Positions 1 through 64,000 of a stretch of 64,000 nt of DNA are shown piece after piece (the stretch's first letter is position 1; each line of letters begins with the position of its first letter). The stretch comes from Pseudomonas mosselii. GTDB taxonomy: Bacteria > Pseudomonadota > Gammaproteobacteria > Pseudomonadales > Pseudomonadaceae. The DNA lies in the NCBI RefSeq assembly GCF_019823065.1, contig NZ_CP081966.1:2325501-2389500 (forward strand), given 5' to 3'. The notes below the pieces were generated by a model. The model saw nothing but the letters and a program-made list of their open reading frames with translations, searched no databases and was not told the DNA's origin. A program made the translations under genes and the position numbers.

Positions 1-183
1 CGGCTGCGCCTGGCCATCGATATGCAGCCAGCAATGGCCCTGCACCACCAGGTGGAAACTGGCCCGGCCCATGCCCTGGGTGCTGGCGTGCCAGCCGCCG
101 CAGTAGCGGCCGACATGGAACAGGCTGGCGTCGAGCTCCAGGCTCTCTAATAACCAATCGACGAGGGGGCTGGAAGAAATCAT
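1..183 (-). CDS. AraC-type regulator with cupin sensor domain, 5' part only
   Basis: Only the first 61 codons are in the window and the rest lies beyond the left edge. The start is the ATG complementary to 181-183. The visible protein (MISSSPLVDWLLESLELDAS, then a run containing GRYCGGWHAS and FHLVVQGHCWLHIDG) reads as the start of the cupin-type sensor domain found at the N-terminus of many Pseudomonas AraC regulators. The HTH half cannot be checked. It is divergent from the AhpD-like gene at 286 with about 100 bp between the starts, so it may control that gene or the operon behind it. That link is inferred from position only. Confidence 0.7.
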   Translation of the reverse strand, partial: MISSSPLVDWLLESLELDASLFHVGRYCGGWHASTQGMGRASFHLVVQGHCWLHIDGQAQP

Positions 184-285
184 CTAATGCAAGGACTCTG
201 GAGCAAGGAAAGGCGACTGATGAATATGGATGCTACTTCTTATAACCAACAGACTGTAGCGACCTACATCAAAGGAGACCACTCC

Positions 286-846
286 ATGTCCGCACGCATC
301 ACTCTACACAGCCTGCAGACCGCCCCGGAAGCCGCCCGCCCATTCCTTGAGAACGCGCAAAAGAACTCCGGCTTCATCCCCAACCTGCTGGGCATCCTGG
401 CCAACGCCCCGGCGGCGCTGGAAACCTACGTTACCGTCTCGGCGCTCAACGGCAAATCCGAGCTGACCCTGGCCGAGCGCGAAGTGGTGCAACTGATCGC
501 CGCCACCCAGCATGGCTGCGATTTCTGCGTTGCCGGCCACACCGCCGTGGCGCTGAACAAGGCCAAGCTGCCCCAGGAAGTGGTCGATGCCCTGCGTGCC
601 CGTGGCGAGCTGCCCGACGCCCGCTACGAGGCCCTGGCCGCGTTCGCCCGCGAGGTGATCGACACCCGTGGCAACGTTTCTGACACCACCTATCAGGCGT
701 TTCGCGATGCCGGTTTCAGCGAAGGCAACGCCCTGGAAGTGATTCTCGGCGTGAGCCTCGCAACCCTGTGCAACTTTGCTAATGTGTTCGCCCAGACGCC
801 GCTCAACGACGAGCTCGGCAAGTACCGCTGGCAGCCATCGGCCTGA
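286..846 (+). CDS. Carboxymuconolactone decarboxylase (AhpD-like) family protein
   Basis: A 186-residue protein of the CMD/AhpD fold. The signature is visible as a Glu-rich helix (LTLAEREVV) followed by HGCDFCVAGH, giving the redox pair C78/C81 and H85 of the E-x(n)-C-x2-C-x3-H motif. AhpD relatives use these residues as a disulfide/proton-relay centre for peroxidase-type chemistry, but the substrate here is unknown. An upstream in-frame extension is possible, but the ATG at 286 is preceded by AAGGAG at 271-276 and begins the conserved region. It lies 47 bp before an acyl-CoA-dehydrogenase-like gene and the ABC importer, so it probably belongs to the same uptake/catabolism operon. Confidence 0.85.
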   Translation: MSARITLHSLQTAPEAARPFLENAQKNSGFIPNLLGILANAPAALETYVTVSALNGKSELTLAEREVVQLIAATQHGCDFCVAGHTAVALNKAKLPQEVVDALRARGELPDARYEALAAFAREVIDTRGNVSDTTYQAFRDAGFSEGNALEVILGVSLATLCNFANVFAQTPLNDELGKYRWQPSA

Positions 847-893
847 TCGGGGCCTGATGCCGGCGCGCCCGGCGTTTCAACAGGAGTAGGGAC

Positions 894-1958
894 ATGCTTG
901 ATCATGCATTTCGACAATGGCTGGATGCCAATGCCGAGGCCATCGACCAGGGCCAGTGCGATCCACACCGGGTGCTGGCGCAGATCGCCGAATCGCAACT
1001 GCTGCGCATCGGCGTCGACCCGGCCCTTGGCGGCTCGGGTGGCGACGTCACCGCGGCGGTCGAGGCCATCGCCGCCATCGCCAGCCATTCGCTGGCCGCG
1101 GCCTTCGTCTGCTGGGGCCAGCGCGCCTTCATCGAATACTTGCTGCAAAGCCCCAACCGGGCGCTGTGCGAGCGGCTGCTGCCCGACCTGCTGAAGGGCG
1201 AGCTGGCCGGAGCCACCGGCCTGTCCAACGCCATGAAGTTCCTTTCCGGCATCGAGGCCTTGCAGGTGCGTGGCCGCGCCGAGAGCGATGGCTGGAACCT
1301 GGAAGGACGCCTGCACTGGGTGACCAACCTGCGCCAGCACGGTTTCGTGGTGGCCGCGGCCATCGAGGATGATACCGGTGGCGCACCGTTCGTGGTCGCC
1401 ATCCCGTCGAACGCGCCGGGCCTGGAGCGCTCCGACGACCTGCAACTGATGGGCCTGCAGTCGAGCAACACGGCGGCGCTGGCCTTCCACCAGGTGCCTT
1501 TGGCGCGCGACTGGCTGCTACACGACAACGCCCGCGCGTTTCTGCCCAGGGTGCGTCCGGCGTTCCTGGCGCTGCAGTGCGGCATGGCCATCGGCCTGGC
1601 ACGCCGCGCCCTGGAGGAGGCACAGGCGCACCTGCAAGGGCGTGGCGCCTTCCTCGAGGAGGCCCGCCAGGTGCTCGCCGAGCGCCTGGAGAACACCGTC
1701 GCCGAGCTCAAGCAGGGGCTGCGCGACGACCGCTTCCAGGGCCAGCCGGCCGCCTTGTTCAAACTGCGCATCACCCTCGCCGAATGCGCCGCCGACGCCG
1801 TGCAGCTGGAGCTGCAGGCCAGCGGTGGCAAGGCCTACCTGACCGCCTATGGCGAGGGCTTCGCCCGCCGCTGGCGCGAGTCGGCGTTCGTGCCGATCGT
1901 CACTCCGAGCCTGGTGCAACTGCGCGCCGAGCTGCAACGCCAGGCGGCCTCTGCATGA
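894..1958 (+). CDS. Acyl-CoA dehydrogenase-like flavoprotein
   Basis: A 354-residue protein of the acyl-CoA dehydrogenase superfamily, recognisable from the N-terminal helical region (LLRIGVDPALGGSGGD), the central GATGLSNAMK segment and the C-terminal four-helix part. Members of this superfamily that sit beside SsuABC-type transporters are often FMN-dependent enzymes of organosulfur use (SfnB/DszC relatives) rather than true fatty-acid enzymes, but that is inference from the neighbourhood. AGGAG at 882-886 supports the ATG at 894. The stop overlaps the start of the ABC ATPase (ATGA at 1955-1958), indicating translational coupling. Confidence 0.75.
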   Translation: MLDHAFRQWLDANAEAIDQGQCDPHRVLAQIAESQLLRIGVDPALGGSGGDVTAAVEAIAAIASHSLAAAFVCWGQRAFIEYLLQSPNRALCERLLPDLLKGELAGATGLSNAMKFLSGIEALQVRGRAESDGWNLEGRLHWVTNLRQHGFVVAAAIEDDTGGAPFVVAIPSNAPGLERSDDLQLMGLQSSNTAALAFHQVPLARDWLLHDNARAFLPRVRPAFLALQCGMAIGLARRALEEAQAHLQGRGAFLEEARQVLAERLENTVAELKQGLRDDRFQGQPAALFKLRITLAECAADAVQLELQASGGKAYLTAYGEGFARRWRESAFVPIVTPSLVQLRAELQRQAASA

Positions 1959-2776
1959 CCGACGTGCTACTCGAAGCCCGTGACATTAGCCTGGGCTACC
2001 CGCGCGAGGGTGGCTGGCAGGCGGTGCTGGAGCAGTTCGACCTGGCGCTGGCGCCGGGGGAAGTGGTCAGCATCCTCGGCCCCAGCGGGGTCGGCAAGTC
2101 CAGCCTGCTGCGTGTGCTGGCCGGCCTGCAGCAGGCCCGTGGCGGCCGCGTGCAGTTGCGCGGCGAGCCGCTGCAGGGGCCGCATCCGCGTCTGGCGGTG
2201 GCGTTCCAGGACCCCAGCCTGCTGCCCTGGCTGACCCTTGAGAAGAACGTCGCCTTCGGCCTCGACTTCGCCCGCCAGCCCAAGCTGTCGGCGGCCGAGC
2301 GGCGTGCACGGATCGACCATGCCATCGACGCGGTAGGCCTGGGCCACGCCCGTGGCCAGTACCCGGCGCAGCTGTCCGGCGGCATGGCCCAGCGCACCGC
2401 GCTGGCCCGCTGCCTGGCGCGCCAGCCCGAGGTGCTGTTGCTGGACGAACCCTTCGGCGCGTTGGACGAGGTGACCCGGGCCGACATGCAGCAACTGCTG
2501 CTGCAACTGATCGCCACCCACAATACCGCTGCGGTGCTGATTACCCACGATATCGACGAAGCCCTGCTGCTGTCCGATCGCGTGCTGCTACTGGGCAACC
2601 ACCCGGCGCGCACCCTAGGCCAGTGGCACATCGACCTGCCGCAGCCCCGCGCGCAGCGGGTCGAGGAACTGGGCGCGCTGCGCATCGAGATCCTGAAAAC
2701 CCTTCGGCGGGCAAGCCGCACAGCCGAACCCACTCCACCCCCCTTGCCCTCGGAGGCTGTCCATGTGCATGGATGA
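1955..2776 (+). CDS. ABC transporter ATP-binding protein (SsuB/NrtD/TauB type)
   Basis: A 273-residue ATPase with every core motif: Walker A GPSGVGKS (residues 42-49), Q-loop FQDPSLLPW, signature LSGGMAQ (140-146) and Walker B LLLDEP (161-166). The Q-loop and the PWLTLEKN context are typical of the nitrate/sulfonate/taurine importer family. The start is the ATG at 1955, which overlaps the previous stop by 4 nt. The open frame continues upstream, but that part is a shadow of the dehydrogenase gene. The end overlaps the binding-protein gene by 14 nt. It energises import of an unidentified, probably small anionic, substrate. Confidence 0.9.
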   Translation: MTDVLLEARDISLGYPREGGWQAVLEQFDLALAPGEVVSILGPSGVGKSSLLRVLAGLQQARGGRVQLRGEPLQGPHPRLAVAFQDPSLLPWLTLEKNVAFGLDFARQPKLSAAERRARIDHAIDAVGLGHARGQYPAQLSGGMAQRTALARCLARQPEVLLLDEPFGALDEVTRADMQQLLLQLIATHNTAAVLITHDIDEALLLSDRVLLLGNHPARTLGQWHIDLPQPRAQRVEELGALRIEILKTLRRASRTAEPTPPPLPSEAVHVHG

Positions 2777-3968
2777 CTGCTGTTCCACGACGTCCCGTCG
2801 CGATTTTCTCAAGCTGAGCGCCATGCTTACCGCCGCCGGTGCCGTGCCGCTGCTGTCGAGCCTGCAGGCCCGCGCCGCCGCCGAGCCGGACGCGCCCGTG
2901 CGTATCGGCTACCTGCCGATTACCGACGCCACACCTTTGCTGGTGGCGCACAACAACGGCCTGTTCGAGGCCGAGGGCATCAAGGCCGAGCGCCCGGTGC
3001 TGCTGCGCAGCTGGGCGCAGGTGATCGAGGCGTTCATCTCCGGCCAGGTCAACGTCATCCACCTGCTGTCGCCGATGACCGTGTGGGCGCGCTACGGTAG
3101 CAAGGTGCCGGCCAAGGTCGTGGCCTGGAACCATGTCGGTGGCTCGGGCCTGACCGTGGCCCCGGACATCACCGAGATGAAGCAGCTCGGCGGCAAGACC
3201 GTGGCCATTCCGTTCTGGTACTCGATCCACAACGTGGTGCTGCAGCAGATGCTCGGTGACAACGGTCTGAAGCCCGTGTCCAAGCCGGCCGACGCGCAAC
3301 TGGCGGACAACGAGGTCAACCTGCTGGTGCTGCCGCCGTCGGACATGCCGCCGGCCCTGGCCAGCAAGCGCATTGCTGGCTATATCGTCGCCGAGCCGTT
3401 CAACGCCCTGGCCGAGAACCTCAAGGTTGGCCGCGTGCAGCGCTTCACCGGTGATGTCTGGCGCAACCATGCCTGCTGCGTGGTGTTCATGCACGAGCAC
3501 GACCTGAACAATCGCCCGGAGTGGTCGCAGAAGGTGGTCAACGCCATCGTCAAGGCCCAGCAGTGGACCCGCGAGCACCGCGCCGAGGCCGCAGCCCTGC
3601 TGTCCAAGGCCGGCCCCAACAAGTACACCCCGCACGAGCCGGCGGTGCTGACCAAGGTGCTGGCGCCTTCCGCCGAAGATCGCGCCGGCTACATCGCCAG
3701 CGGCGCGATCCAGCACCAGCAGTGGGACGAGAAGCGCATCGACTTCCAGCCTTACCCCTTCCCCAGCTACACCGAGGAACTGGTCAAGCGCCTGAAGAAC
3801 ACCCTGATCGTCGGCGAGAGCGATTTCCTCGCCGGTCTGGACCCGGCGCAGACTGCCCGCGACCTGGTGGACGAGCGTTTCGTGCGCAACGCCATCGCCG
3901 CCGTGGGTGGCCCGGCCGCGTTCGGCATCGCCGAGGACTTCCAGCGTAGCGAGGAGTTCGCGGTCTGA
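2763..3968 (+). CDS. ABC transporter substrate-binding protein (CmpA/NrtA-like) with Tat signal
   Basis: A 401-residue periplasmic binding protein of the NrtA/CmpA/SsuA superfamily. The N-terminus carries a clear twin-arginine signal (SRRDFLK, R12-R13) followed by a hydrophobic stretch ending ARAAA, so export in folded form is likely. VRIGYLPITDATPLLVAHNN is the usual first strand and helix of this family. ATG codons at 2763 and 2769 are both possible. The first is used here, and an unusual Cys-rich leader (MCMDDCC) results. It overlaps the ATPase gene by 14 nt and the permease gene by 1 nt. Substrate unknown: nitrate, bicarbonate, sulfonates and other small molecules are all bound within the superfamily. 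Confidence 0.85.
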   Translation: MCMDDCCSTTSRRDFLKLSAMLTAAGAVPLLSSLQARAAAEPDAPVRIGYLPITDATPLLVAHNNGLFEAEGIKAERPVLLRSWAQVIEAFISGQVNVIHLLSPMTVWARYGSKVPAKVVAWNHVGGSGLTVAPDITEMKQLGGKTVAIPFWYSIHNVVLQQMLGDNGLKPVSKPADAQLADNEVNLLVLPPSDMPPALASKRIAGYIVAEPFNALAENLKVGRVQRFTGDVWRNHACCVVFMHEHDLNNRPEWSQKVVNAIVKAQQWTREHRAEAAALLSKAGPNKYTPHEPAVLTKVLAPSAEDRAGYIASGAIQHQQWDEKRIDFQPYPFPSYTEELVKRLKNTLIVGESDFLAGLDPAQTARDLVDERFVRNAIAAVGGPAAFGIAEDFQRSEEFAV

Positions 3969-4723
3969 TGCGCAGGCATGTCGTGCATGGTGCCCTGGGC
4001 CTGGCGGGCCTGGCGGCGCTGTTGTTGCTGTGGTGGGCGGGCGTGCGCCTGTTCGGCGCCGCCGATGGCCTGTCGGCGCGCTTCGCGCCCCAGGCCACGC
4101 TGCAAAGCCTGGTGGAGTTGCTGGGGCAGGGCGAGGTCTATGGGCACATCTGGGTAAGCTTGAAACGCATCCTCGTCGGCCTGTTGCTGGCGCTGCTGAT
4201 CGGCGTGCCGCTGGGCCTGCTGGTGGGCAGCTACCGGCACCTGGAGGCGGCGACCACGCCGGCGTTCCAGTTCCTGCGCATGATCTCGCCGCTGTCGTGG
4301 ATGCCGGTGGTGGTGATGCTGATGGGCGTGGGCGACCAGCCGATCTACTTCCTGCTGGCCTTCGCCGCGCTGTGGCCGATTTTGCTGAACACCGCCGCCG
4401 GGGTGCGCCAGCTCGACCCGCGCTGGTTGCAGTTGAGCCGCAGCCTCAGTGCCACGCGCTGGGAGACCTTGTGCAAGGTGGTCATCCCCGGGGTGATCGG
4501 CCATGTGCTGACCGGTGTGCGCCTGGCCATCGGCATCCTGTGGATCGTGCTGGTGCCGTGCGAAATGCTTGGGGTTAGCGCCGGCTTGGGATACTTCATC
4601 CTCGATACCCGCGATCGGCTGGCCTACTCGGAGCTGATGGCGATGGTGCTGCTGATCGGTGTGCTGGGGTTCATGCTCGATGCCCTGGCGCGCGGGCTGC
4701 ATCGGCGGTGGGTGCATGCGTGA
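3968..4723 (+). CDS. ABC transporter permease (SsuC/NrtB/TauC type)
   Basis: A 251-residue inner-membrane protein with about six hydrophobic segments and the BPD_transp_1 coupling region (LSRSLSATRWETLCKVVIP, matching the EAA loop that contacts the ATPase). The start ATG overlaps the stop of the binding-protein gene by one base. It completes a one-permease, one-ATPase, one-binding-protein importer with the two genes upstream. Transcription meets the opposing TonB-receptor gene 50 bp downstream. A small GC hairpin (GGCGCA-TCCT-TGCGCC, 4751-4766) lies between them, but without a T-run it is a weak terminator candidate. Confidence 0.88.
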   Translation: MRRHVVHGALGLAGLAALLLLWWAGVRLFGAADGLSARFAPQATLQSLVELLGQGEVYGHIWVSLKRILVGLLLALLIGVPLGLLVGSYRHLEAATTPAFQFLRMISPLSWMPVVVMLMGVGDQPIYFLLAFAALWPILLNTAAGVRQLDPRWLQLSRSLSATRWETLCKVVIPGVIGHVLTGVRLAIGILWIVLVPCEMLGVSAGLGYFILDTRDRLAYSELMAMVLLIGVLGFMLDALARGLHRRWVHA

Positions 4724-4773
4724 AGTCTGTAGAAGCGTGTTAGGCATGGAGGCGCATCCTTGCGCCCTGGGAT

Positions 4774-6939
4774 TCAGAAGCTGTACTTGGCCGTCAGCAT
4801 CAGGTTGCGCGGATCGCCGAAGGTATCGCCGCCATAGTTCACCGACTTGGAGATCGACGAGTAGTATTTCCTGTCGAACACGTTGTTGGCGTTGAGCTGC
4901 AGGTCCAGGTGCTGGGTGACCGCGTAGCCGGCCATCAGGTCGGTGACGGCGTAGGCGCCCTGCTCGAGGCGATAGCTGCTGCCGTCGGCCACGGTGAAGT
5001 CGTTGTACATGCGGCTTTGCCAGGTAACGCCGCCACCGACCCGCAGTTTCTCCAGCGGGCCCTGGAAGCGGTAGGTGGTGAACAGCTTCAACTGGTGCTG
5101 CGGCGTGTCGGATTCGAACGGCTTGTTGACGTTTTGCGGGTTCTTGGCGTCCTTGACCCTGTGCACACGGGCATAGGTGTAGCCGGCGCCAATCTGCCAC
5201 TGCTCGGTCAGCGCGCCCTGCAGCTCGAAGTCGATCCCCTGGCTGCGCACCTCGCCTGAGGCTTCGTAGCAGGCGAACTGGCCGGCCCGGCACAGGCTCT
5301 TGTCCACCTCGACCGCGCGGTTCTGCTGGTCGATACGGAACACCGCGAGGCTGGCGTTGAGCGCGCCGTCGAAGTACTCGCCCTTGATGCCCACTTCGTA
5401 GTTCTTGCCTTCGATCGGTCGCACCGGCGTGCCGCTGGGGTCTTTGTTGTCCTGAGGCTGGAAGATGTCGGTGTAGCTGGTGTACAGCGAGTGGTGCTCG
5501 TCCAGCTCGTAGATCAGGCCGGCATAGCGGGTGGCGTTGCGGGTCACCTTGTAGTCGCCCTCGTTGCTGCCGCGCTGGTCGTAGTCGTACCAGTCCAGGC
5601 GCCCGCCGAGGATCAGCTTGAGCGGGTCGGCCAGGCTCAGGCGGGTGGTGGTGTACACGCCTTCCTGGTTGATCAGGTAGCGGCTGCTGCCAGTGTGCAG
5701 GAAGTCCGGTTTGCCGCCGTCGATGGGGTAGTCCAGGTCGTAGGGGCTGTAGTTGCGCTCGGTCATGTCGTAGATGCGCTTGCTGGCACCGACCACCAGC
5801 TCGTGGGTGCGGCCGAAGGCCTCGAACGGGCCGCTGGCGAAGGTGTCCAGGCCCAGCTGGTTCTCGTCGTGGGCCGACTGGTAGACCGTGCGGCTCAGCG
5901 GCTTGGCCAGGTCCCAGCGCGATTGGTACGAGCCGCGGAACAGCGCGTTCTGTTCGCTGTAGATGGCGTTGACCTGCAGCTTCCAGTCATTGGCCAGGTG
6001 CTGGCGCAGCTCGGCGAACAGGGTGTTGATCTCCTGGTCCTTGACCTCCCAGTCGGTGGCCGGGTTGTACGAGCGTGGCAGGTCCTGGTGGTGGCCGTTG
6101 AGGTCGGTGGGGATCGCGCCCCAGAACACGTTGGTCTTGTCCTTCTGGTGGGACAGGCCGAGGGTCAAGGTGGTGTCCTCGCCCAGGTCGGTCTCGGTGA
6201 TCGCATAGAACAGTCCGTGGTCTTCCTGCTGCCCATCACGGAAGCCGTTGGCGTCGCGGTACGAGGCCACCACGCGGCCGCGCAGTGTGCCGCTGTCGTT
6301 GAGCGGGCTGGAGGCGTCGAGTTCGCCGCGGTAGTTGTCCCAGCTGCCGGCGGCGCCGGTGAGCGTGACCTTCTGTTCCGCCAGCGGGCGCTTGCGCACC
6401 AGGTTGATGGCCGCCGACGGCGTGCCGGAACCGGTGACCAGGCCGGTGGCGCCGCGCACCACCTCGACCCGGTCGAACATCGCCAAGTTGGGCTGGGCGC
6501 CGACCACCCAGCCGGTGTACGCGCTGGGGATGCCGTCGTACATGACGTTGTCGACGTCGAAACCGCGGGCCTTGTAGGTCTGCCGGCCCGGACCGTTGGA
6601 CTGGTTGAGGAACAGCCCCGGCGTGTACCGGGCCACGTCGTTGATACTGGTCATGCCCTGGTCGTCCATGCGCTGGCGGGTGATCACGGTCACCGCCTGG
6701 GGCGTTTCGCGCATGGTCAACGGCAGCTTGGTGGCGGTGGCCATGGAACCAGTGGTGTACGACTTCGACCCCTCGGTGGTGCTGCCCAGGCTGCTGTCGT
6801 TGATGGCCGTGGCGCCCAGCTCGATCACGGCCGGCGCTTGTTCCTCGGCCAGCGCGGGAGTGAGGGTTGCCATGCAGATGGCCATGGCCAACAGGTTGCG
6901 GGTGGGCGTGAAGCGGTGAGGGGAGATGTGCGGTGACAT
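4774..6939 (-). CDS. TonB-dependent siderophore receptor
   Basis: A 721-residue outer-membrane receptor of the FhuA/FpvA type. It has an N-terminal signal peptide (LLAMAICMATLTPALA), a plug domain (TPQAVTVITRQRMDDQG ... VEVVRGATGLVTGSGTPSA) and a 22-strand barrel ending in the aromatic C-terminus KYSF recognised by the BAM machinery. There is no extended N-terminal signalling domain, so no FecI/FecR-type trans-envelope signalling is expected. It should import a ferric siderophore with TonB-ExbBD. The ligand cannot be read from sequence. A Fur-like box lies just upstream of the start. The gene converges on the ABC importer operon. Confidence 0.92.
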   Translation of the reverse strand: MSPHISPHRFTPTRNLLAMAICMATLTPALAEEQAPAVIELGATAINDSSLGSTTEGSKSYTTGSMATATKLPLTMRETPQAVTVITRQRMDDQGMTSINDVARYTPGLFLNQSNGPGRQTYKARGFDVDNVMYDGIPSAYTGWVVGAQPNLAMFDRVEVVRGATGLVTGSGTPSAAINLVRKRPLAEQKVTLTGAAGSWDNYRGELDASSPLNDSGTLRGRVVASYRDANGFRDGQQEDHGLFYAITETDLGEDTTLTLGLSHQKDKTNVFWGAIPTDLNGHHQDLPRSYNPATDWEVKDQEINTLFAELRQHLANDWKLQVNAIYSEQNALFRGSYQSRWDLAKPLSRTVYQSAHDENQLGLDTFASGPFEAFGRTHELVVGASKRIYDMTERNYSPYDLDYPIDGGKPDFLHTGSSRYLINQEGVYTTTRLSLADPLKLILGGRLDWYDYDQRGSNEGDYKVTRNATRYAGLIYELDEHHSLYTSYTDIFQPQDNKDPSGTPVRPIEGKNYEVGIKGEYFDGALNASLAVFRIDQQNRAVEVDKSLCRAGQFACYEASGEVRSQGIDFELQGALTEQWQIGAGYTYARVHRVKDAKNPQNVNKPFESDTPQHQLKLFTTYRFQGPLEKLRVGGGVTWQSRMYNDFTVADGSSYRLEQGAYAVTDLMAGYAVTQHLDLQLNANNVFDRKYYSSISKSVNYGGDTFGDPRNLMLTAKYSF

Positions 6940-6964
6940 GCCGAGCTTTATCCTTATTGCTAGT

Positions 6965-6986
6965 GCTTATGAGAACAATTAGCAAT
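6965..6986. promoter_or_regulatory. Putative Fur box upstream of the TonB receptor
   Basis: The core TATGAGAACAATTAGCAAT (6968-6986) matches the classical Fur consensus (GATAATGATAATCATTATC, often ATGAGAATAATTATCATT in Pseudomonas) at most positions. It lies 26-47 bp upstream of the receptor start, where it would block transcription. Iron-repressed expression of the receptor is the expected outcome. The match is by eye only. Confidence 0.6.
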
Positions 6987-7054
6987 AAGTGTGTCGGATT
7001 GTCAGGCCCGCAACAATGCTTTCGAATCGGAAAATGGTGAACTTTTCACAAATT

Positions 7055-7909
7055 CTATTCGTTTGGTTTGTGGTTCCCTGAAGCAATGCGTTTGCCACGC
7101 TGGCGCCCGACCTCCAGCGCCTGCCCGTCGCGCTGTTTGCCATGTCGCGCCTGGCCGACTAGCTCGGGGATCAGTGGGCCCTCCGGCAGGTGGCGCCAGA
7201 AGCGCCCGGGCAGGTGCTGGCGCAACGCGCCGGGATTGAGCCGGGCGGGGTTGAAGGTGTGCCGGTAGTAGGCCAGCCACAGCTCGGCACCGGGGTCCTC
7301 GGCGTTGCGCGCCCACTGCCGCCATTGCTCCGGGCATTGGCGCCGGTAGTCCAGGTGCTGGCCGTCGAAGCGCACGCCGTCGCGGGGCGTGGCGATCAAC
7401 CAGCGCTGGCGCCCCAGGCGATCGGCGAAATGCCCGCAGGCGCTGTCGAGGATGTCGTGGGCAGGTTCGTGGTAGGCCACCAGGTCCAGTTGCAACTGCT
7501 CGGCCAGTGCCTCGGGCAGTGGCACGAAGCGCACGAAGGCATGCAGGTGATGGGCTTCGCGGCCGACCTGGCGGATGCGCCGCTGCATCTCGCTGCCCAG
7601 GCGGTCGCCGGCGAGCATGGCGGTGCGGTCGCCATGGGCGACGCGCCACAGCACTTCGTACAGCAGGTTCCAGCGTTGCTCGCCGCGGTAACGCCCGGCC
7701 TGTTCCAGCTGGGCCAGCAGCGCCGCCGGCACGCGGGCGCGGAACGGACCGGGGCCGTCGGGCAGGGGCGTGGGCACGGCCAGCAGGTCGTCCATGCGCG
7801 CCTGGCCCCAGGTCACCGTGGCCGGGTCGATGCCATGGCCGAGCAGTTGCCGCGCCTGGTCGCGCCAGGTGGCGAAGTCGTCATCGCAATCCAGCGCGAT
7901 CATCCCCAC
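7055..7909 (-). CDS. TIGR03915-type SAM-linked DNA metabolism protein (DUF4130)
   Basis: A 284-residue protein that always travels with the radical SAM gene just upstream. Features seen: a C-terminal third with LWLAYYRHTFNPARLNP and the conserved middle segment HLHAFVRFVPLP ... YHEPAHDILDSACGHFADR. The family is called putative DNA metabolism/repair because of that constant pairing. Its reaction is not established, although its fold has been likened to DNA glycosylases. The first ATG (7909) overlaps the radical SAM stop by 10 nt, so the two are co-translated and share the LexA-type operator at 9138. Confidence 0.85.
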   Translation of the reverse strand: MGMIALDCDDDFATWRDQARQLLGHGIDPATVTWGQARMDDLLAVPTPLPDGPGPFRARVPAALLAQLEQAGRYRGEQRWNLLYEVLWRVAHGDRTAMLAGDRLGSEMQRRIRQVGREAHHLHAFVRFVPLPEALAEQLQLDLVAYHEPAHDILDSACGHFADRLGRQRWLIATPRDGVRFDGQHLDYRRQCPEQWRQWARNAEDPGAELWLAYYRHTFNPARLNPGALRQHLPGRFWRHLPEGPLIPELVGQARHGKQRDGQALEVGRQRGKRIASGNHKPNE

Positions 7910-9120
7910 AGGCCCATCTGCACCGGTGCCTGGGGTTCGCGCAGGCGGGCGCGCAGCAGGCCGCTGCGCAGCTCGGCCTGGGCCGGGCGGTAGTCGCTGG
8001 TGACGATGAACGGGCGGGCCTTGTCCAGCACGCAGCGCAACTGGATCAGGTCGTCGTAGCGGATGCGCCGCTCGCGACGCAGGGCCACCAGGCGCTGCAC
8101 GCTGCGCAGGCCGATACCGGGGATGCGCGCCAGCAGGGCCGGCTCGGCGCGGTTGACGTCGAGCGGGAATACCTCGCGGTTGGCCAGCGCCCAGGCCAGC
8201 TTGGGGTCGATATCCAGGGCCAGGTTGCCGGTTTCGCCCAAAAGCTCGCCGGCCTTGTAGCCGTAGCCGCGCAGGAGGAAGTCGGCCTGGTACAGGCGGT
8301 GCTCGCGCAGCAGCGGCGGGGCGGCCAGGGGCACGCTGGAGGGGCTGTCGGGGATCGGACTGAAGGCGGAGTAGTAGACGCGCCTGAGGCCATAGCCCTG
8401 GTACAGCGACTCGGCGTTGCGCAGCAGGGCGCTGTCGTCGGTGGCGTCGGCGCCGACGATGACCTGGGTGCTCTGCCCGGCGGGGGTGAAGCGTGGCGCT
8501 CGTGGTTCGCCGGCGACGGCCTGCTGGCCGTGGTGGATTACGCCCATGGCCTGGCGGATGGTACTGGCGCGCTTCTCCGGGGCCAGGCGTTCGAGGCTGG
8601 CGTCGGTGGGCAGCTCGATATTCACGCTCAAGCGGTCGGCCAGGCGTCCGGCTTCCTCGATCAGCAGCGGGTCGGCGTCGGGGATGGTCTTGAGGTGGAT
8701 GTAGCCACGAAAGCCATGCTCCTCGCGCAGCAGACGGGCCACCCGGATCAGCTGCTCCATGGTGTAGTCGGCCGAGCGGATGATGCCGGAGCTGAGAAAC
8801 AGGCCGCTGATGCAGTTGCGCCGGTAGAAGTCCAGGGTCAGGCGCACCACTTCCTCGGGGCTGAAACGCGCCCGCGGCACGTTGCTGGAGCGGCGGTTGA
8901 CGCAGTACTGGCAGTCGTACAGGCAGAAGTTGGTCAGCAGCACCTTGAGCAGCGACACGCAGCGCCCGTCCGGGGTATAGCTGTGGCAGATGCCCATGCC
9001 GTCGGTGGCGCCGAGGCCGTCGCGGCCACGAGAGCTGCGCTTGGGGGCGCCGCTGCTGGCGCAGGACGCGTCGTACTTGGCGGCGTCGGCGAGGATGCCG
9101 AGCTTGGCGATGAGCTGCAT
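7900..9120 (-). CDS. Putative DNA modification/repair radical SAM protein (TIGR03916)
   Basis: A 406-residue radical SAM enzyme. The cluster motif CLYDCQYC places the three iron-sulfur ligands at C66, C70 and C73. An additional Cys-rich lead (CHSYTPDGRC) precedes it. The C-terminus holds a helix-hairpin-helix segment (LLARIPGIGLRSVQRLVALR), a non-specific DNA-binding element, which fits a role on nucleic acid. The substrate lesion or modification is unknown. It heads a two-gene operon with the DUF4130 partner. A near-perfect LexA box 17 bp upstream of the start suggests damage induction. Confidence 0.88.
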   Translation of the reverse strand: MQLIAKLGILADAAKYDASCASSGAPKRSSRGRDGLGATDGMGICHSYTPDGRCVSLLKVLLTNFCLYDCQYCVNRRSSNVPRARFSPEEVVRLTLDFYRRNCISGLFLSSGIIRSADYTMEQLIRVARLLREEHGFRGYIHLKTIPDADPLLIEEAGRLADRLSVNIELPTDASLERLAPEKRASTIRQAMGVIHHGQQAVAGEPRAPRFTPAGQSTQVIVGADATDDSALLRNAESLYQGYGLRRVYYSAFSPIPDSPSSVPLAAPPLLREHRLYQADFLLRGYGYKAGELLGETGNLALDIDPKLAWALANREVFPLDVNRAEPALLARIPGIGLRSVQRLVALRRERRIRYDDLIQLRCVLDKARPFIVTSDYRPAQAELRSGLLRARLREPQAPVQMGLWG

Positions 9121-9137
9121 GGGAGTGTCCGAGATAA

Positions 9138-9153
9138 CTGTTTATTCATACAG
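9138..9153. promoter_or_regulatory. LexA (SOS) box
   Basis: CTGTTTATTCATACAG fits CTGT-N8-ACAG exactly, the LexA1/E. coli-type operator used in gamma-proteobacteria. It ends 18 bp before the radical SAM start codon, an expected repressor position. This is direct sequence evidence for SOS control of the radical SAM/DUF4130 pair. Confidence 0.8.
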
Positions 9154-9233
9154 TATTTCGGGATTGGGCTGATGGCAAGTGTTTGCGGGTGGTTTTGATT
9201 GGGTGATGGCGCAGAGGTGCCTGGCGAGAGTTC

Positions 9234-9291
9234 TGTAGCGCCTATGAGATCGAGCGCCGCCCGCGCGGCGCTCGATCTCATAGGTGCTGCA
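9234..9291. repeat. Long perfect-stem hairpin between repair module and czc operon
   Basis: Arms CCTATGAGATCGAGCGCCGC (9241-9260) and its exact complement (9265-9284) enclose a 4-nt loop. Pairing continues with two wobbles out to 9234/9291. There is no T-run, so it looks more like a dispersed intergenic palindrome than a simple terminator. It separates the divergently transcribed radical SAM and czc operons. Confidence 0.75.
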
Positions 9292-9352
9292 ACGCTAACG
9301 TCGAACACCCTGAAAGGCCCAAATCTCAGGGCGATGCACCCTCGGCATGCTT

Positions 9353-9370
9353 GATTACAAAATTGTAATC
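9353..9370. promoter_or_regulatory. Metal-response regulator box (CzcR/CopR-like palindrome)
   Basis: GATTACAAAATTGTAATC is a perfect 18-bp palindrome located 82 bp upstream of the czcC start. It resembles the TTACA-N6-TGTAA boxes bound by the CzcR/CopR/IrlR class of response regulators at metal-efflux promoters. No such regulator gene is next to it in the window, so the regulator would act from elsewhere. Confidence 0.6.
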
Positions 9371-9452
9371 TTCCCGCCACCGCCCCGATAACCACCGCTG
9401 CCTACAGTCCCTCGCCAAAGCATTCCGCCGCTTGTCGACGAGGACTTCCGCC

Positions 9453-10655
9453 GTGCCCATCCCCCGCAAGATCGCCTTGCTCTGCCTGTTGCTGGCCGGC
9501 CCTGCCGGTGCCCAGGGCCTGAGCCTGGACCAGGCGCTCGACGCCGCCTTCTCCCAGAACCCGGACTTCGCCGCCATCGGCCGTGAGATCGGCATCGCCG
9601 AGGGCGAGCGCCAGCAGGCCGGGTTGATCCCAAACCCCGAGCTGTCCTGGGAGGTCGAGGACACCCGCCGCGCCACCAGCACCACCACCGTGACCCTCAG
9701 CCAGGCCCTGGAGCTGGGCGGCAAGCGCGGCGCGCGGATCGAAGTCGCAAAGGCCGGCCAGGCAATCGCCCGGCTGGAGCTCGAGCGCCAGCGCAACAGC
9801 CTGCGCGCGGATGTGATCCAGGCCTTTCATGCCGCCTTGCGGGCACAGACCGCGCTGGAGCTGGCGCAACAGTCGCAGGCGCTGACCGAACGCGGCCTGC
9901 GGGTGGTGGAGGGGCGGGTGCGCGCCGGGCAGTCCTCGCCGGTGGAGGCCACCCGCGCCCAGGTCCAGCTGGCCCAGGCCGAGGCGGCGGTGCGTCGGGC
10001 ACGCACCGAACGTGGCGTGGCCAACCAGGTCCTGGCGCGTCTGACGGGCAGTGCCGAGGCCCGTTTCGACCGGCTCGACGCGAGCAACCTCTCACCCGGC
10101 CCGGCGCCGCAGGCCGAACCCCTGCTGGCCAAGGTCGAGCAGACCGCCGAATGGCGCCTGGCCGCGGCACAGATCGAGCGTGGCGATGCCAGCCTCGGTT
10201 CCGAGAAGGCCCAGCGCATTCCCAACCTGACCGTCAGCCTGGGCAGCCAGTACAGCCGCGAGGACCGTGAGCGGGTCAACGTGGTCGGGCTGTCGATGCC
10301 GCTGCCGCTGTTCGACCGCAACCAGGGCAACGTGCTGGCCGCCGCCCGTCGCGCCGACCAGGCCCGCGACCTGCGCAACGCCGTGGAGCTGCGCTTGCGC
10401 AGCGAAACCCGCAGCGCCCTGGAGCAGTGGGGCACGGCCATGGGCGAAGTGCAGGCCTACGACCGCACCATCCTGCCCGCCGCCCAGCAGGCGGTGGACA
10501 CCGCCACACGCGGCTTCGAGATGGGCAAGTTCGCCTTCCTCGATGTGCTCGACGCCCAGCGAACGCTGATCGATGCACGGGGCTTGTACCTCGAAGCGCT
10601 GGCCCAGGCGACCGATGCCCGGGCGCAGGTGGAGCGGATCTACGGCGAGCTTTGA
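9453..10655 (+). CDS. czcC: CzcC-type outer-membrane channel of a heavy-metal efflux pump
   Basis: A 400-residue TolC-family protein with a signal peptide (IALLCLLLAGPAGA) and the twin TolC repeats (LSLDQALDAAFSQNPDF near the N-terminus and a matching second half). The best start is GTG at 9453, with GAGG at 9440-9443 eight to twelve bases upstream. A TTG further upstream is in frame but poor. It is followed by the adaptor and the HME-RND pump, so it forms the outer exit duct of a CzcCBA complex for divalent cations (Zn/Cd/Co). A palindromic metal-response box lies upstream. Confidence 0.88.
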   Translation: MPIPRKIALLCLLLAGPAGAQGLSLDQALDAAFSQNPDFAAIGREIGIAEGERQQAGLIPNPELSWEVEDTRRATSTTTVTLSQALELGGKRGARIEVAKAGQAIARLELERQRNSLRADVIQAFHAALRAQTALELAQQSQALTERGLRVVEGRVRAGQSSPVEATRAQVQLAQAEAAVRRARTERGVANQVLARLTGSAEARFDRLDASNLSPGPAPQAEPLLAKVEQTAEWRLAAAQIERGDASLGSEKAQRIPNLTVSLGSQYSREDRERVNVVGLSMPLPLFDRNQGNVLAAARRADQARDLRNAVELRLRSETRSALEQWGTAMGEVQAYDRTILPAAQQAVDTATRGFEMGKFAFLDVLDAQRTLIDARGLYLEALAQATDARAQVERIYGEL

Positions 10656-10662
10656 GCCTCGA

Positions 10663-10724
10663 CCCATCGCGGGGCAAGCCCGCTCCCACGCATTCCCGCG
10701 GGAGCGGGCTTGCCCCGCGATGGG
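10663..10724. repeat. REP-like inverted repeat inside the czc operon
   Basis: Two perfectly complementary 25-bp arms (10663-10687 and 10700-10724, core GCGGGGCAAGCCCGCTCCC) flank a 12-nt loop, starting 8 bp after the czcC stop and ending 37 bp before czcB. The same GCGGGGC-AGCCCGCT core appears at 26624-26675. As RNA it would fold very stably between two operon genes. Confidence 0.85.
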
Positions 10725-10760
10725 CCCTGAACTGCAACGACTTTTCCAGCAGGAGCAACA

Positions 10761-11981
10761 ATGACCAACCCACGCAAGCTCGCCATCCTCGCCGCTGCCC
10801 TGGCCGTTATCGGCCTCGGCGGTGCCGCCTGGACCGGCACCCTCGGTAAGGCCGGCAGCGGCCAGGCCCAGCACGACGACCACGGCGAAGCCGGCCACGG
10901 CCACGACGAAGACAAGGACGATGGCCACGGTGAGTCCGCAGGCGAAAGCCATGCCGACGAAGAGGGCCAGTTGCATCTCTCCGCCGAGCAGATCCAGGCC
11001 GCCGGCGTGCAGCTGGCCACTGCCGGCCCGCGCACCTTGGGCACTGCCATCAGCTTCCCCGGTGAGATCCGCTTCGACGAGGACCGCACCGCCCACGTGG
11101 TGCCCCGCGTCCCCGGCGTGGTCGAGTCGGTGCAGGCCGAGCTGGGCCAGGCGGTCAAGCGTGGCCAGGTGCTGGCGGTGATCGCCAGCCAGCAGATCTC
11201 CGAGCTGCGCAGCGAGCAGCAGGCCGCCCAGCGCCGCCTGGAGCTGGCCCGCTTGACCTTCGAGCGTGAGAAGCAGCTGTGGCAGGAGCGCATCAGCGCC
11301 GAACAGGACTACCTGCAGGCCCGCCAGGCGCTGCAGGAGGCCGAGATCGCCGCTGCCAACGCCGGGCAGAAGGCCGCCGCCGTGGCGCCGGCCGGCAAGG
11401 GCAACCGCTACGAGTTGCGTGCACCGTTCGACGCGGTGGTGGTGGAAAAGCACCTGACCGTGGGCGAGGTGGTGGACGAGACCAGCAATGCCTTCACCCT
11501 GTCCGATCTGAGCCGGGTCTGGGCCACCTTCGCCGTGGCCCCGCGCGACCTGGACAAGGTGGTCAGCGGCCGTGGCGTCAGCGTCAGCGCGCCGGACCTC
11601 GGCGCCCAGGTGGAGGGCAAGGTCAACTACGTCGGCAGCCTGCTCGGCGAGCAGAACCGCGCCGCCACCGTGCGCGCCACCCTGGCCAATCCCAATGGCG
11701 CCTGGCGCCCCGGGCTGTTCGTCAACATCGCGGTTACCGTCGAGCGTTTCGACGCCGCCGTGGTGGTGCCGGAAAGCGCACTGCAGACCTGGGATGAACA
11801 GACCGTAGTGTTCGCCCGTACCGACGAGGGCTTTGAGGCCCGCCCGGTGAAGACCGGGCGCCGCGACGCCGGCCAGGTGGAAGTGCGCGAGGGGCTGGCC
11901 GCCGGCACCGTGGTCGCCGCCGCCGGCAGCTTCGTCCTCAAGTCCGAGCTGGGCAAAGGCTCGGCCGAACACAGCCACTGA
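10761..11981 (+). CDS. czcB: CzcB-type periplasmic adaptor of a heavy-metal efflux pump
   Basis: A 406-residue membrane-fusion protein. An N-terminal membrane anchor/signal (LAILAAALAVIGLGGAAW) is followed by a His/Asp/Glu-rich stretch (residues about 35-70, with HDDHGEAGHGHDED), typical of CzcB metal-binding leaders. After it come the barrel/lipoyl and hairpin regions (PRVPGVVESVQAELGQAVKRG) and a His-containing tail (AEHSH). AGGAG at 10751 supports the ATG at 10761. It connects the CzcA pump to the CzcC channel. Only 15 bp separate it from czcA, while an REP-like repeat separates it from czcC. Confidence 0.9.
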   Translation: MTNPRKLAILAAALAVIGLGGAAWTGTLGKAGSGQAQHDDHGEAGHGHDEDKDDGHGESAGESHADEEGQLHLSAEQIQAAGVQLATAGPRTLGTAISFPGEIRFDEDRTAHVVPRVPGVVESVQAELGQAVKRGQVLAVIASQQISELRSEQQAAQRRLELARLTFEREKQLWQERISAEQDYLQARQALQEAEIAAANAGQKAAAVAPAGKGNRYELRAPFDAVVVEKHLTVGEVVDETSNAFTLSDLSRVWATFAVAPRDLDKVVSGRGVSVSAPDLGAQVEGKVNYVGSLLGEQNRAATVRATLANPNGAWRPGLFVNIAVTVERFDAAVVVPESALQTWDEQTVVFARTDEGFEARPVKTGRRDAGQVEVREGLAAGTVVAAAGSFVLKSELGKGSAEHSH

Positions 11982-15152
<3,171 letters not shown>

Positions 15153-15163
15153 CGCTATCGCAA

Positions 15164-15272
15164 GGAGCGGCCTTGTGTCGCGAATGGGCTGCGAAGCAGC
15201 CCCCAATGAACCATGCAACAATTGCGTGACCTGGGGCCGCTTTGCGGCCCTTTCGCGACACAAGGCCGCTCC
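15164..15272. repeat. GAGCGGCCTTG-armed intergenic repeat between czcA and the DoxX gene
   Basis: 21-bp perfect arms GGAGCGGCCTTGTGTCGCGAA (first 20 shown in effect; 15164-15184) and their complement (15252-15272) surround an inner GGGCTGC/GCAGCCC hairpin and a GGGGCCGCTTTGCGGCCC hairpin. The same organisation recurs at 53877-53997, with a deleted version at 33932-33967. The element lies between convergent genes and ends on the stop codon of the DoxX gene, so it may act as a bidirectional terminator. Confidence 0.85.
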
Positions 15273-15769
15273 TACAGGTACCGGCGCAGCCAGTGATCCA
15301 GGCTCAACCTTCCAGCCCCTTTCAACAGCAGCGGCAGCAACGCCACCAGGTAGATCAACGGTAGCTTGAAGTTGCCAAAACCCTGGTCGGTGATCGCATA
15401 ACCCCGCCCCAATTCCGCCAGGCTCGACCACTGGCTCGGCCAGTGCACGGTGGCAATCGCCACCACCGTCACCACCATCAGCACTGCCGAGGCCAGACGG
15501 GTGCCGAGCCCCAGCAGCAGGAGCAGCGGACAGATCAATTCGGCCCACATCGACAGCTGCCAGTTGAGACCCACCGGCAACAGGTTGAACGGGAATGGAA
15601 AACTGCTTTGCAGGTCGGCGAACCAGTTGGTGCCGTTGAACTTCTCCAGGCCCGATTCGAAGAACTCCCAGGCCAGGAACAGGCGCAACGGCAGGTCGGC
15701 GCTCCAGTTGCCGGTGTGGTCGAGGGCGTTGAACAGCTTCCAGTCAGTGAACAGTGGCAGGGCTTTCAT
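15272..15769 (-). CDS. DoxX-family membrane protein, HvfX-like (copper-RiPP maturation type)
   Basis: A 165-residue protein with about four membrane segments (roughly 26-42, 70-88, 92-108 and 134-152). Distinctive motifs are FESGLEKF (37-44), FPFPFNLLP (57-65) and [14 protein letters not shown]. They match the DoxX subgroup often encoded with HvfA/B/C and bufferin-type operons rather than the sulfur-oxidation DoxX. The ATG at 15769 is chosen, as a longer frame would need TTG. Here it stands alone, convergent with czcCBA and about 11 kb from the EGKCG/MNIO locus at 26.1-28.3 kb, so a functional link with either is inference. The stop codon lies at the end of a repeat arm. Confidence 0.7.
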
Positions 15770-15897
15770 GAACAGGCATCCCGGTGTAGGCGGCAACGGC
15801 GGGCTGCCGTCGCGCTGTCGTGGCCGGGAGTGTGTGGTGGCGGGGTATCGACAGTGTGTCGGGGGTGGTGGGTTTATGTATCGCTGTGTAGCGATCC

Positions 15898-16623
15898 TCA
15901 GCGGTTGCTGGTCAGGCGCTGTTGCGCCGCGGCGCAGCCGTTGATGTCCACCGCCTTCTGCAGGAAGGCCTGGCGCTGGCGCGGGTCGAGCTCACCGAGC
16001 AGGCGGTAGATCTCGGCCTGGTAGTCGCGCTGGCGCCCCCACTGCAGTTGCAGGCCCTGGGGCCGGGTACGGTTGCACACCAGGCGGGTGGCCGGCTGCG
16101 GATAGTAGGCGGCATACAAGGTGGCCATGCTGGGAACCGCCTCCAGCGCCTCGCGGTAGGCGGGGCTGGCATTGTACGGGGAGCACCAGTGGGCGATGGC
16201 CAGCGCGGGTGGGGCGAAGCCTTGCTTGAGGCTGGCTTCCAGCAACGGGCAGGCGGCCTCGGCGATCTGTCCTGCCGGCAGATAGGTGGTGTAGTACAGC
16301 GCCAGGCGGTACTGGGCTACCGGGTGGCCGAGTTCCACCGACTTTTTCAGCAGGGCCACCGCCGTGGGCAGCGTGTGGGCCATCGCCTGGCCCTGGCGGC
16401 TGAGCTCGGGGTCGCCACTGGCGGTGCGCAGCGGACCGGCGTTGTCGTCCTGGTTGTCGGCCTGTTCCAGCAGCGGCAGGGCCTGGCGATAGAGCAGGTC
16501 GGCATGGGGGTCGATGCTCACGTCCAGGGCCTGGGCGCCTGTGGCGGCCAGCAGCAACGGGAGTGTCGCAGCCAGGCGAGCGCGAGGACGGGCCAGGAGC
16601 GAGGGGAAGGCAGGAATGGTCAT
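15898..16623 (-). CDS. Exported Sel1/TPR-like repeat protein
   Basis: A 241-residue protein with a cleavable signal ([15 protein letters not shown]). The middle shows Sel1-type helical repeats, as in [21 protein letters not shown] and [22 protein letters not shown], and the C-terminus has a third partial unit ([18 protein letters not shown]). Such periplasmic repeat proteins are usually scaffolds; no enzymatic motif is seen. It is the last gene of a minus-strand run behind an SGNH hydrolase (91 bp gap), a LysE exporter and a YqcI/YcgG protein. Its specific role is unknown. Confidence 0.7.
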
Positions 16624-16714
16624 GGCAGTTACACGGTGCCTCGGGCGAATCAGGAGCGACGACGGCCTATTCTATCCATCCGCGTGCCTTTCCCGAAAGC
16701 CCGGCGTCCGGTCA

Positions 16715-17815
16715 TCAGACCAGCTTGATCGGTGCGACCTTGCGCAGGGCCTGTCTTTCCTGGGCCAGCCCCAGCTTGGCGGTGATCACCTTGGCCAGCG
16801 CATTGTTGCCCAGGTCGTTGAAATGCAGGCGATCGACGAACAGGTGCTCGGCGAACACCGGCGAGCTGCTGAGCATGCTGTTCATGTCGTAGCAGGGGAC
16901 CGGGTCGGCCTGGCTCTTGATGCGGCGGAAGAAGGCCATGTGCAGCTGGCTGTCGAAGGTGTCGCCGAGCAGGCGGTCGAAGTTCGATGGCTGGCGCTCG
17001 AGTTTGGCGAGCATGGCCTGTTCCGCCTTGGGCAGTGCCTCGCGGCACCAGGGCAGCAGCGGTTGCAGGATGAAGGTGAGGGTGGTGTGGCCGTCCGCCA
17101 GCAGCCGGTCCCACTGGCGCAGGGTGCGGCCCACGGCATCGGCGGCGCGGATCAGGCGCTTGTCCGGGCTCGACAGCGGTTCCACTGGCGGCCAGTGGGT
17201 TTCCCGGGCTGGCGCCAGCAGCTGGCCAAGGCGTTGCCAGAACGACTCGCGGCGCGCTTCGCCGCCGGCATGCACGCCTTCGTTGAAACGGTTGAGAAAA
17301 TCCTGGTAGGCCTGTGCCCGATGCGGGTCCTGCGCACCGGCCAGGACTTCGGCGAGGGCCTCCTGGGCCAGTGTGTTCAGGCCACTGAGCACCACCACGT
17401 GGCCGATCTGGCCAAAGCGGTGCTGGTGAGTGAGGAACATCAGCAGTTCCTGGGTTGCGTTCAGGCCGCAACCTGCGAGGCTCAACCAGATCTCGCCGGT
17501 CAGCACCGACAGGTACGAGGCCACGGTGTGTTCGTCGGAACTGGCGCCGATGCCCATGGCGGTGGAACCGCCCACCAGCAGGTTGACCCGCGCCGCGCCG
17601 CCGCGCTCGGCCACCGAGAAACGCTTGCCGGCGCAGTGGCTGTAGCGCATGCCCAGGGCGTCGGTGTTGATGGTTGCGCAGCGGTAGCCGCGCTCGTGCA
17701 CATACAGCGTGTGCGGTGCGCGGCGGCTACCCAGTTGCAGGAAGCGCTGATAGTCCTGCGCCAAGGGGTCGGGCGTGCCCATGCTGCCGGTGGTGGCGGG
17801 GGGGATCGGGGTCAT
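16715..17815 (-). CDS. SGNH/GDSL hydrolase-like protein
   Basis: A 366-residue protein whose block I (VGGSTAMGIGA) supplies a candidate nucleophile Ser and whose block V (VDRLHFNDLGN, near residues 338-348) supplies the Asp-x-x-His pair of SGNH hydrolases. LSLAGCGLNATQELL resembles block II. There is no signal peptide, so a cytoplasmic esterase/acyltransferase-like role is more likely than a secreted lipase. AGGAGCGCCC precedes the ATG at 17815. It starts 24 bp after the LysE gene and is probably co-transcribed with it. The substrate is unknown; the cluster suggests a small amino-acid-derived molecule. Confidence 0.7.
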   Translation of the reverse strand: MTPIPPATTGSMGTPDPLAQDYQRFLQLGSRRAPHTLYVHERGYRCATINTDALGMRYSHCAGKRFSVAERGGAARVNLLVGGSTAMGIGASSDEHTVASYLSVLTGEIWLSLAGCGLNATQELLMFLTHQHRFGQIGHVVVLSGLNTLAQEALAEVLAGAQDPHRAQAYQDFLNRFNEGVHAGGEARRESFWQRLGQLLAPARETHWPPVEPLSSPDKRLIRAADAVGRTLRQWDRLLADGHTTLTFILQPLLPWCREALPKAEQAMLAKLERQPSNFDRLLGDTFDSQLHMAFFRRIKSQADPVPCYDMNSMLSSSPVFAEHLFVDRLHFNDLGNNALAKVITAKLGLAQERQALRKVAPIKLV

Positions 17816-17839
17816 GGGCGCTCCTTCTGTTAGGGGGGC

Positions 17840-18472
17840 TCAGGCGGCCAGCTCCCTGAGGTTGTAGGCCAGGCCGACGGCGGCGATCAGCAGCAGGGCA
17901 ACGCCGGAGGCCAGGCTGATCAGGCGGTTGCTGCGCGGCGAGGCGATCTTGCCGATGGCGAAGATGTACAGGCTGAGCACGGCGAAATCGATGGCGATCC
18001 ACAGCAGCGACAGCACCACCATGCTCTTGCCGAACGACTCGGTGATCTGGATGAACTGTGGGAAGAAGGCGATGAAGAAGATGATGTCCTTGGGGTTGGA
18101 GATACCGACCATGAAGCCCTGCAGCAGGCCCCCGCGGCCCGCTTGCGCGCTGGCCGGGGCCTGCGGGGCGCTGTCGACCGGGGCCTGCAGCGCTTCGCGC
18201 AGGGTGCCCAGGGCGATGTAGCCGATGAACAGGCAGCCCAGCAGGCTCATGGCGCTGAGCCAGGCCTTGTCGATGGCCGCGCTGGTAAGGATGATCCAGG
18301 CGGCCGCGCCGATCAGCACCAGCGAGGCCCAGTTGGTGCCGACCGCGGTGAACAGGGCCTTGCGCGAGCCCGAGGCGGCGGCGGTGTTGACGATCAGGGC
18401 CACCACCGGGCCGGGCGTGGCGATCAGCAGCAGGACGGTTAGGGCGTAGGTGGCGGTCAGTGCGGTATTCAC
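17840..18472 (-). CDS. LysE-family amino-acid/small-molecule exporter
   Basis: A 210-residue inner-membrane protein of the LysE/RhtB superfamily. It has six hydrophobic segments, TPGPVVALIVNTAAA at the N-terminus (the family TPGP motif) and GFMVGISNPKDIIFFIAFFPQF in the middle. Initiation is taken at GTG 18472, two bases after the stop of the YqcI/YcgG gene (TGATCGTG), so translation is coupled. It probably exports an amino acid or a derivative made or modified by the neighbouring enzyme. Confidence 0.85.
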   Translation of the reverse strand: MNTALTATYALTVLLLIATPGPVVALIVNTAAASGSRKALFTAVGTNWASLVLIGAAAWIILTSAAIDKAWLSAMSLLGCLFIGYIALGTLREALQAPVDSAPQAPASAQAGRGGLLQGFMVGISNPKDIIFFIAFFPQFIQITESFGKSMVVLSLLWIAIDFAVLSLYIFAIGKIASPRSNRLISLASGVALLLIAAVGLAYNLRELAA

Positions 18473-18474
18473 GA

Positions 18475-19251
18475 TCAGTTCTCGGTGAGGGTTGCAGCGG
18501 TTGCGTGGGCATGGAACGGGCAGCGCGCCGGGCTTGGCGAACCGGGCTCCTGCAATTGGTACTGCTTCCATTCGAAGTTGTCGTCCTGGCCGAAGAAGCC
18601 CAGGGTCTCGGGCATCACCCCGTCGTTGTAGTGGCGCACCCGCTCGCGGATGCGTGCGCGAATGCGCTGGCCGCTTTCAGTGCTGGCGCTGGCGACCTCG
18701 TCGAAGCTCTCCCGCGGGTTGATGACGAAGGCAATGTGCCGGCCCAGGTTGCGGCTTTTCATCAAGCGGTGGGCGGGGAAGCTCATGTTGATGAACAGCG
18801 GCATGCCTGCGAAACAGAACGACCAGCGCGTGTCGTGCGGATCCTGCGGTACTTCTTCGGGCCAGGGCTGCGGGTCGCGCGCATGGACCTGATTCAGCAC
18901 GTCCCAGGCCAGTGCCTGCTGTGCCTGCAGCGTGGTGCCGGGCGCCGTCTCGAGGAACACCAGCAGCGGGTTGCCGATGCGCTGCTTGAGCGGGATCGGC
19001 TCGATGGTGCTGATGTAGTCGCCAAGGCCTTGGGCAATATCGTCTGCCAGGCGTTCGGCGCGGGCGAAGACGATGTGGCACGTGCGCGCATTGACCGCCT
19101 TGCGCCCGAACAGGCACGGGAAGTCAGGGTTGGCGAGGGTTTCCTTGAAGTCTTCTATGGTCTTGTACGTCCAGTGGTGACGGTTCTGGACATGTTCATC
19201 GGCGAGCTCCAGCGCATCCAGGCGGTAGCAGTTTCCATAACCCGTAAACAT
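18475..19251 (-). CDS. YqcI/YcgG family protein (possible haem-dependent N-oxygenase)
   Basis: A 258-residue protein recognised by FPCLFGRKAVNARTCHIVFA near the N-terminus, by SFCFAGMPLFINMSFPAH in the middle, and by INPRESFD-type and C-terminal segments. Some members of this family (GntA of guanitoxin biosynthesis) are haem-dependent N-hydroxylases of amino acids, while most members are uncharacterised. The ATG at 19251 is chosen because GGGGAA lies just before it; an ATG at 19266 is also in frame. It heads a run with LysE, SGNH and Sel1 genes and is divergent from a LysR gene across an AT-rich 189-bp region (19252-19440) that probably carries both promoters. Confidence 0.75.
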   Translation of the reverse strand: MFTGYGNCYRLDALELADEHVQNRHHWTYKTIEDFKETLANPDFPCLFGRKAVNARTCHIVFARAERLADDIAQGLGDYISTIEPIPLKQRIGNPLLVFLETAPGTTLQAQQALAWDVLNQVHARDPQPWPEEVPQDPHDTRWSFCFAGMPLFINMSFPAHRLMKSRNLGRHIAFVINPRESFDEVASASTESGQRIRARIRERVRHYNDGVMPETLGFFGQDDNFEWKQYQLQEPGSPSPARCPFHAHATAATLTEN

Positions 19252-19440
19252 GATTTCCCCAGGCATATCCGTATGCAGTATTTAATAGAGTTTCTCGTTT
19301 AATAGAACGTTTTCGACATATAACGGCAGCTTTGCTATATATAATTGTTATTTACCGGCATTTTCCGAGATGGATCCCGCGTTGTAAAACGCCTGGTTCT
19401 ATGACCTACTATTAGCTTCACTCATGCTCTGGAAGGCGCC

Positions 19441-20361
19441 ATGTCGGAACGGATTCAAGCCTTGCACGCCCTGCGCGCCTTCGAAGTGGCGTCGCGCTAT
19501 GGCTCCTTCACCCGCGCGGCCCAGGAATTGGCCCTGACCCAGGGCGCGGTCAGCCACCACATCAAGACCCTCGAAGCCCTGTTCGGCTGCGACCTGTTCG
19601 AGCGTCGCGGCCCCAAGCTGCGCCTGACCGAGCACGGTCGGCTGCTGGCCCAGGAACTCAAGGTCGGTTTCAAGATCATCGAGAACGCCTGCGCGCTGTT
19701 GCGCCAGGATCGCTACGGCGTGCGCCTGAAGGCGCCGTCCACGCTCACCGTGCGCTGGCTGCTCAGGGCCCTGGACGGCTTCAAGCGGGTCGACAACAGC
19801 TGTTCGGTGCAACTGTCGAGCGTATGGATGGACATCGACGCGGTGGACTTCTATTCCGAACCCTATGACTGCGCCATCCTGCTCGGCAACGGACGCTTCC
19901 CGGCGGATGTGGAGAGCCTGAAGCTGTTCGATGAATGGCTGATCCCGGTGTGTCACCCAAGCTACCTCGAGCAGGCCCGGCCGGAGCTGTCGGTGCTCTC
20001 CAGCTGCGAGTTCCTCCACCCCTCGCCGGACCGGCGTGACTGGCGACGCTGGCTGGCGCGCATGGACGCGCTGGACGTCAGCATCGACCAGGGCCAGGTG
20101 TTCGACACCCTCGACCAGGGCATCTCGGCCGCCCAGCAGGGGCTGGGCATCTCGGTGGTCGACCTGGTGCTGGCCAGTGCCGACCTGGCGGCGGGCAACC
20201 TGGTCACGCCATTCCCCCACGCGGTGGCCACCGGCGACGGCTACTACATGACCTGGCTCAAGGCCAGCCCCAAGGCCCACCAGATGCACAAGTTGCGCGA
20301 CTACCTGTTGGCGCAGGTGCCGCCGCTGTCGCACAAGGACATCAGCTACCTGTACGGCTGA
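19441..20361 (+). CDS. LysR-type regulator (GcvA-like)
   Basis: A 306-residue LTTR: N-terminal winged HTH (ALRAFEVASRYGSFTRAAQE ... AVSHHIKTLEALFGCDLFER) and a C-terminal periplasmic-binding-protein-like effector domain. The sequence resembles the GcvA/AmpR branch. It is divergent from the YqcI/LysE/SGNH/Sel1 run, the classical arrangement for an LTTR and its target operon. The final 20 bases overlap the tail of the opposing LysR gene. Confidence 0.88.
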   Translation: MSERIQALHALRAFEVASRYGSFTRAAQELALTQGAVSHHIKTLEALFGCDLFERRGPKLRLTEHGRLLAQELKVGFKIIENACALLRQDRYGVRLKAPSTLTVRWLLRALDGFKRVDNSCSVQLSSVWMDIDAVDFYSEPYDCAILLGNGRFPADVESLKLFDEWLIPVCHPSYLEQARPELSVLSSCEFLHPSPDRRDWRRWLARMDALDVSIDQGQVFDTLDQGISAAQQGLGISVVDLVLASADLAAGNLVTPFPHAVATGDGYYMTWLKASPKAHQMHKLRDYLLAQVPPLSHKDISYLYG

Positions 20362-21253
20362 GGTCGGTGGCAGGCAGTACCCGTTCGAGCATGAAGTCGA
20401 TGAACACCCTCAGCTTGGGCGGCATCTGCCGTCCAGATGGCCACAGCAGGTAGAAGCTGCCACGTCGCTCCATGAAGCTGTCGAGCACGCTCACCAGGCT
20501 GCCGGCCGCCAGTTCCTTGCGCACGCTGAAGTCCGGCAGGCAGGTGATGCCGCGATGGTTGAGGGCGAAGCAGATGCGCGTCTCGACGTGATTGCAGACC
20601 ATCGAGATGGGAATCGCGTAGTCCTGCTCGGGGTGTTCCCGGCGCAGCGGCCAGGTTTCCAGCTTGCCGCTGCTGGGGAAGCGGTAGTGCAGGCAGCTGT
20701 GCCCGGTGAGCTCACGGGGATGCTGCGGCGTGCCGCGTTCGCGCAGGTAGGCGGGGGACGCCACCAGGCGATGCTGGAAGTGCCCAAGGAACTTGGCGTT
20801 GAGGCGCGAATCCAGCGGCTGGCCACCGCGCATCACCACGTCGAAGCCCTCGCCGACGATATCCACCATGCGGTCGCTGAAGTCCAGGTCGAGCTCGATG
20901 TCGGGATAACGCGCCATGAACTCGGCCAAAGCCGGCATCACCAACCCGGTCACCTGCGGCAGGCTCACCCGCAGGCGCCCGCGGGGCGCTCCGCTGGCCT
21001 GGGACAGCTCCTGCTCGGTGGCTTCGATCTCGGCAAGGATGCGTCGGCTGCGTTCCAGGAACAGCGTGCCCTCGGCGGTCAGGGTGATGCTGCGGGTGCT
21101 GCGGTGAAACAGGCGCACGCCCAGGCGTTCCTCCAGCCGTGCCACGCGCTTGCCCACGGCGGAGGCGCTGATCCCCAGCGACTGGCCGGCGGCGACGAAA
21201 CTGCGGGTCTCGGCGACCCGGTTGAAGACCATGAAGCCGCTGAGGCTGTCCAT
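20342..21253 (-). CDS. LysR-type regulator
   Basis: A 303-residue LTTR (MDSLSGFMVFNRVAETRSFV ... AVGKRVARLEERLGVRLFHR), with an effector domain of the CrgA/DsdC-like broad group. The start is the ATG at 21253; an earlier in-frame start would intrude into the promoter of the divergent MFS gene. It lies 114 bp from that gene and is likely to regulate it. Its 3' end overlaps the convergent LysR gene by 20 bp. Confidence 0.88.
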   Translation of the reverse strand: MDSLSGFMVFNRVAETRSFVAAGQSLGISASAVGKRVARLEERLGVRLFHRSTRSITLTAEGTLFLERSRRILAEIEATEQELSQASGAPRGRLRVSLPQVTGLVMPALAEFMARYPDIELDLDFSDRMVDIVGEGFDVVMRGGQPLDSRLNAKFLGHFQHRLVASPAYLRERGTPQHPRELTGHSCLHYRFPSSGKLETWPLRREHPEQDYAIPISMVCNHVETRICFALNHRGITCLPDFSVRKELAAGSLVSVLDSFMERRGSFYLLWPSGRQMPPKLRVFIDFMLERVLPATDLSRTGS

Positions 21254-21367
21254 GCTGCGCTCCGATTGCGGACACTGATGTCCTGACTGAGTGGAATTGT
21301 ACCCGGCTTTTTCCGCAATGCCCCAGCAGCGCACCATGCCTGCCTAAATCGATAGCCGGAGACAACC

Positions 21368-22573
21368 ATGCATTCACCTTCCCCGGCGGCGTGTGTCGCC
21401 GCATCCCCTGCCAGCGCCACGCGCCTGCCCCTGAGCGGGCTGCTGGCCCTGGCCCTGACCGGCTTCATCGCCATCCTCAGCGAAACCCTGCCGGCCGGCC
21501 TGCTCGACCAGATCGCCGATGGTATGCAGATCAGCCAGGCCATGGCCGGGCAATGGGTCACGGCCTATGCCCTGGGGTCGCTGCTCACCGCCATTCCATT
21601 GGTGACCCTGACCCAGGGCTGGTGGCGTCGCCGCGCACTGCTGCTGGCGATCGCCGGGTTCGTGCTGTTCAACGGGCTGACTGCCGTGTCGCCGGACAAT
21701 ACCCTCACCCTGTGTCTGCGCTTTCTTACCGGCGCCGCCGCCGGCCTGGCCTGGGGCCTGATCGCCGGCCATGCGCGGCGCATGGTGGCGCCGGCCCAGC
21801 AGGGCAGGGCCATGGCGGTGGCGATGCTGGGCCAGCCCATTGCGCTGTCGCTAGGTCTGCCAATCGGCACCTGGCTCGGCGCCTGGCTGGGCTGGCGCGC
21901 GGCCTTCGTGGTGGTCACGGTCGCGGCGTTGCTGCTGACCGTCTGGGTGGTGCGGGCGGTGCCGGACTTCCCCGGCCAAGCCGCCGGCAAGCGCCCCGCA
22001 GCGCTTACGGTGTTGCGCACCCCGGGCGTGGCGCGGGTGTTGCTGGTGATCCTGGCGTGGATTCTCGGGCACAACATCCTCTACACCTACATCGTGCCGC
22101 TGCTGGCGGCGGCGGGCATGACGGCCGAGGTGGGCCAGGTGCTGATGACCTTCGGCTTGGCCTCGCTGGGCGGCATCGTGCTGGTGGGCCTGGGTGTCGA
22201 CCGCCATCTGCGTGGGCTGGTGTTGCTGTGCCTGGCCGGGTTCGCCCTGGCGACGCTGGCCTTGGGGCAGGCCCAGGGCGCCGCCTGGCTGGTGCATGTC
22301 AGCGTGGCGCTGTGGGGGATGACCTACGGCGGTGCGCCGACCCTGTTGCAGACCGCCTGCGCCGATGCGGCGGGCGAGGGCGGCGATGTGGCGCAGTCGA
22401 TGCTGGTGACGGTGTGGAACAGCGCGATCGCCTTGGGCGGGATCATTGGCGGGTTGTTGCTGGTCGGCGCCGGGGTCGAGTCGTTTGGCGCCGTGGTGCT
22501 GGGGCTGCTGGCGCTGGCGTGGCTGCTGGTGGTCAGCGGACGGCGGGCCGGGTTCGTCGCGGGCGCACGCTAG
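21368..22573 (+). CDS. MFS exporter (AraJ/sugar-efflux-like)
   Basis: A 401-residue protein with 12 hydrophobic segments. It begins LALALTGFIAILSETLPAGLL, a start typical of the AraJ/YdhP drug and arabinose exporter family, and has the cytoplasmic loop GHARRMVAPAQQGRAMAVAM of the MFS fold. GGAG at 21357 precedes the ATG. Divergent from the LysR gene at 20342-21253, which is its probable regulator. The substrate cannot be inferred. Confidence 0.85.
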   Translation: MHSPSPAACVAASPASATRLPLSGLLALALTGFIAILSETLPAGLLDQIADGMQISQAMAGQWVTAYALGSLLTAIPLVTLTQGWWRRRALLLAIAGFVLFNGLTAVSPDNTLTLCLRFLTGAAAGLAWGLIAGHARRMVAPAQQGRAMAVAMLGQPIALSLGLPIGTWLGAWLGWRAAFVVVTVAALLLTVWVVRAVPDFPGQAAGKRPAALTVLRTPGVARVLLVILAWILGHNILYTYIVPLLAAAGMTAEVGQVLMTFGLASLGGIVLVGLGVDRHLRGLVLLCLAGFALATLALGQAQGAAWLVHVSVALWGMTYGGAPTLLQTACADAAGEGGDVAQSMLVTVWNSAIALGGIIGGLLLVGAGVESFGAVVLGLLALAWLLVVSGRRAGFVAGAR

Positions 22574-22673
22574 CCTGATCGGACGCAATCGCGGGGCCTG
22601 GAAACACCCCTTTATGCCAAGAGGAACGGTACAATCCGCCCATGTGAGAACGTAGCGATCCGAGGTCCCCGCA

Positions 22674-25040
22674 GTGCCGTTGCAACAAGGCTTCGTCTTG
22701 ACCCGCCACTGGCATGACACGCCCGAAGGCACCTGCGTGGAGTTCTGGCTGGCCACCGACCAGGGCCCACGGCGCCTGCGCCTGGCCGCCCAGCCCTCGG
22801 TGGCCTTCATTCCCGCCGCCCAGGCTGCCCACGCCCGGGCGCTGCTGGCCGGTGAACAGGGCGCCGAACTCAAGCCCCTGCAGCTGCGCGACTTCGACCT
22901 GCGTCCGGTGATGGGCCTGTACTGCCGCCAGCACCGCCAGCTGATCGCCCTGGAGAAGCGCCTGCGCGCTGCCGGTGTCGAGGTGTTCGAAGCCGACATC
23001 CGCCCGCCGGAACGCTACCTGATGGAGCGCTTCATCACCGCCCCGGTGCGTTTCGATGGTCGCCCCGACAGCCAGGGCGTACTGCACGATGCCCAGCTCA
23101 AGCCCGACCCGGACTACCGCCCGCCGCTGCGCCTGGTGTCACTGGATATCGAGACCAGCGAACGCGGCGAGCTGTACAGCATCGCCCTGGAAGGCTGCGG
23201 CCAGCGCCAGGTCTATATGCTCGGCCCGGCCAACGGCGAGGCGGGCGAGCTGGACTTCGACCTGCACTATTGCGCCGACCGCGCCGAACTGATCGTCTGC
23301 CTCAACCAGTGGCTGGCCCGCCACGACCCCGACGCGATTATCGGTTGGAACCTGGTGCAGTTCGACCTGCGCCTGCTGCACGAGCATGCCCAGCGCCTGA
23401 ACGTGCCGCTGTGCCTGGGCCGCGACGGCGCGCCGATGCACCTGCGCGAGCACGGCGCCCGCAGCCACTTCTTCGCCGAGGCGCCGGGCCGGCTGCTGAT
23501 CGACGGCATCGAGGCCTTGCGCTCGGCGACCTGGAACTTCCCCTCCTTCAGCCTGGAGAGCGTCGCGCAGCAGTTGCTGGGCGAGGGCAAGGCCATCGAC
23601 ACGCCGTACCAGCGCATGGACGAGATCAACCGCCGCTTCGCCGAGGACAAGCCGGCCCTGGCCCGCTACAACCTCAGGGACTGTGAGCTGGTGACGCGGA
23701 TCTTCGCCCATACCCACTTGCTGGAGTTCCTCCTCGAACGCGCCTCGGTCACCGGACTGGCCGTGGACCGCAGCGGCGGATCGGTGGCCGCGTTCTGCCA
23801 CCTGTACATCCCGCACATGCACCGCCTGGGCTATGTCGCGCCGAACCTCGTCGGTGGCGAGGGCGAGGCCAGCCCGGGCGGTTTCGTCATGGAGTCGCGG
23901 CCCGGGCTGTACGATTCGGTGCTGGTGCTCGACTACAAGAGCCTGTACCCCTCGATCATCCGCACCTTCCTCATCGACCCGGTGGGGCTGGTCGAGGGCT
24001 TGCGCCAGCCGGACGACGCGCACTCGGTGGAGGGCTTTCGCGGTGGCCGTTTCTCGCGCCGCCAGCATTGCCTGCCGGCCATCGTCGAGCGTGTCTGGCA
24101 GGGGCGCGAGGCGGCCAAGCGCGCGGGCAACGCCCCGCTTTCGCAGGCACTGAAGATCATCATGAACGCCTTCTACGGCGTGCTCGGCTCCAGTGGCTGC
24201 CGCTTCTTCGACCCACGCCTGGCCTCGTCGATCACGATGCGCGGGCACCAGATCATGCGTCAGACCCGGGCGCTGATCGAGGCGCGGGGCTATGACGTGA
24301 TCTACGGCGACACCGACTCCACCTTTGTCTGGCTCAAGGGGGCCCACGACGAAGCGGCTGCCGCAAGTATCGGCCAGGCGCTGGTGGCGCAGGTCAACCA
24401 GTGGTGGCGCGAGAACCTGCGTCATTCCATGGGCCTTGAGAGCGCGCTGGAGCTGCAGTTCGAAACCCACTACCGACGCTTCCTGATGCCGACCATCCGA
24501 GGCACCGACGAAGGCAGCAAAAAGCGCTACGCCGGCATGGTACGGCGCAGCGACGGCCAGGACGAAATGGTCTTCAAGGGGCTGGAGTCGGTGCGCACCG
24601 ACTGGTCGCCGCTGGCCAGGCAGTTCCAGCAGGAACTCTATGGCCGGGTGTTCCGTGGCCAGCCTTACCGCGACTACCTGCAGGCATACGTGCGCCGTAC
24701 CCTGGCGGGCGAGCAGGATGAATTGCTGGTCTACCGCAAGCGCCTGCGTCGCCCGTTGGCTGACTACCAGCGCAATGTGCCGCCGCATGTGCGCGCGGCG
24801 CGCCTGGCCGACGAGCATAATCGACGGGTGGGGCGCCCCACTCAGTACCAGAACGGCGGCTGGATCAGCTACATCATCACCACCTCGGGGCCAGAGCCCC
24901 TGGAGATTCTGCAATCGTCGGTCGATTACGAGCACTATGTCGCCCGACAGCTGCAACCCGTGGCGGATGCCATCCTGCCATTCGTGCTGGGGCACACGAT
25001 CGACCTGGGGCACCTGGATCAACTCGCCTTCGACTTCTGA
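22674..25040 (+). CDS. polB: DNA polymerase II (family B)
   Basis: A 788-residue B-family polymerase, close to the 783 residues of E. coli Pol II. The 3'-5' exonuclease ExoI motif DIETSE starts at residue 158. The polymerase motifs are DYKSLYPSI (A, residue 420) and YGDTDS (C, residues 544-549), with the two catalytic aspartates in the latter. The start is GTG at 22674. Pol II serves in translesion synthesis and replication restart. No clear LexA box was found upstream, unlike E. coli polB. Confidence 0.95.
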
Positions 25041-25404
25041 ACAGGTCGGGGCGGGTGCTATCTATCGAGGATGCACCGAAGTTCATGCGCTCGTGTCTCT
25101 AATTTCAGCAGAGACGAGTCATGGACAACAACGAGCCGCAAGTGCTTCGCGCGCCAACAGTAACCGGGCACGAAACGTTCCAGGGCGCCCGCTCGCGCTT
25201 GGCGCTGGAAGCCGGCGAGATGGCAACGCCACGGCACGGCCCTGAGTGTGTGCAGTATCCTTGGACTATGCTCTGGTCAGGTGTGGGACATGCCCGGTTA
25301 CTTTTGCCGCGAGCAGGCGCCTGGCCAGTTGGTTTAGGCTCCACGCCGGATCTTTCTCCCTGATCCGCAGTCTTTAGGTTTATAGAGAAAACAAGGAGAT
25401 GCGC
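25041..25404. other. Intergenic region without a confident gene
   Basis: This 364-bp stretch between polB and the DUF4174 gene holds one plus-strand open frame (25121-25363, 80 codons) with only a weak ribosome site and no recognisable protein features. The final 25 bases carry AAGGAG (25393-25398), which serves the DUF4174 start. I see no repeat, RNA or terminator that I could defend. Confidence 0.4.
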
Positions 25405-25971
25405 ATGCTCGTTCGGTCACTGACCCTCGCTACCCTGTTCGCCTTGGCTAGCCCGCTGTTTGCCGCAGACAGCGATGCACCGTTGGCCAAGGAACTGGGC
25501 AAGGCACGGCCACTGGTGGTCATTGCCCCGAGTTCGGCCGACCCGACCCTGCGCGGCCTGGAAGAGGCGTTGAAAGACTCCGCCACCCAGGCCGGATTCA
25601 AGGAGCGCAGCCTGGTGCTGTACAGCGTCGCCAACATGATGGGCAAGCGCGAGGACAAGAACCTCGAGCAGCAGACCACCATGGCCCTGATCCGTGAGCT
25701 CAAGCTGGGCGCGAGCAAGGGCACCAAGGTGATCCTGGTGGGCAAGGACGGCGAGCGCCACATGCTCAAGGACGACGACAGCGGCGAGAAGCTCGACCCG
25801 CAGGTGATCTTCAAGGCGGTCGACGAGCTGCCGGCCAGCGAGAAGGCGGTCACCGCTCCCGAACCCGTCGCAGCCGCACCTGCCGAGCCCAAGGCCAAGG
25901 ACAGCAAGACCAAGGATGCCAAGGCCAAGCCCGCCAAACCTGCAGCGCCGCCCAAGCCGCTGGAGGACTGA
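25405..25971 (+). CDS. DUF4174-like exported protein with Lys/Ala/Pro tail
   Basis: A 188-residue protein with a signal peptide (SLTLATLFALASPLFA) and a thioredoxin-like alpha/beta domain of the DUF4174 kind (RPLVVIAPSSADPTLRGLEE ... TKVILVGKDGERHMLKDD). The last 45 residues are a low-complexity KAKDSKTKDAKAKPAKPAAP-type tail. AAGGAG at 25393-25398 abuts an ATG at 25399 but is well spaced for the ATG at 25405, which is chosen. Function unknown. A hairpin terminator follows, so it is transcribed separately from the downstream RiPP locus. Confidence 0.7.
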   Translation: MLVRSLTLATLFALASPLFAADSDAPLAKELGKARPLVVIAPSSADPTLRGLEEALKDSATQAGFKERSLVLYSVANMMGKREDKNLEQQTTMALIRELKLGASKGTKVILVGKDGERHMLKDDDSGEKLDPQVIFKAVDELPASEKAVTAPEPVAAAPAEPKAKDSKTKDAKAKPAKPAAPPKPLED

Positions 25972-25981
25972 CCGCTCTGTC

Positions 25982-26009
25982 ACGGCCCTCTGCGCAACCA
26001 GAGGGCCGT
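25982..26009 (+). terminator. Hairpin terminator after the DUF4174 gene
   Basis: ACGGCCCTCT (25982-25991) pairs perfectly with AGAGGGCCGT (26000-26009) across an 8-nt loop, 10 bp after the stop. The T-run is short (TTCAT), so termination may be partial. Confidence 0.65.
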
Positions 26010-26138
26010 TCATGTATCACTGTGTATCTGCGCTTCGCCGCGACCCATTGGCATACAAAATATCGCCTGCCTCGATACATCAGCGACACACCGCTGCGGC
26101 TCAATGGCTCCACTTTCCAACCACAGTGGAGCGACACC

Positions 26139-26615
26139 ATGAAAACGACCCGTCAAACCCTCGGCCTGCTCGGCGCCACTTTGCTAGGCGGTATGGTTCT
26201 GGGCAACAGTGCCTTCGCCGTAGAACCCCTGGCCCAAGGCTACCAGCTGGCCTCGGCCAAGACCCCGGGCGAAGGCAAGTGCGGTGCCGGTGGCAAGGCC
26301 ACGCAGAGCGAGGGCAAGTGCGGCGAAGGCAAGTGTGGCGCCAGCGCCAAGGCCGGAGCCGAGGGCAAGTGCGGTGAGGGCAAGTGTGGCGACGCCTCGT
26401 TCGCCCGCACTGACAGCAACCGCGACGGCAAGGTCTCCCGCGAGGAGTTCCTGGCCGTGGCCAAGGACAGGGCGGCAGACTTCGACAAGATCGACCGCAA
26501 TCACGACGGCTTCATCTCCGAGCAGGAGGCCCACGATCACCTGGCGGCGATCTACAAGGCCAACGGCAAGGCCATGCCCGACGGGCTGTTCAGCCATCTG
26601 ACCGGCCAGTCCTGA
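26139..26615 (+). CDS. HvfA-like RiPP precursor: signal peptide, five EGKCG motifs, EF-hand pair
   Basis: A 158-residue protein in three parts. Residues 1-27 are a Sec signal (LGLLGATLLGGMVLGNSAFA). Residues 41-84 are a Gly/Lys/Cys-rich stretch with five EGKCG units (Cys at 48, 61, 66, 78, 83). Residues 90-135 form two canonical EF-hand loops: D92-x-N94-x-D96-G-x-V-S-x-x-E103 and D119-x-N121-x-D123-G-x-I-S-x-x-E130. EGKCG cysteines in HvfA-type precursors are known to be oxidised by an MNIO (DUF692) enzyme to thiooxazole-type copper ligands, and an MNIO plus HvfC partner follow directly. GGAG at 26128-26131 supports the ATG. The EF-hand domain in the precursor is unusual. Modification and copper binding are inferred. 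Confidence 0.85.
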   Translation: MKTTRQTLGLLGATLLGGMVLGNSAFAVEPLAQGYQLASAKTPGEGKCGAGGKATQSEGKCGEGKCGASAKAGAEGKCGEGKCGDASFARTDSNRDGKVSREEFLAVAKDRAADFDKIDRNHDGFISEQEAHDHLAAIYKANGKAMPDGLFSHLTGQS

Positions 26616-26623
26616 AGCGCCTC

Positions 26624-26675
26624 GCGGGGCCAGCCCGCTTCCACGATGTCATGTGTGGGAGCGGGCTGGCCCCGC
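26624..26675. repeat. REP-like hairpin between precursor and MNIO genes
   Basis: Arms 26624-26644 (GCGGGGCCAGCCCGCTTCCAC) and 26655-26675 are complementary except for one G-T pair, with a 10-nt loop. Its core resembles the repeat at 10663-10724. It sits 8 bp after the precursor stop and 33 bp before the MNIO start. In the RNA it could stabilise the precursor message or attenuate read-through into the enzymes. Confidence 0.8.
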
Positions 26676-26708
26676 GCTGCCGTTCAACGCCCCAGAGCGC
26701 CTGCAATC

Positions 26709-27542
26709 ATGCCCCAACCCAAATTGCACACCGGCCTCGGCCTGCGCCGTGGCCTGCTGCCCGACTTGCTGACGATGGAGGCGGGCGCGGTGGACTTCCT
26801 AGAGTGCGCCCCGGAAAACTGGATCGGCGTCGGCGGCGCCTTCGGCCAGGGCCTGGCGCGCCTGGCCGAGCGTTTTCCCATCGCCTGCCACGGCCTGTCG
26901 CTGTCACTGGGCGGCACCGCGCCGCTGGATCGCGGCTTTCTCGAGCGCACCCGACAGTTCCTCGACCACCACCAGGTACGGATGTACAGCGAGCACCTGA
27001 GCTACTGCAGCGACGATGGCCACCTCTACGACCTGATGCCGATCCCGTTCACCGAAGAGGCCGTCCACCATGTGTCCGCACGCATCCGCCAGGCCCAGGA
27101 CATGCTTGGTCGGCGCATCGCGGTGGAGAACATCAGCTACTACGCCGCGCCGTACCAGGCGATGCCCGAGCTGGACTTCGTCCGCGCCGTGCTCGACGAG
27201 GCCGACTGCGACCTGCTGCTGGACGTGAACAACGTTTTCGTCAATGCCTGCAACCATCGCTACGATGCCCGTGCCTTCCTCGCTGGCATACCCCGTGAAC
27301 GGGTGGTGGGCATGCATGTGGCCGGTCATTACGACGAGGCCCCGGACCTGAAGGTCGACACCCACGGCGCGCCGGTCAAGGAGGACGTCTGGGCGCTGTT
27401 CGCCGACGCCTGTCGGCGCTTTGGGGCGCAGCCAACCGTGCTCGAGCGCGACTTCAACTACCCGCCGCTGGCCGAACTGCTGGCCGAGACGGCGCGTATC
27501 CGCAGCCTGCAATATGCCCACGGAGTGCCCGGCCATGGCTGA
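26709..27542 (+). CDS. Multinuclear non-haem iron oxidase (MNIO, DUF692), HvfB-like
   Basis: A 277-residue TIM-barrel enzyme with the full ligand set of the DUF692 family: H61 (CHGLSLSLG), H96 (YSEHLS), E140 (VENISYY), the [10 protein letters not shown] segment (D172/N174), H203 and H207 (MHVAGH), D217 and H219 (VDTHG) and E246 (LERDFN). MNIOs bind two or three irons and oxidise cysteine side chains in peptide precursors. The ATG at 26709 is chosen because it begins the conserved region. It overlaps the next gene by 8 nt. The expected substrate is the EGKCG protein encoded just upstream. Confidence 0.9.
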
Positions 27543-28335
27543 GATCCTGCGCACCCAGCAATTCACCTTGGCGCGCCACCTGCGCGACCCGGCCGCCAAT
27601 CCGCCGCCGCCCGGCATCGAGGCACGGCGCCTGAAGGTCTATCGCGAGCTGTTCCATGGCGCCATCGAAGGACTGCTGGCCGGCAGCTTCCCAGTGCTGC
27701 GCCGTACCTTGGGCGATCAGCGCTGGCATGCGCGGGTGCGCGATTTCTACGCCCATTACCGCAGTCAGACACCGCTGTTCACCGAGGTTGCCGCGGCGTT
27801 CATCGACTACCTGCAGGGCATCGAGCCCGATACCCCTTGGCAGCTGGAACTGGCGCACTATGAATGGATCGAGGCGCAGCTGTACCTGAGCGACGCCGAG
27901 GACCCGCCGCACGACCCGGACGGCGACCTGCTCGACGGCGAGCCACTGTTGTCGTGCGTGGCGCGGGTGCTGGCCTACCGTTGGCCGGTGGAACGCATCG
28001 GCCCGGAGTACCAGCCAGGCGAGGCGCCAGCGCAACCCACCCTGTTGCTGGTGTACCGCGACGCCGACCTGCAGGTGCGTTTCGCCCGCCTGGCGCCGCT
28101 GGCCTGGCAATTGTTGGTGGGCCTGCCGGGCAGCGGGCGCGAGCGCCTGCGCGCGTTGGGCGAGCAGCACCAGCAGGCGGGCCTGGAGCTGCTGCGCCAG
28201 TTGCGCGGGCAGGGCATCATCGTCGGCACCCGCCGAGGCAACAGGGGGGCTGTCAGGCCACTGGAATCAGTGGATCGGCCGCCGCCAGCGCCGTCGCCCG
28301 ATCCGCGGCCGGCGGATAGATCCACACCGAGTTGA
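27535..28335 (+). CDS. HvfC-like MNIO partner protein (DUF2063)
   Basis: A 266-residue protein. The N-terminal 90 residues are the DUF2063 helical domain ([20 protein letters not shown], then [20 protein letters not shown]), and the remainder is a winged-helix-like region. In studied systems the DUF2063 partner recruits the precursor leader and is needed by the MNIO. The ATG at 27535 overlaps the MNIO stop. The last 83 bp (28253-28335) overlap the 3' end of the opposing chimeric gene, giving a Pro/Asp-rich tail beyond the conserved domain, so the natural stop may have been lost. Confidence 0.85.
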
Positions 28336-29356
28336 TCTGCTGCTTGAGCTGCTTGGCCTCGGCCGTGTCCGTCGGTGGCGAGACGGTGCGCTCCCAACCC
28401 TCGGTGTACACCGCGCCCCAGGCACCGAGGTCGAGGCAGGTAACATACTTGGGCTGGCTGTAGATCATCGGCGCCACGCCGATCAGCTCGGCGGCGGCGT
28501 TGTTGCCGGCGTAGCGGCCCAGGGGGATGGCGTGCTGGCAGGACATCACGGCAAAGTTGCCAACCTCGTCGCAGGCCTGCTCGGCCAGCCGCTCGACCGT
28601 CAGGCGCGGGTCGCCCAGGTGCTCGTTGAGCCACAGGTGCAGGGCCTCGAAGGCGGCGCTGTCCTCGCCCTGGGCCTTGAGCAGTTCGCTGAACTGCGCC
28701 TGGCCGCCGGGGCGCTTGAGGAACACCACCAGCTCGCGGGCCACCTGCATGGCCACCTCGCGGCCACAGTCGGCCTCGACCAGGGCCAGCGCCAGGTCGA
28801 TGCCGGCACTGACCCCGGCCGAGGTCCACACTTGGTCCTGTTGCACGAAGATCGACTCGGCGTCCACTTCGATGGCCGGGAAGCGCCGGTGCAGCGCATC
28901 GCACATCGCCCAGTGGGTGGCGGCCCGGCGTCCGTCGAGCAGCCCGGCGGCGGCCAGCAGGAAGGTGCCGCTGCACACCGAGGCGGTGCGTCGGGCGCGT
29001 TGGGCGGCCTGGGCCAGCCAGGCAACCAGCTCGGCATGATCGGGGAGGGTGCGGACGATCTCCGGCGCGCCGGGCACCACCAGGGTGTCGAAGGGTTCGC
29101 GCAACCAGGGCGCCAGTGGCTCGGTACCTACCGCCAGGCCCTCGGCGGTCGGCACCAGGCCGCCCTCGAGGCTGGCGGTGACCAGGCGGTAACCTGGCAG
29201 GCCGCGGGCGGCGCGGGCCTTGGTCGCGGCCCAGAAGACCGTCTGCGCGCCGGTGAGGTCGAGCAGGCCCATCTGCGGGTAGGCGAGGAACAGCAAGGTG
29301 CGCGACTGATCCAGGGCGTGCACGGGTGGGGTGGGGATCGGCGGGATGTCGGTCAT
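28253..29356 (-). CDS. Chimeric gene: GlxA-type regulator N-terminus fused to FAD-oxidoreductase C-terminus
   Basis: A 367-residue open frame that joins two unrelated families. Residues 20-212 are the DJ-1/PfpI-like sensor domain of GlxA regulators (SVCSGTFLLAAAGLLDG, ATHW). Residues 239-261 are only the first helices of the AraC HTH (LHLWLNEHLGD, LTVERLAEQA). From about residue 265 the sequence becomes SCQHAIPLGRYAGNNAAAE ... VTCLDLGAWGAVYTEGWER ... WIYPP, the C-terminal end of NDH-2-like NAD(P)/FAD oxidoreductases. The junction is near 28561-28579. Most of the HTH and the whole FAD/NAD-binding core of the oxidoreductase are missing, consistent with an in-frame deletion between two neighbouring genes. 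DNA binding should be lost. Probably a degraded gene. Confidence 0.75.
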   Translation of the reverse strand: MTDIPPIPTPPVHALDQSRTLLFLAYPQMGLLDLTGAQTVFWAATKARAARGLPGYRLVTASLEGGLVPTAEGLAVGTEPLAPWLREPFDTLVVPGAPEIVRTLPDHAELVAWLAQAAQRARRTASVCSGTFLLAAAGLLDGRRAATHWAMCDALHRRFPAIEVDAESIFVQQDQVWTSAGVSAGIDLALALVEADCGREVAMQVARELVVFLKRPGGQAQFSELLKAQGEDSAAFEALHLWLNEHLGDPRLTVERLAEQACDEVGNFAVMSCQHAIPLGRYAGNNAAAELIGVAPMIYSQPKYVTCLDLGAWGAVYTEGWERTVSPPTDTAEAKQLKQQINSVWIYPPAADRATALAAADPLIPVA

Positions 29357-29446
29357 GGCACGCTGCTTGTGATGAAGGCGTAGGCCCTAGTCGAGCAGGT
29401 GGCACGGTGCTGATCAAGCACCGTGCGACGAACGCTGGAGTCCGCC

Positions 29447-31573
29447 TCAGAAGCGGTAGTCGACCGTGGCGAAATACGAGCGCGGCGTGCCCAGCAGCCA
29501 TTGCTCGCCGCTGTAGCTGGACTGGGCGTACTGGCGGTCGAACAGGTTGTTCAACTGCAGGCCCAGGCGCACGTCGGGCAGCACCTGCCAGCCCAGGTTG
29601 GCATCGACCACGGTATAGCCCGGCACGCGCTGGTCGTTGGCCGCGCTGGCGCAGCGCTCATCCACGTAGCGCAGGCCGATGCCGGCATCCACGGTCTGGC
29701 CGAAACCTTTGCTCAGCCACAGGTTGGCGGTGCGTCGCGGCACGTCCTGCGGACGGTTGCCGGCGCGGTCGTGGACCGTGCCGTTGTCGCCTTCCTCGAG
29801 AAAATCATCGTACTTGGCCCGCACCAAAGCGGCATTGGCCGAGAGCTGCCACTGGTTGCCCAGCGCCAGTTCCAGGCTGGCCTCCAGGCCGTCGGAGGTC
29901 TGCTGGCCGGCCTGCTGGCTGTCGTGGGTGAGCGGGTTGTACACCGGCAGCTTCTTCTTGACGATGTGATAGGCCGCCAGCGTCCACTCGCCACGGGTAT
30001 CCCAGAAACGTTGCTTGAGGCCTACCTCGGCCTGCTTCGCTTCGGTCAGTTCCAGGCGCTTGTCCGGGCGCTGGGTGAGCAGGTCGCCGACGCCGTCCTC
30101 GCTGGTCGAAAACTGCCCATACAGCGACAGGTCGTCGGTGACAGCGAACACCAGGCCGGCGCGCCAGTTGCCGCCCTGCAGGCTGCGGTCGCTGCGGCTG
30201 TTGTTGGCCAGGTCGTCGCGGTCGATGTGATTCTGGTCGCGGCGAATGCCGGTGACCAGTGCGAGGCGGTCGGTCAGCTGGGTGCGGTTTTCGGCGAACA
30301 GGGCGAAGGTGTCGACCTTGGACAGCGTTTGTGCGCGGGTTGGGCTGAGGCTATGGAAGCCGCCCGGAGCCGGATGCCACGGGTCGAGCGGGTCGCTGCC
30401 GCCATCACGGTAGGGCGAGTTGCTGTCGACGTTGAAGCGGATGCGGTTGTACTCGGCGCCGACCACGGTCTTGCTGTCCAGGCCGAACAGGCCATGGTCG
30501 AAGGTGAAGCTCTGGCGATCGCCGAGCTGCTCCTGGTTATGGCGAATCTCGAGGAAGCTGCCGCGCTGGATCACGCCGTTGGCGGCGTCCCAGGTGTAGG
30601 ACTCGGCATTGCGCCACTGGCGGCGGCTCTTGATGTAGTACAGCTGGTTGCTGGCACTGACGCGGTCGCTGAGGGTCCAGTCGGTGGTCAGGCGCGTCCA
30701 CTCGTCGTGGTAGCGCTGCTCGTCGTTGCTGACGTTGTAGTTCTTGCGCCGCACGCTGCTGCGCAGGTGCCCATCGATCAGCGGGGTGCCGTAGTAGTTG
30801 GCCGGTTGCGCATCGCCGCGTTCGTGGGCGAGGGTAAAACTCAGGTCGTCGCTGGCATCGAAGCGCAGGGCGGCGCTCAGGGCCAGGCTGCGCGAGTCGG
30901 TGCGGTCGACCCAGCCGTTGCCGGCCTGCTGGTTGAGGGTCACGCGGTAGCTCAGGCGCTCGCTCAGGCTGCCGCCGCTGTCCAGGCCCAGCTGCTGGCG
31001 GTCCCAGGAGCCGTAGCCCAGACGCAGGTGGTTGCGGATCTCGCCAGCGAACGGCTGCTTCGGCACCACGTTGACCACCGCGCCGGTAGCGCCTTCGCCG
31101 TACAGCACCGAGGCGGGGCCGCGGATCACGTCGATGCGCTCGAACATCCACGGATCGACCGGGAAGGTCAGGGTGCCGGCACCGGCGTACAGGCGCGAGC
31201 CGTCGAACAGGGTCATCACCGAACTCTGCCCGGTGAAGCCGCGGGCCGACAGGCCGGTGCCGCCGTCGCCCGGCGTGCCGATGAAGGTAAGGCCCGGCGA
31301 GCGGGTCACGGCGTCCTGCACGGTGAGGTTGTTGCGCTGCTGGATCTGCGCCTCGGTCAGGCTGCTGGTGCTGGCCGGGGTGTCCAGGGCGCTGAGGTTC
31401 AGGCGCGAACCGGTCGGGGACGGGGTGGCCAGGTCGATGGCCTGTGGCTCGCGGGTGTCGGTGATTGCCGTGGAGGGCAGGGTGAAGGGCGTTACTTCAT
31501 GATCGTCGGCCAGCGCCGGCAGGGACACGGCCAGGCAGGCCGCCAGGGTGTGAAGCTTGTTGATTCGGGACAT
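29447..31573 (-). CDS. TonB-dependent receptor of siderophore type, under a cobalamin riboswitch
   Basis: A 708-residue outer-membrane receptor. It has a signal peptide (LHTLAACLAVSLPALA), a plug with LTVQDAVTRSPGLTF and IDVIRGPASVLYGEGATGAVV, and a barrel ending VDYRF. The ATG at 31573 is preferred because the signal starts there. By family it would be called a siderophore receptor. However, the leader carries a cobalamin riboswitch, so the physiological substrate is more likely cobalamin or another corrinoid, or a cobalt-related compound. The closest BtuB-like function is inferred from regulation rather than from protein motifs. Confidence 0.88.
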   Translation of the reverse strand: MSRINKLHTLAACLAVSLPALADDHEVTPFTLPSTAITDTREPQAIDLATPSPTGSRLNLSALDTPASTSSLTEAQIQQRNNLTVQDAVTRSPGLTFIGTPGDGGTGLSARGFTGQSSVMTLFDGSRLYAGAGTLTFPVDPWMFERIDVIRGPASVLYGEGATGAVVNVVPKQPFAGEIRNHLRLGYGSWDRQQLGLDSGGSLSERLSYRVTLNQQAGNGWVDRTDSRSLALSAALRFDASDDLSFTLAHERGDAQPANYYGTPLIDGHLRSSVRRKNYNVSNDEQRYHDEWTRLTTDWTLSDRVSASNQLYYIKSRRQWRNAESYTWDAANGVIQRGSFLEIRHNQEQLGDRQSFTFDHGLFGLDSKTVVGAEYNRIRFNVDSNSPYRDGGSDPLDPWHPAPGGFHSLSPTRAQTLSKVDTFALFAENRTQLTDRLALVTGIRRDQNHIDRDDLANNSRSDRSLQGGNWRAGLVFAVTDDLSLYGQFSTSEDGVGDLLTQRPDKRLELTEAKQAEVGLKQRFWDTRGEWTLAAYHIVKKKLPVYNPLTHDSQQAGQQTSDGLEASLELALGNQWQLSANAALVRAKYDDFLEEGDNGTVHDRAGNRPQDVPRRTANLWLSKGFGQTVDAGIGLRYVDERCASAANDQRVPGYTVVDANLGWQVLPDVRLGLQLNNLFDRQYAQSSYSGEQWLLGTPRSYFATVDYRF

Positions 31574-31692
31574 GTCGTTCCACTGCTGCAGGAAGAGATG
31601 GATCCCGGTGGAAAACACGCAACGGTCAAGCGCACGCAGGCGCGCACGCGGATACCGGCCTGCGCCCGCCCACCGCGGGTTGCCAAGTAGCG

Positions 31693-31876
31693 CCTCAGGC
31701 CGGTCTCCGGGCTTGCGAGGGGCATGAAGCCTTCACCTTCCCATGCGTGCGCACAGTGGTCTGTCGAAGGATTCACTCGCTTACCGTTGCGGGGGCAGCG
31801 CCGGACTTGTCGTGACAACGACGCACCGGCTTCCCGTTTCACCCTGCGCACGGCGGCGCAGGACACCTGAAACTGG
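31693..31876 (-). ncRNA. Cobalamin riboswitch in the receptor leader
   Basis: Read on the minus strand, the leader contains the ordered elements of the AdoCbl class: GGGAAGCCGGTG near 31825-31836, the B12 box GCCCCCGCAACGGTAA (31781-31796), then GGGAAGGTGAAGG and the closing AGCCCGGAGACCGGCC near 31697-31712. It ends about 120 nt upstream of the receptor start codon. High cobalamin should lower receptor expression. The 472-bp stretch 31574-32045 holds this element plus the divergent promoters. Confidence 0.9.
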
Positions 31877-32045
31877 CGCGCATCTGACCATTGAACGGGC
31901 AGTGAGTCAATCGTTTGAGTGGGTGGGGAAACTGTGACGGACAGGGCGGTTTAGAGCGGTTTGCCAAATTTTTTCGAACTTTTGCCAAGCCCGTTGTCTC
32001 GAACCGGTCGTTCGCCATTCATTCACGTCATGGAGACTTTTGCGA

Positions 32046-32792
32046 ATGTTTACCCGTAACCTGCTGCGCCACGCCTGCCTGCTTGCCCTGCTCGGTGCCC
32101 CTCTGGCTGCCACGGCGGCACCGAGTACCGACCCGCTGTTCACCCTCGGCTTGCTGGGGTCCTACGACAAGTTCAAGTTCGAGGGAGGAAGCGAATCGGA
32201 CAAGGAACACATGGGCCAGGGCGGTGTGTTCGCCACGTTCGGCAACAAGATGACCGCCGAATCCGGGTTCATCTACCAGATCGGTGCCGAGGCCAAGTAT
32301 GGCAAGAAGAACGACAACAAGCTCAAGGAAGCCCAGGCCGACCTCGACCTGGGCTGGCGCGCCGCACTGGATGCGCGCAACTTCGTCGACCTGACGGTGG
32401 GCGGCGGGTACAGCTGGACCCGCTTCGAGCCCGAGATCAACGATCTTGATACACGGCTGACCTACAAGTCGCCGTTCGCCAAGGCAGCGCTGGGCTACAA
32501 CCACCAGTTCGACGCGTCGACCCTGCGCGTGGAGGTGGGCGCGCGCCACACCATTGATGGCCGCGCGCGGCTCAAAGTCGATGATTTCGGCAGCGACAGC
32601 GTCGACATGAAGGACCGCACCAACCCGTATGCGGAGGTCACGCTGCTGATGAACCAGCAGGGCGGCATGCCGGTGCAGGTGGGGGCGTACTACACCCGTA
32701 CAGAATACAAGCTGGACGAGGATACGCCGGTGGCCGACAACACCAAGCTCAAGCGCGACGAGTTTGGGGTGAAGGTGGGGTTGGCGTTCTGA
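32046..32792 (+). CDS. Outer-membrane beta-barrel protein of unknown function
   Basis: A 248-residue protein with a signal peptide (HACLLALLGAPLAATAA). Its body alternates short amphipathic strands and polar turns, with terminal strands FGVKVGLAF ending in Phe, a BAM-type C-terminus. The strand pattern suggests an 8-10-stranded barrel, but no family is recognised with certainty. GGAG lies at 32032, ten bases before the ATG. It is divergent from the riboswitch-controlled receptor, and the shared regulatory region suggests a possible link, unproven. Confidence 0.65.
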   Translation: MFTRNLLRHACLLALLGAPLAATAAPSTDPLFTLGLLGSYDKFKFEGGSESDKEHMGQGGVFATFGNKMTAESGFIYQIGAEAKYGKKNDNKLKEAQADLDLGWRAALDARNFVDLTVGGGYSWTRFEPEINDLDTRLTYKSPFAKAALGYNHQFDASTLRVEVGARHTIDGRARLKVDDFGSDSVDMKDRTNPYAEVTLLMNQQGGMPVQVGAYYTRTEYKLDEDTPVADNTKLKRDEFGVKVGLAF

Positions 32793-32851
32793 TCGGTTGA
32801 GCCTGCGCTGATTCCGTCGCGGGGCAGGCCCGCGATGGATTCAGCTGCCTC

Positions 32852-33421
32852 TTATCGCCCGCGTCGGCGCGACACCCGCGCCTCGATGTTCTTGCGCCCG
32901 ATCAGCAGCGCCGGTTTTTCCACGACCGGCTCATCGGCCAGCCACTTGTACATCACCAGGCAGTCCACCAGGCCCAATTCGGCATGGCGGTATGCCTTGG
33001 GCAGTCGCCCGACGGTCTCGAAACCGAGCTTGTGCCAAAGCGCCACGGCCACCTCGTTGCTCGCTACCACCGAGTTGAATTGCAGGGCCAGGAAGCCCTC
33101 CTGGCGCGCCAGCTTCTGCGAGTGCTCGCACATCAGCCTGGCCACGCCCCGGCCGCGTGCCTGTTCGCAGACCATGTAGCCGCAGTTGCCGACATGTCCC
33201 CCGGGGCCGGCGGCATTGGCCTTGAGGAAGTAGGAGCCAAGCAGCACGCCGTCTTCATCGGCCACCAGTGTGCGCAACGGGGTTTCCAGCCACAGCCGGC
33301 GCGCCTGGTCGAAATCCAGGGCGGGGTCGAAGGCGTAGGTCTGGCGGGCCTGGACGATGGCCTGGAAGGTCGGCCAGAAGCGCTCGAAGTCTTCCGGGGT
33401 CATGGGGCGGATCTGGATCAT
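32852..33421 (-). CDS. GNAT-family N-acetyltransferase
   Basis: A 189-residue acetyltransferase. The acetyl-CoA-binding motif A is ARGRGVARLMCEHS (an R/Q-x-x-G-x-G/A loop), followed by FNSVVASNEVAVALWHKLGFE, the usual helix-strand end of the GNAT fold. GGAACCACC precedes the ATG at 33421. There is no clue to the acceptor. It lies alone between the beta-barrel gene and a small AhpD-like gene. Confidence 0.85.
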   Translation of the reverse strand: MIQIRPMTPEDFERFWPTFQAIVQARQTYAFDPALDFDQARRLWLETPLRTLVADEDGVLLGSYFLKANAAGPGGHVGNCGYMVCEQARGRGVARLMCEHSQKLARQEGFLALQFNSVVASNEVAVALWHKLGFETVGRLPKAYRHAELGLVDCLVMYKWLADEPVVEKPALLIGRKNIEARVSRRRGR

Positions 33422-33500
33422 GGTGGTTCCTGCACGGGCTGAGGCGCCAAGTCTGGGTGTCGCGGCGCCCGCGCGCAAGGGCGCCCACGCCGCAACCTGC

Positions 33501-33845
33501 TCAGGCGTCGGCCTTGCCCACGGCGTCTAGCGCCCTGGCCGAGTAGACCAGCGCGGCGCCGGCATTCATCGCCACCGCCACGCCCAGGGCCTCGGCAATC
33601 TCTTCGCGGGTGGCGCCGTGCTTGACCGCCTGCTGCGAATGCACGGCGATGCAGCCGTCGCAGCGCGTGGTGACCGCCACGGCCAGGGAGATCAGCTCGC
33701 GGGTCTTGGCGTCCAGGTGGTTGGTCTTGGCCCCGGCGCCGCTGGCGGTCATGTAGCCGGCCACGGTATCGGGAGAGAGTTGCTTGAGATCGCCGATGCC
33801 GGCCATCAACTGCTTACGGTAGGCTTCCCAGTCCATCATGCTCAT
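33501..33845 (-). CDS. Small carboxymuconolactone decarboxylase (AhpD-like) protein
   Basis: A 114-residue single-domain CMD protein with E50, C62-x2-C65 and H69 (TRCDGCIAVHSQ), the AhpD-type redox centre. Proteins of this size act as thiol-dependent peroxidase-like or decarboxylase-like trimers or hexamers. The ATG at 33845 is preferred over an upstream GTG because AAGG is properly spaced from it. It is unrelated by position to the larger AhpD-like gene at 286. Confidence 0.85.
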   Translation of the reverse strand: MSMMDWEAYRKQLMAGIGDLKQLSPDTVAGYMTASGAGAKTNHLDAKTRELISLAVAVTTRCDGCIAVHSQQAVKHGATREEIAEALGVAVAMNAGAALVYSARALDAVGKADA

Positions 33846-33931
33846 CGTCTTCACCTTGTCAGGTTGGCAACAGGAGCTATCAGGCTAGTCGATGTTTGGC
33901 GGGGGGATGAGGTGTAGGTGATCTTGGTAGA

Positions 33932-33967
33932 AGCGGCCTTGCGGCCCTTTCGCGACACAAGGCCGCT
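33932..33967. repeat. Truncated copy of the GAGCGGCCTTG repeat
   Basis: AGCGGCCTT (33932-33940) and AAGGCCGCT (33959-33967) flank GCGGCCCTTTCGCGACAC. This keeps the outer arms of the repeats at 15164-15272 and 53877-53997 but lacks their internal hairpins, so it is a deleted copy. It lies between the AhpD-like gene and lpxO. Confidence 0.7.
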
Positions 33968-34005
33968 CCCACAGGGGCGTGGGGCGGCCGATAGACAGTG
34001 GCAGG

Positions 34006-34905
34006 TCAGATATAGATGAACACCAGCACCAGCGCCGCGACCACCGCCCACTTCTCCAGGTAATAGCGGGTGCGGTTGCGTTTCTTCATCGCCTTGCCGC
34101 GCTCGCGGATCTTGTAGATGCGGGTGAACAGGCGGTTGATGCCGCCGGTCTTGTCGCTGGCATCGTTGGGCGCGGCGGCGGCGGCCATGACGTTGCGGCT
34201 GAACCAGCGGTTGAACGCTGCGGCCCAGCGGTACTTGAGGGGGCGCTCGACGTCGCAGAACAGGATGATGCGGTTGTGCTCGGTGGTGTTGGCCGCGTAG
34301 TGGATGTAGGTCTCGTCGAACACCACGCCCTCGCCGTCACGCCAGGAGTACTTCTCGCCGTCCACGTCGATGTAGCAGCCATCGTCGTTGGGCGTGTCCA
34401 GGCCCAGGTGGTAGCGGTAGGAGCCGGCGTACGGGTCGCGGTGGCGCACCAGCTTGGCGCCCGGCGGCAGGGTGGCGAACATCGCCGCCTTGACCGTGCC
34501 GATGCCGGCGAGCAGCTCGGTGGTGCGTGGGCACAGGGTCATCGCCGAGGGGTGGCTCTCGCCGTACCACTTCAGGTAGAAGCGCTTCCAGCCGGTCTTG
34601 AAGAACGAGTTGAAACCGACGTCGTCATAATTGTCGGACTTTTTGATCTCGCCGGCCTGCAGCAGCTGCTGGCCTTCCTTGCGGATTTCCTGCCAGTGGT
34701 CCTGCAGCACCTGCAACTCGGGGAAGGCGCTGACCGGCAGGTACGGCTTGGCCGGATGCTTGGAGAACAGGTAGAGGAAGGCGTTGACCGGGGCCAGGAA
34801 GCTGGAGTGGTCGCCCAGCTGGCGTGTCAGCTTGTGACGAACCCGACCGCGCAGGTGAACATAGGCGATCGAGAGGACGAAGATCAGTACGAGTGCAATT
34901 TTCAT
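34006..34905 (-). CDS. lpxO: Aspartyl/asparaginyl beta-hydroxylase family, LpxO-like lipid A hydroxylase
   Basis: A 299-residue 2-oxoglutarate/Fe(II) oxygenase with an N-terminal membrane segment (ALVLIFVLSIAYV) and a C-terminal one (WAVVAALVLVFIYI). The metal triad is H155-x-D157 (VRHRDP) and H202 (ETYIHY), and R212 (NRIILF) is the 2-oxoglutarate anchor. LpxO hydroxylates the 2-position of the secondary acyl chain of lipid A at the inner membrane. The length and both anchors agree with this, but other AspH-family members share the core. Confidence 0.85.
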   Translation of the reverse strand: MKIALVLIFVLSIAYVHLRGRVRHKLTRQLGDHSSFLAPVNAFLYLFSKHPAKPYLPVSAFPELQVLQDHWQEIRKEGQQLLQAGEIKKSDNYDDVGFNSFFKTGWKRFYLKWYGESHPSAMTLCPRTTELLAGIGTVKAAMFATLPPGAKLVRHRDPYAGSYRYHLGLDTPNDDGCYIDVDGEKYSWRDGEGVVFDETYIHYAANTTEHNRIILFCDVERPLKYRWAAAFNRWFSRNVMAAAAAPNDASDKTGGINRLFTRIYKIRERGKAMKKRNRTRYYLEKWAVVAALVLVFIYI

Positions 34906-35120
34906 GGACGATTACTTGTCGAAAAATGGCCATGCGCCATGGCGTAAGCCCGCCAGCATAAACAATCGTGGCGTGGGTTTGTACTTATTGTTACGTCTTG
35001 TCTGGCCGACTTAGGTGCAATGGCTGACAGGTTGCGCAAACGATTCAACAGTTTATGTAGCTGTTTTGCGTGGGCAGAACGCTACACTCGATGACGCGAA
35101 CCGTTACCAGGGAGACTCCA

Positions 35121-35666
35121 ATGGTCCAGGATCAGCGCCCCAGCGGCGCGCCGTTCAAACGGTTGTTCTTCGCCTTGCCGGTCAGCGACGAACAATGCCG
35201 CGCCCTGGCGCAGTGGCGTCGAAGCCTGAACCTGCGCAGCGGCAAACCGGTGCCAGCGGAGAATTTCCACGTCACCTTGCTGTTTCTCGGTGACGTGGAC
35301 GCCGAGCAGGTGCCGGCGATCTGCTCGGCGGTCGATCAGCTCAGGCGGCCGGTCGCACCGCCACGCTTGCTGCTCGACCTTCTGCAGGTCTGGCCACGGG
35401 CCAGCGCGCTGGTGCTGGAGGCGCAGCAGGCACCCGCAGCGCTGCTGCAACTGGTGTATGGCCTGCAACAGGCGCTGTTGCCCCTGGGCGTGGAGGCGGC
35501 AAACCGTGAGTACCGCCCGCACCTGACCCTGGCCAGGGACTTTCGCGGCCAGCCGCCGGAGGCCGGCACGGCGCCGGAATTCTTCCTTGCCGCGCGGCAC
35601 TTCACGCTCTACGAATCGCGCAAGGGCCGTTACTGGCCCTTGGCGCAATGGCCGTTGAGCGCGTGA
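35121..35666 (+). CDS. thpR: RNA 2',3'-cyclic phosphodiesterase (2H family)
   Basis: A 181-residue protein with the two HxT motifs of the 2H phosphoesterases: HVTL at H50 and HLTL at H134, which form the symmetric active site. ThpR opens cyclic 2',3'-phosphates on RNA ends and was formerly called 2'-5' RNA ligase. GGGAG at 35110 supports the ATG at 35121. The short spacer to the next feature contains a decayed receptor fragment on the other strand. Confidence 0.88.
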   Translation: MVQDQRPSGAPFKRLFFALPVSDEQCRALAQWRRSLNLRSGKPVPAENFHVTLLFLGDVDAEQVPAICSAVDQLRRPVAPPRLLLDLLQVWPRASALVLEAQQAPAALLQLVYGLQQALLPLGVEAANREYRPHLTLARDFRGQPPEAGTAPEFFLAARHFTLYESRKGRYWPLAQWPLSA

Positions 35667-35673
35667 GCGGCGA

Positions 35674-35760
35674 TCACAACTCAGGCGTGTACTTGACCGA
35701 GAACATCACGGTGCGCGGCTCGCCGTGGTTGTTGCTGCCGTTGAGCTGGTTGAAGCCTGC
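35674..35760 (-). pseudogene. 3' remnant of a TonB-dependent receptor
   Basis: Reading the minus strand from about 35760 to the stop TGA (35676-35674) gives GFNQLNGSNNHGEPRT followed by VMFSVKYTPEL. This is the last-strand signature of siderophore receptors (GEPR-T/N-V-M-x-x-V-K-Y). Upstream of it the frame turns into unrelated sequence and runs into the end of the FMN oxidoreductase gene at 35772. The rest of the receptor is gone, so this is a deletion scar. Confidence 0.7.
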
Positions 35761-35771
35761 CCGGTGGCATA

Positions 35772-36371
35772 TCAGGCCGCAGCTTCCTGGCCTTCGAACA
35801 GGGTCGATCCCAGTTGGCGGGCTTGCGGCAGAAGGCTAGCGGGGGCTGCGCCTTCACTGTCGGTGAACAGGGTCGAACTAATGACCCGGGCACCGCAGTA
35901 GTCGAAAATGCCGTGCTCGATCTGCACGCGCATGGCCTCGCCATAGCCATGGCGCTCGAAGGTGCCGGCATCGGCGCCGGCCACGCCGACCAGGTGCGCG
36001 GTCATACCGTGCAGCAGCTTGGTAGTGGTGCCGTCGGCGGCCTGGTCGAAGGCCCAGCCGTTGCTGAACACCCGCTCGACCCAGCCCTTGAGCAGGGCCG
36101 GCAGCGACCACCAGTAGATGGGGAAGACCATGACCACGGTGTCGGCACGTTCAATGCGGGCTTGTTCTGCCAGCACATCGGCGGGAGGCTTGCCCAGGCG
36201 CCGATGCACGGCGTGGTCGGCCAGGCCGAAGCGTGGGTCGAAACCTTCACGGGCCAGGTCGGCGAACTCGCTGGTATGGCCGGCGGCGTGCAGGCCCTCG
36301 GCCACTTGCTGGGCGAGGGCGTGGGTGAGGGAGTCGGGATCGTGGTGACCGATGACAATCAAGGCATGCAT
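35772..36371 (-). CDS. NAD(P)H-dependent FMN oxidoreductase (flavodoxin-like fold)
   Basis: A 199-residue protein of the NQO1/KefF/MdaB flavodoxin-like family: MHALIVIGHHDPDSLTHALAQ at the FMN-phosphate site, and VVMVFPIYWWSLPALLKGW, the family hallmark segment, in the middle. It probably reduces quinones or other electrophiles. The ATG at 36371 starts the conserved strand. It is divergent from a TetR gene with a repeated operator between them, so it is very probably that repressor's target. The 3' end abuts the TonB-receptor remnant. Confidence 0.85.
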   Translation of the reverse strand: MHALIVIGHHDPDSLTHALAQQVAEGLHAAGHTSEFADLAREGFDPRFGLADHAVHRRLGKPPADVLAEQARIERADTVVMVFPIYWWSLPALLKGWVERVFSNGWAFDQAADGTTTKLLHGMTAHLVGVAGADAGTFERHGYGEAMRVQIEHGIFDYCGARVISSTLFTDSEGAAPASLLPQARQLGSTLFEGQEAAA

Positions 36372-36425
36372 GGTGGAATCTCCAGAATCAGGATGCAGGG
36401 ACACCGGGAGCGTTATATACTCGAG

Positions 36426-36448
36426 GTAAGTTACGTTTAGTAAGTTAC
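36426..36448. promoter_or_regulatory. Putative TetR operator, two GTAAGTTAC units
   Basis: GTAAGTTAC occurs at 36426-36434 and again at 36440-36448. Each unit is itself palindromic around a central G. A related GTAGGTAA follows at 36454. They lie between the divergent FMN oxidoreductase and TetR genes, 17 bp before the TetR start, where autorepression and repression of the target are expected. Confidence 0.6.
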
Positions 36449-36464
36449 TTTTGGTAGGTAATCG

Positions 36465-37061
36465 ATGTCAAGCGAGGAAAAGTCCGCGCCGCGCAAACGC
36501 CTGTCCCGCGAGGAGCGTCGGCGTCAATTGCTGGACGTGGCCTGGCGGTTGGTACGCGAGGAGGGCACCGATGCCCTGAGCCTGGGGCGCCTGGCCGAGC
36601 AGGCCGGGGTGACCAAGCCGGTGGTGTACGACCATTTCGAGACCCGCAACGGCTTGTTGCTGGCGCTGTACCAGGAATACGACGCCCGCCAGACGGCCAT
36701 GCTCGACAAGGCCCTGGCCGGCTGCCCGGCCGGCCTGCCGGAGCGGGCCTGGGTGATTGCCGAGGCCTATGTGGACTGCGTTGCCACCCAGGGCCGGGAG
36801 ATCCCCGGGGTCAGCGCCGCGCTGGCCGGCTCGCCAGAGCTGGAGGCGCTAAAGCGCGGCTATGATGGGCCGTTCATGGACAAGTGCCGCGAGGCGCTAA
36901 TGCCATTCGCGCCGGGTGGCGATATCGGCGTGGCCGGGTTGTGGGTGCTGGTGGGAGCGGCGGACGCGTTGTCCCTGGCGGCGGCGGCCGAAGAACTGAC
37001 GGCTGAAGCGGCCAAGCGCGAACTGCAGGCGACTATCGTGGCGATGGTTCTGCGGCAGTAA
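36465..37061 (+). CDS. TetR/AcrR-family repressor
   Basis: A 198-residue regulator. The N-terminal HTH is SLGRLAEQAGVTKPVVYDHF, preceded by the usual Arg-rich first helix (LSREERRRQLLDVAWRLVREEG). The C-terminal ligand domain is helical and unassigned. It is divergent from the FMN oxidoreductase, with the GTAAGTTAC repeats between. The likely inducer is a quinone-like or electrophilic compound, by analogy only. Confidence 0.88.
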   Translation: MSSEEKSAPRKRLSREERRRQLLDVAWRLVREEGTDALSLGRLAEQAGVTKPVVYDHFETRNGLLLALYQEYDARQTAMLDKALAGCPAGLPERAWVIAEAYVDCVATQGREIPGVSAALAGSPELEALKRGYDGPFMDKCREALMPFAPGGDIGVAGLWVLVGAADALSLAAAAEELTAEAAKRELQATIVAMVLRQ

Positions 37062-37098
37062 TTTGGGGGAGCTCCAGTTCAAGATTGCCGGGCTCCAG

Positions 37099-38037
37099 TC
37101 AGGCCGGCAGGCTCTGGTATGGCTGTTCCTCGCCCGGACTGCGGGCGAACTGGCGCTTGTACTCGCGGCTGAACTGCGAGGTGCTTTGGTAGCCGACCCG
37201 GTGCGCCACCTGGGCCACGCCCAGCCCTTCGCCGATCAGCATCTGCTGCGCCTTGAGCAGGCGCAGGCGCTTGAGGTACTGCATCGGTGCCAGGTCAGTG
37301 CAGCGCTTGAAGTGTTCGTGGAAGGTCGACACGCTCATGTTCGCCCGGCTGGCCAGCTCATCCACCCCTAGCGGCTCGGCGTAGTGCTCGCGCAGGTAGG
37401 CCAGGGCCGAGCCGATCCGGGCGAAATGCCCCTGCTGCTCGACCAGTGCCCGCAGCACGCTGGCCTGTGGCCCGCGCAAGGCGGTATAGAGCACTTCGCG
37501 TACCCGCGCCGGCCCCAGCACCTTGGCATCCAGCGGGTCCTGCAGGCACTGCAGCAGGCGCTCGACGCTGTCGCGCATGGCTGTGTCCAGCGCTGCCGAA
37601 GTCATCGATTGTGGCGTCTGTGCCTGCACCGCGGCATCCGGCCCCAGGTCCATGCTTTGCACCAGCTCGCCGAGCAGGGCACGGTCGATGTCCACCGCCA
37701 CGCCGAGCAGCGGTGCCTGTGGCGTGGCGAAGGTCTCGCACATGAACGGCACCGACAGCGCCTGTACCAGGTAATGCCCGGCACCATACTCCAGGGTGCG
37801 TGGGCCCAGGCGCGCCAGTTTGCTGCCCTGGGCGAGGATGATCAGGCTGGGTTCGTAGATCTGCGGGCTGCTGGCCACATAGTGGTCCCAGGTGAGGATC
37901 TGGACCTGGGGCAGGGCGGTGGGCACGAACCCCGGGCCTGTGGCGAGGGCGCGGATCAGCGAGCAGAGCGTGGCATTGGCATCCACATGGCGAGTCAGGT
38001 GCATGGTGAACCCGGGCAGAGAATCAGACACTGGCAT
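37099..38037 (-). CDS. AraC-family regulator (AraC_N type)
   Basis: A 312-residue regulator. The N-terminal domain (YEPSLIILAQGSKLARLG, YGAGHYLVQALSVPF) is the AraC_N cupin seen in regulators of short-chain alcohol/aldehyde dehydrogenase genes. The C-terminal double HTH is clear (LGVDELASRANMSVSTFHEH and GVAQVAHRVGYQSTSQFSRE). It is divergent from the zinc alcohol dehydrogenase at 38183, and this regulator/ADH pair is a common arrangement in Pseudomonas. Confidence 0.9.
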   Translation of the reverse strand: MPVSDSLPGFTMHLTRHVDANATLCSLIRALATGPGFVPTALPQVQILTWDHYVASSPQIYEPSLIILAQGSKLARLGPRTLEYGAGHYLVQALSVPFMCETFATPQAPLLGVAVDIDRALLGELVQSMDLGPDAAVQAQTPQSMTSAALDTAMRDSVERLLQCLQDPLDAKVLGPARVREVLYTALRGPQASVLRALVEQQGHFARIGSALAYLREHYAEPLGVDELASRANMSVSTFHEHFKRCTDLAPMQYLKRLRLLKAQQMLIGEGLGVAQVAHRVGYQSTSQFSREYKRQFARSPGEEQPYQSLPA

Positions 38038-38182
38038 CTTCGCAGATTAGCGGGGGCATGCCAGAGGTAGGCGACAAGGTCCGGAGAATCAGGCATGCAT
38101 GCCGGAGAATCGGCTGTGGGCGAGTCTGGTAGCGGCGCGCAGAATACGCCGCCTGAATCGTTTCACTCGCACGAGGTACCCC

Positions 38183-39235
38183 ATGTACACCGCCATCGGT
38201 TACGCCGCCCAATCCTCCTCCAGCCCCCTGGCTCCCATGACCTTCCAGCGCCGCAGTCCGCGGCCCGACGATGTGGTCATCGAGATCCTCTACTGTGGTG
38301 TGTGCCACTCCGATATCCACCAGGCCCGTAACGAATGGGGCATCGCCGTGTACCCGCTGATGCCGGGCCACGAGATCGTCGGTCGGGTCAGCGCGGTGGG
38401 CGCGCAGGTCAGCCGTTACCAGGTCGGCGATCTGGTCGGCGTCGGTTGCATGGTCGACTCCTGCCGCCATTGCGAGGCCTGTCGCCAGGACGTCGAGCAG
38501 TATTGCCTGGAAGGCCCGACCATGACCTATGCCACCCCCGACCGGGTCGACGGCAGCAATACGATGGGCGGCTATTCCAACAGCATCGTGGTCAGCGAGC
38601 ATTTCGTCCTGCGCATACCCGAGGGCATGGACCTGGCCAGCGCGGCGCCGATTCTTTGCGCCGGCATCACCACCTATTCGCCCCTCAAGCATCACGGCGT
38701 AGGCCCTGGGCACAAGGTGGGCGTGCTGGGCATGGGCGGCCTGGGCCACATGGGCATCAAGCTGGCCAAGGCCCTGGGCGCGGAAGTGACCCTGTTCACC
38801 CGCTCCGCATCCAAGGCCGAGGAAGCCCGTCGCCAGGGCGCCGATCATGTGATCGTCTCCACTGATGCCGAACAGATGCGCAGCGCGGCGGGCCGCTTCG
38901 ATTTCCTGCTCGACACCATACCGGTACAGCACGACCTCAACCCCTACCTGCAAACCCTGAAGTTCGATGGCGTGCATATCCTGGTCGGGCTGATCGAACC
39001 GATTGACCCGCCGGTGCATGCGGCCAACCTGGTGATGCAGCGTCGGATACTCGCCGGCTCCCTGATCGGTGGTATTGCCGAAACCCAAGAGGTGCTCGAC
39101 TTCTGCGCCCAGCATGGAATCAGCTGCGATATCGAAATGCTCGACATCCGCAACATCAACCAGGCGTACGAGCGGATGATTGCCGGCGACGTGAAGTACC
39201 GCTTCGTCATCGACATGGCCACGCTCAAGGCCTGA
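38183..39235 (+). CDS. Zinc-dependent NAD(P) alcohol/aldehyde reductase (YahK/CAD-like)
   Basis: A 350-residue medium-chain dehydrogenase. Catalytic zinc ligands are C41 and H63 (GVCHSD, PGHE) with the later Cys, and the structural zinc site is C94, C97, C100 and C108 (CRHCEACRQDVEQYC). The nucleotide fold shows GMGGLGHMG, and the following TRSASKAEEARR suggests NADPH preference, as in YahK. GAGG lies at 38173. It probably reduces aldehydes, as an aldehyde-detoxifying enzyme under the divergent AraC regulator. Confidence 0.9.
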   Translation: MYTAIGYAAQSSSSPLAPMTFQRRSPRPDDVVIEILYCGVCHSDIHQARNEWGIAVYPLMPGHEIVGRVSAVGAQVSRYQVGDLVGVGCMVDSCRHCEACRQDVEQYCLEGPTMTYATPDRVDGSNTMGGYSNSIVVSEHFVLRIPEGMDLASAAPILCAGITTYSPLKHHGVGPGHKVGVLGMGGLGHMGIKLAKALGAEVTLFTRSASKAEEARRQGADHVIVSTDAEQMRSAAGRFDFLLDTIPVQHDLNPYLQTLKFDGVHILVGLIEPIDPPVHAANLVMQRRILAGSLIGGIAETQEVLDFCAQHGISCDIEMLDIRNINQAYERMIAGDVKYRFVIDMATLKA

Positions 39236-39273
39236 TCCTGCCGTGGAGCGGGCTTACCCTTTGATGCCTTGCG

Positions 39274-39933
39274 CTACCTGAGCGGCGCAGCATATCCCTG
39301 GCGCAGGTCCATGGCCCAGCCATCGAGTACGGCCTTGACGTTGTCGGCGGTCATCACCTGTCGGTCGTTAGCCAGCGGCACGCCAGTACCCGCGAGCATC
39401 GCTTCGCCCACCACCTTGCCGCTGGTGCCGGCCTCGAACGACAGCTCGCTGGTGATCGCGCTGTCCCGGTCGCGAATACCCGCGGCGCTGCTCACCCCGG
39501 CCGCGACCAGTGTGATCGGCAGCCACTCGTAGAGCCGCAGGCCTTGGGTGTCGGCGCTGATGCGGGTGATGGCCGGCCTGACCACCAGGGTGTTCGGGCC
39601 GGGCCTGTCGACCACGGTCATGACCTTGCCCAGTTCGTTGCGCAGTACCGCGTCGTAGTAGTGGGTGATGCTGGCGAGGGTGGTCTGGGGAATGCGCGTG
39701 CTTGGCTCGGGTGTCGGGTAGAACTGGCTGGGTGCCAGGTACACCTCGATATAGCGTCCCCGTGGCCATTTCGGGTCGGCCCAGCTGAGCACCGTCCCGC
39801 CTGAAGGTGCCTGGTGCGGGGTGAGCAGGCCGTAGTCCTTTAGATAACCGGTGGGGGCCGGCTTGTTGCTGCCACACGCGGACAGTCCCAAGCTGGTCGT
39901 CAGCACCAGTACCAGAAGGTGGCGCCGACTCAT
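39274..39933 (-). CDS. DUF3313 lipoprotein
   Basis: A 219-residue exported lipoprotein with lipobox LSAC (Cys20) after the signal LLVLVLTTSLG. The body matches DUF3313 (FLKDYGLL-type start, WADPKWPRGRYIEVYLAP, ITHYYDAVLRNELG). The function of DUF3313 is unknown. The start overlaps the stop of the preceding small gene (ATGA at 39930-39933), so the two are co-translated. Confidence 0.85.
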   Translation of the reverse strand: MSRRHLLVLVLTTSLGLSACGSNKPAPTGYLKDYGLLTPHQAPSGGTVLSWADPKWPRGRYIEVYLAPSQFYPTPEPSTRIPQTTLASITHYYDAVLRNELGKVMTVVDRPGPNTLVVRPAITRISADTQGLRLYEWLPITLVAAGVSSAAGIRDRDSAITSELSFEAGTSGKVVGEAMLAGTGVPLANDRQVMTADNVKAVLDGWAMDLRQGYAAPLR

Positions 39934-40268
39934 GGGTGGCGAACCTCGCGCCGGGCCGGGTGGGCCGCTTGCAGGTGGGGTACATCCTGCGATGTCTGGA
40001 TGCGCAACTGCCCGCGCGCCATCAGCCAGTGCACGAGGTCACGGACGGGAACGGTGTGGCTGTACTCGACCCATTCGCCAAAAGTTGGCTCATAGTGTTC
40101 GAAATACCGGCGCAGGGTGACATAGCCCTGTTCGCTTGCCAGCTCCAGGCTTTCCTGCTGCACGATCAGGGAACCCGTTTGTCCGCGCTGGGTGTTGCGC
40201 TGACTGAGGATCAGGGATGCGCGGCCCTCATGCCCATCGGTGCTGTTGCGGCTGTCGACTATCTTCAT
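39930..40268 (-). CDS. Small protein of unknown function upstream of the DUF3313 gene
   Basis: A 112-residue protein with no recognised family, no signal peptide and no membrane segment. It contains YVTLRRYFEHYEPTFGEWVE and VRDLVHWLMARGQLRI, so a compact helical fold is likely. GAGG precedes the ATG at 40268. It is the first gene of a two-gene operon with the lipoprotein and lies divergent from a two-component system (152 bp between starts), which might control it. That is inference from position. Confidence 0.6.
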   Translation of the reverse strand: MKIVDSRNSTDGHEGRASLILSQRNTQRGQTGSLIVQQESLELASEQGYVTLRRYFEHYEPTFGEWVEYSHTVPVRDLVHWLMARGQLRIQTSQDVPHLQAAHPARREVRHP

Positions 40269-40420
40269 GGGGAACCCTCGGTAGTGGAAGGCCGGCAGGG
40301 TGAAGGGCCATCGTTGCCAGGTGATGTCTGCTTTGTGTCGGGTGTGACGAAATGTTGCGCGATTGAAATAAATGACCCGCGTGGCGCAATGGTTTTAGAT
40401 ACGCCTTTTTTCGGACCGGT

Positions 40421-41134
40421 ATGACCGTGAGCAGACTGTTGATCGTCGATGACGACTTGGAAATCCTCGCCTTGCTGAAGCAGTTCTTCGTCCAGCACGG
40501 CTACGAGGTGGACCTGGCCGCCGAGGGGCAGGCGATGTGGGCGGCCATTGCGCGGCAACGCCCGGATGCGATCATCCTCGACCTGATGCTGCCCGGCGAA
40601 GGGGGGCTGGACCTGTGCCAGAAACTGCGCGCGCAGCTTGGGGTGCCGGTCATCATGCTCACTGCCATGGCCGAGCTGAGCGACCGCATCATCGGCCTGG
40701 AACTGGGCGCCGACGACTACCTGACCAAACCCTTCGACCCCCGCGAACTGCTGGCCCGCCTGCGTGCCGTGCAACGCCGTGTCGGCGAGCAACTGCCGCG
40801 CGGCGAGACGGCGCGGCCGGTGATCGGCTTTGCCGGCTGGCGCCTGGACATCACCTGCCGCGAGTTGCGCTCGCCCGAGCAGGTGATGGTGCCGCTGTCC
40901 GGCGCCGAGTTCGACCTGCTGGTGGTGTTTCTCGAACACCCGCAGCGTATTCTCACCCGCGAGCAGTTGATCGACCTGACCCGTGGTCACGGCCATGACG
41001 CCTTCGACCGCAGCATCGACGTGCAGGTCAGCCGCCTGCGGCGCAAGATCGAGCCCGACAGCAAGCGACCGGACCTGATCCGCACGGTGCGCAATGGCGG
41101 TTACCTGTTCAGCGCCACGGTGAGCCGTTCGTGA
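40421..41134 (+). CDS. OmpR-family response regulator
   Basis: A 237-residue regulator with a receiver domain, phospho-acceptor D54 (IILDLMLPGEGG) and conserved K103 (LTKPFDP). The C-terminal winged helix includes EHPQRILTREQLIDLTRG and DVQVSRLRRKIEPD. The gene ends overlapping the kinase start (GTGA). The signal is unknown, and no obvious operator was recognised upstream. Confidence 0.92.
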   Translation: MTVSRLLIVDDDLEILALLKQFFVQHGYEVDLAAEGQAMWAAIARQRPDAIILDLMLPGEGGLDLCQKLRAQLGVPVIMLTAMAELSDRIIGLELGADDYLTKPFDPRELLARLRAVQRRVGEQLPRGETARPVIGFAGWRLDITCRELRSPEQVMVPLSGAEFDLLVVFLEHPQRILTREQLIDLTRGHGHDAFDRSIDVQVSRLRRKIEPDSKRPDLIRTVRNGGYLFSATVSRS

Positions 41135-42465
41135 TCCGCCGCCTGCTGGGCCGCGATACTTTGCGCAAGCGCATCGCCCTGACCATCTTCACCGCGTTGC
41201 TCGCGTCGTTGGCGTTCAATGCCCTGTTCGTCCAGCTAGCCGGCAGCTGGGCACGCCCGCCCATCGACCGTACCGGCCTGCTCGATCAGATCGCCGTGAC
41301 TACCCATATGATCGAGACCGCGCCGCCAGCGCTGCGTGGGCAACTGGCCGCGGCGGCGAGTACGCCGACGTTGCGGGTAAGTTGGAGCACCCGGCGCGCA
41401 GACTTCGGTTTGCCTGGTCCGGGCGTGCCGCTCAATTCCGGACAGGTGCCGGCGATGGCGCAACTGTTGGGACCGTCACGCCCGATCGCGGTGTACAACC
41501 CGGGCGACTGGCCTGATGGCAGTGCCGATGCACACTACGTGGCGCTGGTCGGGCTGGACGATGACAGCTGGCTGCTGTTCGTGCCGCCGGAACGCAGCTG
41601 GGGCATGAGCGCGACGGCGCGTCTGGCGGTGGTCATCGGCCTGGGCCTGGTGGCGACCCTGCTGGTGGCCTGGCTTGCCACTCGCCAGTTGGCCGCGCCG
41701 CTGCAACGCTTCGCCAGTGCGGCGCGGCGCTTTGGCGGCGACCTGCAGGCACCGCCTATCGCTATCGAGGGCCCCGAGGAGATCCGCCAGGCGATCATCG
41801 CCTTCAACACCATGCAGGCACAGATCCAGCACTTCATCCGTGAGCGCACCCATATGCTCGCGGCCATCTCCCATGACCTGCGCGCTCCGTTGACGCGCAT
41901 GCGCCTGCGCAGCGAGTTCATGGAGGATCTGGACCACCAGCGCAAGCTGGTCCGCGATGTCGACGAGATGCAGACGATGATCAACGAGGCCCTGGCGTTC
42001 TTCCGCGAGGGCACGCAGTTGGAGCAGCGCACGGCGTACGACCTGTCGGAGCTGTTGCAGACCCTGGTCGACGACTACCGTGACCAGCATCTGGACATCG
42101 CCTTCAAGGGCCCGGCACACCTGGTGCATGACGGCCGCCCATTGGCGACCAAGCGGGTGATCGTCAACCTGGTGGAAAACGCCATGAAGTATGCCCGCGA
42201 TCCGCAGATAACGCTGCGTCGCGCCGCTCACCTGATCGTCATCGAGGTTCGCGACAGTGGCCCAGGTATTCCCGACGAGGCCCTGCAGCAGGTGTTCGAG
42301 CCGTTCTACCGGCTGGAGGGCTCGCGCAACCGAGACACCGGCGGCGTCGGCCTCGGCCTTTCGGCCGCCCGTGCCAGCGTGCGCGAGCAGGGCGGCGAAC
42401 TGACCCTGCGCAATCGCGTTGGCGGTGGGCTGGTGGCGCGGGTCGAACTGCCCGATGACGGCTGA
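41131..42465 (+). CDS. Sensor histidine kinase
   Basis: A 444-residue membrane kinase starting at GTG 41131, overlapping the regulator stop by 4 nt. Transmembrane segments are near residues 14-36 and 162-183, bounding a short periplasmic sensor of about 125 residues. HAMP follows, then the H-box AAISHDLRAPLTRM with the phosphorylated H248, the N-box NLVENAMKYA, and G1/G2 boxes DSGPGIP and GGVGLGLSAA. It partners the preceding regulator and is convergent with the PstS-OmpA gene. Confidence 0.92.
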   Translation: MIRRLLGRDTLRKRIALTIFTALLASLAFNALFVQLAGSWARPPIDRTGLLDQIAVTTHMIETAPPALRGQLAAAASTPTLRVSWSTRRADFGLPGPGVPLNSGQVPAMAQLLGPSRPIAVYNPGDWPDGSADAHYVALVGLDDDSWLLFVPPERSWGMSATARLAVVIGLGLVATLLVAWLATRQLAAPLQRFASAARRFGGDLQAPPIAIEGPEEIRQAIIAFNTMQAQIQHFIRERTHMLAAISHDLRAPLTRMRLRSEFMEDLDHQRKLVRDVDEMQTMINEALAFFREGTQLEQRTAYDLSELLQTLVDDYRDQHLDIAFKGPAHLVHDGRPLATKRVIVNLVENAMKYARDPQITLRRAAHLIVIEVRDSGPGIPDEALQQVFEPFYRLEGSRNRDTGGVGLGLSAARASVREQGGELTLRNRVGGGLVARVELPDDG

Positions 42466-42470
42466 GCGGG

Positions 42471-43778
42471 TCAGTACACCCAGACCTCGACCCGGCGGTT
42501 GCGCAATCGTCCCTGTTCCAGGTCATTGCCGGCCACCGGCAGTTCGTCGCCCATGCCCGCCACGTCCCTGACCTGCACTCCGGTCCGGGCCAGCTCCCGG
42601 CGTACCGCCATGGCCCGCAGGCGTGACAGCAGCGCGGCGCGGCCCGGCGTCTCCTTGGGGTCGCCGAAACCCACCAGCACCACCTTGCCCTGCAACTTGC
42701 CGGCCTGGCGCAGGTAATCGCCGACCCGCTGCACATCGCGCAAGGCCTTGTTGTCCAGGCCGGCGCTGCCCTCCTGGAAGCGGAAGTTCACGCTCAGGCG
42801 CTGCGCCTCGCCGGCCAACGCCCGATAACGCGGCGGCATGTCGGTCTGGGCCGCGACCTGCTGTGGCTTGATCTGCTGGGAAACGAAGCCCTGCTCGGCG
42901 ACGATGGCCTGGCCGGCGGGGCTCTGGGCGAACTCGGCAAGTGCCCTGGCTTGCGGCGCGGGGTGAGCGGGGAGGTAGAAGAACAGTCGACGCGACAATG
43001 GGTAGTCCTCGCTGGCCACCAAGGCACGGCTGGGCGCCAATGCCGGTGCGTCGCCTTCGGCCACTGCCAGCGCCTTGGCCCTGTGGACCGTGGCCAGGCC
43101 GCTGAAGCCGATGGCCTGGCGGTCGGCCGTGACTTGGGCCGCCAGTTCGTCGGCGGACTCGAAGCGCCGTGCCTCGCTGGCCAGTGTCGCTTTCTGAGGC
43201 GCGAGTACCAAGGCCTTGAACGTTTCGAAGGTGCCGGAGCGGTCATCGCGGGCATACAGGTGGATCGCTCCGCCAGGCACGCCCAGTTGCTCCCAGCGCT
43301 GCAACTGGCCGGAAAACACCTGGGCCAGTTGCTCGGTGGTCAGTTGGCTGAGCGGGTTGTCCGGGTGAACGATCACCGCCACGCCATCCAGGCCGATCAC
43401 CTGTTCCGAGCCGGCGCCGCGCAGGTTGCCCAAGGCCTGTAACTGTTGCGCCTCGCTGTCGCTGATCGGTCGCGAGGCCGCGGCCAAGTCAGCCTCACCC
43501 CGGGCCAGCGCGGCAAATCCGGTGCTGGTGCCGTGGGCGGCGATTTCGATGCGCACGGGCTGGCCGTTCGCATCAACGGCGTGGATCTCGGTTTCGTTGG
43601 CCGTGGCACCGGGCCAACGCTCGATGGCACTTGCGCCCTGCGCCTGTAGCAGCCCCTGCACCAAGGCCGGGCCAAGGGCCGCGCCGATGGTGTTGGAGCC
43701 CTGGATACGCAGTTGCGCGGGCCCGGCGCTAGCCAGGCCCGGGAGCAGGCATAGCAGAAGGAGTAGCAGGCGGGGCAT
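42471..43778 (-). CDS. Periplasmic PstS-like binding protein fused to an OmpA domain
   Basis: A 435-residue exported protein (signal LLLLLLCLLPGLASA). The N-terminal 300 residues read as a phosphate-binding-type fold (IQGSNTIGAALGPA, then GTSTGFAALARGEADLAAAS and YARDDRSGTFETFKALVL). The C-terminal 110 residues are an OmpA/MotB peptidoglycan-binding domain (VVLVGFGDPKETPG ... LRNRRVEVWVY). The domain should anchor the binding protein to the cell wall. No Pst permease genes are nearby, so it is not part of a complete importer. The start ATG lies at 43778. Confidence 0.85.
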   Translation of the reverse strand: MPRLLLLLLCLLPGLASAGPAQLRIQGSNTIGAALGPALVQGLLQAQGASAIERWPGATANETEIHAVDANGQPVRIEIAAHGTSTGFAALARGEADLAAASRPISDSEAQQLQALGNLRGAGSEQVIGLDGVAVIVHPDNPLSQLTTEQLAQVFSGQLQRWEQLGVPGGAIHLYARDDRSGTFETFKALVLAPQKATLASEARRFESADELAAQVTADRQAIGFSGLATVHRAKALAVAEGDAPALAPSRALVASEDYPLSRRLFFYLPAHPAPQARALAEFAQSPAGQAIVAEQGFVSQQIKPQQVAAQTDMPPRYRALAGEAQRLSVNFRFQEGSAGLDNKALRDVQRVGDYLRQAGKLQGKVVLVGFGDPKETPGRAALLSRLRAMAVRRELARTGVQVRDVAGMGDELPVAGNDLEQGRLRNRRVEVWVY

Positions 43779-43840
43779 GCCGGAGACCTGTGGCACAGAG
43801 TTGCACTGCAGATTACGACAGTTGCTTGACCAAAAAATGA

Positions 43841-43860
43841 CAGCGCCCCGGCGGGCGCTG
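43841..43860 (-). terminator. Bidirectional hairpin terminator between PstS-OmpA and the NCS1 permease
   Basis: CAGCGCCC and GGGCGCTG (43841-43860) pair perfectly across CGGC. On the minus strand the hairpin is followed by TCATTTTTT, which makes it a good intrinsic terminator for the NCS1 permease. On the plus strand CTTTTT follows a few bases later. Confidence 0.8.
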
Positions 43861-43880
43861 CCAGCTTTTTGCAACCCGGC

Positions 43881-45278
43881 TCAGCGCGCCTCAGGCACGA
43901 TGATCCCGGCCGGCGCCTCGGCCGCCCGGCGGCGGGCCACGCAGTAATACAGCACGCTCGGCACCACCAGGCCGATCAGCCACGACACATCCACGCCACC
44001 CAGGTGCGCGACCATGGGCCCGGTGTACAGCTTGGTATCGATGAACGGCATCTGCACCAGCACGCCGAAGGTGTACACGCCGATGCCCGGCCAGTTCCAG
44101 CGCCCGTAGCGGCCGTCAGGGTCGGCCAGTGCCGGGATGTCGTAGCGTTCCTTGGTGATGAAGTAGTAGTCCACCAGGTTCACCGCGCTCCATGGCACGA
44201 AGAAGGTCAGCAGGAACAGGATGAACGACTTGAACGCAGTGAGGAACGAATGCTGGCCGAGCAGGGCGACCAGTGTCGCAGCGCCGACGATACCAAGCAC
44301 GAACACCAGGCGCTGGACCCGACTGATCTGAAGGTGACCCCGGAAACCGCTGATGATCGTGGCGATGCACATGAAGCTGCCGTAGCTGTTGAGGGTGGAG
44401 ATGGTCACCTTGCCAAAGGCAATGCTGAAGTACAGCAGCGCCGCCGTGGTGCCGGCGCCGCCCAGGCCGACGATGTAGGCCACTTCGCGCCCGGAGAACT
44501 GGCCACCGGCGATGGCCGCGGCGAACACGCCGAGGATCATCGAGGCCTGGGCGCCGATCACCGAGCCCAGGCCGGCGGCGAGGAAGGTCTTGAGCGGCGA
44601 GGTATGGCTGGGCAGGTAGCGCGAGTAGTCGGCCACGTACGGGCCGAAGGCGATCTGCCAGGACGCCGCCAGCGACACCGCCAGCAGGAAGCTGGCCCAG
44701 CTGAAGTGGCGGTTGTCGAGCAACTGGCCGATGTCGGCGAGCATCAGGATGCGGCTGAACAGGTAGACGAAGGCGATGATCCCCAGCACGCTGGCCACGC
44801 GCCCGATCCAGTGGATCACCCGGTAGCCGGCCAGGGTCGCCAGCACGATCACCCCGGCGAAGATGAGAATACCGGCGCTGTCGCTGATGCTCAGCAACTG
44901 GCCGATGGCCTGGCCGGACAGCACCGCGCCGGTGGCGGTGAAGCCCAGGTACATCAGGCACACCAGGGCCATGGGGATGGCCGCGCCGTACACGCCGAAC
45001 TGTACGCGGCTGGAGATCATCTGCGGTAGCCCCAGGCGCGGGCCCTGGGCGGCGTGCAGGGCCATCACCGCGCCACCGACCAGTTGCCCGAGCAGCAGGC
45101 CGATCAACGACCAGAACACATCGCCGCCCAGCACCACGGCCAAGGCGCCGGTGACGATCGCGGTAATCTGCAGGTTGGCTCCCAGCCACAGGGTGAATTG
45201 GCTGTAGACGCGTCCATGGCGTTCAGACTCGGGGATGTAGTCGATCGAGCGGCGCTCGATCACGGGTTTGCTGGACAT
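43881..45278 (-). CDS. NCS1-type purine/cytosine permease
   Basis: A 465-residue transporter with about 12 hydrophobic segments. RSIDYIPESERHGRVYSQFT at the N-terminus and LAASWQIAFGPYVADYSRYLP match the cytosine/allantoin/hydantoin permease family. The frame stays open for a long way upstream, but the ATG at 45278 with GGAG upstream begins the conserved region. Family members move cytosine, purines, hydantoins, allantoin or urocanate, so the substrate is open. A TGTATATACA palindrome lies about 85-100 bp upstream. Confidence 0.85.
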   Translation of the reverse strand: MSSKPVIERRSIDYIPESERHGRVYSQFTLWLGANLQITAIVTGALAVVLGGDVFWSLIGLLLGQLVGGAVMALHAAQGPRLGLPQMISSRVQFGVYGAAIPMALVCLMYLGFTATGAVLSGQAIGQLLSISDSAGILIFAGVIVLATLAGYRVIHWIGRVASVLGIIAFVYLFSRILMLADIGQLLDNRHFSWASFLLAVSLAASWQIAFGPYVADYSRYLPSHTSPLKTFLAAGLGSVIGAQASMILGVFAAAIAGGQFSGREVAYIVGLGGAGTTAALLYFSIAFGKVTISTLNSYGSFMCIATIISGFRGHLQISRVQRLVFVLGIVGAATLVALLGQHSFLTAFKSFILFLLTFFVPWSAVNLVDYYFITKERYDIPALADPDGRYGRWNWPGIGVYTFGVLVQMPFIDTKLYTGPMVAHLGGVDVSWLIGLVVPSVLYYCVARRRAAEAPAGIIVPEAR

Positions 45279-45362
45279 CGGGGAGGGCTCCGCTTCGTTG
45301 TTTTTGTGAAAGGCGGCGGCTATCGGCGGGACGCAGGGCGGATGGCCGAAGCCCGATATGAT

Positions 45363-45376
45363 CATGTATATACAAG
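45363..45376. promoter_or_regulatory. Putative GntR/HutC-like operator
   Basis: CATGTATATACAAG (45363-45376) is nearly palindromic around TGTATATACA and resembles the CTTGTATATACAAG-type sites of HutC-like GntR repressors. It is situated between the divergent NCS1 permease and EamA genes, so it could control either. No GntR gene lies nearby. Confidence 0.4.
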
Positions 45377-45539
45377 TCTGGTCAAGTGAAGCTTGCGCAG
45401 GTTTTTGTCGGTGTCGCGAGGCCATCACAGCCGACTGTTGCGCAAGGCTGGCGCGCAACTGTGCTGGTCCGAGGCAGCGCGATGCCCTTATGCTGTAACC
45501 AAATATGTCTATAACAAGCCTGAAGAAGGAATGCGTGCC

Positions 45540-46427
45540 ATGCCACTCAAGGACCTGCTGATCGCCCTGGTGGTGATCATCGCCTGGGGCGTCAATTTCG
45601 TGGTCATCAAGGTGGGCCTCGACGGCCTGCCGCCGATGCTGCTCGGGGCATTGCGCTTTCTGCTGGTGGCCTTTCCGGCGGTGTTCCTGATCAAGCGTCC
45701 GAACTTGCCCTGGCGCTGGCTGATCGCCTACGGCGCGACCATCTCCCTGGGCCAGTTCGCCTTCCTGTTCCAGGCCATGGCCAGTGGCATGCCGCCGGGG
45801 CTGGCCTCGCTGGTGCTGCAGTCCCAGGCGTTCTTCACCCTGGGCTTTGCCGCGCTGTTCCTTGGCGAGCGGCTGCGCCTGGCCAGCGTGCTGGGCCTGC
45901 TGGTGGCCGCCGGCGGTCTGGCGGTGATCGGCAGCGAGGACAGTGGCCACGTGCCGTTACTCGCACTGCTGCTGACCCTGTGCGGCGGCGCCATGTGGGG
46001 CATGGGCAACATCATCACCCGGCGCTTCGGCAAGGTCGACCTGGTTGCCCTGGTGATCTGGGGCGGGTTGATCCCGCCGCTGCCGTTCCTGGCACTGTCC
46101 TGGTGGCTGGAAGGCCCCGTGCGCATAGGCCATGCCCTGGCCAACATCGGCCTAAGCTCGGTGCTGGCCCTGGCCTACCTGGCCTTCGTCGCCACCATGG
46201 TCGGCTACAGCCTGTGGAGCACTCTGTTGTCGCGCCACCCGGCGGGCAAGGTGGCGCCATTCTCGCTGCTGGTACCGGTGGTCGGCCTGAGCTCCTCGGC
46301 CCTGTTGCTGGGCGAGCGCCTGAGCGAGGCCCAGGGCTGGGGCGCGCTGCTGGTGATGCTCGGGCTGCTGATCAATGTGTTCGGGCCGCGGCTTGGGGTA
46401 CGCCTGCGCGCGGCCACCGTGCGCTGA
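45540..46427 (+). CDS. EamA/DMT-family transporter
   Basis: A 295-residue protein with ten hydrophobic segments in two EamA repeats. AWGVNFVVIKVGLDGLPPMLL and the second-half VPVVGLSSSALLLGERLSEAQGW are typical of O-acetylserine/cysteine exporter-like members. The ATG at 45540 has AAGGA nine bases upstream, whereas the ATG at 45531 would leave no spacing. Substrate unknown; probably a metabolite or amino-acid exporter. Confidence 0.85.
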   Translation: MPLKDLLIALVVIIAWGVNFVVIKVGLDGLPPMLLGALRFLLVAFPAVFLIKRPNLPWRWLIAYGATISLGQFAFLFQAMASGMPPGLASLVLQSQAFFTLGFAALFLGERLRLASVLGLLVAAGGLAVIGSEDSGHVPLLALLLTLCGGAMWGMGNIITRRFGKVDLVALVIWGGLIPPLPFLALSWWLEGPVRIGHALANIGLSSVLALAYLAFVATMVGYSLWSTLLSRHPAGKVAPFSLLVPVVGLSSSALLLGERLSEAQGWGALLVMLGLLINVFGPRLGVRLRAATVR

Positions 46428-46445
46428 AACGCTGCTGTACAGCTG

Positions 46446-47060
46446 TCAGCGCTGGGCGAACGCCAGGTTGATGCCAAGCCCGGCGAACGAGGCGGCGAAG
46501 CTGCGGCGCAGCCAGGCCTGTACCTGGGGCGAGTCGATCACGGCGCGGCGGAACAGATGGGCGAGCAGGCCGTAGATCACGAAGACGACGAAGGTCATGG
46601 CCATGAACACCGCGCTCAGGCCGAGCATCTGCACGGTCGCGGAACCGGCCTGGGGGCTGATGAACTGCGGCAGGAAGGCGAGGAAGAACAGCGTCAGCTT
46701 GGGGTTGAGGATGTTCAGCAGGCAGGCCTTGAGCACCAGCTGGCCGGCGGCGGTTGGAGTGGCCTGGGTGTCCACGGCGAAGGCCGCGCGATCGCGCCAG
46801 GTGGCATAGGCCAGGTACAGCAGGTAGGCGACGCCGGCGAACTTCAAGCCCTGGAAGGCCAGGGCGCTGGTGTGCAGCAAGGCCGAGAGGCCGAGCACCG
46901 AGGCCAGCAGGTGCGGGACGATACCCAGGGTGCAGCCGGTGGCGGTCCACAGGCAGGCGCGGCGCCCGGCCACCAAGGCGCTGGAAACGGTGAGGATGAC
47001 CCCGCTGCCGGGAATCAGCACGATGATCAGCGCGGTAACGAGAAATTCCAGGCTCGGCAT
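46446..47060 (-). CDS. LysE/RhtB-family exporter
   Basis: A 204-residue membrane protein with six hydrophobic segments. VTALIIVLIPGSGVILTVSSAL carries the N-terminal PGxG/PGP-like motif, and LKACLLNILNPKLTLFFLAFLPQF is the family hallmark. AAGGAG lies upstream of the ATG. The gene sits 34 bp after a LysR gene on the same strand, suggesting co-transcription with it. Confidence 0.88.
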   Translation of the reverse strand: MPSLEFLVTALIIVLIPGSGVILTVSSALVAGRRACLWTATGCTLGIVPHLLASVLGLSALLHTSALAFQGLKFAGVAYLLYLAYATWRDRAAFAVDTQATPTAAGQLVLKACLLNILNPKLTLFFLAFLPQFISPQAGSATVQMLGLSAVFMAMTFVVFVIYGLLAHLFRRAVIDSPQVQAWLRRSFAASFAGLGINLAFAQR

Positions 47061-47094
47061 GAATGACAGCTCCTTGCAGTCGGGGGTGGATGCA

Positions 47095-48015
47095 CTATAC
47101 GCCCGGTGACAGCGGCTGCAACATGCCGTCCGGGCGCAGCGTGGCGAAGCGCTCGCGCAGCCACAGGTGCAGCTGGGCCACCGCCGGGGTGAGCTGCTTG
47201 CGGTGCGGGCACACCAGGGTCACCGGGGTCAGCTCGCCGGGGTGTTCGGGCAGCAGGACCTCCAGCTCGCCGGCGGCGACATTGGCGCTGACATCCAGCC
47301 ACGACTTGTAGACGATGCCTTCGCCTTCCAGCGCCCAGCGCCGCACCACATCGGCGTCGTCGCTGAACAGCGGCCCGCGCACCTGCACGGTGCGGTTGCC
47401 GAGCCGCCATTTGTCGTAGACCCGGCTTTGCTGCAGGTACAGCAGGCAGTCGTGCTGCTGCAGCTCGTCAGGGCTGCCCGGCCGGCCATGGCGGGCCAGG
47501 TAGTCGGGCGAGGCCACCAGCACCCGACGGTTCCACGGCGCCAGCGGCAGGGCGATGTAGTTGGCGTCCTCGTTCTGGCCGTAGCGGATGGCGACATCCA
47601 CCGGATCGCGGTAGAGGTCGGCCAGCTGGTCGGAGAGGAACAAGCGCAGTCCGAGCCCCGGATGCTCGCGGCGAAACGCGCTGAGCCAGGGCCGCAACAG
47701 GTTGCGCCCCATGTCCGAGGGCGCCGCCACCTGCAGCACGCCGCGCAGGCAGCTGTGGCTGCCGTGCAGGTCCTCGCGACCCTGGCGCAGGGCGTCGAGC
47801 ACGCGCTGGGCGGTGGGCAGGTACAGCTCGCCCTCGGCGGTCAGGCGCAGGCTACGAGTGGTGCGGGCGAACAGGCGCACATCCAGTTCGCGTTCCAGGC
47901 GCTTGATCGCCGCCGCCACCTGGCCGGGCAGCAGGTCGGCCTCGTGGGCCGCGGCGGTGAAGCTGCCCAGGGCGCTGGCACGGGCGAACAGTTCGAGGTC
48001 GTTGATGCGCAGCAT
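47095..48015 (-). CDS. LysR-type regulator
   Basis: A 306-residue LTTR (LRINDLELFARASALGSFTA ... QVAAAIKRLERELDVRLFAR) of the CrgA-like group. The start is ATG 48015, which has GGAG correctly spaced; a GTG six bases upstream would not. It is divergent from nfsB at 48120 and may regulate the nitroreductase and/or the LysE gene downstream. Confidence 0.88.
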   Translation of the reverse strand: MLRINDLELFARASALGSFTAAAHEADLLPGQVAAAIKRLERELDVRLFARTTRSLRLTAEGELYLPTAQRVLDALRQGREDLHGSHSCLRGVLQVAAPSDMGRNLLRPWLSAFRREHPGLGLRLFLSDQLADLYRDPVDVAIRYGQNEDANYIALPLAPWNRRVLVASPDYLARHGRPGSPDELQQHDCLLYLQQSRVYDKWRLGNRTVQVRGPLFSDDADVVRRWALEGEGIVYKSWLDVSANVAAGELEVLLPEHPGELTPVTLVCPHRKQLTPAVAQLHLWLRERFATLRPDGMLQPLSPGV

Positions 48016-48119
48016 TTTCACTCCAGGGATGAAAGTGTTGCTGCATTGTGCTGGTTTTTCTTTACCGCCGGGAAGATAAGATGCGGCTCATTCACGATCC
48101 CTTTTAGGAATTGCCGTAG

Positions 48120-48773
48120 ATGGATACCGTTGCCCTCGCCAAACGCCGTTACACCACCAAAGCCTACGACGCCAGCCGCAAGATTCCCCAGGCCACCATC
48201 GATGCCTTGCTCGAGCAGCTGCGCCACAGCCCGTCCTCGGTCAACTCGCAGCCTTGGCACTTCGTCGTGGCCGACAGCGCCGAAGGCAAGGCGCGCCTGG
48301 CCAAGGCCACCGACGAGCGTTTCGCCTACAACAGCCCGAAGCTGCGCGATGCCTCCCATGTGATCGTGTTCGCCGCCCGCACCAACATGACCGAAGGCCA
48401 CTTGCAGGCGGTGCTGGCGCAGGAGGCCGCCGACGGGCGCTTCCGCACCGAGCAGGCCCGTGATGGCCAGGACCAGACCCGTCGCGGCTACGTCGACCTG
48501 CACCGCTATGATTTCAAGGACCTGCAGCACTGGATGGAGAAGCAGGTCTACCTGGCCCTGGGCACCGCACTGCTGGGCGCCGCCGCCCACGGCCTGGACG
48601 CCACGCCGATCGAAGGCTTCGACGCCAAGGCCCTGGACGCCGAACTGGGCCTGCGCGAGCAGGGCTTCACCAGCGTGGTGCTGCTGAGCCTGGGCTATCG
48701 CAGCGAGGAGGATTTCAATGCCGGGCTGAGCAAGTCGCGGTTGGCGGCGGCTGAGGTGTTTACTTTTCTGTGA
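48120..48773 (+). CDS. nfsB: Oxygen-insensitive NAD(P)H nitroreductase, NfsB-like
   Basis: A 217-residue FMN enzyme of the NfsB branch, matching its usual length of 217. Recognised from RRYTTKAYDASRKIP near the N-terminus (FMN contact), HSPSSVNSQPWHFVV and HYxxxx-type later segments, and the C-terminal SKSRL segment that clasps FMN. It reduces nitroaromatics and quinones by two electrons. Divergent from the LysR gene above. Confidence 0.92.
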   Translation: MDTVALAKRRYTTKAYDASRKIPQATIDALLEQLRHSPSSVNSQPWHFVVADSAEGKARLAKATDERFAYNSPKLRDASHVIVFAARTNMTEGHLQAVLAQEAADGRFRTEQARDGQDQTRRGYVDLHRYDFKDLQHWMEKQVYLALGTALLGAAAHGLDATPIEGFDAKALDAELGLREQGFTSVVLLSLGYRSEEDFNAGLSKSRLAAAEVFTFL

Positions 48774-48804
48774 TTGATGGTAGGTAGGGCTGTACCTTGC
48801 AACT

Positions 48805-48860
48805 ATCAGGTGAATAGCCGTGTTCTGGCTGCCACGCCCTCCATGCCGAACGAGATCAGT
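48805..48860 (-). pseudogene. Decayed fragment of a VasX-like effector gene
   Basis: The minus strand reads ARLISFGMEGVAARTRLFT, which aligns with GLSVVGMEGVPAGARLLA inside the intact effector at 50063-52681. CACGCCCTCCATGCCGA is identical at 48833-48849 and 51311-51327, and the flanking bases differ mostly by transitions. A stop follows at once. It lies just downstream of the DUF6708 gene. Confidence 0.55.
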
Positions 48861-48866
48861 CTGGCT

Positions 48867-50063
48867 CTACGGCTGACCGATACTGTCGACCCCATGGGGC
48901 GTATCCTTCTCGATATCGGGAGTTTGACTTTGGCTCTTGGGCCGACGTTTAGAGGCACGGGTTTTCCTCTCCGGCCGTTTGCCAGGGCGTATGGCCCAGA
49001 GGTAGGCATTTTCCCGCAGCCTTTCCTGGATATGGGGGGGGTAATCGTCAACTGTGGTTAGTGCCGGGACGGGTTTTCCCGGCAGGCCGGCTTCACGGAT
49101 AATCTTGGGCCATCGAGGCTTCCAGCACAGCAGGAGGCTCATCCAGTGGCCTGTTCCGATGATCAGGAAGGCAGGAGAGATCAGCAGCAGACCGCACTTG
49201 ATGACGCGTGGTGAACTGCGGAAGTAGTGGGTCAGGCCTTCGAACTGAGGCGTGAAGGCTTGCCAGGGCCAAGGGAAGTGCGAGGTGATGTGGGGGCGCG
49301 GTAGCCCCTCCGGTCCGTCATCCATGAAGCGGCGGATAAACTCCCATTCGGCTTGAATCTCCGCGAAATTATTGGCGGATTTGCCGACCCAGATCAGTTC
49401 AGGACGCAGTGTGCCAGTAAAAACGGGCGACCATGTGAGTTCCAGCGGCATGCCCATGCCACCTGGTGGTGCATACTTTTTATCAGAGCCGCTGGACGAT
49501 ACGCCGTTCCACGGGAGCGTGACGATCCCTCCGCAGTATGGCGGGCGGTGGAGGTAGACTTGTTGGGTGGTGCGGTTGAAGCGTATCAACAGGTGGCGTG
49601 ATGTAAACATCTCAAAGCGTGTGAAACGGAAACCATACTTTAGGTAAATCCATAAAAGCCATGGATCCAAGCAGAGAAAGAAAATTGTGGTGATTAGGAG
49701 TTCTCCATACGGTTCACCTTGATAATTGTAGGCTAATGCGATTAATTCCTTAATGGAATCAGTGGTGAAATATAACTCGAATGTGATTACCGCTATGATT
49801 GCAAGGGAAAGGATGGTGATCAAGCCACGTTTGTCCTCCCACATGCCGCAGCGCATTTCGAGCACATGCTCGTTGTACACGTAGACTGGGCCACGGCTCT
49901 TTGGGGTTTCGCATACTGATTTTTTTGCAGCTGCAACGTATTCTTCGTCTTCGCTTTCGTAAACCCCTCTATTTTTGATTGTTTTGTTCTGTTTTTTAAA
50001 GGCTTCGCGTTTCTCTTTAGGGTGTATGGCTGCCAGCCATGAGAACCACTCAATAAAATACAT
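48867..50063 (-). CDS. DUF6708-like membrane protein paired with the T6SS effector
   Basis: A 398-residue protein with two membrane pairs: ITILSLAIIAVITFELYF with LLITTIFFLCLDPWLLWIYL near the N-terminus, and CGLLLISPAFLIIGTGHWMS toward the C-terminus. Such DUF6708 proteins commonly follow VasX-type effectors and are candidates for immunity or accessory function. The start codon overlaps the effector stop (TAATG at 50061-50065). The 5' half is clearly AT-richer than the surrounding genome, as is the 3' end of the effector. The C-terminal 50 residues are Lys/Arg/Ser-rich and look disordered. Confidence 0.65.
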   Translation of the reverse strand: MYFIEWFSWLAAIHPKEKREAFKKQNKTIKNRGVYESEDEEYVAAAKKSVCETPKSRGPVYVYNEHVLEMRCGMWEDKRGLITILSLAIIAVITFELYFTTDSIKELIALAYNYQGEPYGELLITTIFFLCLDPWLLWIYLKYGFRFTRFEMFTSRHLLIRFNRTTQQVYLHRPPYCGGIVTLPWNGVSSSGSDKKYAPPGGMGMPLELTWSPVFTGTLRPELIWVGKSANNFAEIQAEWEFIRRFMDDGPEGLPRPHITSHFPWPWQAFTPQFEGLTHYFRSSPRVIKCGLLLISPAFLIIGTGHWMSLLLCWKPRWPKIIREAGLPGKPVPALTTVDDYPPHIQERLRENAYLWAIRPGKRPERKTRASKRRPKSQSQTPDIEKDTPHGVDSIGQP

Positions 50064-52681
50064 TAGATCACCTCGCTCATGGCATTAAACAACGCTTTGA
50101 GCTCTTCGGCGTCCTTTAGGTATCCTTTGTCGGATGGTTTAAGGCGGAAACAGCATTTGCTACACCACTTCTCCAATGCGTCGTCATCGATAATGAGTAA
50201 GGTTACAGTGGTGCCTAATATAATAGCGCCGCCTATCCAGCTCAAGCGGCTCAGAAACATCATGGCGGCACGGTTGGCTGCCAATTCTGCGGAGAGTGTG
50301 GATAAAGTGGAGAATAAGCTGCTTTTCCATGTTTGATTGGCACTCATTGATAGCCATTGGAAAAACGCACTCGCTTTTGAAAACGCAATTCCTCCCTGCC
50401 CCAGAATTAGGGCAATCGTAGATACAGCTCTTGTCCTGTATGCTGCGGCAAGCATTGATTTGGATCTGATTTTTGCTTCTTCGGCATCTGAAATGTCCCA
50501 CGCAATACTGACAACGCCCCCCACCGTCGCCAACGCCGCCCCCCATAGCCGATAGCGCCCCAGGCTGATGTCCGCTCCCCGCGCAATCGCGCTGTTCCGC
50601 TCGACGCCCAGCAGGGTCTGTTCCGTCCCCACTGCCAGTAGCTCGAATCCCGCTGCCGCACTGGCCAATCCTGCGGCCACCACCTCGCTCCAGAAACGCC
50701 GGTCCTTGTCATCCCGCTGCCCCTGCAACAGGAGCAGTCCCGCCTCCAGCAGGAGCAGGCCACTGGCCAGCCGAAGCCGATAGAACGAATGAGCATGAGC
50801 GCCCTGCAACGTCTCCACATAGGCGCGATCAAGGCGTCGGACCATGGGGGCCGCCACCCGTCCTCGCGAGGGGGTGTCACCCTCGAGTGCGTGTTCACTC
50901 AGGCGCAGGTTGATGGCTTGCTCGCCCAGCGAGGCGATGAGGTAGGTGCCCAGGCGCCGGTATAGCAGGCGATCCATGTTGCCGGGGGCGCCGGCCTGCA
51001 GGCTCTGGCGCCCCAGTTGACCCAGCCAGGCCAAGGCCCCGGCGGTGTTGAGGGCGCTGTGCTGGGCCAGCTGGTCGAGGTGGCCGTCCACCCGGCTGAA
51101 CTGCGAGGCGAGTTCCTTGGCGTACTTGAGTGAAGTGTCCACCTGCTGCCAGTGATCGTATTCCGGTGGCAGCGCTTGCAACGCCTGGCGTGTCTGCTCC
51201 AGCACCTCGGCAATGGCGCGCTGGTTGAAGACGAAGGAACGCAGGGCCAGGTTGTCGGGCGTCAGCGTGTCGGCATGCCACCACTGGGCGAGCAGCCGCG
51301 CCCCGGCTGGCACGCCCTCCATGCCGACCACGCTGAGCCCGGTCTGGTGAGCGAAGCACAGGCCGCTGCGCAGGTCGTTCTCGTCGTAGTAGGCCAGGGC
51401 CGCGAGCAGCTGCTCAGATTGCAGCCAGGCGAGGTGGTCGTCGGCCCGCACGTCGGCCAGGCGCTGCGCTTCGAGGCCGTGGGATTCGAACCAGGCCAGC
51501 TGGTCATGCATGGCCTTGAGGTCGACGTGTGGCAGGTAACGCGCCTCGAACTGCCGGGCGAACTCGCCGTTGTTCCCCCGGGCCTCAAGGTCCTGGCGCC
51601 TGAGTGCGCCTGCGGTATCGAGAATGCCTTCCTTGGCCTGCGCCCACCAGGCGGCCATCTGCGGGTTGGCGCCCTGGTCGGCACCGGCGAGGTGGGCGCG
51701 CATGGCCTCTTTGTGACGGTCGACCAGCGCGGCGACCTTGCGCTCACTGAATTGCTGATGCAGTTCGGTGAAGGCCTGGGCGACCAGCACCTTGCGCTCG
51801 TTGCTGGGGCCGGGTTTTCCCGCGACCGACTCCGAGGCTTGCAGCCAATCCTTCAGGTGTTCCATGCCCGCGTTGCGCCAGGCATTGAGTTGCTGGGTGA
51901 TGCCGATGGCATCTTCCACCACCACCGCGATACCACGGGCTTCGGGTTTGCCGGCAACCGGGCCCAGCATGTACCGGGCTGCCGTCAGCGAGTGGACGCT
52001 GGTTTCACTGAACAGCTGGTTGTCCAGCAGCTTGCGCAATGAGCTGTCGGTTTGCGCAGCGAAATCGGCGACCAGGTCCAGTTGGTCATGGCGCAGCACA
52101 TAGGGCCTGGGCGTCGGGCAGCCAAGGCCGGTGAAAGCGGCAACATCCACGGCCGGCAGCCTGTCGCGTCGACGCAGCAGTTGCTGCTGGGCCGCTTCGG
52201 TCAACGGGTCGGGGCTGTAGAACAGGCGCAGCTCGGCCAGGTCTTCGAGGTCATGGACGTTGAACGCCAAGGCCGTGTTGCGAATCATGTCGCGCAGGGT
52301 GTGGACATCTGTGGCGTCTGGCTCGGACTGCCCGGGGGCAACCAGCGACAAAGAACCGTTCGCCGCAATGCGATAGGGCGGGTGCAGGCTGTGCTGCCCG
52401 CTGCGCTTGCGTTTCTCCATGACATACAGGAAACCTTGGCGCAGTGGCCGGATGGCATAGTTGGCCTGCTGGAGCGTGGCAACGCTGTAGGGATGGCGCA
52501 GGTGTTCGGGCAGGGTTGGCAAGCGCAGGCGCTGGCCGGTAGTGCCGGCAACGGCCGCATAGCGCAGGGGCAGGATGGTGAAGGTGCGCGTGCAATGGAC
52601 GGCGGGCCCGCTGGCGAAGGGGGCCTCCAGGGCCTCGCAGGCTTGCCGATTGATTTCGAGCAGTTTGTTGAAGTCGAACAT
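50063..52681 (-). CDS. VasX-type T6SS effector (BTH_I2691 family)
   Basis: An 872-residue protein. The N-terminus (ILPLRYAAVAG, YAIRPLRQGFLYVMEK) is the VasX N-terminal region that adapts the toxin to the T6SS spike. The middle is helical, and the C-terminal 200 residues contain several hydrophobic segments, e.g. ASGLLLLEAGLLLLQG and LSWIGGAIILGTTVTLLIID, as expected of a membrane-permeabilising colicin-like toxin. From about 50500 to the stop at 50063 the DNA becomes AT-rich, suggesting that the C-terminal end was acquired separately. No VgrG, PAAR or Tss genes are in the window, so this is an orphan effector island. Confidence 0.75.
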   Translation of the reverse strand: MFDFNKLLEINRQACEALEAPFASGPAVHCTRTFTILPLRYAAVAGTTGQRLRLPTLPEHLRHPYSVATLQQANYAIRPLRQGFLYVMEKRKRSGQHSLHPPYRIAANGSLSLVAPGQSEPDATDVHTLRDMIRNTALAFNVHDLEDLAELRLFYSPDPLTEAAQQQLLRRRDRLPAVDVAAFTGLGCPTPRPYVLRHDQLDLVADFAAQTDSSLRKLLDNQLFSETSVHSLTAARYMLGPVAGKPEARGIAVVVEDAIGITQQLNAWRNAGMEHLKDWLQASESVAGKPGPSNERKVLVAQAFTELHQQFSERKVAALVDRHKEAMRAHLAGADQGANPQMAAWWAQAKEGILDTAGALRRQDLEARGNNGEFARQFEARYLPHVDLKAMHDQLAWFESHGLEAQRLADVRADDHLAWLQSEQLLAALAYYDENDLRSGLCFAHQTGLSVVGMEGVPAGARLLAQWWHADTLTPDNLALRSFVFNQRAIAEVLEQTRQALQALPPEYDHWQQVDTSLKYAKELASQFSRVDGHLDQLAQHSALNTAGALAWLGQLGRQSLQAGAPGNMDRLLYRRLGTYLIASLGEQAINLRLSEHALEGDTPSRGRVAAPMVRRLDRAYVETLQGAHAHSFYRLRLASGLLLLEAGLLLLQGQRDDKDRRFWSEVVAAGLASAAAGFELLAVGTEQTLLGVERNSAIARGADISLGRYRLWGAALATVGGVVSIAWDISDAEEAKIRSKSMLAAAYRTRAVSTIALILGQGGIAFSKASAFFQWLSMSANQTWKSSLFSTLSTLSAELAANRAAMMFLSRLSWIGGAIILGTTVTLLIIDDDALEKWCSKCCFRLKPSDKGYLKDAEELKALFNAMSEVI

Positions 52682-52912
52682 CCGATGTCCTCAGCGAAGC
52701 TGTTCATGCAGGCGTGTTAGTACCGAGCCCGTGGCTGTTGCAGCCAGCCACGGGCGACGTTACGCAGACCTGAAACACTAGCGAGGAACGGATTCTGGGT
52801 GGTCGACAGGGCTTCCCAAGTCCGCGTAGGACGTTTCTCTGATTTTCCCTTTCAGGGCTATTTGGCAGCATTCGCTTACAGTTCTTGGGAGAACCTGCCT
52901 GAGGATGCCCCC

Positions 52913-53128
52913 ATGCCGAAGCCCGCGAGCAGATCGACCCCCGCATCGCCAGCCTTGCCGACCGGCGTGGTCCGCACCTGGTCCCGGGTCAGGGCGCTGA
53001 TCCACCATGCCGGGCTGCTCAATGCCAGTCTCAAGGGCGACACCCGCCGGGCCATCGACCTGTATGAGGACGAGTGGCTCGACGAGCAGGCATTCATCGC
53101 GCTGGTGCTCAACCTGGGGCAGTCCTGA
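52913..53128 (+). CDS. Small conserved-looking protein of unknown function
   Basis: A 71-residue protein: MPKPASRSTPASPALPTGVV, a basic Ser/Pro-rich start, then RVRALIHHAGLLNASLKGDTRRAIDLYEDE, a predicted helical region. GAGG at 52901-52904 is eight bases before the ATG. The codon use is like that of the neighbours. No family recognised. It sits alone in a 230-bp gap downstream of the effector's promoter region and is convergent with a LysE gene. Confidence 0.5.
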   Translation: MPKPASRSTPASPALPTGVVRTWSRVRALIHHAGLLNASLKGDTRRAIDLYEDEWLDEQAFIALVLNLGQS

Positions 53129-53164
53129 ATCACCACCCAGGCCTTGCGAGGGAGCAGTCGAGCG

Positions 53165-53797
53165 TTACACCGCCCGGGTGTTGACCAGGCGCACGCCCAG
53201 GCCGATGAACAGCGCGCCGGTGGCGCGCTTGAACCAGGCGGCCAGGGGCGAAGCCTTCAGGCGCAGGCCGAAGCGCCAGGCGGTGAAACAGTAGAAGGAA
53301 TGCACCAGGCAGACGATCAGTGCGCCGCTCAGGTACATCGCCGCGAACTGGCCGAAGATCGGCCGCCCAGGCTCGAGGAACTGCGGCAGGAAGGCGCAGA
53401 AGAACACCAGGGTCTTGGGATTGCTCACCGAGACCAGGAAGGCCTCCACGGCGATCCGCCATTGCGTCTGGGGTGGCGTCGCGACCACCTGGGCCGCCGG
53501 GGCGGCGGGGCCTCCTTTACCCAGCAACTGGCGCAGGCCGAGGTAGATCAGGTAGCCGGCACCGGCCAGCTTCAGCACCAGGAACGCCGTGGGCAGCGAG
53601 ATCAGCAGGGCGCCCACGCCCATGGCCACGGCGGTGATCGTCAGCAGTTGCGCGGTGAGGTTGCCGAACAGGGTCATGCCCATGCCGGAGGGGCCGTAGC
53701 GCAGGGCGTTGCGCACCGTCAGCAGGACGTTGGGGCCGGGGATCAGCGAGGTGAGCAGGTAGGCGAAGGAGAAGGTCAGCCAGAGGTGCAGGGCCAT
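53165..53797 (-). CDS. LysE/RhtB-family exporter
   Basis: A 210-residue membrane protein; SLIPGPNVLLTVRNALRYGP carries the PGP motif, and AFLVSVSNPKTLVFFCAFLPQF the NPK-type hallmark. This is the third LysE homologue in the window and the closest to homoserine/threonine exporters of the RhtB group. AGGA lies upstream of the ATG. The upstream region holds an intergenic repeat. Confidence 0.88.
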   Translation of the reverse strand: MALHLWLTFSFAYLLTSLIPGPNVLLTVRNALRYGPSGMGMTLFGNLTAQLLTITAVAMGVGALLISLPTAFLVLKLAGAGYLIYLGLRQLLGKGGPAAPAAQVVATPPQTQWRIAVEAFLVSVSNPKTLVFFCAFLPQFLEPGRPIFGQFAAMYLSGALIVCLVHSFYCFTAWRFGLRLKASPLAAWFKRATGALFIGLGVRLVNTRAV

Positions 53798-53876
53798 GGG
53801 GGCGCGTCCTTTGCGCGGGGAAAGTCGAACAATGCCAGCAATCGGGGCGGGCTGCCATGGGTACTACGCCAACCTG

Positions 53877-53997
53877 GAGCGGCCTTGCCGAGGCGTCGGA
53901 CCGGTCGGAAAGGGCTGCGCAGCAGCCCCGGGATTTCAGCATTGTTGCAAAGATCGCCGGGGCCGCTTTGCGTCCCTTTCGCGACGCAAGGCCGCTC
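53877..53997. repeat. GAGCGGCCTTG-armed intergenic repeat
   Basis: GAGCGGCCTTGC (53877-53888) and its complement GCAAGGCCGCTC (53986-53997) enclose a GGGCTGC-GCA-GCAGCCC inner hairpin. This is the same design as 15164-15272 and a full-length version of 33932-33967. It lies in the gap between the LysE gene and the aldo/keto reductase. Confidence 0.8.
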
Positions 53998-54074
53998 AGA
54001 GAGATCACGCCAGTTGAGAAATCTCCGCAAGACAATTGATCCCACGCTCTACGCCCCAGACTCAGACCTAGACG

Positions 54075-55082
54075 TCAGCGCGGTAGGCGCCCGCTGACGA
54101 AGTGCGCCACATCGTTGAACCCGGGTGTCGAGGCATGGCCCGGCGTCACCAGCGAGTCGATGAACGCTTCGTCCTCCGCCGTGATCTTCACTGCCAGCGC
54201 GCCGGCATAGGTGTCCCACTGCGCCTCGGTGCGCGGCCCGACGATGGCCGAGCTGACCAGGCGGTTGTTCAGCACCCAGGCGATGGCGAACTCGACGATG
54301 CCCACGCCCTTGGCCCCGGTGTAGGCATGGATCTTCTGGGCGATGGCCAGCGACTCCTGGCGCCATTCCACCTCCATGATGCGCTTGTCCTGGCGGCCGG
54401 CGCGGCTGCCTTGGTCCGGGGTCGAGCCGGGCGCGTACTTGCCGCTGAGCACGCCGCGGGCCAGCGGGCTGAACGGCACCACGCCCAGGCCATGGTAGGC
54501 GGCGGCGGTCAGTTGCTCGGGCTCGGCCTGGCGGTTGACGATGTTGTACAGCGGCTGGCTGACCACAGGCTTGGCCACGCCGAGCTTCTCTGCCAGGTTG
54601 CAGATCTCGGCGATGCGCCAGCCACGGAAGTTGGACACGCCCCAGTAGCGGATCTTGCCCTGGGCCAGCAGGTCGCCGATGGCGCGCACGGTCTCTTCCA
54701 GCGGTACGGTGTGGTCCTCGCGGTGCAGGTAGTAAATGTCCAGGTAGTCGGTGCCCAGGCGTGTGAGGCTGGCCTCGATGGCGTTGAACAGGTGCTTGCG
54801 CGACAGGCCGCTGCGGTTGGGCACGCCATCGACCGGGCCGTAGCCAGCCTTGGAGGCGATGATCCAGTCGTGGCGGTTGCGCGCCACCGCCTCGCCGACG
54901 ATCTCCTCGGAACGGCCGCCGTTGTAGACGTCGGCGGTGTCGACGAAATTGATGCCCTGGTCCCAGGCCTTGTCGATGATGCGCAGCGAGTCTTCGGTGC
55001 TGGTCTGCTCACCGAACATCATGCTGCCCAGGGTGAGGGTCGAGACGTGCAGGCCGGAGCGGCCGAGGGGGCGGTAGATCAT
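54075..55082 (-). CDS. Aldo/keto reductase
   Basis: A 335-residue AKR with the catalytic tetrad visible: D48 and Y53 (FVDTADVYNGG), K78 (IASKAG) and H120 (DIYYLHREDH). The barrel strand SQPLYNIVN follows. NADPH-dependent reduction of aldehydes or ketones is expected; the specific substrate is unknown. No recognisable partner gene is close. Confidence 0.9.
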   Translation of the reverse strand: MIYRPLGRSGLHVSTLTLGSMMFGEQTSTEDSLRIIDKAWDQGINFVDTADVYNGGRSEEIVGEAVARNRHDWIIASKAGYGPVDGVPNRSGLSRKHLFNAIEASLTRLGTDYLDIYYLHREDHTVPLEETVRAIGDLLAQGKIRYWGVSNFRGWRIAEICNLAEKLGVAKPVVSQPLYNIVNRQAEPEQLTAAAYHGLGVVPFSPLARGVLSGKYAPGSTPDQGSRAGRQDKRIMEVEWRQESLAIAQKIHAYTGAKGVGIVEFAIAWVLNNRLVSSAIVGPRTEAQWDTYAGALAVKITAEDEAFIDSLVTPGHASTPGFNDVAHFVSGRLPR

Positions 55083-55176
55083 TGCGAGTCATCCTTTCCT
55101 TACAGTGTGGGTGAGCTTGTTTTACACAGTTCACCTCGGTATTGAAAGCTCGCGGTGGCCAAGGCAAGGCGTGCGC

Positions 55177-55608
55177 TCAGGGCGTCGGCAGGCCGAGCAG
55201 TTCACGCCTTGTCTCCAGGGCAATGGTTGCATAACCCTTGCCGGTACCCCGGTTGCGCAACCCATGGTCATGCTGGGCCGTCACGTCTTCCCAGCATTCG
55301 ATCGACAGCAGCTGGCAGTAACTGCTGTCGGTCTCGAGCTCGAAGTCTATGAAGCGTTCGGTATCGGTCAACAGACTGCCCGTCAGGCTGGCCATGCCGG
55401 GGAAGTCGAACTCAAGGTCCAGCAGCAGGGAGCGTGTCCAGTCGATCCCGTGGCTTTCGGCGACGCGTAGCAGGGCAGGCGGTACCTCACGGGTGAGCCA
55501 GGGGCGTGCCGACTCTCTGATGCGATGGGCAGTGAGCAGGTTCTGCTCCTGCACATTGAGTTGTCGTTTCCTGAGCAACCGCTGGATATCCAGGGAGCGC
55601 GAGTTCAT
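55177..55608 (-). CDS. Protein of unknown function, coupled to the next upstream gene
   Basis: A 143-residue protein, no signal peptide or membrane segment. Its middle has MASLTGSLLTDTERFIDFEL and SIECWEDVTAQHDHGL, with an acidic cast. It starts at ATG 55608, overlapping the stop of the preceding gene by 4 nt. No family is recognised with confidence. The strict overlap says that it works with the 315-residue protein encoded before it. Confidence 0.55.
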   Translation of the reverse strand: MNSRSLDIQRLLRKRQLNVQEQNLLTAHRIRESARPWLTREVPPALLRVAESHGIDWTRSLLLDLEFDFPGMASLTGSLLTDTERFIDFELETDSSYCQLLSIECWEDVTAQHDHGLRNRGTGKGYATIALETRRELLGLPTP

Positions 55609-56552
55609 CCGTCGGCCCCGCTGCGGCCGAGGGCCTGCAGAAAGTCCTGTTCGCCGTCTGCCTGCCACCAAGGGATGCGAACCTGGCCGCCTTGTTGCCG
55701 AAGTTGGCGCAGCAACGACAGCAGGGCGTCGATTCGAGGCGCATCCCAGTCAGGCCCCATGCGATAGTCCAGTGTCAGGCCGTGCTTGCAGACCATCACG
55801 CCCAGGTCAGGGAGGGGCTGGCCATCGATGTTGATACCCTTCGCCAGTACATGAAACGGTTCGACGACACCGTCACTGACACGTGAGGCATCCTGTGGGC
55901 CGGTAAAGGGCGTTTCGCACCCGCTTGCCTTGTCCCATAAGCTGCCGCAGCCCACCCTCGCACCGAGGGTGAACAGGCGTGCGAATGCGCTCGGCATGTC
56001 CGCGCTCCGGGCAAAGTAGAGCTCGATTTCCGGCAGTGTACCGTCGTCATGGCTGAAGTAGCCTGCCAAGGGGTGCGCTTGTGGCGTCTCTACATGCAAT
56101 ACCAGTTCGATCGAGTCTTCACGTAACCCCGCAAGTCCTTCGCTCTGAATTCTGCTGATGACGAATCGTGAGCCAGGGCGAGTTTCGGCAGGCATGGAAA
56201 AACCGTTGGCCAGCCGCTGTCTGAGCGCTTCGGTGAAGGTGATTTGAAGCATGTCTTCATTCAGTGCCAGGAACGCCTCTCGCCGATCACAGGAAACTCG
56301 CAACATCGTGCAGGTTCCCGTGGCAGAGCGAAGCGCGAGTTGCGCGTGGCTGCCAGGTCGGCATCGGCGCATTGTCCGTGCCAGGTTGTTGAATGCCTGG
56401 GTACTGGCAAAGAGGTGGGCCTGGTGTTCGTGCCAGTCGAAGTGCACTGGATCAATCTCCCTGCGCTGGGGCGAGTCTGCGGTGTACTGTACGGTGAGGA
56501 GCGCGCGGTTGCCACTGTCCGGGCAACGCCAGGTCTCAATCCGGCCAGGCAT
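55605..56552 (-). CDS. Protein of unknown function, coupled to a Rieske/FAD oxidoreductase
   Basis: A 315-residue soluble protein without signal peptide. Segments such as SRIQSEGLAGLREDSIELVL and IDALLSLLRQLRQQGGQVR are not diagnostic. The start overlaps the end of the Rieske/FAD gene by 17 bp and its stop overlaps the next gene by 4 nt, so it lies in the middle of a three-gene coupled run. Not recognised. The base composition resembles that of the neighbours. Confidence 0.55.
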   Translation of the reverse strand: MPGRIETWRCPDSGNRALLTVQYTADSPQRREIDPVHFDWHEHQAHLFASTQAFNNLARTMRRCRPGSHAQLALRSATGTCTMLRVSCDRREAFLALNEDMLQITFTEALRQRLANGFSMPAETRPGSRFVISRIQSEGLAGLREDSIELVLHVETPQAHPLAGYFSHDDGTLPEIELYFARSADMPSAFARLFTLGARVGCGSLWDKASGCETPFTGPQDASRVSDGVVEPFHVLAKGINIDGQPLPDLGVMVCKHGLTLDYRMGPDWDAPRIDALLSLLRQLRQQGGQVRIPWWQADGEQDFLQALGRSGADG

Positions 56553-58068
56553 CGATCAGGTCACGCGCCTCGCGGCTCGACAGCGGCCGTTTCAGCCGCT
56601 GCGACAGCACCGCCATGGCCCGCGCGTGGCCCTTGGCGATTACCGCCTCGACCTGGTCGTCCAGGCACTGCAGGGCGATGAAGTCGCCCTGTTCCGGGGT
56701 GCCGACGTATTCGATGCGGTTCCAGCCGCTGGCATGCCCGAGCACTTCGTAGGTGCGGCCGTGCTGGTAGGTCCAGAAGAACGGCACGTCGTCGTAGCGG
56801 CGGCGCTCGCCGAGCATGTTGGCGGCGGCGATCACCCCATGCTGCTGGGCCAGGCGCCAGTGCTCGATGCGTACCGGGCGGCCGGCCAGAGGGAAAGTGG
56901 CGATATCGCCGGCCGCCCACAGGCCGTCGGCGGCCTGCAGATGGGCGTCCACTGTCAGTGAACGGTCCTCGGCCAGGGGCAGGTCGTGCAGATAACCGGT
57001 GGCCGGGCTGACGCCGGTGCCGAGCAGTACCAGCGGGGTTTCCAGGCGCTCGCCAGTGGCCAGCAACACGGCCTCGACCCGCTCCCGGCCTTCGAAGCCG
57101 CTGACCTCGGTCGGCCCGTGGAATACCACGCCCTTGCGCTCGTGCAGCTCGCGCAGGGCCTGGCCGATGCGCTCGCCCAGCTGCCGGGCCAGCGGGATGG
57201 CGTGGCGCGTGACCACATGCACCTGTAGGCCGTACTTGCGCAGGGCGCTGGCGGCCTCCAGACCGATGAACCCATCGCCGACGATCACCACCGGCTGGCC
57301 TGGTTCGGCCAGGTCGAGCAGTTGCGCGGCATCCGTGCGCGAGCGCAGCACGCAGATACCGGGCAACTGCACGCCGGGGAGTTCGGGGCGTCTGGGTTTG
57401 CCGCCGGTGGCCAGCAGGGCGGCGTCGTATTTCAGCTTCTGGCCGTCGGACAGGGTGATCACGCGCTTGTCGGCATCCAGGGCGCGCACCTTGCCGTGCA
57501 AACGCTGCAGCTGGCCACGGCGCAGGGCGTCCGGGGCGAGCAGGGTCGGCACTTCGTCCACCGGCATCTGCCCGGCGATGACGAACTTGCTCAGGGCGGT
57601 GCGATCGTAGGCGTTCGGCTGTTCCTGGTCGATCCACAGCAGGCGCCCGGCAAAGCCATGCTCAAGCAGGGTGGCGATGGCGGCCGAGCCGGCGGCGCCG
57701 GCGCCCACCACGACGAAGGTGCGGGCGTCGCTGTGGCGCGGCGCCACGGTTTCGGGCAATGGCTGGTCGTCGACCCAGACCTGGCCATGCCTGAGCTGCA
57801 CGGCATGGCGGCGCAGGCCGGTCAGGGCCGGCGGTTCGCACACCGCGCCCTCGTCCACGGCGAAGGCGGCCTTGTGCCAGGGGCAGATCAGCAGCCCACC
57901 ACAGACCGCGCCTTGTTCGAGGGGCGCGCCCTCATGCGGGCAGTTGGCCAGGTAGGCCTTCACCAACTCGCCCTGGCGCACCAGGATGATCTCCTCGGTG
58001 CCGGCCTGGACGCGCAGGGGGCGGTGTTCCTCGAGCTGGTCGAGGCTGGCCACGGCGTGCAGGGTCAT
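56536..58068 (-). CDS. Rieske-fused FAD-dependent NAD(P)H oxidoreductase (AIF-like)
   Basis: A 510-residue fusion. Residues 1-105 are a Rieske domain with the 2Fe-2S ligands C43-x-H45 and C62-x2-H65 (CPHEGAPLEQG ... CPWHKAAF). The remainder is a pyridine-nucleotide-disulfide oxidoreductase-type flavoprotein with FAD site VVVGAGAAGSAA and NAD site VVIVGDGFIGLEAA, and ending in a reductase C-terminal domain. AIF-like proteins of this layout are ferredoxin or nitrite-reductase-type electron carriers. AGGAGATCC precedes the ATG at 58068. It is divergent from mexC. Confidence 0.9.
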   Translation of the reverse strand: MTLHAVASLDQLEEHRPLRVQAGTEEIILVRQGELVKAYLANCPHEGAPLEQGAVCGGLLICPWHKAAFAVDEGAVCEPPALTGLRRHAVQLRHGQVWVDDQPLPETVAPRHSDARTFVVVGAGAAGSAAIATLLEHGFAGRLLWIDQEQPNAYDRTALSKFVIAGQMPVDEVPTLLAPDALRRGQLQRLHGKVRALDADKRVITLSDGQKLKYDAALLATGGKPRRPELPGVQLPGICVLRSRTDAAQLLDLAEPGQPVVIVGDGFIGLEAASALRKYGLQVHVVTRHAIPLARQLGERIGQALRELHERKGVVFHGPTEVSGFEGRERVEAVLLATGERLETPLVLLGTGVSPATGYLHDLPLAEDRSLTVDAHLQAADGLWAAGDIATFPLAGRPVRIEHWRLAQQHGVIAAANMLGERRRYDDVPFFWTYQHGRTYEVLGHASGWNRIEYVGTPEQGDFIALQCLDDQVEAVIAKGHARAMAVLSQRLKRPLSSREARDLIDAWPD

Positions 58069-58186
58069 GGCGGATCTCCTCAGGCGTTGTGTTTCATTTG
58101 ACGCCCTCCATGGGCCAGGACTGCGACGAGCCGACGATCGGAGGTGGTCATTACAGCTTTTCACAAAAACTTCAAATGAGACAAAA

Positions 58187-58215
58187 TTGACTCAAATAGA
58201 ATGTACAAGTACCAT
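58187..58215 (+). promoter_or_regulatory. Sigma-70-type promoter for mexCD-oprJ
   Basis: TTGACT (58187-58192) and TACCAT (58210-58215) are 17 bp apart, a good -35/-10 pair 36 bp before the mexC start. The region is AT-rich and holds two related runs, TTCAAATGAGAC and CTCAAATAGAAT, that could be operator half-sites. Confidence 0.55.
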
Positions 58216-58250
58216 TCGCGCCAAATTTAGTTAACGGCTCGGGTGAGTTC

Positions 58251-59393
58251 ATGAGCAATTTGCGTGCAATAGGAATGGCCAGCTGGCTGGCAGTGGCTGT
58301 GGCCCTGGCCGGCTGCGGGGCGGCCGACGAACAGCAGGCCGGCGCTGAAACGGCCTTTCCGGTGGAAATCGTGACCGTGGCCGCCGAGCCACTGGCCCTG
58401 GCCTCGACCTTGCCAGGTCGGGTCGAGCCGATGCGGGTGGCCGAGGTACGTGCCCGGGTGGCCGGCATCGTCCTGCACAAGCGTTTCGAGGAAGGTGCCG
58501 ACGTCAAGGCCGGCGATGTCCTGTTCCAGATCGACCCGGCGCCGTTCAAGGCGGCCCTGGCCCGCGCCGAGGCCGACCTGGCCCGGGCCCAGGCCGTGCA
58601 GCAGGAAGCCCAGGCGCGGGTAAAACGCTATGAGCCGCTGGTGAAGATCGAAGCGGTCAGCCAGCAGGACTTCGACAGCGCCACCGCCGAGCTGCGCAGC
58701 GCCCAGGCCGCCGTGCGTTCGGCCCAGGCCGACGTGCAGACCGCGCGCCTGAACCTGGGTTACGCCACGGTCACCGCGCCGATCTCCGGGCGCATCGGTC
58801 GCGCCCTGGCCACCGAAGGCGCGCTGGTCGGGCAGGGCGACGCCACGCTGATGGCGCGCATCCAGCAGCTCGATCCGATCTATGTCGATTTCACTCAGTC
58901 TGCCGCCGATGCCCTGCGCCTGCGCCAGGCGCTCAAGGACGGTGCGTTGGCCGGTGGCGACGACAAGGCGCTGACGGCCCAGGTAGAAGGCACCGACTAC
59001 CAGCGCCAGGGCGCGCTGATGTTCACCGACGTGGCGGTCGACCGCGGCACCGGCCAGGTCTCCCTGCGCGGGCGCTTCGACAATGCCGACGGCATTCTCC
59101 TGCCGGGCATGTACGTGCGTGTGCGCACCCCGCAGGGCACCGACCAGCAGGCGATCCTGGTACCGCAACGGGCGGTGCAGCGCGGCAGCGATGGCGAGGC
59201 GCGGGTAATGGTGGTGGGTACCGGCAGCCTGGCCGAGGTGCGCAGCGTGCGCACCGGCGGGATGCACGGTTCGCGCTGGCAGATCGTCGAAGGCCTGCGC
59301 GGCGGTGAGCAGGTCATCGTCGGCAGCCCGGCCGGCCTGGCCCCGGGCATGCCCGTGGTGCCAGCGCAGGCGCAGCCGGTCGCGGCGAAATAA
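58251..59393 (+). CDS. mexC: MexC-like periplasmic adaptor of RND multidrug efflux
   Basis: A 380-residue membrane-fusion lipoprotein: lipobox ALAGC (Cys22), a lipoyl/hairpin core (AEVRARVAGIVLHKRFEEGAD, KRYEPLVKIEAVSQQDFD) and barrel. The sequence reads close to P. aeruginosa MexC over its length, including the N-terminus NLRAIG. It links the pump to the OprJ channel. GGTGAG lies upstream of the ATG. No nfxB-like repressor is encoded next to it. Confidence 0.9.
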   Translation: MSNLRAIGMASWLAVAVALAGCGAADEQQAGAETAFPVEIVTVAAEPLALASTLPGRVEPMRVAEVRARVAGIVLHKRFEEGADVKAGDVLFQIDPAPFKAALARAEADLARAQAVQQEAQARVKRYEPLVKIEAVSQQDFDSATAELRSAQAAVRSAQADVQTARLNLGYATVTAPISGRIGRALATEGALVGQGDATLMARIQQLDPIYVDFTQSAADALRLRQALKDGALAGGDDKALTAQVEGTDYQRQGALMFTDVAVDRGTGQVSLRGRFDNADGILLPGMYVRVRTPQGTDQQAILVPQRAVQRGSDGEARVMVVGTGSLAEVRSVRTGGMHGSRWQIVEGLRGGEQVIVGSPAGLAPGMPVVPAQAQPVAAK

Positions 59394-59408
59394 GGCGAGG
59401 GTAGCGAG

Positions 59409-62400
59409 ATGTCCAAGTTCTTCATCAATCGGCCGAACTTCGCCTGGGTCGTGGCGCTGTTCATTTCCCTGGCCGGCCTGCTGGTGATCCCGGCGTTGCC
59501 GGTGGCCCAGTACCCCAGCGTGGCACCGCCACAGATTTCCATCACCGCCAGCTACCCGGGCGCGTCGGCCAAGGTGCTGGTGGAGTCGGTGACCAGCATC
59601 ATCGAAGAGTCGCTCAACGGCGCCAAGGGCCTGCTGTACTACGAGTCCACCAACAACTCCAACGGCGTCGCCGAGGTGCTGGTGACCTTCGAGCCCGGCA
59701 CCGAGCCGGACATGGCCCAGGTCGACGTGCAGAACCGCCTGAAGAAGGCCGAGGCGCGCATGCCCCAGGCGGTGCTGACCCAGGGCCTGAAGGTGGAGCA
59801 GGCCAGCTCCGGCTTCCTGCTGATCTACGCCCTGACCAGCAAGGCCGGCGACCGTGGCGACACCACGGCCCTGGCCGACTACGCCGCGCGCAACATCAAC
59901 AACGAACTGCTGCGCGTGCCGGGCGTGGGCAAGCTGCAGTTCTTCTCTTCGGAGGCGGCCATGCGGGTCTGGGTCGATCCGCAGAAACTGGTGGGCTATG
60001 GCCTGTCCATCGATGACGTCAACAACGCCATCCGTGGCCAGAACGTCCAGGTGCCGGCCGGCAGCTTCGGCAGCACGCCGGGCGCCAGCGAACAGGAGCT
60101 GACCGCGACCCTGGCGGTGCAGGGCACCCTCGACACCCCCGAGGCCTTCGCCGGCATCGTCCTGCGCGCCAACCCCGACGGCTCCAGCGTGCGCCTGGGC
60201 GATGTCGCGCGGCTGGCCATCGGCAGCGAGAACTACAACCTGTCCTCGCGCCTGAACGGCCACCCGGCCGTGGCCGCTGCGGTGCAGCTGGCCCCTGGCG
60301 CCAACGCCATCCAGACCGCGACGCTGGTCAAGGAACGCCTGGCGGAGCTGTCGCAGTTCTTCCCCGAGGGCGTCGAGTACTCGGTGCCCTACGACACCTC
60401 GCGCTTCGTCGACGTGGCCATCGAGAAGGTCATCCACACCCTGATCGAAGCCATGGTGCTGGTGTTCCTGGTGATGTTCCTGTTCCTGCAGAACGTGCGC
60501 TACACCCTGATCCCGTCGATCGTGGTGCCGGTGTGCCTGCTGGGCACGCTGATGATCATGAAGCTGCTCGGCTTCTCGGTGAACATGATGACCATGTTCG
60601 GCATGGTGCTGGCCATCGGCATCCTGGTGGACGACGCCATCGTGGTGGTGGAGAACGTCGAGCGGCTGATGGCCGAGGAGGGCCTGTCGCCGGTGGACGC
60701 GACCATCAAGGCGATGGGGCAGGTGTCCGGGGCAATCATCGGTATCACCCTGGTGCTGGCGGCGGTGTTCCTGCCGCTGGCGTTCATGTCCGGTTCCGTG
60801 GGGGTGATCTACCAGCAGTTCTCGGTGTCGCTGGCGGTGTCGATCCTGTTCTCCGGCTTCCTCGCCCTGACCTTCACCCCGGCGCTGTGCGCCACGCTGC
60901 TCAAGCCGGTGCCCCATGGCCACCATGAAAAGGGCGGCTTCTTCGGTGCCTTCAACCGCGCCTTCGCCCGCGTGACCGAGCGTTACTCGGTGATGAACAG
61001 CGCTCTGGTGGCCCGCGCCGGCCGCTGGATGCTGGCCTATGTCGGCATCCTGGTGGTGCTTGGCTACTCCTACCTGCGTCTGCCGGAGGCCTTCGTGCCG
61101 TCGGAGGACCTGGGCTACAGCATCGTCGATATCCAGTTGCCGCCAGGCGCCAGCCGGGTGCGCACCGATCACACCGCCGAGGCGCTGGAAAAATTCATCA
61201 TGTCGCGCGAGTCGGTTGCCAGTGCGGTCATCGTCAGCGGCTTCAGCTTCTCGGGCCAGGGCGACAACGCCGCGCTGGCGTTCCCCACCTACAAGGACTG
61301 GTCCCTGCGCGGCCCCGAGCAATCGGCCGAGGCGGAAACCGCCGCCATCAACGCCCAGTTCGCCGCCAACGGCGACGGCGCTATCACCGCGGTCATGCCG
61401 CCGCCGATCGACGGCCTGGGCAACTCCGGCGGTTTCGCCCTGCGCCTGATGGACCGTGGCGGCCTGGGCCGCGAAGCGCTGCTGGCGGCCCGCGACCAGC
61501 TGCTGGCCCGTGCCAACGGCAACCCGGTGATCCTCTACGCGATGATGGAAGGCCTGGCCGAGGCGCCGCAGCTGCGCGTGCAGATCGACCGCGAGAAGGC
61601 CCGCGCCCTGGGCGTGAGCTTCGAAACCATCAACAGCACCCTGGCCACCGCCTTCGGTTCAGTGGTGATCAACGACTTCACCAACGCCGGGCGCCAGCAG
61701 CGCGTGGTGGTGCAGGCCGAGCAGGGCGAGCGCATGACCCCGGAAAGCGTGCTGCGCCTCTATGCGCCGAACGCCCAGGGCGAGCAGGTGCCGTTCAGCG
61801 CCTTCGTCACCACGAAATGGGAAGAGGGCCCGGTGCAGCTGGTGCGCTACAACGGCTACCCGTCGATCCGTATCGCCGGCGACGCCGCCCCGGGCTACAG
61901 CACCGGCCAGGCAATGGCCGAGATGGAGCGCCTGGTCAGCGAGCTGCCGCCTGGCATCGGCTACGCCTGGACGGGCCTCTCGTACCAGGAGAAGGTCTCC
62001 AGCGGCCAGGCCACGGCCCTGTTCGCCCTGGCCATCCTGGTGGTGTTCCTGCTGCTGGTGGCACTGTACGAAAGCTGGGCGATCCCGCTGACGGTAATGC
62101 TGATCGTGCCGATCGGCGCCTTGGGCGCGGTGTGGGCGGTGATGCTCACCGGCCTGCCCAACGATGTGTACTTCAAGGTTGGCCTGATCACCATCATTGG
62201 CCTGGCGGCTAAGAACGCGATCCTGATCGTCGAGTTCGCCAAGGAGTTGTGGGAGAAGGGCTACAGCTTGAGCGACGCCGCCATCGAGGCCGCGCGCCTG
62301 CGCTTCCGCCCGATCGTGATGACCTCCATGGCCTTCATCCTCGGCGTGGTGCCGCTGGCCATCGCCACCGGCGCCGGCGCGGCCAGCCAGCGCGCCATCG

Positions 62401-62537
62401 GTACCGGGGTGATCGGCGGCATGCTCAGCGCCACCTTGCTGGGCGTGGTGTTCGTGCCGATCTGTTTCGTCTTCGTGCTGAAGCTGCTCAAGCGCAAGCC
62501 GGCCCCCGTGCAACACGCTATAGAGGTGACTCAGTGA
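59409..62537 (+). CDS. mexD: MexD-like RND multidrug efflux pump
   Basis: A 1042-residue HAE1-type RND transporter with [20 protein letters not shown] at the N-terminus, [17 protein letters not shown] in transmembrane segment 4 (the proton-relay Asp pair) and two large periplasmic domains. It is strongly similar to P. aeruginosa MexD. It exports cationic and amphiphilic drugs, e.g. fluoroquinolones and biocides, by family inference. The stop overlaps the oprJ start (TGATG). Confidence 0.93.
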
Positions 62538-63940
62538 TGCTCATGCGCAATCTCGCAATTTCGTTCGCGCTGGCCGTTACCTTGACCGGCTGCTCCCTGG
62601 CACCGACCTACCAACGCCCCGAGGCGCCGGTGGCGGCCGAGTGGGGCGATGCCGCCGGCCATCACGGCAAGGCGGTGGAGCAGTTGGACTGGCAGGGGTT
62701 CATCGTCGACCCGTCCCTGCGCCAGCTGGTGGGTACCGCGCTGGACAACAACCGTTCGCTGCGCCAGACCCTGCTGGATATCGAGCAGGCCCGCGCGCAG
62801 TACCGTATCCAGCGTGCCGACCGGGTGCCGGGCTTAAATGCCGGGGTTTCGGGCAACCGCCAGCATTTGCCGGCGGACCTGTCGAGCAACGGTCGCGAGG
62901 GTGTCAGCAGTACATATCAGGTGGGCCTGTCGTTGCCGGAGTATGAGGTCGATCTGTTCGGTCGGGTGAAGAGCCTGAGTGACGCGGCCCTGGAACAGTA
63001 CCTGGCCACCGAGGAAGTTGGCCGTGCCGCGCGCATTGCCCTGATCGCCGAGGTCAGCCAGGCCTACCTGACCCTGGACGGCGCCGAGCGGCGCCTGGCG
63101 CTGACCCGCCAGACCCTGGCCAGCCGCGAGGATTCGCTGGCTCTGGTCGGCCAGCGGCGTGGCGCCGGCACGGCCACGGCGCTGGATCACCAGGAGGCGC
63201 TGGGGCTGGTCGAGCAGTCGCGGGCCGAGCTGGAAGGCATCGTGCGCGAGCAGCGCCAGGCCTACAACGCCCTGGTGCTGCTGCTGGGCAGCGTGGACGC
63301 GGCCAAGGCGATTCCGGCCGAGCGCAGCGAGGCGCCGATGGTTCTGCAGGACATCGCCCCGGGCGCGCCGTCGGCGCTGATCGAACGCCGCCCGGACATC
63401 CTCGCCGCCGAACACCGGCTGCGGGCGCGCAACGCCGATATCGGCGCGGCGCGGGCGGCGTTCTTCCCGCGGATCAGCCTGACCGGCAGCTTCGGCACCT
63501 CCAGCGCGCAGATGTCCGGGCTGTTCGATGGCGGTTCGCGCAGCTGGAGCTTCATGCCGCAGCTGTCGCTGCCGCTGTTCGACGCCGGGCGCAACAAGGC
63601 CGGCCTGAGCCTGGCCGAGGCGCGCAAGGATTCGGCGGTGGCGACCTATGAAGGCACGATCCAGACCGCCTTCCGCGAAGTCGCCGACGCCCTGGCTGCC
63701 ACCGACACCCTGCGCCGCGAGGAAGCGGCGCGCCGGGCCCTGGCCGACACCAGCCGGGCGACCGTGGCGCTGGCCAAGGCGCGCTACGAGGGTGGGGTGG
63801 ACAGCCACCTGCGTTACCTGGATGCGCAGCGCAACGGCTATGTCAACGAAGCGGCGTTCATCGAGGCCAGTACCCAACGCCAGCTGGCATTGGTCGATCT
63901 GTTCCGTGCCCTGGGCGGTGGTTGGCCGGGCAAGGGCTGA
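62537..63940 (+). CDS. oprJ: OprJ-like outer-membrane channel of the MexCD pump
   Basis: A 467-residue OprM-family lipoprotein (lipobox LTGC, Cys19) with the signature SLAPTYQRP, followed by two structural repeats with coiled-coil helices (QTLLDIEQARAQYRIQRADR; ERRPDILAAEHRLRARNADI). It is closely like P. aeruginosa OprJ. GAGGTGA lies seven bases before the ATG at 62537. It completes the tripartite pump. A pair of hairpins follows. Confidence 0.93.
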   Translation: MLMRNLAISFALAVTLTGCSLAPTYQRPEAPVAAEWGDAAGHHGKAVEQLDWQGFIVDPSLRQLVGTALDNNRSLRQTLLDIEQARAQYRIQRADRVPGLNAGVSGNRQHLPADLSSNGREGVSSTYQVGLSLPEYEVDLFGRVKSLSDAALEQYLATEEVGRAARIALIAEVSQAYLTLDGAERRLALTRQTLASREDSLALVGQRRGAGTATALDHQEALGLVEQSRAELEGIVREQRQAYNALVLLLGSVDAAKAIPAERSEAPMVLQDIAPGAPSALIERRPDILAAEHRLRARNADIGAARAAFFPRISLTGSFGTSSAQMSGLFDGGSRSWSFMPQLSLPLFDAGRNKAGLSLAEARKDSAVATYEGTIQTAFREVADALAATDTLRREEAARRALADTSRATVALAKARYEGGVDSHLRYLDAQRNGYVNEAAFIEASTQRQLALVDLFRALGGGWPGKG

Positions 63941-63951
63941 AAAACTCCTTT

Positions 63952-63968
63952 GGTTGGGGATTCCAACC
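63952..63968 (+). terminator. First hairpin after oprJ
   Basis: GGTTGG and CCAACC pair around GGATT, 11 bp after the oprJ stop. It has no T-run of its own and stands in tandem with the next hairpin. Confidence 0.5.
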
Positions 63969-63973
63969 GCTTG

Positions 63974-64000
63974 GCCCCGGGGAATTTTGCCCGGGGCTTT
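63974..64000 (+). terminator. Intrinsic terminator after mexCD-oprJ
   Basis: GCCCCGGG pairs with CCCGGGGC across GAATTTTG and is followed by TTT at the window edge, where the T-run is cut off. It is a clear GC-stem terminator for the efflux operon. Confidence 0.8.

Follow-up and report, generated by a model that had tools for sequence, protein, structure and literature searches.

An efhP-hvfB-hvfC operon of Pseudomonas mosselii and its probable place, with doxX, in a BfmR regulon

Introduction

In fontiphorin and oxazolin the cysteines of EGKCG motifs are converted to 5-thiooxazoles (PMC12668002; PMC13097082), and thiooxazole formation has been assigned to a diiron centre of mixed valence whose assembly requires HvfC (PMC13419390). 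The enzyme pair FonBC modified a substrate with two repeats and not a substrate with one, and gonophorin, an EGKCG relative, binds copper (PMC12668002/PMC13097082).

Work on EfhP of Pseudomonas aeruginosa as a Ca2+-binding protein goes back to 2014 (PMC4053335). In later papers, Ca2+ binding by EfhP and a predicted signal peptide are reported (PMC9132961), the protein has four EGKCG motifs and is supposed by its authors to sense iron (PMC11559002), and it is named among a set of described chimaeras of EGKCG motifs and EF-hands (PMC12452194). The EfhP work found links the protein to Ca2+ and iron, not to copper (PMC9132961; PMC4053335; PMC11559002). In P. aeruginosa the efhP promoter is a binding target of the response regulator BfmR, efhP is reported to be the gene that it activates most (PMC4148453; PMC8025907), and the czcC-czcR region is bound as well (PMC8025907). 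That efhP adjoins genes for DUF692 and DUF2063 proteins was already in print in 2014, together with a nearby DUF4174 gene in three P. putida strains and P. entomophila (PMC4053335), and a metal or stress role for DUF692 and DUF2063 proteins has been put forward with citation of the EfhP paper (PMC8719888).

Results and discussion

The window, a stretch of 64,000 nucleotides from the Pseudomonas mosselii contig NZ_CP081966.1 (positions 2,325,501 to 2,389,500), holds on its forward strand genes for a 158-residue EfhP-type precursor of the HvfA family (26139..26615), a 277-residue HvfB-type MNIO with a DUF692 domain (26709..27542) and an HvfC partner (DUF2063, PME1; 27535..28335). A sequence-only reading had compared this order to that of the HvfABC systems, and all three proteins indeed exceed their NCBIfam family cut-offs: the precursor scores 54.1 bits with NF050137 (HvfA family; cut-off 19.5), HvfB 419 bits with NF003818 (cut-off 360), besides 342 bits with PF05114, and HvfC 256.6 bits with NF050145 (cut-off 142). 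Because the precursor scores below the cut-off of the full-length HvfA equivalog model (NF050188; 34.7 bits against 95), it is best described as an EF-hand subtype and not as HvfA proper. With an HvfB-type MNIO and an HvfC/PME1 partner adjoining a precursor that has repeated EGKCG motifs and, as judged by eye, a signal peptide for secretion, the locus falls in the Lys-Cys group of captophorins, among the HvfA-type EGKCG RiPPs.

Alignment of HvfB to the structure 3BWW (198 bits in the first stretch) showed that the His, Asp, Glu and Asn residues of the motifs HG, EHLS, EN, DVNN, H-x3-H, DTH and ERD are kept. The earlier statement that the MNIO retains its metal ligands stands as far as intact motifs go; which of these residues bind metal is presumed. 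HvfC matched the structure 3DEE weakly (E 2.2e-5).

The enzyme genes overlap by 8 bp, in agreement with the earlier reading, and the overlap is confined to these two genes, since a 93-bp spacer separates the precursor gene from hvfB. This spacer holds a 32-nt inverted pair (26613..26686), whose 21-mer occurs in 13 perfect copies in the same genome, several of them as inverted pairs. We take it to be of the REP type, and it may set the level of the precursor mRNA above that of the enzyme mRNA. A scan of positions 25960-26720 for sigma-70 promoters and terminators gave no candidates. At the other end, a convergent gene for a DJ-1/PfpI-domain protein (28253-29356) overlaps the 3' end of hvfC by 83 bp (28253-28335).

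By sequence comparison, the precursor is orthologous to EfhP, the Ca2+ sensor of P. aeruginosa. Among the homologues listed, proteins named P. aeruginosa are 64-68% identical to it over 95% of the query and carry the source names EF-hand protein or HvfA family, and the precursor, MNIO and partner of strain PA7 are 69%, 74% and 56% identical to those of the window. On the strength of these identities and of the EF-hands the locus is an efhP operon, and that it is a further efhP-hvfB-hvfC member of an already described type is well supported. The EfhP operon of P. aeruginosa (PA4107-PA4106-PA4105) has the same order of EGKCG and EF-hand protein, MNIO and DUF2063 protein, and this is the gene order of group II in PMC4053335. 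Unlike that operon, the window has a gene ahead of the precursor for a secreted DUF4174 protein (25399..25971, forward strand; PF13778, 71.6 bits), as in the P. putida and P. entomophila strains cited above. This neighbour, whose role is uncertain, adjoins the precursor in many loci of the P. putida group; it was considered as a gene of the system and dropped, as among the loci read it stands beside the precursor only in those of putida type.

The predicted signal peptide comprises residues 1-27 (26139..26219) and was recognized by eye from a hydrophobic run and from AFA at 25-27 followed by V. It is followed by the EGKCG region, residues 45-84 (26271..26390), with five motifs at residues 45, 58, 63, 75 and 80, so that the earlier count and placing of these motifs hold; all five cysteines of the precursor lie inside them. 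Two canonical EF-hand loops come next, DSNRDGKVSREE at residues 92-103 (26412..26447) and DRNHDGFISEQE at residues 119-130 (26493..26528), all on the forward strand, with 40.6 bits for PF13202 against a cut-off of 25.9. As the EF-hands occupy the C-terminal half, the EGKCG run accounts for no more than the N-terminal half of the mature protein. Both the EF-hands and the EfhP identity had been overlooked when the precursor was read as a Cys-repeat protein only. The published chimaeras likewise consist of a signal peptide or N-terminal helix, a short EGKCG domain and two C-terminal EF-hands, and we found no difference in architecture between them and the window precursor. With such chimaeras in print (PMC12452194) and EfhP under study for years, the supposed novelty of this precursor architecture has to be given up.

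A search with the precursor returned 3442 homologues at E<=0.001, and the following patterns are those of the best 120 of them. No cysteine lies outside EGKCG after residue 35 in 114 of the 120; the motif occurs in one to eight copies, mostly in doublets (2+2+2 in 41, 2+2 in 38). Four P. aeruginosa EfhP proteins that were read have three to five copies against five in the window precursor, whose pattern is 1+2+2, a lone first motif followed by two doublets. The H. influenzae oxazolin system HvfABC and the fontiphorin system FonABC share EGKCG repeats and an HvfB/HvfC-type pair with the window; unlike theirs, the window repeats are split by spacers, and the window precursor has two EF-hands, for which a term search of the available parts of the oxazolin and fontiphorin papers gave no mention. 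We predict that the two doublets are fully modified and the lone first motif less so. Since FonBC left a one-repeat substrate unmodified, the first motif may stay unmodified altogether.

Some precursors at syntenic loci (DUF4174, precursor, hvfB, hvfC) keep the signal peptide and EGKCG motifs and have no EF-hands, for example in P. sichuanensis, P. parasichuanensis, one of two P. guariconensis and P. shirazensis. For this reason the EF-hand part would appear to be a detachable module. When 42 HvfB rows are placed on a tree, the presence of EF-hands, labelled by a loop pattern, switches five times, at least two of these forced by starred branches; row L111, for which no precursor was found, was left out of this count. 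Loss of the EF-hands and the varying number of EGKCG doublets provide natural variants with which each half of the protein can be probed.

The chemistry that the sequence-only reading had named for related systems is documented, 5-thiooxazoles having been reported for EGKCG relatives (PMC12668002; PMC13097082; PMC13419390). By analogy, thiooxazole formation on the window precursor and copper binding by it would be expected. For EF-hand chimaeras, literature searches found neither mass spectrometry of the EGKCG part nor measurements of metal binding by it, and for EfhP itself they found no copper data. As described in PMC9132961, the EfhP biochemistry was carried out on protein made in E. coli from efhP alone; if the modification is real, those data thus describe the unmodified form.

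We consider it probable that, as a whole, the EGKCG cysteines are modified by HvfBC to give a periplasmic protein for a soft metal and Ca2+, under the control of BfmR and together with doxX. HvfC would present the precursor in the cytoplasm to HvfB, which, to judge from its relatives, would convert the EGKCG cysteines to 5-thiooxazoles there, and the product would be exported through Sec to the periplasm. There the two EF-hands would bind Ca2+, and the modified Cys tail would hold a soft metal, copper or a different one. To judge from the syntenic precursors without EF-hands, the enzyme pair would need the EGKCG run together with the signal peptide and the EPLxQGYQLA stretch. BfmR, by binding predicted from its boxes, would turn on the efhP operon together with the bfmRS genes themselves and doxX, 10 kb away.

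A credible but doubtful alternative is that modified EfhP is a sensor of Ca2+ and of iron or redox state that signals, the EGKCG tail tuning the sensing, and not a copper buffer. In P. aeruginosa EfhP influences Ca2+ homeostasis as well as genes of iron uptake (PMC4053335; PMC11559002), its authors propose Fe sensing through the EGKCG cysteines (PMC11559002), and the EF-hand match is kept in nearly all genomes with a close HvfB (44/45; see below). Against this, EGKCG, HvfB and HvfC persist at syntenic loci that have lost the EF-hands, the range of one to eight EGKCG copies in the 120 best homologues suits a capacity better than a fixed sensor site, and the EGKCG relative gonophorin binds copper (PMC12668002/PMC13097082).

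Returning to control by BfmR, the precursor promoter contains a BfmR-type direct repeat, GATACACAGTGATACA (26013..26028, reverse strand), in which the published 14-bp motif TACAA-N3-GATACA can be found by eye with one mismatch. A third GATACA half-site (26074..26079, forward strand) pairs with 26013-26018 as TGTATC-N55-GATACA. A copy of the repeat with one mismatch lies upstream of doxX (15877..15892, reverse strand), so that the window has two matches with at most one mismatch, where 100 shuffles average 0.03. The repeat was chosen after the window promoter had been seen; hence a search of the whole PA7 genome provides an independent test of it, whereas a search of the window's own genome includes the window itself. 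PA7 has three matches (control 1), which precede efhP, a PA4103-type operon with DoxX, and bfmRS. The window's own genome has six (control 1), which precede efhP (the sole perfect copy), doxX and bfmRS or lie in long open frames; these last three (2796470, 2798628 and 4167678) are probably due to chance. An older 10-mer, GATACAnnGC, was tried and set aside: it has two matches in the window, none at the efhP operon, and 18 of 100 shuffles had as many.

BfmR-type boxes are thus common to the efhP operons of the window and PA7. In PA7, doxX, a ferric-reductase-like gene and bfmRS directly follow the efhP operon; in the window genome, by contrast, doxX is 10 kb and bfmRS about 1.1 Mb away. This BfmRS orthologue (L184:4265-5008 and 5008-6291) has a BfmR 91% identical to that of PA7, and its bfmR gene carries a one-mismatch box. 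Given such a site in the precursor promoter and an orthologous BfmRS in the genome, BfmR most likely switches on the window operon, its own genes and doxX.

It is rather unlikely that BfmR has no control over the operon in this species and that the GATACA sites instead serve a different OmpR-family regulator or persist through descent alone. This idea draws on the mismatch to the published 14-mer, on the absence of the 10-mer from the precursor promoter, on the low direct-repeat counts (three against one in PA7, six against one in the own genome), on the 21 of 66 BfmR genomes without HvfB and on the second BfmR-like copies in several genomes. It has to face the facts that the three PA7 matches lie at promoters bound by BfmR in P. 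aeruginosa, according to the papers cited, and that the window species has so similar a BfmR with a box at its own gene.

The BfmR assignment was followed through 119 Pseudomonas genomes, 45 with an HvfB of at least 66% identity and 74 others. The spaced pair TGTATC-N54..57-GATACA, with overlapping pairs counted twice, had 96 forward sites in 56 of the 119 genomes against 8 for the reversed control. The 45 HvfB genomes had 76 sites (control 1), 41 of them having at least one and four none; the 74 others had 20 sites (control 7) in 15 genomes. Seventy-five of the 96 sites were listed and assigned by hand to the gene that they precede, with genes named by the look of their sequence. EGKCG precursors account for 41, hvfB operons for 7, formamidase-like genes followed by hvfB for 4, secreted cupin-like genes for 5 and BufA-like genes for 2, which leaves 16 with none of these. 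The pair was also found at EGKCG precursors unlinked to an MNIO. For precursors the count is partly circular, since the spacing had been derived from loci in genomes that were then counted; no hvfB, cupin or BufA site entered that derivation.

The spaced pair was present in 12 of 28 non-redundant upstream regions from genus loci and in 5 of 30 from named loci, and 200 shuffles of each set gave none. The GATACA half-site itself, adopted from published work on P. aeruginosa, occurred 56 times in the 28 genus-locus regions (shuffle mean 2.2, maximum 7) and 23 times in the 30 named-locus regions (shuffle mean 1.2), counts in which near relatives share descent. The loci of Pseudoxanthomonas, Lysobacter, Luteimonas, Arenimonas and Stenotrophomonas that were printed have no half-site. 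Seven genomes with HvfB only at 56-60% identity have no BfmR orthologue and also lack GATACA in the 250 bp ahead of their precursors, which speaks against a regulator other than BfmR.

The doxX gene of the window (15272..15769, reverse strand; PF07681, 86.3 bits), our proposed partner, encodes a protein 74% identical to the PA4104-type DoxX of PA7. With genome labels entered by hand, as for the distances, the BfmR tree and the site counts per group, DoxX (E<=1e-40) is present in 44 of the 45 HvfB genomes and none of the 74 others, a BfmR orthologue (at least 82% identity) in 45/45 and 21/74, and an EGKCG and EF-hand match in 44/45 and 1/74. In this last count EF-hands are scored by whether the precursor match extends over that part and not by family models, and G046, with a broken frame, is included. 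The genome G011 has a broken precursor frame and the spaced pair, yet no HvfB, DoxX or BfmR orthologue. Fisher values on these counts ignore kinship, to which a tree of BfmR DNA is a partial answer: on its 66 rows, each genome being represented by a single copy, the HvfB label switches five times, at least four of these forced by starred branches, so that the pattern does not go back to one event. This tree was used in place of one of 80 rows including 14 second copies (eight changes, five forced). The second BfmR-like genes, at 82-86% identity in several genomes, group apart on the 80-row tree.

HvfB and BfmR lie within 6.3 kb of each other in 30 of the 45 genomes. DoxX and HvfB lie within 10 kb in 14 of 44, 11-21 kb apart in four, and more than 30 kb apart or on another contig in 26. 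A half-site was found within 420 bp upstream of doxX in 12 of 30 loci, weaker than at precursors; doxX may elsewhere be a later gene of an operon. In the window, doxX is convergent with a gene for an RND pump (11997-15152; ACR_tran, CzcA-like by look).

A hand count gave 26 genomes with an EGKCG and EF-hand precursor and no MNIO match in the sequence read around it, which reached about 3 kb to each side and less far at contig ends. Joint loss of EGKCG and MNIO had been supposed for P. fluorescens-like genomes, which predicts EF-hand-only proteins; two EGKCG motifs were found to be kept, and this idea was replaced by action of an HvfB encoded elsewhere. Such an HvfB, of at least 66% identity, is present in 25 of the 26, the exception being G011.

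These findings also bear on the idea that HvfBC acts on another peptide and that EfhP keeps free thiols. Several genomes hold more than one EGKCG precursor, some unlinked to an MNIO, and direct modification data for EfhP were not found in the literature. We nevertheless regard it as very improbable: the window precursor lies directly upstream of hvfB and is the sole precursor match in its genome, and the 25 of 26 genomes just described have HvfB elsewhere.

A wider form of the preferred reading, modification of EfhP by HvfBC under BfmR, is one on which we find ourselves evenly divided. BfmRS would be the core regulator of a dispersed thiooxazole system in which one HvfBC pair serves all EGKCG precursors, linked or not, DoxX is a near-obligatory partner also where it is unlinked, and EfhP is modified and joins Ca2+ to soft-metal binding. 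If so, the switch that BfmRS provides in chronic infection would largely be one of metallophores. The regulon offers a testable cause for the very strong response of efhP to BfmR, and doxX is a named partner to include when the pathway is rebuilt. The BfmR regulon and the doxX partner proposed here for a probable EfhP-type thiooxazole operon are new, in that the literature found does not tie them together. Among the matches listed, in a search of mostly open-access papers, no paper joined BfmR with MNIO, thiooxazole or DUF692; PMC11559002 mentions BfmR control of efhP and EGKCG, and a term search of it gave neither DUF692 nor PA4106.

Some further observations concern neighbouring systems. The secreted cupin-like protein with a spaced pair upstream was seen in five Pseudomonas genomes (L220, L234, L236, L240 and L247). 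At L245 and L246 the pair lies about 95 bp upstream of a BufA-like precursor near a BufB-type MNIO. The window's own genome has a second MNIO system, of the BufABC bufferin type (L002, C1:3939337-3943122), which shares with the efhP operon an MNIO, a DUF2063-like partner and a DoxX-like gene and differs in its DUF2282-like precursor. It comprises sigma-like and anti-sigma-like genes, a BufA-like precursor, BufB, BufC and the DoxX-like gene, the small genes being named by eye.
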